Shown here piece after piece: positions 1 to 31,725 of a stretch of DNA of 31,725 nt. Below the pieces are notes generated by a model. That model saw nothing but the letters and a program-made list of their open reading frames with translations. It searched no databases and was not told the DNA's origin. Origin of the DNA: a virus; IMG/VR virus record IMGVR_UViG_3300034073_000856, positions 1 to 31,725 of that record; one strand, given 5' to 3'. Each line of letters starts with the position of its first letter. Positions within the stretch are counted from its first letter, which is position 1. The position numbers and the translations under genes are program-made.

Positions 1-51
1 GCAGTTGACTGCTCACATAAAAATAAAAAAGGCACATTCTTCTTCGTATGA
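1..51 (+). CDS. Large terminase, C-terminal end (partial, second copy of the 3' end)
   Basis: The first 51 bases encode the last 16 residues and stop of the large terminase, which is present in full near the right end of the window. The fragment is open at the window edge and ends in an ATGA overlap with the next gene. It exists only because the ends of the assembly overlap; it is not a second gene. Confidence 0.9.
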   Translation, partial: AVDCSHKNKKGTFFFV

Positions 52-369
52 AAACTTTTACCATAGGCCAAATCCAAGAACTCGCCACTCTTAAAGACAT
101 GAATCCCATTGAGCAGATGGCACACGAGGTGTCCATTTGTCTGAACATCCCTTTCTCAGATGTGGAAATTTGGACAATGGAGAAACTCAAGGAGGAACAC
201 GCCAAACTCAACCTTGACAAAATGCCTGACAAGCGCATCGGCTACAAGTTCAAACACAAAGGCCGCAGGTTCAGATTGGTCAAGAACGCCAAAGAGATGT
301 CGGCTCACCATTTCATAGAACTGCAAGAGGTGGTTAAAGGGGATATAACCGAGAATCTTCACACCATCA
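1..369 (+). repeat. Terminal direct repeat, left copy
   Basis: Bases 1-369 match 31357-31725 in the same orientation with 7 substitutions and no gaps. The repeat covers the end of the large terminase and the first 322 bases of the following gene. This is what an assembler produces from a circular or circularly permuted phage genome. The seven differences suggest reads from more than one strain. A biological terminal repeat would normally be identical in both copies. Confidence 0.92.
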
Positions 370-587
370 TTGCGCTGCTATCCTATCGGGTTGACATTCT
401 GGGCAGAAAGATTGAGGATGACTATCAATGGAAGGTTGACAACTTTAAGGATTTGAAAGCCCTGCCTTTTTATGGGTATGCGCTTTTTTTTTCTCAACTC
501 TATCCGAGGTTATTGGCCGCTACCCTAACCTATTTGAAGGAGCAGGAGAAGGAGGTGAGGGAGATGTTTTTGGATGGCTCTCAATAG
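48..587 (+). CDS. Probable tail assembly chaperone (gpG-like, short product)
   Basis: A 179-residue soluble, charged, mostly helical-looking protein. It starts in an ATGA overlap with the large terminase. I do not recognise a named family from motifs. The assignment to a tail assembly chaperone rests on context: tail proteins and the tape measure lie downstream, and an open -1 reading frame overlaps its 3' end and continues to a stop at 770-772. That is the organisation of lambda gpG/gpGT. The zero-frame product ends shortly after a run of nine T at 484-492. The family call is an inference; the overlapping frames are seen directly. Confidence 0.6.
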   Translation: MKTFTIGQIQELATLKDMNPIEQMAHEVSICLNIPFSDVEIWTMEKLKEEHAKLNLDKMPDKRIGYKFKHKGRRFRLVKNAKEMSAHHFIELQEVVKGDITENLHTIIALLSYRVDILGRKIEDDYQWKVDNFKDLKALPFYGYALFFSQLYPRLLAATLTYLKEQEKEVREMFLDGSQ

Positions 588-772
588 TAGACCGATTGGC
601 AGGAGGCAGACGAGCCGAATGGGATGCCATTCTTGAGATGAAACTGATTGAGTTTCTGAATACCCTGTCCTTCCACCGAACAATAACCAAGGCAAGAAAC
701 CAGCGTCTTGATCAAGCAGCCGCCAAAGGATTTGAATCCTATGTCTGTGCTTGTTTGAACGAACTCATCTGA
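48..772 (+). CDS. Possible -1 frameshift product of the chaperone gene (gpGT-like)
   Basis: The -1 frame is open from base 449 to a TGA at 770-772. After a slip on the T9 tract (484-492) it would give a product of about 241 residues, made of 148 zero-frame residues plus 93 new ones. The heptamer T TTT TTT at 485-491 is in the correct phase for a -1 slip (X XXY YYZ). A weaker heptamer, G TTT TTG, lies at 566-572. The new segment has an acidic glycine-rich linker (GAGEGGEGD) and then a protein-like stretch (FGWLSIVDRLAGG). It fills the space up to the next gene, which would otherwise be empty from 588 to 808. A homopolymer sequencing error joining the two frames is the alternative. Confidence 0.55.
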
Positions 773-775
773 TTT

Positions 776-803
776 GGGACACTTTGTCCCTTTCGCTATT
801 TTT
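776..803 (+). terminator. Weak terminator-like hairpin after the frameshifted frame
   Basis: GGGACA (776-781) and TGTCCC (785-790) form a 6-bp stem with a 3-base loop, followed by a T-rich run (TTTCGCTATTTTT). It begins 4 bases after the stop of the -1 frame, which agrees with that frame being translated. The stem is short and the T-tract is interrupted, so termination would be partial. Confidence 0.35.
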
Positions 804-811
804 AGGTGATG
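794..811 (+). promoter_or_regulatory. GCTAwTT start-site box (copy A)
   Basis: CGCTATTTTTAGGTG lies directly in front of the ATG at 809. Closely similar boxes occur at the same or nearly the same distance from ATG before other structural genes (6341, 9508, 12318, 13150, and more loosely 7404). A TTG lies at 774-776, 20 bases before the TA of the box. This suits either a promoter of a leaderless transcript or a translation signal. Confidence 0.45.
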
Positions 812-1984
812 GCACTCACGGCTAAACATCAACCCACCGGCACTACCTACCTTCCAGCATACAATGACAACATCTTTGTATTGGCTGAGAGTGATTCAGG
901 AATCTACGGGCAGTACAACTTCAAATTCATTTGCGATGTCAAGGATGGCTCAGGCAATCTCTTGACCCGACTCAAAGCACCCATCTACTACGGCTCAACC
1001 AACAAGGGAGTATTCAACATATCCCGATTGATTGAGAACTACACAACTCACGATTGGTCTTACGATGATGCTACTGGAGTCAACTGCACCAACTCGGTGT
1101 TCGGCTACCAAGCAGTATTCGGGTATGAGTATAGCACTGGAGCAACCACCGCCATCAATCAAACAACTGGAGTGACTTCTGTGACTGGAATCAGCATCTG
1201 GAACGCTGCTCTCTCTCCTTTAGACTTTCTCTCCTATGACGAGGACAACTACCTGATGTCAACCTCGGCTTCTGGTACTGCCTCCTTTTTAACCAACAAC
1301 CAATCAAAAAGATTACCCATAGATGCAAAGGCTTGGCTCTATTTTCTACACGGCAGCAATGTGGCTTCTGTTGATGTTGCTTTTTCCCCTTCGGGTTCTG
1401 CTTCCATCTCTGTCCCTTCTGGCACTCTCGGTCGTGTACCTATTGGAAGCAATATTCCGGGTGGTATACCAGTTGGTACAACTTCCTACACTTGCACTCC
1501 AAAAAATTCTGGTGGCAATCAAGTGGGCAAAGCGTACACTATCACAATAGACACACGCTGCTCCAAGTATCCAACCACCGATTTGTACTTCTTAAACCGC
1601 TTGGGAGGCGTTGACACGATGCGCTTTGATATGCTCAAGAGAATCAACTTTGACATTGAGCGAAAGACCTACAAAGCAAACCCATTCACTTTGGACAATG
1701 TGGCGGTCTCTTATACCTATGATACCTCAGCCCATTCCAATTCTGATTTCTTTACCCAAGCCAACGAGAGGCTCACGCTGAACTCCAACTTGATCACAGA
1801 GGCAGAGGCAGAATGGCTCAAGGAACTTTTGATGAGTCCAAGAGTTTGGATGTATGACGGCACTTTGAAAGCGGTCAACATTCAGACAAGCCAATACGAG
1901 CAGAAAACCCACCTCGTTGACAAGGTATTCAATTTGACCTTGGAAGTGACTACATCAATCCCAGACAAATCTCAACGCTTGTGA
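809..1984 (+). CDS. Tail structural protein upstream of the baseplate protein
   Basis: A 391-residue protein rich in Thr, Ser, Gly and Tyr with a beta-strand-like pattern typical of virion proteins. I chose ATG 809 rather than the adjoining GTG 806 because the upstream box places the start at 809 as in other genes. It lies between the chaperone-like gene and a 909-residue tail protein, and its stop overlaps the GTG start of the latter. No catalytic motif is visible. A distal-tail or tail-tip role is likely from position; the exact role is unknown. Confidence 0.65.
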   Translation: MALTAKHQPTGTTYLPAYNDNIFVLAESDSGIYGQYNFKFICDVKDGSGNLLTRLKAPIYYGSTNKGVFNISRLIENYTTHDWSYDDATGVNCTNSVFGYQAVFGYEYSTGATTAINQTTGVTSVTGISIWNAALSPLDFLSYDEDNYLMSTSASGTASFLTNNQSKRLPIDAKAWLYFLHGSNVASVDVAFSPSGSASISVPSGTLGRVPIGSNIPGGIPVGTTSYTCTPKNSGGNQVGKAYTITIDTRCSKYPTTDLYFLNRLGGVDTMRFDMLKRINFDIERKTYKANPFTLDNVAVSYTYDTSAHSNSDFFTQANERLTLNSNLITEAEAEWLKELLMSPRVWMYDGTLKAVNIQTSQYEQKTHLVDKVFNLTLEVTTSIPDKSQRL

Positions 1985-4710
1985 TAGAGTTACTCGTCAA
2001 TAACCAACGGGTTGATTTGAGCGCAGATTTTGACCTCTTGGTCACTCGTTCAATCGCAGACATCAGAGAGCCACAAACCCGTCAAGGGGACTGGTCAAAG
2101 ACAATCGTCATTCCCGGCACTAAGGGGAACAACAAACTCTTCGGTCATATATTTGAGGTTGAGCAAACCATCACTGGCTCAGGTCAGTTTGCACCTGACT
2201 TCAACCCTAACCTAAAGGCAGAGGCAAGAGTTCTGCTTGATGGATTGGAGCAGATGAACGGATTCCTTCGTGTGATCCAAATCAATGTCACGGATACCGA
2301 CCTAATTGAGTACGAATGTGCCATCTTTGGAACAACGGCTGACTTCTTCTCGGTGATTGAGAACTCTAAACTCAATGAACTTGATTTCAGCGAGTACAAC
2401 CACATCCTTAACATCGCCAATGTAGAGGCAAGTTGGGACACATACATCTACAAGGATTCTGCAACCGCTGCTTTCTCCTATGGGCAAGGCTATGTCTATC
2501 CAATCATCTACCCTCCCAAGCAAGGCTCAGTTGAAACAATGTCAGATGAGGACAACTACCCTGCTCTATATGCCAAGACCGTAGTTGACAAGATTTTCAG
2601 CGATGCTGGGTATTCCTATACCAATGACTCTTTCTTCAATTCTGACCGATTCAAACGTCTGATAATCCCTTGGACAAATCAAGGTTTGGAGGTAGATGAA
2701 TCAACGGCTTCCAACTTTCTATTTGTCGCTCAACAAAACGCAGGAGTAACTGGCGCAACCTACACCCTTGCCGACCAATTTCTATTCACTAACGAGATAA
2801 GCGACCCAGGTAATGACTACGCAACGGGAACATCAACCTACACGGTTGACCAAGGTGGTGTCTACACAATCTACCACAAGTTCAAAGGGGAAGTTGATAT
2901 TTCTACTTCTGGCTCTTGGATTTCTTGTGACGTTGGTGTCGGTGTTTATGTCAATGGAGTTCTGAAAGGAACTATCACCCATCTAAATTCTGGCAATCCT
3001 TCGGCTACGATTTTCTCATTTGATGACACAAACTCATTCAATGTAAACGTCAAGAATGGAGACACCATCACGCTCAAACTTGAATCAGTGGTTGGAACGG
3101 AGCAGTCAACCATCTATACATTTTCGTCTTATTTAGTGGCCTCTGATTTCACGCTCACCTCAGATGACGATTCTCGATTCTACAACGGATTCAATGCCCA
3201 AGCATTTGCTCACGGCTCAGTTGTGGATTTTACCAGATTCTTTGGTCAGCAAAAGCAGAGCGAACTCTTTATGGGTTTTTGCAACTTGTTCAACCTCTAT
3301 GTTGAGCAGGACTACAACACCACCAAGACGCTCCGCATAGTTACAAGAGATGAGTTCTACAACGGCTCAAATCGTGACTGGTCTGCCAAACTTGACTATT
3401 CTCAGCCCTATTCTATCGTTCCGATGGGAGAGGTTGTGGGCAATCCTTATGTCTTAACATACAAACAAGGCGGAGATTTAGAGAACCAACGCTATCAGAG
3501 AATCTGGGGTGGCACATACGGAGACCGAGTAATCAGGATTCAGAACGATTTTATCAAGCAAGAAAAGAAGATTGAAACCTGCTTTGTTCCCACTCCGATG
3601 TATCGCCAAAACGGCAGATATTATTCTTGGGTTCAATACGAGAACACCAACGCCTCTGAACTCCGTTTGCTTTATTACGGAGGACTTCAATCCTGCCCAG
3701 TTTACTACACGAGAAACCAAGGTGAATCTCTGACCCAGAACGCTCGTTATTCCTATCCTCTGACTCTGCACATTGACTCCGTTTCAAATATGCAGTTTGA
3801 CCTTTCCTTTGGTATGCCTTATGAGGTGAATGTCCCTGCTGGATTCTCATATTCCAACCAGAATGTTGGCAATGTCTACTGGTACAGATTCCTGACCGAA
3901 ATTGCTGACAAGAACTCAAAGGTTTTGAGAGGATATTTTCGCATATCTCCAGCCGAATGGGCAACTCTAAAGTTCAATGACAACTATTTCTTTGAAGGGC
4001 AGTATTGGAGGCTTTTGTCTGTTAACGATTACACACCTTTGCAAGATGGAGTATTTGAGTGCGAGTTCCTTTTGACCAAATATATTGAACCAGTAACAGC
4101 CACAAGCAAGGGAGCAGGAACAAGCGCAGCCGATACTTATGACAACCGCTATCCTTTAGTCAAAAACAAGCCCTTGCAGAATGGTGGAGTGGTGATAGGA
4201 GGAGGCAACGACACAGATGAACAAGTCATCGTTCTGGGTCAAGATAACCAAGTCAACGGAGAGAGAAATGTAGTGCTTGGCTCAACTGGAACTTATGTAT
4301 CACCCGGCCTTGACAATGTGGTAGTTCTAAACTCCGAAGGACTAACCCCAACTGAGAGCAATACCACCTACTACGGCAACTATAAAATGTGGCCGAACTT
4401 CTTGTCAGCAGGAAAGGTGGTCTCAATCACAGATGCAGATTCTCCCTACACCGCTTCGGTCAATGACTGGATGATAATTTGTGACACGGCTCTTGGGGCT
4501 ATTGATGTGGTTCTTCCAGACCCAACCGGGCTATCTGGAAAGCACTTTGTCATCAAGAAGGTATCTCCGTCCAACCAAGTAGATGTAACGGCAGGAGATG
4601 GCTCTATTCTCTTGGAAGGAGCAACCTCACACTCAAACAATGCCAACAACGGATTTGACTGGTTCGTCTGTGACGGCACTCAATACTGGCTAATTTCAGA
4701 AGGACACTAA
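1981..4710 (+). CDS. Large tail/baseplate protein with fibre-like C-terminus
   Basis: A 909-residue protein with a GTG start that overlaps the previous stop. The N-terminal part (about 1-130) has a pattern I associate with baseplate or distal-tail proteins of Bacteroidota phages. The middle is aromatic and beta-rich. Around residues 739-775 there is a Gly/Asn/Val-rich stretch (for example QVIVLGQDNQVNGERNVVLG) like the short repeats of trimeric YadA-type heads. Residues about 805-909 resemble the small beta-structured caps found at the ends of phage fibres, with DVVLPDPTGLSGKHFVIKKV near residue 843. It probably forms the tail tip and contributes to receptor binding. It precedes the tape measure gene and overlaps it by one base. 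Confidence 0.7.
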   Translation: MIELLVNNQRVDLSADFDLLVTRSIADIREPQTRQGDWSKTIVIPGTKGNNKLFGHIFEVEQTITGSGQFAPDFNPNLKAEARVLLDGLEQMNGFLRVIQINVTDTDLIEYECAIFGTTADFFSVIENSKLNELDFSEYNHILNIANVEASWDTYIYKDSATAAFSYGQGYVYPIIYPPKQGSVETMSDEDNYPALYAKTVVDKIFSDAGYSYTNDSFFNSDRFKRLIIPWTNQGLEVDESTASNFLFVAQQNAGVTGATYTLADQFLFTNEISDPGNDYATGTSTYTVDQGGVYTIYHKFKGEVDISTSGSWISCDVGVGVYVNGVLKGTITHLNSGNPSATIFSFDDTNSFNVNVKNGDTITLKLESVVGTEQSTIYTFSSYLVASDFTLTSDDDSRFYNGFNAQAFAHGSVVDFTRFFGQQKQSELFMGFCNLFNLYVEQDYNTTKTLRIVTRDEFYNGSNRDWSAKLDYSQPYSIVPMGEVVGNPYVLTYKQGGDLENQRYQRIWGGTYGDRVIRIQNDFIKQEKKIETCFVPTPMYRQNGRYYSWVQYENTNASELRLLYYGGLQSCPVYYTRNQGESLTQNARYSYPLTLHIDSVSNMQFDLSFGMPYEVNVPAGFSYSNQNVGNVYWYRFLTEIADKNSKVLRGYFRISPAEWATLKFNDNYFFEGQYWRLLSVNDYTPLQDGVFECEFLLTKYIEPVTATSKGAGTSAADTYDNRYPLVKNKPLQNGGVVIGGGNDTDEQVIVLGQDNQVNGERNVVLGSTGTYVSPGLDNVVVLNSEGLTPTESNTTYYGNYKMWPNFLSAGKVVSITDADSPYTASVNDWMIICDTALGAIDVVLPDPTGLSGKHFVIKKVSPSNQVDVTAGDGSILLEGATSHSNNANNGFDWFVCDGTQYWLISEGH

Positions 4711-6329
4711 TGGCAACAATCAAAACCGCAGTAGATATTGACATCAAAGTTGATGGTCAAGCAACCGTACAACAAGCCGCAGCCGCTTATGAAGATTTGG
4801 GCGATGCGGTAGCAAAAACCCAACTTGAAGCCGAGAAGTTAGCGCAGCAGTTTGGCATCAATGACGCTCGTACCCAGGAGGCTATCCGTGTTGCTGGTGC
4901 TTACAAAGGTCAGTTGGAGCAACTTGATTTTGCCATTGAGGCTGCCAAGGGAGGAAGCGACCAGTTGTTCAGAGCCACTCAAGGTGTTTTGGGAGGCTTT
5001 GAGGCTGCTGCTGGTGCTGCTGCTTTATTTGGATTCCAATCAGAGGATTTGGAGGCTTCCTTGATTAAACTTCAAGGAGCAATGGCTTTGTCTCAGGGTC
5101 TGAAAGATTTCAACGAGTTCCTTCCAGCAATTAAGCAAGTAGGAACTGCAATCAAAACTCAACTTGTCACAGCATTCTCTACTTTAAGAGGAGCAATCGC
5201 AGCGACTGGAGTTGGTGCGCTCGTTGTAGGCATTGGTTTGCTTGTTGAGAAAATGCTCAGTTTGAAAGATGCAACAAACGAAGCATCTGATGCTCAAAAG
5301 GCCTACAACAAAGAACTCCGTGATTTGAACATTGAGCGCATTGCTTTGACCAAAGGCGAACTGGCTGCTTTGAAAATTCAGAGAGACGCTGCAATCGCTG
5401 AACAAAAGCGAAACAACGAATACATCAAATCCTGGAACGAGCGTTTCAAAATTATCAAAGAAGCCGAGCAATTAGACGTTGACTTAGCAGATAGCAATGA
5501 CCGAAGAAGAAGCGCAGAAGCCAAAAAACGCTCTTTGGACAATGTTCGTTTGACAAATGAGATTCTCAAGTTCAATGCTCGTATCAAAGCCATTGAAGAA
5601 CAAGCGCAAAAAGACAAAGAGAAAACACAAACAAAAGCAGTTAATACAACAAAAGAAAAACTCCAAGAGGAGGTTGATATTTATGAGTGGTACTTGGGTG
5701 AGATTCAAAGCATTTTCAATGACTTGGGTCAAGATATTGCCGAGACAACGCAAACCACGATTGTCAACGCAACTGCTCAGATTGACATCCCTCTTGGTTA
5801 CACCTTCTCCAGATTGGAAAAAACGAAGGCATTTGTCAAGGCCTATGCTGCCGACATTGCCGACACTTTGCAACAAGCACTTGAGGCCTCTGCTGCCATT
5901 GCTGATGCTTTTGCAGGAGCGGATGAAGAACGCCAAAAGAAGGCATTTGAACTAACTAAAAAGGCCGCAGTGGCATCAACCATCATCTCAACGATTGAAG
6001 GCACTCAGAACGCATTTACAGAGGCTCAAAAGAACCCTCTAAACGAAGCGACATTCGGTGCTTATGCCGTGACTCGTGCTGCCATTGCTTTGGCATTTGG
6101 TTTGGCTCAGGTTCAGAAGATTCGTTCTTCTCAATTCCAAGGCTCAACACCAACTCTCTCTGGCACTTCTTCAACTGGGATTCCAAGAGTGCAAACTCAG
6201 CAATTCCAAACATCTCAACTCGGCCAAGATTTCACTGGTCAGACGAAGGTATATGTGACCGAAGGGGACATCACTCGCACTATCAATCGCAGACAAACAA
6301 ATCAACGAGTTTCCGTAATAGGAGGCTAA
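4710..6329 (+). CDS. Tail tape measure protein (short)
   Basis: A 539-residue protein. It has an Ala/Glu/Gln-rich N-terminal helical region (1-75) and hydrophobic Gly/Ala segments near residues 90-110 and 160-180 (AIAATGVGALVVGIGLLVEK). A long charged coiled-coil region follows (about 185-305), and the C-terminus is Thr/Ser/Gln-rich. This is the usual composition of tape measure proteins, which set tail length and carry membrane-active segments for DNA delivery. At about 1.5 angstrom per residue it would span roughly 80 nm. It sits inside the tail block immediately before the head genes. Confidence 0.8.
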   Translation: MATIKTAVDIDIKVDGQATVQQAAAAYEDLGDAVAKTQLEAEKLAQQFGINDARTQEAIRVAGAYKGQLEQLDFAIEAAKGGSDQLFRATQGVLGGFEAAAGAAALFGFQSEDLEASLIKLQGAMALSQGLKDFNEFLPAIKQVGTAIKTQLVTAFSTLRGAIAATGVGALVVGIGLLVEKMLSLKDATNEASDAQKAYNKELRDLNIERIALTKGELAALKIQRDAAIAEQKRNNEYIKSWNERFKIIKEAEQLDVDLADSNDRRRSAEAKKRSLDNVRLTNEILKFNARIKAIEEQAQKDKEKTQTKAVNTTKEKLQEEVDIYEWYLGEIQSIFNDLGQDIAETTQTTIVNATAQIDIPLGYTFSRLEKTKAFVKAYAADIADTLQQALEASAAIADAFAGADEERQKKAFELTKKAAVASTIISTIEGTQNAFTEAQKNPLNEATFGAYAVTRAAIALAFGLAQVQKIRSSQFQGSTPTLSGTSSTGIPRVQTQQFQTSQLGQDFTGQTKVYVTEGDITRTINRRQTNQRVSVIGG

Positions 6330-6340
6330 AATCAAAAAAC

Positions 6341-6358
6341 CGCTAATTAAAGAAAATG
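6341..6358 (+). promoter_or_regulatory. GCTAwTT start-site box (copy C)
   Basis: CGCTAATTAAAGAAA precedes the ATG at 6356 with the same 15-base spacing as copies A, B and F. It lies in the 26-base gap between the tape measure and the head protease genes. No TTG is found at the distance expected for a -33 element. Confidence 0.4.
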
Positions 6359-7387
6359 AATCTTCCAATTTACAAACTCGTAATCAACCCCGAAGATGAA
6401 ACTGGGGTAGAGTTCGTGTCCCTTGTGACCAAACCAGCCATTGAACGAGATTTTCAATACTTCAATGATCAGTTCGTTGACCCACGAGCAGGAGAAAGCG
6501 AGGAGGATTTTATCTCTCGTTGCATTCCCGTTGTGATCGGTGAAGGCAAAGACGAAGCACAAGCAGCCGCCATTTGCTATTCTTACTGGGAACAGAAGTT
6601 TCAGTTTGAATCCTACAATGACTATCCAAAGGCAGCAGGTCAAAACGCTCAAAGAGGGATGAAGTTGAACGAGGCAATCGGTGGTCAATGTGCTACCTTG
6701 GTAGGGAAGAACAGAGCCAACCAATTAGCCAACGGAGAGAACCTTTCTCTTGAGACAATCAAGCGCACCTATTCCTTCCTTTCAAGAGCGAAGACATACT
6801 ACGACAAGAACGATACCGAATCTTGTGGCACTATCTCTTATCTCTTGTGGGGTGGTGATGAGATGCTTCGTTGGACTGAGCGCAAGTTGGAGCAGTTGCA
6901 GTTAAGGAAAGCCCGTAGAGGTTTTGCCGTTCAAGACGAGGAAAAGAAAATCATCTCAGGCCCAGCAATGATTGCTGACCTTCCCATCTATCGGTACGAT
7001 GATATGAGGGGTGAGTATTATGTCGTGTTTGACAAAGAGACCATCTTTGAGATTGCAAAGAAATGGGCAAAGCAAGACCGCTATGACTCTGTGAATATCC
7101 ACCACGATTTGCCTTCTGCTGGACTTTCTCTTTTTGAATCATACATCGTAGACAGAGAAAGAGGAATAATGCCTCCAAAGGGCTATGAAGAGGTTGCTGA
7201 TGGATCTTGGTTTGTTTCCTACCTGGTCAACGATGACACCATTTGGGAGCGAGTCAAGTCAGGCGAGTTCCGAGGCTTCTCAGTTGAGGGGTTGTTTGAT
7301 TTTGAAATGACCCAGGAGCAGAAGGTTTCTGACGCTTTGTTTGCAAGAATCAAGGAGATTGCAGCCAAGTGGGATGGGAAAAATTGA
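6356..7387 (+). CDS. XkdF-like prohead protease with inserted modules
   Basis: A 343-residue protein. The N-terminus (NPEDETGVEFVSLVTKPAIE, 11-30) and the C-terminal part match the XkdF type of phage serine protease (Peptidase_S78_2). The likely catalytic histidine is H249 or H250 (VNIHHDL), and the likely serine is S309 (GFSVEG). Two segments lie between them and the N-terminus. Residues 43-80 are a Cys-containing segment (SRCIPVVIGEGKDEAQAAAICYSYWE without gaps), and residues 90-180 are an Asn/Ala/Trp-rich segment ending in a GG-containing helix pair. Similar segments recur in phage head-maturation proteases. It would process the scaffold-like protein and capsid encoded next. Family known; residue roles inferred from pattern. 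Confidence 0.8.
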   Translation: MNLPIYKLVINPEDETGVEFVSLVTKPAIERDFQYFNDQFVDPRAGESEEDFISRCIPVVIGEGKDEAQAAAICYSYWEQKFQFESYNDYPKAAGQNAQRGMKLNEAIGGQCATLVGKNRANQLANGENLSLETIKRTYSFLSRAKTYYDKNDTESCGTISYLLWGGDEMLRWTERKLEQLQLRKARRGFAVQDEEKKIISGPAMIADLPIYRYDDMRGEYYVVFDKETIFEIAKKWAKQDRYDSVNIHHDLPSAGLSLFESYIVDRERGIMPPKGYEEVADGSWFVSYLVNDDTIWERVKSGEFRGFSVEGLFDFEMTQEQKVSDALFARIKEIAAKWDGKN

Positions 7388-7403
7388 GCCAAAAAATAGA
7401 CAC

Positions 7404-7424
7404 CACTAATTTAATATAGATATG
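7404..7424 (+). promoter_or_regulatory. GCTAwTT-like start-site box (copy D, longer spacing)
   Basis: CACTAATTTAATATAGAT precedes the ATG at 7422. The core differs at one base and the spacing is 18 rather than 15. A TTG at 7384-7386 lies 20 bases before the TA. It sits in the 34-base gap in front of the scaffold and capsid genes. Confidence 0.3.
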
Positions 7425-7973
7425 AACTCAAAAGAAGTAATTCACGAGATTCGGACTTTGCTGGGATTCAGCGAAGAACCGAAAGCCGAAGTTGAGATGG
7501 CCTCTGCCATGCTCGTAGACGGCACAGAGATTCAATGGGAAGGCGAGTTGGCCGTAGGTACTGCTATTTTCGTTGTAACAAACGAAGGATTGATTCCTGC
7601 TCCAGACGCTACTCACGAAGTTGAAGGCGGAATGTTGGTTACCACCCAAGGCGGATTGGTGACTGAGATTGTTGAAGTAGAGGCAGAAGTTGAGGTTGAA
7701 GTTGAGGCTGAGAAATTTGCCACTTTGGAAGCCTTTGAAGTTGCCGTTGCTGAATTGAAAGCCGCTATCGCTGACTTGAACTCTAAGGTTGAGAAGTATG
7801 GCGAGAAATTCGCTGCTCAAAGTGAGGCCGTTTCTAAGGCCGTTGATTTGGTAGAGGCTATCGCTGAACTGCCCTCTGCTGAACCTGTAAAAAAGGATGA
7901 AGTGAAATTGTCCAAGAAAGACCAGCAGTTCGCAAACATTGTCAAAATTGCACAAACCTTAAAATCTAAATAA
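7422..7973 (+). CDS. Capsid scaffold-like protein
   Basis: A 183-residue acidic protein. Residues about 83-100 are a run of alternating Glu, Val and Ala. A helical, probably coiled-coil region follows (about 100-150), and the C-terminus is short and Lys-rich. It lies between the protease and the major capsid gene, the usual position of a scaffold or of a capsid delta-like domain carried as a separate gene. The composition suits a scaffold, but no sequence motif proves it. Confidence 0.6.
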   Translation: MNSKEVIHEIRTLLGFSEEPKAEVEMASAMLVDGTEIQWEGELAVGTAIFVVTNEGLIPAPDATHEVEGGMLVTTQGGLVTEIVEVEAEVEVEVEAEKFATLEAFEVAVAELKAAIADLNSKVEKYGEKFAAQSEAVSKAVDLVEAIAELPSAEPVKKDEVKLSKKDQQFANIVKIAQTLKSK

Positions 7974-7975
7974 TC

Positions 7976-8911
7976 ATGGCATTTAATGTAACCGGGTTAA
8001 CTAACTACGTTAACGAGCAAAACACCGACATCCTTGTAAAGAGTTTGTTCGGCAGCAAGACGGCCTCTATGCTTCAAGCAGCAGGTCAAGTTCAAGTAGG
8101 TGTAAAGAGCGCAGAGGCTTTGAACATCTTGTCAAGCGATGTATACTTCCAAGCCGATGGCTGCGGATACACTGCTTCTGGCAACACCACTTTCTCTCAG
8201 CGCACTATCACCGTAGGCAAAATCAAAGTAGAAGAGACCTTGTGTCCTAAAACTTTGGAAGCCAAGTGGATGCAGACCCAAATCGCTGCTGGTTCTCCTA
8301 CTGCCGTTCCTTTTGAGCAGCAAATCAGCGAGAGCAAGGCTTCTGTAATTGCTAAGCAGTTGGAAGTTGCTATGTGGCAGGGCGACACCGCTACCTCTAA
8401 CACCAACCCCAACACTAACAAGTTTGATGGTTTCAACAAGTTGATTGATGCCGTTTCTGCTTCTACCGTTGTTGGTAATACTTCAAGCGCAACCGCTATC
8501 ACTACCACCAACATTGAGGCTTTGGTAGACGATATCTACAACGCTCTTCCTGCTGACATCGCTGAGGCTGATGACTTGGTTTTGTGGGTTGGTATTGACA
8601 CCTTCAAGAAGTACACTACGGCTTTGCGTGACTCTAACTTGTTCCACTATGCCGTTGAGGCTGCTGGTTTGGAAATCATGATCCCTGGCACGAACTTGAA
8701 AATGGTTGGTGTAGGTGGCTTGAATGGCACGAACCGCATGTGGGCTGGTCGCTTGAGCAACTTCTTTGTAGGTACTGACTTGGCCAACGAAGAGGAGGAA
8801 CTGAAGTACTGGTACTCTCAAGACAACGATGAAGTTCGCTTCCGTATGACTTGCAAGTATGGTGTTCAGGTTGCTTTCCCTGACCAGATCGTTCGTTTCA
8901 AATTGGTCTAA
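7976..8911 (+). CDS. Major capsid protein (HK97-fold expected)
   Basis: A 311-residue protein directly after protease and scaffold genes, the canonical place for the major capsid protein. The C-terminal part has an aromatic, charged pattern (YWYSQDNDEVRFRMTCKYGVQVAFPDQIVRFKLV, split here by regular turns) that resembles the end of HK97-fold capsids, where the last strands return to the A and P domains. Preferred, regular codons suggest high expression. There are four Cys residues, three of them in the first third. The start ATG follows the scaffold stop after two bases. Confidence 0.8.
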   Translation: MAFNVTGLTNYVNEQNTDILVKSLFGSKTASMLQAAGQVQVGVKSAEALNILSSDVYFQADGCGYTASGNTTFSQRTITVGKIKVEETLCPKTLEAKWMQTQIAAGSPTAVPFEQQISESKASVIAKQLEVAMWQGDTATSNTNPNTNKFDGFNKLIDAVSASTVVGNTSSATAITTTNIEALVDDIYNALPADIAEADDLVLWVGIDTFKKYTTALRDSNLFHYAVEAAGLEIMIPGTNLKMVGVGGLNGTNRMWAGRLSNFFVGTDLANEEEELKYWYSQDNDEVRFRMTCKYGVQVAFPDQIVRFKLV

Positions 8912-8917
8912 TCAATA

Positions 8918-8934
8918 AAGGAGGATAGAATATG
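8918..8934 (+). promoter_or_regulatory. Strong Shine-Dalgarno-like site
   Basis: AAAGGAGGATAGAAT directly precedes the ATG at 8932. It is the only near-perfect anti-16S match I noticed. Bacteroidota genes rarely use such sites, so it may be incidental, or it may boost translation of an abundant virion protein. Confidence 0.45.
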
Positions 8935-9438
8935 AGTTGTGCAATCACCCAAGGATTCACCCTTGACTGCAAAGACGCAGTTGGCGGCATTAAATCTATC
9001 CACTTGATTGACTGGGCTGCTTCTGGATTCTCAATCGGTGGTGGCGAAGTTACTGCTACCACCGTTGCTACTGGATCAGTTTTCACCTACCAACTTCCCA
9101 AGGGAACTGGTTCAATGGTGGTGACTACCAACGTAAGCGTTGAGAACGGAACATCTTTCAACCAAGCGGATGTCGCTTTCAAACTCCGCAGATTGTCTAC
9201 TGCAAAGCGTAACGAGTTGAAACTCCTTGCTGCTGGCCGTGTATTCTGTATCGTTAAAGACAATAACGATGATGCGTGGCTTGCAGGTTATGAGTATGGC
9301 TGCGACGTTACTTCAATGGTTGCCAATACTGGCACGGCTATGGGTGACTCTGTAGGATATGAGGTTACACTTTCTGCGATTGAATCTGAAGCCCCCTACA
9401 AGGTGCAGGCTTCAGTACTTACCTCTCTGGGAATCTAA
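8932..9438 (+). CDS. Virion structural protein, likely major tail protein
   Basis: A 168-residue beta-rich protein with conserved-looking features: an N-terminal CAITQGFTLDCKDAVGG motif, IDW near residue 28, and a KLRRLSTAKRNELKLLAAG segment near residue 90. It resembles a family often found just after the capsid gene in Bacteroidota phages. The gene is followed by a strong terminator, so it is co-transcribed with the capsid gene and probably made in large amounts. A tail-tube role is my best guess; a head decoration protein is possible. Confidence 0.6.
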   Translation: MSCAITQGFTLDCKDAVGGIKSIHLIDWAASGFSIGGGEVTATTVATGSVFTYQLPKGTGSMVVTTNVSVENGTSFNQADVAFKLRRLSTAKRNELKLLAAGRVFCIVKDNNDDAWLAGYEYGCDVTSMVANTGTAMGDSVGYEVTLSAIESEAPYKVQASVLTSLGI

Positions 9439-9464
9439 TTTCTGGTTTTCATAGTGTTTAGATG

Positions 9465-9491
9465 GGGAGGCTTCGGCCTCCCTTTCTTTTT
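9465..9491 (+). terminator. Rho-independent terminator after the capsid operon
   Basis: GGGAGGC (9465-9471), a TTCG tetraloop (9472-9475) and GCCTCCC (9476-9482) form a perfect 7-bp GC-rich hairpin, followed by TTTCTTTTT. It stands 26 bases after the stop of the preceding structural gene. This is the clearest intrinsic terminator in the structural half of the genome. Confidence 0.92.
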
Positions 9492-9522
9492 GCCATTTTT
9501 GAACTTGTGCTATTTGTTAGTG
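9490..9522 (+). promoter_or_regulatory. Candidate promoter with GCTAwTT box (copy F)
   Basis: TGCTATTTGTTAGTG (9508-9522) precedes the ATG at 9523 with the same spacing as copies A, B and C. A TTG at 9490-9492 lies exactly 18 bases before the TA. Because a strong terminator ends just upstream, a new promoter is needed here, which favours the promoter reading of the box. Confidence 0.5.
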
Positions 9523-9867
9523 ATGTTGCAGATAACCAAAGGCGAGACAAAGAACTGGTATTTGACTTTGACCGAGAAGGTGACTGTCTCTCCCGTTTAC
9601 TTTCTTTTTTCTTTCACTCATCGTCTGACCTACACCAAGACCAATGTTTTGCTGACAGACATCAGTTCCTACCCTGAGCGATACAACAAGTTTTCGGTCA
9701 TTGAAGGCACAACCTTTGACATCTATTCTGGCGAGTATGACTACAAGGTCTACGCTCAAACTTCTCCATCAAACACCGACCCAGATTTGGCGAACGAGTT
9801 GGTTGAGGAGGGAGTTTTGAAAGTTAACGAATTCGAGCAACCCGAAGTATTTTACACTCCTGCATAA
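9523..9867 (+). CDS. Small structural protein after the capsid block
   Basis: A 114-residue beta-type protein of unknown family. I start it at ATG 9523 rather than GTG 9454, because the earlier start would translate straight through the terminator hairpin and the box at 9508 fits the ATG. The sequence includes LTEKVTVSPVYFLFSF and a C-terminal EQPEVFYTPA. It overlaps the next gene by one base and leads the fibre operon, so it is probably a minor virion protein. Confidence 0.6.
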   Translation: MLQITKGETKNWYLTLTEKVTVSPVYFLFSFTHRLTYTKTNVLLTDISSYPERYNKFSVIEGTTFDIYSGEYDYKVYAQTSPSNTDPDLANELVEEGVLKVNEFEQPEVFYTPA

Positions 9868-10172
9868 TGGAGAAGCAGCACAACATACTTCCAACTACCC
9901 CAGTTGAGGTTTTTGCTTTCCTTATCACCGAGGATGACAACAATCTCATCACTCAAGGCTTTGACTTTTTGGGATTGGAAGATGTTGCCTACATCAACCA
10001 GAAGCAATATGTCCCCTCGCTTACAGAGAAGCCATTTCAGCCCACTTTAAGCACCAAGCAGTATATACCTACCCTTACCGAGAAAATAATTGAACCAACG
10101 CAAATTTCATACCTCTTGACTTCTGAGGGGTATTTCTTGCGTACCCAAGATGGCAACTTCCTAATTTTATGA
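9867..10172 (+). CDS. Hypothetical fibre-operon protein with internal repeat
   Basis: A 101-residue protein. It contains an imperfect internal repeat of the form KQYVPSLTEK ... KQYIPTLTEK near residues 47-75, and a C-terminus with two FL-LRTQDG type turns. It lies immediately before the tail fibre gene with an ATGA overlap. I do not recognise the family. The position suggests a fibre-associated protein or connector. Confidence 0.5.
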   Translation: MEKQHNILPTTPVEVFAFLITEDDNNLITQGFDFLGLEDVAYINQKQYVPSLTEKPFQPTLSTKQYIPTLTEKIIEPTQISYLLTSEGYFLRTQDGNFLIL

Positions 10173-11179
10173 GCAACAAAAAAATCACCGAACTCACCGA
10201 ACTAACCACGCCAACCACAGACGATGTTCTGCCTTTGGTTGATATTGCTACCAACGCAACCAAGAAAGCGCAGTTGGGAAGTTTGCCTATTTCATCAGCC
10301 ACTCAAACGGCTCTTGACGCAAAACAAGCAACCCTTGTTTCAGGCACAAATATCAAGACCATCAACTCAACCTCTTTGTTAGGTTCTGGGGATATTGCCA
10401 TATCAGCCAACCCAGCAGGAAGCAACGGACAAATCCAGTTCAATTCCTCTTCGGCCTTTGGTGCTGATTCTAATCTTTATTGGGATAATACCAATAAAAG
10501 GTTGGGGGTTGGGACAAGTAGTCCGCAAAATACCTTATCAGTCGTAGGTGCAGATAACGCATATAATTTGGGCGTTTATGGTGCTTCGGGTAAATTAAGA
10601 ATTAAAGCATACTTAAATACTACTTACGGGACACTATTAGAAAGCAAAACAACAGCAGATGCTTTAATGCCTACAACGATTAGTGCATCAAAAATCCTAT
10701 TACTTGATGGGCAAGTAGGTGTAAACACAACAAGCCTAACTGCACAACTCCACATCAAAGGCTCTGGCTCAACATCAGCCACTACCTCATTGTTGGTGCA
10801 GAATAGTTCGGGGACGGCTGCGCTTACTGTAAAGGATGATTTGAGTACGACTTTTGGCAATACCAATTTAACCGTAGATGGAAGCAACGCAATACTTTTT
10901 AGAAACTCTTTAGGCACCGAATCTATTGCGTTCAATCTTTCAAGAATGGTATTTACAGACCTAAATGGATTTGTGTTCAATTCAGCAACCACGGCAGCAA
11001 CTTTAACACCTTCATCATTGGTGGATATCCAAAGCACCACCAAAGGCTTCCTCCCCCCCCGAATGACCACCACGCAAAAGAACGCCATCAGTTCCCCTGC
11101 TGAAGGATTGATGGTTATGGACATTACAACGCATAAATTGTGTGTATATGACGGAACTTCTTGGGTAGATTTGCACTAA
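10169..11179 (+). CDS. Tail fibre / receptor-binding protein
   Basis: A 336-residue Thr/Ser/Asn-rich protein. The N-terminus (KITELTELTTPTTDDVLPLVD) is typical of phage fibres. The middle holds repeated short beta motifs (RLGVGTSSPQNTLSV and QVGVNTTSLTAQLHIKG). The C-terminus (GFLPPRMTTTQKNAI, GLMVMDITTHKLCVYDGTSW) is a common fibre ending. It presumably contacts the host surface. A run of eight C at 11053-11060 encodes the Pro-Pro of GFLPPR; a slip there would remove about the last 45 residues. Confidence 0.8.
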   Translation: MSNKKITELTELTTPTTDDVLPLVDIATNATKKAQLGSLPISSATQTALDAKQATLVSGTNIKTINSTSLLGSGDIAISANPAGSNGQIQFNSSSAFGADSNLYWDNTNKRLGVGTSSPQNTLSVVGADNAYNLGVYGASGKLRIKAYLNTTYGTLLESKTTADALMPTTISASKILLLDGQVGVNTTSLTAQLHIKGSGSTSATTSLLVQNSSGTAALTVKDDLSTTFGNTNLTVDGSNAILFRNSLGTESIAFNLSRMVFTDLNGFVFNSATTAATLTPSSLVDIQSTTKGFLPPRMTTTQKNAISSPAEGLMVMDITTHKLCVYDGTSWVDLH

Positions 11180-11859
11180 TGCAGAAGGCTAGAATTTATA
11201 GAATTTATTGGGAAAACAATCCATATTTTTATTATGGACAAGCAGTCAATTTGAGTCGCAGAAAATCAACTCATTTGAATAGCATCAAAAATGGAATTCA
11301 CAAAAACGCCAAAATGCAATCTATCTACAACAAATATGGAGATTTTGTTTTTGAGCCTATTGTTTATTGTGATGTAAAACATTTGGATCTTATAGAGCAA
11401 AGATATTTAGATGAATTTTTTGGCAATCAAAATTGCTGCAATCTTTGCCCAAAAGCAGAAAGTTCAAAAGGAAGAAAATTAACAGAAAAAGGATTGGCCG
11501 CTATACGAGAAGCAGCAAAAAACAGAAAACCTACAACTGGCAGCAATAATCTTTTTTTCGGTAAAAGTCACACAGAGGAAACTAAAAAGAAAATATCTCA
11601 AAGTAGAATAGGCCGAAAATTTCCAAAAATATCAGAAGCAAAAAAAGGATTTAAGGCATCAGAAGAAACCAAGCAAAAATTGTCTAAAATGAGAAAATAT
11701 GGTGGCGCACCAAAAGCCAAACTCATTATTGATACTAACACTGGTGTTTTTTATTCGTGTGCCAAAGAAGTTTCTGATTTGTATGGTTTAGTCCATAGCA
11801 CATTTAGAGCAAAAATGAATGGACGAATGCTAAACAACACACAATTTGAACAAGCATAA
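11179..11859 (+). CDS. GIY-YIG homing endonuclease with NUMOD3 motifs
   Basis: A 226-residue basic protein. The GIY-YIG core is seen as RIYRIYW (5-11) and YFYYGQ (16-21), with R27/R28 next and the likely metal-binding Glu at E73 (LIEQRYL). NUMOD3-type DNA-binding repeats follow (NNLFFGKSHTEETKKKISQS, 123-142, and a second around 160-172). The C-terminus resembles a NUMOD1/HTH module. The gene is clearly more A/T- and Lys-rich than its neighbours, which indicates lateral entry. It is free-standing, starts inside the stop of the fibre gene, and probably promotes its own spread among related phages. Confidence 0.88.
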   Translation: MQKARIYRIYWENNPYFYYGQAVNLSRRKSTHLNSIKNGIHKNAKMQSIYNKYGDFVFEPIVYCDVKHLDLIEQRYLDEFFGNQNCCNLCPKAESSKGRKLTEKGLAAIREAAKNRKPTTGSNNLFFGKSHTEETKKKISQSRIGRKFPKISEAKKGFKASEETKQKLSKMRKYGGAPKAKLIIDTNTGVFYSCAKEVSDLYGLVHSTFRAKMNGRMLNNTQFEQA

Positions 11860-11861
11860 CT

Positions 11862-12203
11862 ATGTACATCAAGATTAATACCACAGTAAATCTTTCAAGC
11901 GGTTTGTCTATCCCTGCTGGAAGTGTTGTCACTATTGCCGAGGGCTACGCTGACATCAAGAGTGTAAAGGATGGAATCATTCCTGCACAAGTTGCGACTT
12001 TTGTCTATGCTTCTGAGGCGGCCTACCAACAAGGTCTTGAACCCGTTTCTGGCGTTGCTGACTTTAACCCCGTTTTCGGTGGCTTGGAGTTAAGCGTTTC
12101 CGACTATCAAACCAAGACCGCAGAGGCTTTGCTTGTTACTGCCGTTGAAGGTGCTTTGGTTGCTATTTATGGGGCTGAAAACATCAGCATTGTAAATGGC
12201 TAA
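11862..12203 (+). CDS. Small virion-associated hypothetical protein
   Basis: A 113-residue protein with a beta-type N-terminus (MYIKINTTVNLSSGLSIPAGSVVTI) and an Ala-rich C-terminus. It resembles small proteins in the structural region of Bacteroidota phages, but I cannot name a function. It lies just after the homing endonuclease and overlaps the next small gene by 8 bases. Confidence 0.6.
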   Translation: MYIKINTTVNLSSGLSIPAGSVVTIAEGYADIKSVKDGIIPAQVATFVYASEAAYQQGLEPVSGVADFNPVFGGLELSVSDYQTKTAEALLVTAVEGALVAIYGAENISIVNG

Positions 12204-12315
12204 GGCAAAGAGCATATCGGTTTCCAAATACCGCCCACGCAAAAAAGTGAGCAGAAAAGGAGTGCATTCAAAAAACAACCCACCGCAGAAGAAATATCGG
12301 GGACAAGGTCGCTGA
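12196..12315 (+). CDS. Tiny strongly basic protein (39 residues)
   Basis: The 39-residue product is about one third Lys/Arg and contains KYRPRKKVSRKGVHSKN and a C-terminal KKYRGQGR. I recall very similar short basic proteins (KYRPRKK...GVHSK...KYRGQG) from the structural region of other Bacteroidota phages, which supports real coding despite the length. It overlaps the previous gene by 8 bases. The charge suggests binding of DNA or RNA, perhaps inside the capsid. Function unknown. Confidence 0.65.
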   Translation: MAKAKSISVSKYRPRKKVSRKGVHSKNNPPQKKYRGQGR

Positions 12316-12317
12316 TT

Positions 12318-12334
12318 TGCTAATTCCAAATATG
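12318..12334 (+). promoter_or_regulatory. GCTAwTT start-site box (copy E)
   Basis: TGCTAATTCCAAAT precedes the ATG at 12332. The spacing is 14, one less than in most copies. No TTG stands at a promoter-like distance. Confidence 0.35.
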
Positions 12335-12592
12335 AAACTTCCAGTCAGTTTTTCAGAGTTCAGCAAAGACCCAAGCAAGGCCGTTACCTATCTGATGCTT
12401 TTTGCAGTTGTTTTCCTTTATATGAGAATGGAGAACCAAGATAAGCAAGTTAACACGGGTTGCGAGGATAGGCTCACTCGTTGCGAAACGAAGTTAGACC
12501 AAATGGCAAAGATGCTCAAAACCCAAGATTCACTCTCTGCCTCGCTTCGCTCTGAACTCAACACCTACAAAAAAATAGGAGTCATCAAATGA
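12332..12592 (+). CDS. Small membrane protein with coiled coil
   Basis: An 86-residue protein with one predicted membrane segment (AVTYLMLFAVVFLYM, about 22-36), then a charged helical tail (DRLTRCETKLDQMAKMLKTQ). I use ATG 12332 rather than the upstream TTG. N-in with a long C-terminal helix resembles a membrane-anchored lysis accessory or an inner-membrane spanin, but there is no decisive motif. It overlaps the next gene in an ATGA arrangement and lies two genes before the holin candidate. Confidence 0.55.
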   Translation: MKLPVSFSEFSKDPSKAVTYLMLFAVVFLYMRMENQDKQVNTGCEDRLTRCETKLDQMAKMLKTQDSLSASLRSELNTYKKIGVIK

Positions 12593-12933
12593 AATACATC
12601 ATCCTCACCGCACTCTTAGCCGTGACCGCAACTCCTCGTTTGGACAACACCGACCCCTACAAAAAATATGACTTGGTGATTGACCACGCTCAACAAACGA
12701 TAGAAGTCACCAGAGCCTCCATAGACGAAGCAAAAGCAATGACCGAGGACAAGGTACAACAAGTGCAAGAAACTGTCTTAAAAGCCGAGGAAATGGCCAA
12801 AAAGGTAGAATTGCTTGAGAGAGTGTGTGATGTTTACGAAGTCCCAGTTCCTGCTTCTCTTGAAGATTTTGAGCAGTTGAGAATAGAGGACTCTTTACGG
12901 GTGTCAAATATGCAGCAAATCAACAAACGATGA
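12589..12933 (+). CDS. Exported or membrane-anchored coiled-coil protein
   Basis: A 114-residue protein. The N-terminus (MKYIILTALLAVTATP) looks like a short signal peptide. Residues about 30-80 are a heptad-like coiled coil rich in Glu, Lys, Ala and Val. It lies between two small membrane proteins and may belong to the lysis group. No lipobox is visible. Family not recognised. Confidence 0.55.
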   Translation: MKYIILTALLAVTATPRLDNTDPYKKYDLVIDHAQQTIEVTRASIDEAKAMTEDKVQQVQETVLKAEEMAKKVELLERVCDVYEVPVPASLEDFEQLRIEDSLRVSNMQQINKR

Positions 12934-13148
12934 AACTACTTGAAATGTTCAAAGGCCAAGCAGGGGAGATTTCCTCAAAGCGAGTGGTCGGTATTCTTGG
13001 TGCTTTGGTTCTCTTCGGGACTATGATTGCCAACTCTTTTTCTCCTCTTGACATTGCTCCTTCTGCTGAACTTGTAGCAGCGGTTGAATGGGTGACTATC
13101 CTCTGCCTGGGCTTCACTTCGGTGGAGAAATTTTCCAAAAAGGACTAA
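12930..13148 (+). CDS. Holin candidate
   Basis: A 72-residue protein with two hydrophobic segments (about 20-38, VVGILGALVLFGTMIANSF, and about 48-63, ELVAAVEWVTILCLGF), a short polar loop between them, and a charged C-terminus (EKFSKKD). The size and two-segment topology match class II holins. It follows two other small membrane or exported proteins. The endolysin gene is about 4.6 kb downstream, so the lysis genes are split. Confidence 0.6.
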   Translation: MKLLEMFKGQAGEISSKRVVGILGALVLFGTMIANSFSPLDIAPSAELVAAVEWVTILCLGFTSVEKFSKKD

Positions 13149-13149
13149 A

Positions 13150-13167
13150 CGCTAATTGTAGGTGATG
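13150..13167 (+). promoter_or_regulatory. GCTAwTT start-site box (copy B)
   Basis: CGCTAATTGTAGGTG precedes the ATG at 13165. Including the following G it matches copy A at 17 of 19 positions with identical spacing. It lies in the 16-base gap before the portal gene. Confidence 0.45.
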
Positions 13168-14904
13168 GAAGGCCATTTTCAAAGAGTCAGTTTTGTGGAA
13201 TCTGCTCTCCCTAAATTCAAGGAGAACAAGAGCAAAGGCTTCGTCACCTTTGGGGAAAATAACAAGTACCCATTTGAGTTGATTGACCTTTTCAACAAAT
13301 CCCCAAAACACTCTGCAATCGTAACCCAAAAAGCAGCGTATCTGTCAGGGGACAAAACCGAAATCATCGGAGCAAACACCGAGGACATTGCCAGAGCGCA
13401 GGACTATCTAAACTCTATAAACGCTTACGAGGACTTTGAATCTCTTAAGACCAAGATTGCTCAAGATTGTGAGTTGTTCAACGGATTCGCTTTGGAGATA
13501 ATCTGGAACAAGGCAAAGACCTCAATCGCTGAGATTTATCATCTGCCTTTCCAGAATGTTCGCAAGGGTTTGGAGAGTGACTTTGTTTACTCTGACAACT
13601 GGGATTCTCACAGACCTGAGTTGACCTACTACCCCAAGTGGAATCCAACCACTCGTGAAAACAAGCAACTCTACTACTTTAAGTTTTACCGAGCAGGTCA
13701 AGACATCTATCCTTTGCCTGACTACATCGGTGCTTTGAAGTACATTGAGATTGACACCGAGATTGCCAACTTCCATTTGAACTCCATCAAATCCGGTTTC
13801 TCGGCTCAGACCCTTATCCAACTCTTCAAGGGCATCCCAACTCCAGAGGAGGCTCGTAAGACCGCCAAGCGATTCAGAGACAACTTCCAAGGCACGGACA
13901 ACGCTGGGTCTGTAATAATTCAATACAACGAACCTAACGAGAACCCATCGGTCATCAACAACCTGGCACCTTCTGATTTTGATAAGTTGTTTGTTGAGTT
14001 AAACCGCCAAGTCCAAGAAGAGATTTTTGTCGGCCACAAGGTAACCTCTCCGATGTTGTTTGGAGTAAAGACCGAAGGTCAGTTGGGTGGAAGAAGTGAA
14101 CTGGTAGAGGCTTATGAGACCTTTCAGAGTTCCTATGTAGAGCCTCGTCAAAAGCAACTTGATTCGTGCCTTTCGCATATCTTCAAATACATCAGCCCAG
14201 TCAAATTGGAGACCAAGAACAACCCTCCGATTGGCTTGGATTATGTTTATTTGTTTGAGAAGGGCATCATCTCTAAGGAAGAAGCCCGTCAGGAATTGGG
14301 AATGTCTGTTGATCCTTTGCAGTTCTCCTCTCAAAACCCTTTCGGATGGGATGATGACAAGGATTTGCAGGTGTTTGAAATGTTCGGTGAGACCTCAGAC
14401 AAGTTTGAAGCAATGCCAATGAACTTTGCCAATGCTCTTGAGTTGATGATTCTCCAACTGATTCGCTCAAACCCCGGTACGGTACTCGCTGACTTGGTTG
14501 CTCAAATTAAGGCTGACCCTGCCGCTATCGCAGAAGCAGTGACCTCTCTACAAGACCAAGGCTATTTGAATCCATTAGAAGGCGGCTATGAGGTTAATTC
14601 AGAGGGATTGAATGAACTTGAGCGCAATAACATCTCTGAGGCTTTGGAGATTCGCTATGAATACACCAAGGCTCCCGGAGTAAGTGGTTCAGAAGTGATT
14701 CCTACCTCTCGTGATTTTTGCAGACGGATGGTTGGCTTCAACCGATACTACACAAGAGAGGACATTGATCAGATTAGTTTGATTTTGGGCTATGATGTTT
14801 GGAGGCGCAGAGGTGGTTGGATGACTATCAAGAACTCATCTCCTGCCGTTCACCTTCCCTACTGCCGTCACATTTGGGCTTCCCGATTAGTTAGAAGAAA
14901 ATGA
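13165..14904 (+). CDS. Portal protein with a fused C-terminal domain
   Basis: A 579-residue protein. Residues about 1-400 have the pattern of a phage portal of the SPP1/HK97 type, including a loading-channel-like segment (VGHKVTSPMLFGVKTEGQLGG, read in two parts around residues 295-315). Residues about 435-475 resemble a winged-helix (VTSLQDQGYLNPLEGGY). The last 80 residues (SRDFCRRMVGFNRYYTREDI, then LGYDVWRRRGGW and PYCRHIW) form a separate small domain with conserved Cys and His. I associate this domain with minor head proteins of Bacteroidota phages. The gene lies far from the large terminase, which is unusual. I start at ATG 13165, not GTG 13162. Confidence 0.8.
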   Translation: MEGHFQRVSFVESALPKFKENKSKGFVTFGENNKYPFELIDLFNKSPKHSAIVTQKAAYLSGDKTEIIGANTEDIARAQDYLNSINAYEDFESLKTKIAQDCELFNGFALEIIWNKAKTSIAEIYHLPFQNVRKGLESDFVYSDNWDSHRPELTYYPKWNPTTRENKQLYYFKFYRAGQDIYPLPDYIGALKYIEIDTEIANFHLNSIKSGFSAQTLIQLFKGIPTPEEARKTAKRFRDNFQGTDNAGSVIIQYNEPNENPSVINNLAPSDFDKLFVELNRQVQEEIFVGHKVTSPMLFGVKTEGQLGGRSELVEAYETFQSSYVEPRQKQLDSCLSHIFKYISPVKLETKNNPPIGLDYVYLFEKGIISKEEARQELGMSVDPLQFSSQNPFGWDDDKDLQVFEMFGETSDKFEAMPMNFANALELMILQLIRSNPGTVLADLVAQIKADPAAIAEAVTSLQDQGYLNPLEGGYEVNSEGLNELERNNISEALEIRYEYTKAPGVSGSEVIPTSRDFCRRMVGFNRYYTREDIDQISLILGYDVWRRRGGWMTIKNSSPAVHLPYCRHIWASRLVRRK

Positions 14905-15455
14905 GCAACTTTGTCTATTTCATATCAACCTCCTATCTCAAGGACAACACCCCTCTAAACGAGAACCTTGACGATAAAATCTTGAAGGCTTCTATCAAAG
15001 AGGCTCAAGAGATTTATATCCGTGACATCGTTGGCTCTGGCATCTATAACGAGTTGCAGACCCAAGCCTATGCAGGTACTCTGACGGCTGACAACACCAC
15101 CCTTCTTGACTCTTATATTGCTCCTTGTTTGAAGTATTACACCTTGGTGGAGTCAATGCTTCCTTTGACCTTTAAGTTCATGAACAAGAGTGTTGCTTCT
15201 CGCTCATCTGAGAACGCCACTCCAGCCACTCCCTCTGATCTTACTCACATTGAGCAGAGATACCGAGACAAGGCTGAATACTACGGAGAGCGTTTGCGTG
15301 ATTACCTTCGCACTTATCCAAACAAATATCCCTTGTACCTGAACCCAGGTTCTGACTTTGATACCATCCGACCCAAGTCAACTGCTTTCTTCGGTGGTAT
15401 GTACTTACCCGGTGACGATGACTGCTTCTTCAACTATGACTTCCCACAAGAATAA
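14901..15455 (+). CDS. Head-tail adaptor (DUF6712/gp6-like)
   Basis: A 184-residue mostly helical protein. NLDDKILKASIKEAQEIYIR near residues 21-40 and DTTLLDSYIAPCLKYYTLVE further on follow the pattern of the gp6-type connector family found directly after portals in Bacteroidota phages. It starts in an ATGA overlap with the portal gene, which strongly supports a connector role. Confidence 0.7.
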   Translation: MSNFVYFISTSYLKDNTPLNENLDDKILKASIKEAQEIYIRDIVGSGIYNELQTQAYAGTLTADNTTLLDSYIAPCLKYYTLVESMLPLTFKFMNKSVASRSSENATPATPSDLTHIEQRYRDKAEYYGERLRDYLRTYPNKYPLYLNPGSDFDTIRPKSTAFFGGMYLPGDDDCFFNYDFPQE

Positions 15456-15490
15456 ATGGCGGCTCAAGAACGAAATCAAACTGAAAGCCT

Positions 15491-15931
15491 ATGACCTTAA
15501 ACCAGATAATAGCCAAAATCAAAGCAGCAGCCGAGAGTCACAAGATGGTCGGCAAGTTTGCAGTAGGCCCAGAGTTTGACTTTGCCGTTGATGAGGTTAA
15601 GTATTATCCTCTGGTGTGGTTAGTGCCAAATGGCTTCCAATTTAACCAAGAAGGGAAACTCATCTCCTATCAGTTTGCAATGATGGTGATGGATAGGCAG
15701 TTTGAATCATCCTCAAACACCATAGAAGTCCTCTCAGACACAGCAGGAGTATTGATTGACATTGTCACCCTCCTTGTAAGAAATAATCGCTTAGATGAAG
15801 AATTTCAAATTGTCGTCAATGCTACGGCTGACCCCTTCTATGACTCTTCTACTGACGTGGTTGCTGGTCATGCTATTGATTTTGTGGTTCAAACTCCCTA
15901 CCTGGAATCCTACTGCGACATCCCAACTTGA
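15491..15931 (+). CDS. Head-tail completion / tail terminator-like protein
   Basis: A 146-residue protein that begins with a helix (MTLNQIIAKIKAAAESHKMV) and then alternates strands and helices (FNQEGKLISYQFAMMVMDRQ; NTIEVLSDTAGVLIDIVTLL). This arrangement resembles tail-completion or terminator proteins. It follows the adaptor gene. Its 3' end also encodes, in another frame, the membrane segment of the following spanin-like protein. Confidence 0.55.
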   Translation: MTLNQIIAKIKAAAESHKMVGKFAVGPEFDFAVDEVKYYPLVWLVPNGFQFNQEGKLISYQFAMMVMDRQFESSSNTIEVLSDTAGVLIDIVTLLVRNNRLDEEFQIVVNATADPFYDSSTDVVAGHAIDFVVQTPYLESYCDIPT

Positions 15932-16172
15932 TACCCTGCACATCCACGATCTTAAAGTGGAGAAGCAAACAATCCACACCGAGCGAATCCGTACCGAACA
16001 AGCCTATGACACGCTCTTTCTATATCTTAGTGATAGCCTTGCTGATGTTCGCACCACAGAACGCCTATTGTCAATTCACCGATTCATTGATTCGGGAGGT
16101 CAACTATCGTCTGTGGCAAGGAGCAAAAGCGAGAGAGCAAGTGATACAACTCAAGAAAGAATTGGCGATTGA
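15840..16172 (+). CDS. Possible inner-membrane spanin (overlapping frame)
   Basis: A 110-residue frame with a single very hydrophobic N-terminal segment (MTLLLTWLLVMLLILWF), then a periplasmic-type helical region (LDTLHIHDLKVEKQTIHTER and RTEQAYDTLFLYLSDSLADV). The Thr/His/Glu-rich second part looks like Rz-type proteins of Bacteroidota phages. It overlaps the previous gene by 92 bases and the next by 167 bases in different frames, as lambda Rz and Rz1 do. The membrane segment being encoded inside another gene weakens confidence, because it could be chance. Confidence 0.5.
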   Translation: MTLLLTWLLVMLLILWFKLPTWNPTATSQLDTLHIHDLKVEKQTIHTERIRTEQAYDTLFLYLSDSLADVRTTERLLSIHRFIDSGGQLSSVARSKSERASDTTQERIGD

Positions 16173-16329
16173 TTCGGCACTTATCCACGAGCAAGGGGTG
16201 GTGATTAAAAAACTGGACAAAGAGAACATCCAACTCAGAACTGACAACGCCATCTTGACCCAAACGAACAAAACATTCAAGCGCACCTCAGCAGCCTTGT
16301 CGCTACTGGTTGTGCTTCTTATACTATGA
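16006..16329 (+). CDS. Exported coiled-coil membrane protein, spanin partner candidate
   Basis: A 107-residue protein. Residues 1-23 (MTRSFYILVIALLMFAPQNA, then YC) look like a signal peptide ending at a Cys, which could be a poor lipobox. A charged coiled coil follows (about 40-90), and the protein ends in a hydrophobic tail (SAALSLLVVLLIL). I use ATG 16006 because the upstream in-frame residues from 15928 are unstructured and would bury the signal peptide. It overlaps the previous frame extensively and the next gene in an ATGA arrangement. Confidence 0.6.
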   Translation: MTRSFYILVIALLMFAPQNAYCQFTDSLIREVNYRLWQGAKAREQVIQLKKELAIDSALIHEQGVVIKKLDKENIQLRTDNAILTQTNKTFKRTSAALSLLVVLLIL

Positions 16330-17315
16330 TAAAAAGAGAAATCGTTCAGGACTACATTCAGCGTTTTCCTGACCTACCCAATCGCACCCTTGCCTCAATG
16401 ATTTTCACCAAAGAGGAAGGCTTATTCATTGATGAAGAAGCGGCAAGGAAAATGATTCGCTACTACAAAGGCGCAGATGGAGAAAAGAGCCGAAAAGTTT
16501 CGGGAAATCAAGGCCGTGAAATTCATATGTCAAGCATCAAAGATGGATTGAGAAAACTCGGTCTGATTAGCCAAGCCGAAGAAATGAACCACATCAAACT
16601 TGGTGCTGGTCGCTATCTGATTTTGTCAGACATTCACCTTCCTTTTCACGATGAGGATGCTCTTGCTCTTGCGATTGAATACGGAATCAATCACGGAGTT
16701 GATGCTCTGATTCTGAATGGTGATATTTTGGATTGCTACGATGTCAGCCGTTTCTCCAAGGAACTTCGCAGACCAAAAATCTCAGAAGAATTGGAGATGG
16801 GTAGGCAGTTTCTGAAATACTGCTCAGAGACATTTCCACGAGTCATCTACAAGATCGGAAATCACGAGGAGAGGATGAGAGCCTATGTGCTGCGCAATGC
16901 CCGTGAATTAGGCGATTTGCAAGAGGTTTCTCTGGAATACCTACTCCGCTTCCCTGAATACGGAATTGAGGCCGTAAATCGTGAGATGATTAAACTCGGA
17001 GGATTGATCGTTATGCACGGACACGAGATGGGCGAGAGCATATTCTCTCCCGTTAACCCAGCACGAGGATACTTCTTGAAAGCCAAAGCCTCTACTCTCA
17101 TAGGTCACTATCACCAAGTATCTCACCACTCAGAAAACAATCTGCACGGAGAGCAAGTTGGTGTTTGGTCTACTGGGTGTCTTTGTTCCCTTTCTCCTGA
17201 CTACCGACCCTACGCTTATACCAAATGGTCAAACGGATTTGCCTATGTAACGGTGAACGAAGATGACACATTCCAAGTCAAAAACTTCCGTATCTTGAAC
17301 GGCAAAATCTTATGA
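16326..17315 (+). CDS. Calcineurin-like metallophosphoesterase with N-terminal domain
   Basis: A 329-residue protein. The metal-binding motifs of the family are all present: D102 and H104 (SDIHLPFHDED), D133 (NGDILD), N179 and H180 (GNHEE), H231 and H233 (HGH), and H261 and H263 (GHYH). It should hydrolyse phosphoesters with two metal ions; the substrate is unknown. Residues 1-90 form an extra helical domain, possibly DNA-binding (RTLASMIFTKEEGLFIDEEA). Such enzymes are common in phages but rarely explained. It sits between the spanin-like pair and small early-type genes. Confidence 0.85.
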   Translation: MIKREIVQDYIQRFPDLPNRTLASMIFTKEEGLFIDEEAARKMIRYYKGADGEKSRKVSGNQGREIHMSSIKDGLRKLGLISQAEEMNHIKLGAGRYLILSDIHLPFHDEDALALAIEYGINHGVDALILNGDILDCYDVSRFSKELRRPKISEELEMGRQFLKYCSETFPRVIYKIGNHEERMRAYVLRNARELGDLQEVSLEYLLRFPEYGIEAVNREMIKLGGLIVMHGHEMGESIFSPVNPARGYFLKAKASTLIGHYHQVSHHSENNLHGEQVGVWSTGCLCSLSPDYRPYAYTKWSNGFAYVTVNEDDTFQVKNFRILNGKIL

Positions 17316-17539
17316 ACCTAATCAAAGTTTCTTTCATATATGAACTCGTACCCGACCCAATGGACAAGTTGCTCAACGATGCTCCCGATTTGGTGGAGTA
17401 CGAGCGAGATGGTTACCTGGATTTGGATTCCGTCATCGCAGCCGTAGAGTTAGACGATTATACCGAGGTCTACACCGCCCATCAGGTTTTCTTGCTAAAT
17501 TTGCCTCTCACCGAATTTATGACACGATGGATGCAGTAA
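17312..17539 (+). CDS. Small acidic hypothetical protein
   Basis: A 75-residue acidic protein with no motif I recognise. It overlaps the preceding phosphoesterase stop (ATGA) and the next gene by 13 bases, so it is part of a tightly translated operon. Confidence 0.55.
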   Translation: MNLIKVSFIYELVPDPMDKLLNDAPDLVEYERDGYLDLDSVIAAVELDDYTEVYTAHQVFLLNLPLTEFMTRWMQ

Positions 17540-17751
17540 ACCACCCAGACCACTACAAAGGAGAAATTGAAGCCATTGACGCTATTAAAGCCTCAATGAC
17601 CAAAGACCAATTTAACGGCTATTGCAAGGGAAACGCTATTAAGTATTTGTGGAGATGGGAAAGAAAGGGGAAAGTAGAAGACCTCAAGAAGGCCAACTGG
17701 TATCTCAATAAATTGATCAAAGAAAATGAACCTCAAGCAATATCCATTTAA
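17527..17751 (+). CDS. DUF3310 protein
   Basis: A 74-residue protein with the DUF3310 pattern: VNHPDHYKG at 4-12, then IEAIDAI, GNAIKYLWRW, and KVEDLKKANWYLNKLI. The family includes part of T7 gp1.7, which acts as a nucleotide kinase, but most members are small and uncharacterised. It overlaps the amidase gene by 26 bases. Confidence 0.85.
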   Translation: MDAVNHPDHYKGEIEAIDAIKASMTKDQFNGYCKGNAIKYLWRWERKGKVEDLKKANWYLNKLIKENEPQAISI

Positions 17752-18340
17752 CGACTACGTCAACGAGTCAACGCCCAAGAAGCAAATCTATCTGCACCAC
17801 ACCGCAGGGACTGGCACTCCTCAATCCGTTTTCAATATGTGGCAGAACAACCCAGTTCGGGTTGCTACTTGTGTGGTGATTGGCAGAGATGGCGAAATCG
17901 GTCAGGGATTCTCATCCTCAAAATGGGCTTATCACTTGGGCTTAAAGCAAGATGTGTTTTCTGCTCACAAAGTCCATTATCAGTCATTGGATAAAATCTC
18001 CATTGGTATTGAGATAATCAACTGGGGTCAACTGACCGAGAAAGACGGCAAGTTCTTCTCCTATACCGGCAGAGAGGTCAAGGATGTGATTGAGGTGAAG
18101 TACAAGAAATATCAATACTGGGAGAACTACACAGACGCTCAGATTGAAAGCACTCGTGAACTCCTGGTCTTGTGGAAGGACAAATATGATATTCCGCTAT
18201 CTTACAACGAAGACATTTGGGATGTAACTGACCGAGCCTTGAAAGGCGAAGCAGGGGTCTTCACACACAACTCAGTTCGCAAGGACAAGGTTGATGTCTA
18301 TCCTCATCCCAAACTGATTGAGATGCTCAAGTCATTATGA
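17726..18340 (+). CDS. N-acetylmuramoyl-L-alanine amidase (endolysin)
   Basis: A 204-residue protein of the Amidase_2 type. Likely zinc ligands are H24 or H25 (IYLHHTAG) and a C-terminal His in GVFTHNSVRKDKVDVYP (about 181). The central SIGIEIIN motif around residue 92 is typical. It would cut the amide bond between N-acetylmuramic acid and the stem peptide. No signal peptide is present, so a holin is needed for release. The size matches a single-domain endolysin. Confidence 0.85.
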   Translation: MNLKQYPFNDYVNESTPKKQIYLHHTAGTGTPQSVFNMWQNNPVRVATCVVIGRDGEIGQGFSSSKWAYHLGLKQDVFSAHKVHYQSLDKISIGIEIINWGQLTEKDGKFFSYTGREVKDVIEVKYKKYQYWENYTDAQIESTRELLVLWKDKYDIPLSYNEDIWDVTDRALKGEAGVFTHNSVRKDKVDVYPHPKLIEMLKSL

Positions 18341-18843
18341 CCACAATAGAACAACTCGGAGAAGCCGCATCTAACTTTAACCCACAAGGTGACAAGTTTC
18401 TTCGCATTGTTCAGAACTGGGGGCAGGAGATAATTGAGAATATGCGGAACAACCTCCGCAAACACAATGCTCTTGCTTCCAAGAACCTATATCAGCAGAT
18501 TGAGGCTATGCCATCCTTTACCCCTCAAGGAGCAAACCTGAAAATCAATATGCTGGAATACTGGCAGTTTGTTGAATACGGCAGACGGGCAGGAAAGATG
18601 CCTCCTATTCAATCCATTTACGAGTATGTGCAGAACAAGCCACAACTCCAGCAAAAGGTCGCTCAAAGCAAAAACCGAATAGCAGCGACCAAATCTCTTG
18701 CTTATGTGATCGCAAAGAAGATTGGTCAGAAGGGAACAAAGGCTCAACCATTCGTTGCACCAGCCATCACCGACAAGACCCTTCAAACTCTTTCAGACCG
18801 CCTCGGTCAATATCTTGCGGACTCTCTAACCGCCCAAGATTAA
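18337..18843 (+). CDS. HK97-gp10-like head-tail connector protein
   Basis: A 168-residue protein. The pattern LASKNLYQQIEA near residue 46, MLEYWQFVEYGR near 70, and the C-terminal LAYVIAKKIGQKGTKAQPFV match the gp10-like group of tail-completion proteins. It is the last gene before the early promoter and is separated from the other connector genes by lysis genes. Confidence 0.65.
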   Translation: MTTIEQLGEAASNFNPQGDKFLRIVQNWGQEIIENMRNNLRKHNALASKNLYQQIEAMPSFTPQGANLKINMLEYWQFVEYGRRAGKMPPIQSIYEYVQNKPQLQQKVAQSKNRIAATKSLAYVIAKKIGQKGTKAQPFVAPAITDKTLQTLSDRLGQYLADSLTAQD

Positions 18844-18853
18844 AAGTTTTGTT

Positions 18854-18882
18854 TTGTATATTGCAAAAGATTTTTATCTTTG
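18854..18882 (+). promoter_or_regulatory. Bacteroidota-type promoter, probably leaderless
   Basis: TTG at 18854-18856, an 18-base spacer, and TATCTTTG at 18875-18882 match the Bacteroidota consensus (TTG-N18-21-TAnnTTTG). The ATG of the next gene starts 6 bases after the box, about where transcription should begin, so the mRNA would have little or no leader. The box context (AAAAGATTTTTATCTTTG) closely resembles the second promoter at 21429. Confidence 0.85.
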
Positions 18883-18888
18883 CAGTGT

Positions 18889-19074
18889 ATGAAACCAGAA
18901 GAACTGATTCTATTTGTGAAATTGAACAAGCGTCACGGCATCGTCAAAGCGGTGTCTGAGCGCACCGGCATCTCTATGCCCACCGTATCCAAGTACCTGA
19001 AAGGGGACATTTACAACCCAACGGCCTTGAAGGTCATTGAAGCAGCGAAGGAGGTTATCAATGATTCACTTTAA
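18889..19074 (+). CDS. Small HTH regulator (Cro-like)
   Basis: A 61-residue protein that is almost only a helix-turn-helix: HGIVKAVSERTGISMPTVSKYLKG at about 16-39. It probably binds DNA, perhaps its own promoter region, and is the first gene of the early operon. I use ATG 18889; an upstream TTG at 18880 lies inside the promoter box. The next gene overlaps it by 14 bases. Confidence 0.75.
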   Translation: MKPEELILFVKLNKRHGIVKAVSERTGISMPTVSKYLKGDIYNPTALKVIEAAKEVINDSL

Positions 19075-19357
19075 GTATATGGGCGAGACCATCATTGATG
19101 ATGACATCCAAAACGGAGATTGGCTCTTGATGTCTTACAACAAAACCTACTACTTCAACCGAGATGAGTTTAGAGATTATTGCAAGGAAGCCCACTGGGA
19201 CTACTTGAGAGAAATCACCACCATTGAGATTGATGAAGACCGCAACCGATTTGTCTGGATTGATTGGTCTGAACTTGACTATGACATGGAACTTGCTTGG
19301 CTTGTTGAAGCCGTAGTCACTGGAAAAGTAAAACACTATAAGCACGAAGATGAATAA
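19061..19357 (+). CDS. Acidic hypothetical early protein
   Basis: A 98-residue acidic, aromatic protein (DWLLMSYNKTYYFNRDEF; EIDEDRNRFVWIDWSELDYD). I use ATG 19061, which overlaps the HTH gene by 14 bases, instead of the earlier in-frame start. The negative charge resembles DNA-mimic or inhibitor proteins of phages, but this is speculation. Confidence 0.55.
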   Translation: MIHFKYMGETIIDDDIQNGDWLLMSYNKTYYFNRDEFRDYCKEAHWDYLREITTIEIDEDRNRFVWIDWSELDYDMELAWLVEAVVTGKVKHYKHEDE

Positions 19358-19892
19358 ATCACCAGAAATCAAAGAGTTAGCCAAGGCATTGGCAACCTTT
19401 CACGCCCAAGTTGGCAAAGTCAAGAAAGAGGCTCAGAACCCCTTTTTCAAATCCAAGTACGCTTCCCTTTCAAACATCTTAGATGTCATCGGAGAACCCT
19501 TGCAAAAGGCTGGGCTGGTATTCTCTCAGTTCCCAGACGAGTTTGAACTCACCACTATTCTGATCCACACCGAATCGGGACAGTATCTTGAGGCTTCCTA
19601 TGCGATGCCGGTTGCCAAAGAAAATGACCCTCAAGCAGTCGGCTCGGCTATCACCTATGCCCGAAGATATGCTCTCGGTGCAATCCTTGGTCTGAACATT
19701 GATGAGGATGATGATGGGGAGAAGGCAATGAACCGCACCAAATTGGTCAAGTACAAGTTGACAAAGAATAGCCCAAAGTGGGGTGAGGCCGTCAAGTATG
19801 TAGCAGGTGGAGGAGACCCTGCCAAGATTGCCGAGAAGTATGACATCTCCAACAAGGATCTAATGGATTTGGCCGTAGAGGCTGGGATATGA
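19350..19892 (+). CDS. ERF-family single-strand annealing protein
   Basis: A 180-residue protein. The ERF pattern is clear: NPFFKSKYASLSNILDVIGE (about 27-46) and GSAITYARRYALGAILGLNI with DEDDDGE following (about 98-124). It anneals complementary single strands during phage recombination. The C-terminus (residues about 135-180) adds a small helical tail that ends in an HTH-like stretch. It pairs functionally with the YqaJ exonuclease encoded about 0.9 kb downstream. Confidence 0.88.
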   Translation: MNKSPEIKELAKALATFHAQVGKVKKEAQNPFFKSKYASLSNILDVIGEPLQKAGLVFSQFPDEFELTTILIHTESGQYLEASYAMPVAKENDPQAVGSAITYARRYALGAILGLNIDEDDDGEKAMNRTKLVKYKLTKNSPKWGEAVKYVAGGGDPAKIAEKYDISNKDLMDLAVEAGI

Positions 19893-20041
19893 TCTACGAG
19901 GCCGTTGTAAATGGACAAGTGTTGTGGCGAGTTTACTGGAAGCAGGAACTCGCTGCAACCTTCCTCACTCATGACGAGGCTCAGGAGTATTTGATGCTTT
20001 TGGAGTTCGTTGAGCAACTGCCAAATTTTAATTCAATATGA
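19889..20041 (+). CDS. Small hypothetical protein (50 residues)
   Basis: A 50-residue frame that starts in an ATGA overlap with the ERF gene and ends in one with the next gene. This tiling supports real coding. The sequence (MIYEAVVNGQVLWRVYWKQE) suggests a small beta hairpin plus helix. No known family. Confidence 0.6.
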   Translation: MIYEAVVNGQVLWRVYWKQELAATFLTHDEAQEYLMLLEFVEQLPNFNSI

Positions 20042-20367
20042 AAACACCAATACAAGAGTTGATTGAGCAACTCAAAGAAGAACGAGATGGCTTTATGAAC
20101 TTGCCTCCATATAGTAACATACAAGAGAGAACTGCAAATTGTTTTGGTTCTTGTATTGAGATTGCCGAACGGATGCTTGAGAAAGAGAAGGAGTTTGTTA
20201 CAAACTTTGCTATGGACTATGTGTCATCTGGAAATGTTGGATGCGCTATTTGGGCTGATGGACCACCAGAGTTAGACATAGAAAAAAATGCAAGAGACTA
20301 CTATAAAGAATACATTAACACCACCTCGTTGGATTCAACGGAGTGGTCTAACACCAAAGAGAAATGA
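20038..20367 (+). CDS. Hypothetical early protein with NTKEK tail
   Basis: A 109-residue protein with helical N-terminus (IQELIEQLKEERDGF) and a CFGSCIEIAERMLEKEKEF segment. The C-terminus ends in NTKEK, encoded by the same 19-base junction repeat as in the next gene. An imperfect hairpin (20321-20346) lies within the last codons, between two TAACACC copies. Composition is more AT-rich than neighbours. Function unknown. Confidence 0.6.
   Translation: MKTPIQELIEQLKEERDGFMNLPPYSNIQERTANCFGSCIEIAERMLEKEKEFVTNFAMDYVSSGNVGCAIWADGPPELDIEKNARDYYKEYINTTSLDSTEWSNTKEK
20349..20367 (+). repeat. Gene-junction repeat, copy 1
   Basis: TAACACCAAAGAGAAATGA. It carries the end and stop of one gene and the ATG of the next. 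Identical copies lie at 20591-20609 and 20789-20807. Confidence 0.85.
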
Positions 20368-20609
20368 AACAGAGCAGTATTGAATGGGTAGTTGACCAAC
20401 TTATTGAGAAAGACTTGTTAATGATTTATGGCAAACCGTTAGAAGATAATGACCTTATAGAAATCCTTAACCAAGCCAAAGCAATGCACAAGAATGAGAT
20501 AATTAAAGCCTTTATCTATGGAGATGCATCTGATTGTTTAATTGAAGATGATTCTATACCATATGCACAGGAGTATTACGACACAACCTTTAACACCAAA
20601 GAGAAATGA
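20364..20609 (+). CDS. Hypothetical early protein with NTKEK tail
   Basis: An 81-residue protein (SIEWVVDQLIEKDLLMIYGK near the start; ILNQAKAMHKNEIIKAF) that resembles small proteins seen in many Bacteroidota phages. It ends YYDTTFNTKEK. Start and stop both lie in copies of the junction repeat. Function unknown. Confidence 0.65.
   Translation: MKQSSIEWVVDQLIEKDLLMIYGKPLEDNDLIEILNQAKAMHKNEIIKAFIYGDASDCLIEDDSIPYAQEYYDTTFNTKEK
20591..20609 (+). repeat. Gene-junction repeat, copy 2
   Basis: The same 19 bases as copy 1. Copies 2 and 3 are identical over 25 bases (20585-20609 and 20783-20807). Confidence 0.85.
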
Positions 20610-20791
20610 CACCAAAAGAGAAGGCAGAAGAACTTGTACTCAAGTATCTAAGGATTGATACAAAAGAATGGTTTCACAAAGGCATAGCAAAGCAATGTGC
20701 ATTAGTTGCAGTTGATGAGATACTCGAAGAGTGCCTTCAACTGAAAGTTGAATACTGGGAGCAAGTCCAACAAGAAATAGAAAACCTTTAA
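20606..20791 (+). CDS. Small hypothetical early protein
   Basis: A 61-residue helical protein (MTPKEKAEELVLKYLR; AKQCALVAVDEILEE; YWEQVQQEIENL). Proteins of this pattern are widespread in Bacteroidota phages, but no role is known to me. It starts in junction repeat copy 2 and its stop begins copy 3. Confidence 0.7.
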   Translation: MTPKEKAEELVLKYLRIDTKEWFHKGIAKQCALVAVDEILEECLQLKVEYWEQVQQEIENL

Positions 20792-20807
20792 CACCAAAGA
20801 GAAATGA
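20789..20807 (+). repeat. Gene-junction repeat, copy 3
   Basis: The same 19 bases as copies 1 and 2. Here the repeat starts with the TAA stop of the previous gene, so CACCAAAGAGAA is untranslated. This shows that sequence conservation is not due to the encoded peptide. Confidence 0.85.
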
Positions 20808-21421
20808 GTACACAAATAGAATGGGAAGCAAAGCGAATGGGAAAGTTCACGGCTTCCGAGATTTACAAACTAATGGGAACTCCTAAGAAGAAAGGAGAAC
20901 TTCTCACAGAGACCGCCAAATCGTTTGTGATTGAAAAGGCAGCCGAGATTCTAACTGGGCAAAAACGCCCGGCTTGGGGTGCTGCTCTTGATTGGGGATT
21001 GGAACACGAACAAGAAGCGTTCATTCACTTCAACAATCAATCCGAACAAATCTGGGAATACTACGGAGGGAACGAATACAAGTTCTATTCTTATGGGGTT
21101 TTCTCTGGGGCTTCTCCCGATGGGCTGTCAACATCTCACTTGTTGGAAATTAAATGCCCTTATGAGAGCCACAATCACATCAAGCATATGCTCATCAAGA
21201 ACAACGAGGATTTCAAGTCCTCACGGCCTGAGTATTATTGGCAGATGCAACTGGGAATGATTGCCACCGAGAAGTCAAAAGGAATATTCGTTTCCTACGA
21301 CCCACGAATGCCAGAGGACAAGCAGATATATCAAATAGAGATATACCAAGATGATGTCAAGGCTGAGATTGATGAGAAGATTGGAGTTGCCTCAGAGATG
21401 TTGGCTGAAATTATTTCTTAA
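20804..21421 (+). CDS. YqaJ/lambda-type exonuclease
   Basis: A 205-residue protein of the YqaJ recombinase/exonuclease family. Residues likely to bind metal are E69 or E71 (WGLEHEQEA), D106 (ASPDGL), and E115 with K117 (LEIKCP). It would resect double-stranded DNA ends to give the ERF protein single-stranded substrate. Its ATG is in the third junction repeat. Confidence 0.88.
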   Translation: MSTQIEWEAKRMGKFTASEIYKLMGTPKKKGELLTETAKSFVIEKAAEILTGQKRPAWGAALDWGLEHEQEAFIHFNNQSEQIWEYYGGNEYKFYSYGVFSGASPDGLSTSHLLEIKCPYESHNHIKHMLIKNNEDFKSSRPEYYWQMQLGMIATEKSKGIFVSYDPRMPEDKQIYQIEIYQDDVKAEIDEKIGVASEMLAEIIS

Positions 21422-21428
21422 AATTATT

Positions 21429-21457
21429 TTGAATTATTAAAAAAGTTTTTATCTTTG
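21429..21457 (+). promoter_or_regulatory. Second Bacteroidota-type promoter, probably leaderless
   Basis: TTG at 21429-21431, 18 bases, then TATCTTTG at 21450-21457. The ATG of the next gene begins 3 bases later, so the transcript would start at or within the first codon. The box context (AAAAGTTTTTATCTTTG) is nearly the same as at 18854-18882. Confidence 0.82.
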
Positions 21458-21460
21458 AAT

Positions 21461-21601
21461 ATGCAAAAGCCAACATACGCCTACCTCAACGGGAAAGTTG
21501 TGGAGGTAATCAAGCAAGAGGAGAATGGAACTTTCCTCATCAAATTAGACGAACGCCTATACTGGGTAGAAGCACACGAATTAAAACACATAACACAATG
21601 A
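21461..21601 (+). CDS. Small protein behind the second early promoter
   Basis: A 46-residue frame (MQKPTYAYLNGKVVEVIKQE; LIKLDERLYWVEAHELKHI) with an SH3-like strand pattern. It is directly behind the second promoter and overlaps the next gene in an ATGA arrangement. Function unknown. Confidence 0.65.
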   Translation: MQKPTYAYLNGKVVEVIKQEENGTFLIKLDERLYWVEAHELKHITQ

Positions 21602-21804
21602 TACCAGCAATTCTAATCATCCCCGTGACTTTTGTCATCTTGGCTTTGAGTTACCTCAAGTTCATCATCAAGAAGGGTATTGACTCTTATGATGTTCCTC
21701 ACCAACCAGTCCCTGAGCGTGACAAGTTCATTCCTCAATTCAACGAATGGCAGAAGCACCTCAAGACCGAACGCAAAAAATTGTACAAAGGAAAAGCACT
21801 ATGA
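21598..21804 (+). CDS. Small membrane protein
   Basis: A 68-residue protein with one N-terminal membrane segment (IPAILIIPVTFVILALSYLK, 2-21), and a basic cytoplasmic tail. No family recognised. It lies in the ATGA-linked early operon. Confidence 0.65.
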   Translation: MIPAILIIPVTFVILALSYLKFIIKKGIDSYDVPHQPVPERDKFIPQFNEWQKHLKTERKKLYKGKAL

Positions 21805-22082
21805 ACAAGCAGAAAATCGCCTCAATCCTTTTGAATCATCCCAAGGCTATGGATGATGACAACCTCCTACAATCACTCGTTTGGAAAGGTGAAATGAGTG
21901 GCAATCCAAATATCTCAGCGATGGACTTTCTACGCCTCTATGCTGCAGGTGCATTCACATCTCCCGAAACTATCCGCAGATGCAGACAGAAGCTCCAGGA
22001 AGAGTACCCACACCTTAGAGGACAGAAGTACAAGATCCGTCATGAGCATCAAGAGAAGTGGAAAGAGGATTTCAATATATGA
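21801..22082 (+). CDS. Hypothetical early protein, HTH-like
   Basis: A 93-residue protein. Residues about 40-75 (SAMDFLRLYAAGAFTSPETI, then RRCRQKLQEEYPHLRG) resemble a small winged-helix or HTH module seen in Bacteroidota phage proteins. I use ATG 21801, which overlaps the previous stop. A role in early regulation or replication is possible. Confidence 0.6.
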   Translation: MNKQKIASILLNHPKAMDDDNLLQSLVWKGEMSGNPNISAMDFLRLYAAGAFTSPETIRRCRQKLQEEYPHLRGQKYKIRHEHQEKWKEDFNI

Positions 22083-22456
22083 GAATATATCATCATTACA
22101 CTCTTTGGGAAGATTACCATAACGGGCTATACCGCACAACTTGGGACAATGAAGATTTGCTCATATCCAAAGCTATTGAATTATTATCTAACCCAGATTT
22201 GTTTTATTCTGTCGCATTAGAAATGATTGACCAGTGGCCAATAAGTGCCGAAGTTAATCTAACAAACAAAGAAAGCAATCGCAAATCGTGGATTGGACAA
22301 GCGTCTTGTTGCTATTATGCAAACACGCCAGAAATACTGACTTGTATGGCTTGGGGTAAATTGACGCAAAATCAGCGAGATATAGCGAACGCAGTTGCTA
22401 ATAAAATTATTAAACACTACGAAATAAAAGATGACCAAATTAAGATTGAATTTTAA
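22079..22456 (+). CDS. Conserved small phage protein, partner of the IbrA/IbrB pair
   Basis: A 125-residue protein. The N-terminus (YTLWEDYHNGLYRTTW) and the C-terminal block (WPISAEVNLTNKESNRKSWI, then GQASCCYY and LTQNQRDIANAVANKII) match a small phage family that I recall by its pattern WP-x(2-4)-E-x-NLTN-x(2)-NR-x-W-x-G-x-A. I associate it with phages that carry the IbrA-type gene. The gene overlaps the next by 26 bases. From here to about 24350 the DNA is distinctly AT-rich, which suggests a transferred cassette. No biochemical role is known to me. I use ATG 22079 over the upstream in-frame start. Confidence 0.65.
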   Translation: MRIYHHYTLWEDYHNGLYRTTWDNEDLLISKAIELLSNPDLFYSVALEMIDQWPISAEVNLTNKESNRKSWIGQASCCYYANTPEILTCMAWGKLTQNQRDIANAVANKIIKHYEIKDDQIKIEF

Positions 22457-23648
22457 TGTACTGGAAGCAGCACAAGATAGAATTTCAAAAACATTTGATG
22501 AGTTTGAAAAAATATATCTGTCATTTAGTGCTGGTAAAGACAGTACGGTGATGTTGCATCTTGTTATGCAAGAAGCCATTAAAAGAAAACGAAAGATAGG
22601 ATTGCTATTGATTGATTTAGAAGGACAATATAAGATGACTATTGAACACGCAATATCTTGCTATGATATGTATTCTGAATACATTGATCCATATTGGGTT
22701 TGTCTTCCAATACATTTACGAAATGCCGTATCCGTATTTGAAACACATTGGATGTGTTGGGACAAAGACAAGAAAGATTCATGGATAAGAGAACCATATC
22801 AAAACTCAATAACAGATTACAATTACTTCCCATTTTTTCACGAGGGAATGGAGTTTGAAGAGTTTGTCCCTGAGTTTGGCAAATGGTATTCACAAGGGAA
22901 ACCATGTGCTTGTTTTGTTGGAATTAGAACCGATGAATCATTGAACCGATATAGAACAATAGCCAGTCGGCACAAAACAAGATTTAACAATTATCAATGG
23001 ACAACACTAGTGTGCGATGATGTATACAACATTTACCCAATTTATGACTGGAAGACAGCAGACCTTTGGAAATGGCATTATGACAATAAGCAATACCCAC
23101 ATAACAAATTATATGACTTGATGCATCAAGCAGGATTAAAACCTTCTCAAATGAGAATCTGTCAACCATATGGAGATGACCAAAGAAGGGGATTGTGGTT
23201 GTTTCATTTAATTGAACCAGAAACTTGGGCAAAGGTTGTTGCTCGTGTAAATGGTGCAAATAGCGGTGCTTTATATGTCAATGAATCAGGAAACATAAAT
23301 GGATATAGAAAAATATCTAAACCAGAAGGCCACACTTGGGAATCATTTGCGAGGCTTCTAATTAATTCTATGCCACCTAAAACTAAAGAACATTACGAAG
23401 GTAAAGTCACGGTATTTGTAAAATGGTGGATGGAAAGAGGCTATCCGTCAGGAATACCAGATGAAGCCGATTATAAGTTGGAACAAGATAGAAAAGTTCC
23501 TTCGTGGAGAAGGGTTTGCAAATCACTATTGAGAAATGATTATTGGTGCAAAGGTTTGTCTTTCACACAACACAAAAGCGAAGCCTATCAAAAATATCTT
23601 GACTTACAGAAAAGAAGAAAAGAACAATGGAATCTAAAACTATTTTAA
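22431..23648 (+). CDS. ibrA: IbrA-like PP-loop protein (PAPS reductase family, DUF3440)
   Basis: A 405-residue protein. The PP-loop ATP pyrophosphatase motif is SFSAGKDS at 31-38. The C-terminal third has the DUF3440 pattern (YPSGIPDEADY; PSWRRVCKSLLRNDYWCKGL). The enzyme would activate a substrate by adenylation, as PP-loop proteins do. The active-site ECG-x-H tail of CysH-type PAPS reductases is absent, so sulfate assimilation is unlikely. IbrA of E. coli prophages acts with IbrB to raise expression of immunoglobulin-binding genes; the chemistry is not established. DndC of phosphorothioate DNA modification belongs to the same superfamily. The next gene encodes the IbrB-like partner two bases away. 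Confidence 0.82.
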   Translation: MTKLRLNFNVLEAAQDRISKTFDEFEKIYLSFSAGKDSTVMLHLVMQEAIKRKRKIGLLLIDLEGQYKMTIEHAISCYDMYSEYIDPYWVCLPIHLRNAVSVFETHWMCWDKDKKDSWIREPYQNSITDYNYFPFFHEGMEFEEFVPEFGKWYSQGKPCACFVGIRTDESLNRYRTIASRHKTRFNNYQWTTLVCDDVYNIYPIYDWKTADLWKWHYDNKQYPHNKLYDLMHQAGLKPSQMRICQPYGDDQRRGLWLFHLIEPETWAKVVARVNGANSGALYVNESGNINGYRKISKPEGHTWESFARLLINSMPPKTKEHYEGKVTVFVKWWMERGYPSGIPDEADYKLEQDRKVPSWRRVCKSLLRNDYWCKGLSFTQHKSEAYQKYLDLQKRRKEQWNLKLF

Positions 23649-23649
23649 T

Positions 23650-24321
23650 ATGAACATAAACATTGAAGCCAGAATGCTCGTAAATCAAATCGCAGCATTA
23701 CCAGAACCAGAAAGAATTGACATTATCAATCAAATAAGATTGATGATCCACGAAGTAAGTCCAATGAAAAACGAACCAGTTGATTGTGTTCTTTGGGTGA
23801 AAAATGACAGCGTTTACGCAAACGATTATAACCCAAACTCAGTTGCTCCACCTGAAATGAAGTTACTTGAACACTCAATACAAGAGGATGGTTACACTCA
23901 GCCAATCGTAACAATGAAACAAGAAATAGGTCGTGAAGTTATTGATGGCTTTCACAGACATCGTGTTGGAAAAGAAAGTGAATTAATACAAAGTAGAGTT
24001 CATGGATATTTGCCAGTTGTTACTATTAATGAACACAGAACAGATAGAAGCGATAGAATGGCTTCAACAATACGCCACAATCGTGCAAGAGGTAAACATA
24101 AAGTTGAATCTATGTCTGAGATTGTTCTTGAATTAAAACGCAGAAATTGGTCTGATCAGAAAATATCTAAGGAACTCGGTATGGACGCTGATGAGGTTTT
24201 AAGATTATATCAAATTACTGGATTAGCAGATATGTTCAAAGATCATGAATTCACTCAAGCGTGGGAGGTTGATTTGATAGATGAATCAGATTCTATTGAA
24301 ACATACGAAGAAAATGTATAG
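23650..24321 (+). CDS. ibrB: IbrB-like ParB-domain protein
   Basis: A 223-residue protein. The ParB/sulfiredoxin-fold motifs are visible as YANDYNPN (56-63), a helix with SIQEDGYTQPIV (76-87), and VIDGFHRHRVGKE (97-109), where classical ParB has GERRxxA. Residues about 155-198 form an HTH (SMSEIVLELKRRNWSDQKIS, then KELGMDADEVLRLY). It begins two bases after the IbrA-like gene, so the pair is translationally linked. The fold can bind nucleotides, and members include nucleases and kinases. The function here is unknown. Confidence 0.82.
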   Translation: MNINIEARMLVNQIAALPEPERIDIINQIRLMIHEVSPMKNEPVDCVLWVKNDSVYANDYNPNSVAPPEMKLLEHSIQEDGYTQPIVTMKQEIGREVIDGFHRHRVGKESELIQSRVHGYLPVVTINEHRTDRSDRMASTIRHNRARGKHKVESMSEIVLELKRRNWSDQKISKELGMDADEVLRLYQITGLADMFKDHEFTQAWEVDLIDESDSIETYEENV

Positions 24322-24330
24322 CCAATTTGT

Positions 24331-24338
24331 TATCTTTG
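24331..24338 (+). promoter_or_regulatory. Promoter-like TATCTTTG box before the structured RNA
   Basis: TATCTTTG, identical to the -7 boxes at 18875 and 21450, lies 9 bases after the stop of the IbrB-like gene. No TTG is found 18 bases upstream, so the promoter is less certain. Transcription from it would start near 24345. Confidence 0.5.
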
Positions 24339-24344
24339 CTATAT

Positions 24345-24451
24345 AAAAATACAGATAGTTCACTACCGAGAGAGAGTCGGTTTAGAACAGAATACTTTTG
24401 CCCGTTGTGGTCAGGTGTCTCTCTCACGCCTGACTGCTTCGGGCTTTTTTT
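24345..24451 (+). ncRNA. Candidate structured RNA or attenuator with kissing loops
   Basis: Between the box at 24331 and the next gene are two hairpins. Hairpin 1 has stem CCGA (24366-24369)/TCGG (24377-24380) with loop GAGAGAG. Hairpin 2 has an outer stem GCCCG (24400-24404)/CGGGC (24440-24444), an internal loop, an inner stem GTCAGGTG (24410-24417)/CGCCTGAC (24427-24434), and loop TCTCTCTCA (24418-24426). Seven T follow (24445-24451). The loops are complementary over 7 bases. The same terminator loop is also complementary to the start-codon region of the next gene. It could be a small RNA of about 105 nt, or a leader that controls the replication operon. Confidence 0.6.
24400..24451 (+). 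terminator. Intrinsic terminator with long two-part stem
   Basis: The outer 5-bp and inner 8-bp stems (one G-U pair) are separated by a 5x5 internal loop and followed directly by seven T. The T-run touches the ATG of the next gene (24452), so transcripts entering from the IbrB side would end one base before that coding region unless read-through occurs. Confidence 0.8.
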
Positions 24452-24997
24452 ATGAGAGAATCAATGATCATCTATCGGTCTTTTTATGAGGCCATCAAAG
24501 ACCTACCAGCAGAAGATGCTGCAAAGGTTTACAACGCTATTTTTGACTATGGTTTAAATGGCAATGCACAACAGTTGTCAGGTATAGCCTTGACAATCTT
24601 CACCTTAATCAAGCCACAACTTGATGCAAACATTCGGAAGTTTGAGAATGGAACAAAGGGAGGAAGACCTAAAAAAGAAACCAAACCAAAACCTAAACCA
24701 AAGCAAGACGAAAGCAAACCAGAAGGCAATGTAAATGATAATGTAGAATTAGAATGTAAATCAGAATATAAAGAGTGGTTTGATTTATGGTTTGCATATA
24801 AGTCAGAAAAGCGACAGACATACAAACCGATTGCGAAGAAGCAGTTGATTCGTTCAATGGAATCCAAGTACACACCAGCACAATTCAAGGCAGCAGTTGA
24901 GTATTCTATTTCTAACAATTACCAAGGTATCTTTGAACCCAAACAAGAAGCCAAACCAGAGGCTCGTTCTCCTCAATACAAAAAAGCCACACTATGA
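24452..24997 (+). CDS. DUF6291-like replication-region protein
   Basis: A 181-residue protein. The N-terminal 70 residues (SFYEAIKDLPAEDAAKVYNA; YGLNGNAQQLSGIALTIFTL) follow the pattern of the DUF6291 family common in phages and prophages near replication genes. The centre is a Lys/Pro-rich linker (PKKETKPKPKPKQDES), and the C-terminal part is a helical domain with EWFDLWFAYKSEKRQ. It precedes and overlaps dnaB, so it may be the helicase loader or origin-binding partner. ATG 24464 is an alternative start, since 24452 abuts the T-run of the terminator. Confidence 0.7.
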   Translation: MRESMIIYRSFYEAIKDLPAEDAAKVYNAIFDYGLNGNAQQLSGIALTIFTLIKPQLDANIRKFENGTKGGRPKKETKPKPKPKQDESKPEGNVNDNVELECKSEYKEWFDLWFAYKSEKRQTYKPIAKKQLIRSMESKYTPAQFKAAVEYSISNNYQGIFEPKQEAKPEARSPQYKKATL

Positions 24998-26208
24998 CCC
25001 ATTCAATGTACATAATGGCAGCAGCGTTCTGGGACGAAAGGACTCGGCTCAGATTGCTCTCCGCAAATGCTCGTTGGTTTGATTCACCGATTGACAAAGC
25101 CATTGAGCGAATCCAATCCCTTTATCTTGATCACAAACCTCTTGATAATACCAACATGCTGATTGCTTTGAAAGGAACGATGCCAATCAAAGACCTTGTT
25201 GCCTTGCAAGGAATGGCGGCAGGATATGACTTGGTGGATGTTTATCTCAATGAATTAGCAAAGAAATACCAGCACCAAAAAATCATCTTGGGACTCTCGG
25301 CTATTGACAAAGAGAAAGACATCGTTGAGCAGTTGACCAAGTTAATCTCAAACACAACCATTCAGATTGAGCGAGAGCCTATAACTTCACGAAAGGCATT
25401 GAACAAGGCTTGTGATGACATCTGCGCAGCCTTTGAACGTCAAGACGCTACAAACGGAATGATGACGGGCTGGAGATACCTTGACAAATATCTTGGAGGA
25501 TGGAACAGAGGTGACCTGATTATTTGCGCAGGAAGACCGGGGATGGGTAAATCAGCCATCGCAATGACTTGGGCTTTGGAAGCATCCAAGCGATACAAGG
25601 TTCTTTTTCTTTCTCTTGAGATGTCAGTTGACCAATTAGCCCGAAGGATTCTGACCCACGAGACGCACATTGAGAACTACAAAATCCGCAGCAACTCCCT
25701 TTCACAAGGTCACATTGACCGGATAGTTGACTACACGATCTCTGACTTCCCAGTTTTGTGGTTGGATGATGACACCTCAATCCGCATTGACAAACTGCTT
25801 GGCAAGTTGAAAATCCATCAGCAGAAGAACGGGCTTGACCTTTTGGTCATTGACTACATACAACTCATGAAAGGCACAAAACAGAACCGCCAAGAGGAGG
25901 TTGCTGAAATCTCTCGCAACCTTAAACTCATAGCCAAAGAACTTGGAATCTGCATCATCGCTCTTTCACAACTCTCACGAGCGGTTGAGCAGCGAAGCGA
26001 ACACAGACCTCTCCTTTCTGATTTAAGAGAATCTGGAGCGATAGAACAAGACGCTGATGCGATTCTTTTTCCTTTCCGACCTTGCTACTACCAAGACGAA
26101 AAACCCGACACCGAAGATGCTGAACTCATCATTGCCAAAAACCGACACGGAGAATGTGTGACCATAGATGTCAAGTTCACAGGTTCACTTACAAAATTCA
26201 CAGAATGA
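24994..26208 (+). CDS. dnaB: Replicative DNA helicase (DnaB-like)
   Basis: A 404-residue protein of the DnaB family. The N-terminal helical domain (1-120) is slightly short. The RecA-like domain has a Walker A motif GRPGMGKS at 180-187, Walker B LLVIDYIQLM at 283-292, and downstream motifs ALSQLSRAVEQR (323-334) and DLRESGAIEQDAD (343-355). It unwinds DNA ahead of the host polymerase; no phage polymerase is present. ATGA overlaps join it to both neighbours. Confidence 0.93.
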   Translation: MTHSMYIMAAAFWDERTRLRLLSANARWFDSPIDKAIERIQSLYLDHKPLDNTNMLIALKGTMPIKDLVALQGMAAGYDLVDVYLNELAKKYQHQKIILGLSAIDKEKDIVEQLTKLISNTTIQIEREPITSRKALNKACDDICAAFERQDATNGMMTGWRYLDKYLGGWNRGDLIICAGRPGMGKSAIAMTWALEASKRYKVLFLSLEMSVDQLARRILTHETHIENYKIRSNSLSQGHIDRIVDYTISDFPVLWLDDDTSIRIDKLLGKLKIHQQKNGLDLLVIDYIQLMKGTKQNRQEEVAEISRNLKLIAKELGICIIALSQLSRAVEQRSEHRPLLSDLRESGAIEQDADAILFPFRPCYYQDEKPDTEDAELIIAKNRHGECVTIDVKFTGSLTKFTE

Positions 26209-26678
26209 AAGACCTATACACAGAAAACACGGAACTCAAAATCCAAAACGCTCGTTTGCTGAAGAAATGCCAAACGCTCTGGTCTAACCTTGCCAACGCT
26301 CGGCAATCCATCAAGGAGTACAAAATGATTCTCCAGGACTTAGAAAACCCGATTGATCAGAATGCTCCTTTGGAAGAGATAGCAAGAGCCGTCAGTACTG
26401 CATCAGGTGTTACCGTATCCGAGATGCGCTCACCCAACCGAGAGAGACACAATGTCATTGCTCGTCAGGTGTTCTTCTATATCGGGAGAAGGGCTGGATT
26501 CTCGTGGATGAAACTCGGTCAATATATGCTGAGAGACCATTCAACCGCTATTCACGGCTATCGTCAAATCAACGATCTAATGTCTTTACCAAAATCCAAC
26601 TTCATTGAAACTCAAACCTACATACACGCCCGTGAAATCTTGGCTGCTCGTGATGAGAAAAGGTATCATGCAATCTGA
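26205..26678 (+). CDS. Stand-alone DnaA domain IV-like protein
   Basis: A 157-residue protein. Residues 1-50 are a charged coiled coil. Residues 57-125 match the DNA-binding domain IV of DnaA: EIARAVSTASGVTVSEMRSP, ARQVFFYIGRRAG, and the signature RDHSTAIHGYRQI (110-122), which corresponds to RDHTTV-H. There is no AAA+ domain. It could bind DnaA-box-like sites at the phage origin, or compete with host DnaA. It overlaps the helicase gene, which supports a role in initiation. Confidence 0.85.
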   Translation: MKDLYTENTELKIQNARLLKKCQTLWSNLANARQSIKEYKMILQDLENPIDQNAPLEEIARAVSTASGVTVSEMRSPNRERHNVIARQVFFYIGRRAGFSWMKLGQYMLRDHSTAIHGYRQINDLMSLPKSNFIETQTYIHAREILAARDEKRYHAI

Positions 26679-26781
26679 CACCTGCTGCGTCACAGAAGCC
26701 CAAATAAAATACTACCGAAAGAAGTACGAGAAAGACGGGTGGATGTTTCACGAGTTAATAAGTTGTGGAAATTTCCAGTAA
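26668..26781 (+). CDS. Possible small protein (37 residues)
   Basis: A 37-residue frame overlapping the previous gene by 11 bases (MQSDTCCVTEAQIKYYRKKY, then EKDGWMFHELISCGNFQ). It fills part of the gap before the sigma-like gene. Short and without family, so uncertain. Confidence 0.4.
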   Translation: MQSDTCCVTEAQIKYYRKKYEKDGWMFHELISCGNFQ

Positions 26782-26802
26782 AAATTCAACAAACTTTGAA
26801 AC

Positions 26803-27372
26803 ATCACAAAGAGCGAGATAATATCTGAACTATCGCAGGAAGAATGGGTGAGGGGTTTTTGCGTAAAGGTCGGCAAAGAACTTGCGTCAGACCTCTATCA
26901 AGAACTCTTCCTCATTCTCTGCGAGAAGCCTGATGAATGGGTGATAGAAAAATATCACTCTGGATACTGGGCAGGTTTCGTGTCTCGCATCATCCTCAAT
27001 CAATACTACGGCAAGAGGACTTCATTTGAGAAGAACTACCTCAGACCGATTGGAATGGAGGACACCAGCACAATAGAAATAGAATCAAACGAGGAGGAAT
27101 ACGATGAGACACATTTCAGATGTATTGAAGCAGTTTTGGCAGGATGTGATTGGTATGAATCCAGAATCTGGGAACTCTGGTCAAAAGGAGACGAGCGAAT
27201 CAAACCAAGATCAGCGAGAGCCATCTCAAGAATCACGGGAATCAGCCGACAAGAAATTCTCGCAGTAGTTAAACGAATCAAAGAACAAATAAACGATGAA
27301 TACACTCTTAGAAATAATCGGAGTCAGTTGCTTGGCAATCATCTTCGTGGCAGAGATAGGTTGGAGGATTAA
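26803..27372 (+). CDS. Sigma-70-like RNA polymerase factor (start uncertain)
   Basis: From GTG 26848 the product has 174 residues. Residues 14-31 (SDLYQELFLILCEKPDEW) and the following YWAGFVSRIILNQYYGKRTS resemble sigma region 2. Residues about 121-147 (SARAISRITGISRQEILAVV) form an HTH like region 4. The protein-like frame continues upstream of the GTG to 26800 (ITKSEIISELSQEEW) without an ATG or GTG, so the true start may be the ATC at 26803, where ATG would be expected, or an ATA at 26818/26821. It may direct host polymerase to phage promoters. The last 25 residues overlap the next gene. A small DNA-binding protein unrelated to sigma is the alternative. Confidence 0.55.
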   Translation: MTKSEIISELSQEEWVRGFCVKVGKELASDLYQELFLILCEKPDEWVIEKYHSGYWAGFVSRIILNQYYGKRTSFEKNYLRPIGMEDTSTIEIESNEEEYDETHFRCIEAVLAGCDWYESRIWELWSKGDERIKPRSARAISRITGISRQEILAVVKRIKEQINDEYTLRNNRSQLLGNHLRGRDRLED

Positions 27373-27511
27373 ACTCAAACCTTTCACTTGCGAACTTTGT
27401 ATGGCTTGGTGGCTTGGCCTCCTTCTCTTTATACCTCTCTACGGATGGTCTGGCATCGCATTTGCCGCACTATCAGGATGGGGAGCAACAACCCTAAACC
27501 GATACTTATGA
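27296..27511 (+). CDS. Small membrane protein with CxxC motif
   Basis: A 71-residue protein with two hydrophobic segments (LLEIIGVSCLAIIFVAEIGW and AWWLGLLLFIPLYGWSGIAF) and FTCELCMAWW between them. The Cys-x-x-Cys plus Trp pattern recalls the DUF1360 type of small membrane proteins found in phages. It overlaps the sigma-like gene by 77 bases in another frame. Confidence 0.6.
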   Translation: MNTLLEIIGVSCLAIIFVAEIGWRIKLKPFTCELCMAWWLGLLLFIPLYGWSGIAFAALSGWGATTLNRYL

Positions 27512-27573
27512 AAGACCTCAAATGGCTGCTCTTTTTGTTAGCCTCTTTTTCCCTTTATAGTTTTGTCCTATGA
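27508..27573 (+). CDS. Membrane micropeptide (21 residues)
   Basis: A 21-residue frame, MKDLKWLLFLLASFSLYSFV plus a final L, consisting of a single hydrophobic segment with a basic N-terminus. It starts in the ATGA overlap of the previous gene and ends in the one of the next gene. Tight tiling on both sides is the main evidence for translation. Confidence 0.5.
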   Translation: MKDLKWLLFLLASFSLYSFVL

Positions 27574-27857
27574 CCTTAGAAGAAATCAACTACATCCTTG
27601 ACCTATCTCCTCTGTTTGCCCAATGGAAGCATAGTGGGTTTTTCCGAGTGACTCCCGAACAAGGAGTTCGCCTCCGCCAAATCTATCAGCAAGAAATGGG
27701 CAGACCAATGCCAACTTGCTCCTCTTGTTTTGTGGAAGCGTTTTACTCGCTTATCATCAGAGCCGAGGGTCTAAAGAAAGAAATTCAACCAGAGATTGAA
27801 GCAGCACAGATAGCAGATGACGAACAACCTACGAAGCGTAGACGAACTCGCAAGTGA
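27570..27857 (+). CDS. Hypothetical protein with basic tail
   Basis: A 95-residue helical protein with CSSC near residue 51 and an Arg/Lys-rich end (TKRRRTRK). Its last 41 bases also encode the start of the next gene in another frame. Small helical proteins of this kind precede terminase genes in related phages; function unknown. Confidence 0.6.
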   Translation: MTLEEINYILDLSPLFAQWKHSGFFRVTPEQGVRLRQIYQQEMGRPMPTCSSCFVEAFYSLIIRAEGLKKEIQPEIEAAQIADDEQPTKRRRTRK

Positions 27858-28359
27858 GGATTGGTTCTTCCAGAAGCCTTGGCTGGTTGTAGGAACTGGG
27901 CATAGTTTGGAAAGATGGAAGCCAACCGATGAGTTCAACATCTGGACTATCAACGCTGCCATTGATGTGACCAAATATGCCGACATCGCTGCTCTGCACG
28001 ATCCAGTCATATACGATAGCCCGACCAAGTTTATCAAGTCACCAATCAACGCTCGGTATATCTTGACAAGAACCTGCTCCACACCAACCACCTCAAACAC
28101 CGTCTTTGTGCAGTTTGCTATTGATCCAAATAAAGGACTACCTGAACACCCAACACACAACTCTTCTGGGTTTGCTTTTTCCTTTCTATGCCAACGAGTC
28201 AAGACAATCTACACAATCGGAATTGACGGAGGCTATGGGGTGTTTACTGGACTATCAAACAACTACCAACAGAACGAGCGCAGAGAGGATTTCAACGCCC
28301 ACAATCACGCTATGGATGTTTATGTTCAAAGGCACGGAACGGAGATAATTCGTCTATGA
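27817..28359 (+). CDS. DUF115/MptE-like protein, possible glycosyl- or pyrophospho-transfer fold
   Basis: A 180-residue protein. WLVVGTGHSLERW (22-34), then IWTINAAIDVTKYADIAALH (42-61) and a late TIYTIGIDGGYGV, follow the GxGxSL-N-D layout of the DUF115 group. That group includes 6-hydroxymethylpterin pyrophosphokinase-like and flagellin- or capsule-modifying glycosyltransferase-like proteins. It overlaps the previous gene by 41 bases and the HNH gene by 4. With the glycosyltransferase 0.9 kb downstream it may form a sugar-modification pair. Substrate unknown. Confidence 0.6.
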   Translation: MTNNLRSVDELASEDWFFQKPWLVVGTGHSLERWKPTDEFNIWTINAAIDVTKYADIAALHDPVIYDSPTKFIKSPINARYILTRTCSTPTTSNTVFVQFAIDPNKGLPEHPTHNSSGFAFSFLCQRVKTIYTIGIDGGYGVFTGLSNNYQQNERREDFNAHNHAMDVYVQRHGTEIIRL

Positions 28360-28616
28360 AGAATCACACGAAAATCTACCTCAAAGAAATGAACTATCAC
28401 GACACCGACTGGATACCTTGCGAGATGTGCGGTCAGACGGCAGTTGATATAAACCACATAGACGCAAGAGGAATGGGAGGGTCAAAGGAGAAGGACTTCA
28501 TTGAGAATTTGATGGCTATGTGTCGCAGTTGTCACATTAGATATGGAGACAAAAAAGAGGAAAAAGCAATGCTCCGAGTTGTTCACTTGGTGAAGATGAG
28601 TCAGCGCAGAAAATAA
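28356..28616 (+). CDS. HNH endonuclease (terminase-associated)
   Basis: An 86-residue HNH nuclease. Zinc-type cysteines C22 and C25 (CEMC), catalytic H34 (NHIDARGMGG), N51 (ENLMAMC), and C56, C59, H60 (CRSCH) are all present. HNH proteins next to terminases assist genome cutting in several cos-type phages. It lies just before the small terminase gene, so a packaging role is likely rather than a homing one. Confidence 0.85.
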   Translation: MKNHTKIYLKEMNYHDTDWIPCEMCGQTAVDINHIDARGMGGSKEKDFIENLMAMCRSCHIRYGDKKEEKAMLRVVHLVKMSQRRK

Positions 28617-28629
28617 AGACAAAACAAAG

Positions 28630-28995
28630 ATGCCCAATAACCCAAAAGCAGTAGACAACCTAAAGCCAATTCAACCAGGTGAAGTGAGGAATCCAAACGG
28701 GAGACCCAAGAAATTCACAACGCTAATGAAGGATAACGGATACAAGTTGGCAGAGGTCAACGATTCCATTCAAGCCATCATGGCAATGAACGAGGAGCAG
28801 ATAAAAGAGGTACTTGAGAATGACGATGCCACGATGCTTGAAAAGACGGTGGCAAAGGCAATCATCAAGTCATTTGAGAAAGGCTCTCTTTATTCTATGG
28901 ACACTCTGCTCTCACGGGTCTACGGCAAACCCAAAGAACAAATTGACGCAACGATTGAACAGAAGGTCATCAAGGTGACCCTTAAACTTGACTAA
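28630..28995 (+). CDS. Small terminase-like protein (DUF5681 type)
   Basis: A 121-residue protein. The N-terminal RNPNGRPKKF (20-29) is the DUF5681 signature common in phage packaging regions. A helical centre and a charged C-terminus (QKVIKVTLKLD) follow. It lies between HNH and the large terminase, with two genes in between. It would recognise the packaging start and recruit the large subunit. Confidence 0.7.
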   Translation: MPNNPKAVDNLKPIQPGEVRNPNGRPKKFTTLMKDNGYKLAEVNDSIQAIMAMNEEQIKEVLENDDATMLEKTVAKAIIKSFEKGSLYSMDTLLSRVYGKPKEQIDATIEQKVIKVTLKLD

Positions 28996-28997
28996 TT

Positions 28998-29216
28998 ATG
29001 GAAAAACTATATTTTGGAAACGGCTGGTCTGATGACTATGGAATGAACATCAGCATCAACATCAAGCAAATTCAAGAGGCCTTGGAATCAGGCAAACTTG
29101 AGATGAACTCCTACGGGGACATCAAACTGAGAATCGGCAAACGCCAAGCACCTCACGAGAAATCCAAGGCTACGCATTTTATTTGTAACCAGAAACCCAA
29201 AGACCTACCCTTTTGA
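28998..29216 (+). CDS. Small hypothetical protein
   Basis: A 72-residue protein with the C-terminal pattern KATHFICNQKPKDLPF, similar to short conserved phage proteins of unknown role. It begins two bases after the small terminase gene, and its stop overlaps the TTG start of the next gene. Confidence 0.6.
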   Translation: MEKLYFGNGWSDDYGMNISINIKQIQEALESGKLEMNSYGDIKLRIGKRQAPHEKSKATHFICNQKPKDLPF

Positions 29217-30229
29217 AAATCTTAGTACTCTTAGACGGCAGCAACGGAGTAGCCTATCATCGGCTATTTGTTCCCTATTCCCAAATCCAACTGGACTACG
29301 ACATCACGGTTGATGTCTCTCAGAACCGAATGGAATGGGGTTCGCTGCCGTTTGAGAAGTACGATTGTGTGGTATTCAATCGGTGGCTTGGAGACCTTCA
29401 ATACAACATCTTGGAGATACTGGCTAAGAAGAAAATCCCTTACATCATTGACATAGATGATTACTGGGTGATCCCTCGTCACAATCCCGTCTACAAGATA
29501 TACCGCACCAAAATCAAGAACTGCATCAAAGACGCTATCTACTATGCGGATGCGGTAATGACCACCACGCCTCAACTCGCTGAAAGGATTGCTGAGATAA
29601 ATGACAAAATCACCATCGTCAAAAACTGCATCAACCAGAAGGCCGACCAATGGAACGCCACAACTGAACACCCTCTGACAATCGGCTGGGTAGGTGGTAT
29701 CTCTCACGAGGAGGACATCAAACTTCTAACCGACCAGATTGCACCCATTTGCGAGAAGCACAATGTGAGATTCTTGATGGGAGGCTTCCACGAGGGAGAA
29801 CCTATCTGGGCAACGATGGAAAAAGCGGTGACTGGAAAGAGCAGGAAAGAGCGACCAGAATGGTTTGTCCACAGAACTGGCACAAGCCCGATAGAGTACG
29901 GGAAGATGTATAGCGAAATAGACATCTGCCTTGCTCCTTTGACCAATGATAAATTCAACCGATACAAATCAGAGTTGAAGATTCTGGAAGCAGCAGCCTA
30001 CAACCGACCCATTCTTTGTTCAGCCGTTGAACCCTACACCAACCACAAATCAAACCTTGGAGTGTTCTTTGTCAACAACAATGACTGGGGAACATCTCTG
30101 GAGCAGTTAATCAAATCAGGGAAGTGGGACAAGGTCGGCAAAATCAACCGAGCCTACTGCGATGACCACCACTCTCTCAAAGCAGAAAACGCTCTCCGAG
30201 TGGCACTACTTAAATCTGTATGCAAATAG
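29213..30229 (+). CDS. GT-B glycosyltransferase
   Basis: A 338-residue protein with a TTG start overlapping the previous stop (TTGA). The N-terminal domain starts MKILVLLDGSNGVAYHRL and has a DIDDYW motif near residue 82. The C-terminal domain has IGWVGGISHEEDIKLL (about 156) and a nucleotide-sugar-binding region DICLAPLTNDKFNRYKSELK with ILEAAAYNRPIL (about 241-267), where E in LKILEAAAY fits the GT4-type E-x7-E region. It should transfer sugar from a nucleotide donor. The acceptor may be phage DNA, a virion protein or a host surface glycan. Its position between the two terminase genes is odd. Confidence 0.82.
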   Translation: MKILVLLDGSNGVAYHRLFVPYSQIQLDYDITVDVSQNRMEWGSLPFEKYDCVVFNRWLGDLQYNILEILAKKKIPYIIDIDDYWVIPRHNPVYKIYRTKIKNCIKDAIYYADAVMTTTPQLAERIAEINDKITIVKNCINQKADQWNATTEHPLTIGWVGGISHEEDIKLLTDQIAPICEKHNVRFLMGGFHEGEPIWATMEKAVTGKSRKERPEWFVHRTGTSPIEYGKMYSEIDICLAPLTNDKFNRYKSELKILEAAAYNRPILCSAVEPYTNHKSNLGVFFVNNNDWGTSLEQLIKSGKWDKVGKINRAYCDDHHSLKAENALRVALLKSVCK

Positions 30230-31407
30230 AGTATGAGAGACCCTTTCTTACAACCTACCAGAGAGCCATCCTTGACTCTCCTTCTCGCTATACAATAACC
30301 GCAGCAAGTACCAAGACGGGCAAAACGGCCTCTCACATCATCTGGTTGTTTGAACAAGCCCTTGCCCTGAAAGAAAACCAATCGGTCTGGTGGATTGCTC
30401 CCGTCTATCAACAAGCGGAGATTGCCTTCCGAAGGATGAAGTCCCAGGTCACCATCCCGAACTTCTTCCAAAGCAACGAATCCAAACTTGTACTCACTAC
30501 CCCAACTGGATCAAGGATAGAGTTTAAGAGCGCAGAGAAAGCCGATAACCTATACGGGGAAGATGTCTATGCTGCGGTATTTGACGAAGCCTCACGAGCA
30601 AGGGAAGACGCTTGGTTTGCACTTCGCTCAACCCTAACTGCTACCCAAGGCAAATGCAAACTCATCGGAAACGTCAAAGGCAAAAAGAACTGGTTCTACA
30701 AATTAGGGGAACGAGCCAAGCAAGGGGAAAGCGACTACTCCTATTTCAAGATAACTGCCTACGATGCAGCCAAGGAAGGAATCATCTCTGTTGACGAGAT
30801 AGAACAAGCGAAAAAAGACCTTCCTGAATATGTGTTCAAGGAACTCTATTTGGCAGAACCAGCCGATGACCAGAGCAACCCGTTCGGCATTGACAACATC
30901 AGACGCTGCTATTCGCCCATTTTAAGCGATTCTGTGGCATCTTATGGCATTGACCTTGCCAAGTACACCGACTGGACTGTGATAGTCGGTCTGAACGCAA
31001 ATAAAGAGGTTTGCCATTTTGAGCGATTTCAGAAGGATTGGGCAACCACCTCAGAACACATCGCTCGTCTTGTGGGTGGGACTCCTTGCTTCATTGACTC
31101 AACGGGTGTTGGTGACCCGGTAGTGGAGCAACTCCAAAGACGATGCCCACGAATGCAAGGCTTCAAGTTCACCTCCCAATCAAAGCAGCAGTTGATTGAA
31201 GGACTGGTAATGGCAGTACAAAGCCAAGAGGTCAGATTCCCTGAGAACCCCATCGGCTACGAGATGGAGTCATTTGAATTTGAATACACACGAACTGGGG
31301 TTAGGTATTCCGCACCATCAGGACTGCACGATGACTGTGTTATGAGCCTTGCTCTGGCAGTTGACTGCTCACATAAAAATAAAAAAGGCACATTCTTCTT
31401 CGTATGA
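30220..31407 (+). CDS. terL: Terminase large subunit
   Basis: A 395-residue protein. The ATPase has Walker A ASTKTGKT at 29-36, Walker B VYAAVFDEAS at 116-125 (D122, E123), and a coupling motif GNVKG at 150-154. The nuclease has candidate acidic residues D245 (YGIDLAKYTD), D293 (FIDSTGVGDP) and D371/D372 (LHDDCVMSLALA). It drives DNA into the prohead and cuts it. It is somewhat short for the family. The stop overlaps the ATG of the next gene, which continues at the left end of the window. Confidence 0.92.
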   Translation: MQIEYERPFLTTYQRAILDSPSRYTITAASTKTGKTASHIIWLFEQALALKENQSVWWIAPVYQQAEIAFRRMKSQVTIPNFFQSNESKLVLTTPTGSRIEFKSAEKADNLYGEDVYAAVFDEASRAREDAWFALRSTLTATQGKCKLIGNVKGKKNWFYKLGERAKQGESDYSYFKITAYDAAKEGIISVDEIEQAKKDLPEYVFKELYLAEPADDQSNPFGIDNIRRCYSPILSDSVASYGIDLAKYTDWTVIVGLNANKEVCHFERFQKDWATTSEHIARLVGGTPCFIDSTGVGDPVVEQLQRRCPRMQGFKFTSQSKQQLIEGLVMAVQSQEVRFPENPIGYEMESFEFEYTRTGVRYSAPSGLHDDCVMSLALAVDCSHKNKKGTFFFV

Positions 31408-31725
31408 AAACTTTTACCATAGGCCAAATCCAAGAACTCGCCACTCTTAAAGACATGAACCCGATTGAGCAGATGGCACACGAGGTGTCTATTTGTCTGA
31501 ACATCCCTTTTTCAGATGTGGAAATTTGGACAATGGAGAAACTCAAGGAGGAACACGCCAAACTCAACCTTGACAAAATGCCCGACAAGCGCATTGGGTA
31601 CAAGTTCAAACACAAAGGCCGCAGGTTCAGATTGGTCAAGAACGCCAAAGAGATGTCGGCTCACCATTTCATAGAACTGCAAGAGGTGGTTAAAGGGGAT
31701 ATAACCGAGAATCTTCACACCATCA
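31357..31725 (+). repeat. Terminal direct repeat, right copy
   Basis: Matches bases 1-369 with 7 substitutions: two in the codons at 31458-31463, one each at the codons near 31488, 31509 and 31580, and two in codons near 31594-31599. All are in third codon positions of the chaperone-like gene and none changes an amino acid. Confidence 0.92.
31404..31725 (+). CDS. Probable tail assembly chaperone, 5' part (partial, second copy)
   Basis: The first 107 codons of the gene that starts at base 48, cut by the window end. The encoded residues are identical to the left copy despite 7 nucleotide differences. This is the overlap of the assembly, not a duplicate gene. Confidence 0.88.
   Translation, partial: MKTFTIGQIQELATLKDMNPIEQMAHEVSICLNIPFSDVEIWTMEKLKEEHAKLNLDKMPDKRIGYKFKHKGRRFRLVKNAKEMSAHHFIELQEVVKGDITENLHTI

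Follow-up and report, generated by a model that had tools for sequence, protein, structure and literature searches.

A discrete phage cassette combines IbrA- and IbrB-like proteins with a small third component and may act on DNA

What do a PP-loop enzyme and a ParB-like protein, both related to proteins annotated as regulators, accomplish together in the early region of a phage genome? This question is raised by an IMG/VR virus record that is covered here in full (31,725 bases) and is referred to as the window. PHROG matches to a portal protein, TerL, Erf, an exonuclease, an O-like initiator and DnaB identify a tailed phage. TAnnTTTG boxes, a known promoter type in Bacteroidota, occur three times in AT-rich intergenic DNA (18875, 21450 and 24331) and suggest a Bacteroidota host. 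Between the exonuclease gene (20804–21421) and the O-like/DnaB replication genes (24452 onward) lie three genes, which a sequence-only reading had described as a tightly coupled cassette. Their coordinates are as first noted: the small gene S and the gene for IbrA overlap by 26 bases, and a single base separates the genes for IbrA and IbrB. The features discussed below are as follows.

21747–22082, plus strand: upstream neighbour gene; overlaps S by 4 bases and is kept in phages without the cassette.
22073–24319, plus strand: accessory block that sister phages lack in its entirety (empty site), from a five-contig base-level alignment and blastp synteny of 24 sister contigs.
22079–22456, plus strand: gene S, 125 amino acids.
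22431–23648, plus strand: IbrA-like PP-loop enzyme (PAPS-reductase superfamily, DUF3440), 405 amino acids.
22521–22544, plus strand: PP-loop SFSAGKDS, IbrA residues 31–38, an ATP pyrophosphatase signature.
23382–23624, plus strand: C-terminal domain of IbrA, about residues 318–398, with the near-invariant Cys373; a separate gene, c, in class II loci.
23650–24321, plus strand: IbrB-like protein, 223 amino acids; ParB/sulfiredoxin N-domain (DGYTQPIV, DGFHR, TIRHNRARGKH) followed by an HTH-like segment.
24330–24452, plus strand: Bacteroidota-like -7 box and structured leader; outside the cassette and kept where the cassette is absent.

The deviating base composition of the three genes had been taken as a sign of transfer. 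The shift is real (35.8% GC against 42.6% in the flanks), but by itself it is weak evidence of transfer because cassette GC follows flank GC in other loci (r = 0.93 across 195 related cassettes), and an equally large deficit occurs in 15% of them. AT-richness as proof of transfer was thus set aside, and the empty-site test was used instead. Sister phages were identified via their DnaB. One sister contig (L256) encodes a DnaB that is 98% identical to that of the window, is mostly 82–99% identical in the neighbouring genes, and lacks the cassette. In this contig and the four others checked (L257, L258, L265 and L272), the alignment with the window runs to 22069–22072 and restarts at 24320–24355. 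The empty site therefore lies at about 22072/24320, and what is missing is the three genes and nothing else. Two further sister contigs (L002 and L003) contain the block, and no transposase or integrase is found within it. Since sister phages that otherwise align miss exactly this block, S-IbrA-IbrB is a discrete accessory cassette that is gained or lost as a unit. The idea of a transferable unit of three components thereby gained the support that composition could not provide. That near-identical phages differ in having the cassette is in keeping with a possible benefit tied to defence or to particular hosts. The leader downstream of the block closes with a terminator hairpin, immediately followed by the O-like replication-initiator gene; an Rfam search with the window and with positions 24300–24480 returned no match.

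The assignment of the second gene to the IbrA family, also part of the first reading, proved correct. The protein matches Pfam DUF3440 (5.8e-36, 124 bits against a cut-off of 25) and PAPS_reduct (3.8e-12, 47 bits against 22.5), displays the full-length DUF3440 plus PAPS_reduct architecture and the SxGKDS PP-loop of IbrA/YbdN, and is 45.5% identical over 99% of its length to IbrA of Escherichia phage PhiR5_2. The PP-loop residues S33, G35, K36, D37 and S38 reach a conservation of 90% or more in each of the three partner groups introduced below, and in a set of 209 IbrA proteins the PP-loop and a GIRxxES motif are near-universal. A structure model of IbrA (pLDDT 83.7) finds human FAD synthase, FMN adenylyltransferase, CysH, APS reductase and CysD as its best Foldseek matches, with the thiolases NcsA and LarE lower in the list. 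The nearest sequences are those of CysD and CysH. With FAD synthase/FMN adenylyltransferase, CysH and CysD as its closest folds, IbrA is more likely to carry out adenylyl chemistry than to transfer sulfur.

Sulfur transfer to the DNA backbone, as in Dnd-type phosphorothioation, or sulfate assimilation in the manner of CysH had to be weighed at this point. The Dnd system also combines a ParB-superfamily protein (DndB) with a PAPS-reductase-superfamily protein (DndC), and IbrA carries one conserved cysteine near the C-terminus (Cys373) in addition to Cys91. In contrast to this general likeness, DndC models cover only about 60 residues of IbrA and score 25 bits (PADLOC) and 20 bits against a cut-off of 290 (NCBIfam), and IbrB gives no DndB match; the specific relationship to DndC that had been proposed is thus not supported. 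DndC requires Cys280 for its [4Fe-4S] cluster (PMC11662687). Among the 209 IbrA proteins, the only widely conserved cysteines are Cys91 and Cys373, each missing in roughly 10–20%, so the alignment does not support a [4Fe-4S] site in IbrA and offers no conserved equivalent of Cys280. PHROG scans of the main proteins of the window recognized neither a DndA/IscS-type cysteine desulfurase nor DndD or DndE, and related loci contain no conserved additional cluster of neighbours. The CysH equivalog model reaches 24 bits against a cut-off of 154, and the ECGxH tail is absent from the protein, in agreement with the earlier argument against sulfate assimilation. We consider either form of sulfur chemistry highly improbable.

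The third gene product belongs to the IbrB/YbdM family, as had been proposed. It matches PHROG 2159 (7.5e-70), is 51.9% identical to IbrB of PhiR5_2, and shows full-length similarity to the family, with DGFHR and RHNRARG invariant in an alignment of 11 sequences. Profile similarity extends to the solved ParB-fold NTP-binding domains of ParB (9.7e-6), Noc (2.7e-5) and the serine kinase SbnI (0.0027). At the positions where ParB has GERR and ENxxR, IbrB has DGFHR and RHNRARG, and the HTH-like segment lies behind this domain. A partition-type ParB CTPase is not indicated: Pfam ParB_N scores 22.0 against a cut-off of 26.3, and no ParA was found among the scanned proteins of the window. Profile and fold matches thus agree on a PP-loop enzyme paired with a ParB/sulfiredoxin-fold protein. 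By analogy to these fold families, IbrA may form an adenylylated intermediate, and IbrB may bind both NTP and DNA.

The same similarities could also describe an enzyme that synthesizes, alters or degrades a free nucleotide (a defence signal or an NAD-like cofactor, for instance), with IbrB as an SbnI-like kinase or NTPase. FAD synthase/FMN adenylyltransferase, the best fold match of IbrA, acts on a free nucleotide, IbrB does align to SbnI, and class II loci encode an ectoine-synthase-type cupin. On the other hand, the HTH of IbrB and the replacement of S by a helicase in some loci indicate DNA rather than a soluble metabolite, and we judge this alternative improbable.

We then turn to the small upstream protein, which had been suggested as a third component on account of an NLTN-NR-W motif. 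This motif is real and conserved, and it forms part of a larger core (E..W..S.E.NLTN...NR.AW.GQAACC...PE..TR.AW..L......AN..A). The AlphaFold2 model of S is compact and all-helical (pLDDT 97.2, pTM 0.90). A fold search against the PDB gave no match (best E 1.6), and a search against BFVD matched one viral model (A0A649V0K8, E 3.5e-6), which carries no name and is probably a homologue. S has no Pfam, NCBIfam or PADLOC family at E ≤ 1. Against PHROG, the window protein alone gives a marginal match (phrog_7239, E 0.016), and a search with 24 members gives none at E ≤ 0.01. S has no detectable DNA-binding features, and the mean net charge is about -1.6. Among cultured phages, tblastn located S in six records only, all of which also encode IbrA and IbrB in differing gene orders, and viral contigs scanned with S yielded at least 596 relatives. 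In bacterial genomes, one degenerate, restrictive pattern found one S locus, a count that is a lower bound. The literature on IbrAB together with anti-defence, DNA modification, hypermodification or ectoine synthase, as far as this incomplete coverage reaches, gives no account of S, of c or of the association with the helicase. S appears to be previously undescribed.

How tightly is S connected to its neighbours? Scanning viral contigs with IbrA recovered S in 74 of 80 loci, and one of the six loci without S (L061) ends at a contig edge. Scanning with S recovered IbrA and IbrB within the fetched stretch in 65 of the 66 new loci kept, the sole exception again ending at a contig edge. Co-occurrence in other phages, the check that the sequence-only reading had set for itself, is strongly borne out. 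The gene directly after S, usually overlapping it, codes for IbrA or for a separate IbrA C-terminal domain (c) in 171 of 174 distinct loci, counts that overstate independence since the loci are phylogenetically related and some contigs overlap; the profiles for S, c, helicase and cupin were made from these same loci. Genetically, S is thus tied to IbrA or to the C-terminal domain of IbrA, and it is a genuine third component of the module. With A, B and c for IbrA, IbrB and the separate domain, the gene orders are SAB, BSA, ABSc, ScAB, BScA and AScB. The window has the first of these, with IbrA directly after S and IbrB in the cluster. Adjacency that is kept through such rearrangement is what a functional complex would give. 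No fourth conserved gene was found beside the S loci beyond phage replication and recombination genes. These neighbours include no conserved methyltransferase or hydroxymethylation gene, and hence no obvious handle on a base. Two kinds of gene order needed reinterpretation. Loci first scored as SAA do not contain split IbrA genes, as the extra match is the separate C-terminal-domain gene; two SABA loci (L058 and L134) represent the same phage, and their second PP-loop reading frame is unrelated.

The separate gene offers a hint as to which part of IbrA could contact S. Class II comprises the loci, about 70 distinct ones, in which the gene after S is c (71 by direct count); c has about 80–90 codons and is homologous to IbrA positions 317–397. 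The full-length IbrA of these loci still retains a C-terminal domain, which has diverged further. A tree of 259 C-terminal domains, from a single FastTree run, separates class I IbrA (the type in the window) and c from class II and helicase-type IbrA (support 0.97, 163/165), and the c sequences form one clade. Because c lacks the near-invariant cysteine of the domain, docking is a more probable role for it than catalysis. We surmise from this pattern that S binds the C-terminal domain of IbrA, which would be part of IbrA in the window and a separate chain in class II. IbrA domains from loci without S, for example from E. coli, group with class I, so S is not obligatory for a domain of this type.

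The counterpart of S in other loci was revealed by a scan with a divergent IbrA group. Among 80 loci, 55 contain S, 24 contain an SNF2-like SF2 helicase (PF00176, about 390–450 amino acids) that adjoins IbrA/IbrB, and one contains neither. Pooling 207 distinct IbrA loci gave 170 with S, 28 with the helicase, 9 with neither and none with both; the pool includes loci that were found with S, which inflates the share of S and leaves the exclusivity unaffected. On the IbrA tree, the exchange between the two partners requires at least 5 changes, as compared to at least 24 with shuffled labels. S and the SNF2-like helicase are mutually exclusive alternatives. A cupin of the ectoine-synthase family (PF06339, 1.7e-35) is largely a class II feature: 42 of the 68 class II loci encode it, 20 of them as a fusion to the N-terminus of IbrB, as compared to 1 of the 102 class I loci and none of the 28 helicase loci. 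Class I loci, the window type, thus typically have neither cupin nor helicase. The class I, class II and helicase types resemble variants of a single module in which one part can be exchanged.

Related pairs occur in other phages and in bacteria. IbrA and IbrB of E. coli (YbdN and YbdM in K-12) form the same two-gene pair as in the window, encoded by overlapping genes; unlike the window, the E. coli pairs examined have no adjoining S, c or helicase. The pair was noted earlier in Flavobacterium phages, with extra upstream genes (PMC4541368). Flavobacterium phage FCL-2 and prophage 6H contain an IbrAB pair, here in phages of Bacteroidota, and the genes upstream in FCL-2 code for a small protein and an SNF2-like helicase, not for S. 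IbrA, IbrB and S are all present, as in the window, in the Gaia/Nebkiss mycobacteriophages and in Pseudoalteromonas phage XCL1123. These loci differ from the window in being class II, with c downstream of S and an ectoine-synthase-type cupin that is either adjacent to IbrB or fused with it.

The E. coli proteins also supply the best case for a purely regulatory role, in which IbrA and IbrB co-activate transcription from promoters of the phage or of its host, S contributes further regulation, and any nucleotide chemistry serves sensing. E. coli IbrAB activates prophage eib genes (Sandt 2002, as cited in PMC8065619 and PMC7649339), the ybdNM operon of K-12 is tied to a regulator (PMC9068703), and the HTH and ParB fold of IbrB would suit such a function. 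Yet IbrA retains a complete active site in every group, for which a pure regulator would have no use, a cupin enzyme fused to IbrB suggests catalysis, and an SNF2-like helicase is an unusual partner for an activator. We regard the co-activator model as unlikely. E. coli IbrAB works without S, and S is therefore dispensable for some IbrAB functions. The eib effect is the sole experimental phenotype of IbrAB; being transcriptional, it counts against DNA modification.

The explanation that we tentatively prefer is that S, IbrA and IbrB constitute a self-contained accessory module of the early region and form one complex that acts on DNA. The module itself is well supported; its chemistry we infer. 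DNA is the most likely substrate for several reasons: a partner with ParB fold and HTH, a helicase as the alternative to S, the location in the early region, the condensation chemistry expected of the cupin, and a precedent in phage hypermodification clusters of the CmoX/CmoY type. In those clusters an AMP-forming AsnB-type ligase is often accompanied by a ParBc protein (PMC12783734), a combination that resembles IbrAB. Their ligase is asparagine-synthetase-like and not IbrA, and the required CmoA/CmoX were not seen beside S loci. From the modification of nucleotides or nucleic acids proposed in the sequence-only reading, we retain nucleic acid as a plausible target, in line with the helicase alternative, the HTH of IbrB and the CmoX/CmoY precedent, and drop sulfur transfer of the Dnd type. 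In the proposed mechanism, IbrA, with an intact ATP site and the GIRxxES and PIYDW phosphate-handling motifs of the CysH/CysD/FAD-synthase group, would adenylylate a group while converting ATP to AMP and PPi. IbrB, through its ParB-like NTP-binding domain and HTH, would steer the reaction to DNA. S would dock on the C-terminal domain of IbrA in a targeting, loading or regulatory role, which the SNF2-like helicase may fill in other IbrAB modules. The product would likely be DNA in which a base or nucleotide is modified, with protection of the phage or altered promoter activity as the consequence. A DNA modification that changes promoters would also fit the reported activation of eib genes.

Adenylation might alternatively target tRNA or another RNA, as with TilS, and alter translation during infection. 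The PP-loop RNA-modifying enzymes TilS, TtuA and NcsA do appear in the wider fold list of IbrA, at lower ranks than FAD synthase, CysH and CysD. The searches revealed no domain for RNA binding, IbrB combines a ParB-like domain with an HTH, and the alternative partner is a helicase of the SNF2 (dsDNA translocase) type; the RNA model is accordingly very unlikely. A wider form of the preferred DNA reading seems possible, if rather doubtful: IbrAB would be the catalytic core of a widespread and so far undescribed group of phage DNA hypermodification modules, with a PP-loop adenylating enzyme that attaches a group to DNA, interchangeable S and SNF2-like partners for targeting, and in some modules a cupin that cyclises the product.

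The distribution of the pair gives these considerations some reach. IbrAB-related pairs are present in more than 200 phage records and in 1,918 of 5,426 complete E. coli genomes, about a third. Should the module modify DNA, it would represent a new and widely distributed counter-defence chemistry of phages, and in many viral genomes the label "PAPS reductase, auxiliary metabolic gene for sulfur metabolism" would be a misannotation. For proteins annotated so far as regulators, two exclusive partner types and the tie of S to one IbrA domain provide testable handles. A DNA target also finds some support in the surroundings of more distant IbrA relatives, which in Bacillus and Arthrobacter phages include ParB and methyltransferase genes; in mycobacteriophages such relatives are located between ParB genes, beside TerL.

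S, the small 125-aa protein of the cassette, and an SNF2-like helicase were never found in the same IbrAB locus. The helicase, often accompanied by a small protein encoded upstream, neighbours IbrAB in phages of Streptococcus, Fusobacterium, Flavobacterium and Lactobacillus.

L105:2824-3990, L106:6171-7364, L107:2824-4032, L175:2836-4002, L176:2220-3416, SNF2-like helicase gene adjoining IbrAB

A few IbrA loci of the window type (class I) lack both S and the helicase: L035, L043, where IbrA sits at the edge of a contig that ends there, L045, L046 and L103. Two other small genes precede IbrA in Chlorobiaceae phage CV-1-33 and may represent further partner types.

In class II, where S is followed by a separate gene for the IbrA C-terminal domain, a cupin, where present, is either fused to IbrB or encoded by a separate gene beside it.

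L101:4736-5632, L099:5069-5458, ectoine-synthase-family cupin of class II modules
L282:3269-5636, L283:3325-6137, L281:73-2717, more distant IbrA relatives

The distant relatives are flanked by ParB-like genes, and a profile search of these three loci for S or the helicase returned none. A methyltransferase also flanks the relative in Bacillus and Arthrobacter phages; in Mycobacterium and Arthrobacter phages the IbrA relative lies close to TerL.

24330-24452, structured leader directly after the cassette
21419-21457, promoter-like AT-rich segment of 39 bases, ending in a TATCTTTG box
11161-11859, homing-endonuclease-like gene (PHROG 314, 1.9e-30)

The leader, which is still present in phages without the cassette and includes a TATCTTTG box, appears to be a kissing-loop attenuator acting on the replication genes. 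Its first hairpin (CCGA-GAGAGAG-TCGG) has a loop complementary to the CUCUCUC loop of a strong terminator hairpin, whose T-run abuts the start codon of the O-like replication-initiator gene (MFE -41.1, z -4.6). Among nine sequences compared, GAGAGAG and CUCUCUC are invariant and one pair change is compensatory (GTCAGG/CCTGAC to GTTAGG/CCTAAC). An Rfam search of the leader gave no match.

Copies of the 39-base segment occur at other places in sister phages, for example with 97% identity at L256:6812-6850, in a sister phage without the cassette. The homing-endonuclease-like gene, at 32% GC, is the lowest-GC segment of the window.
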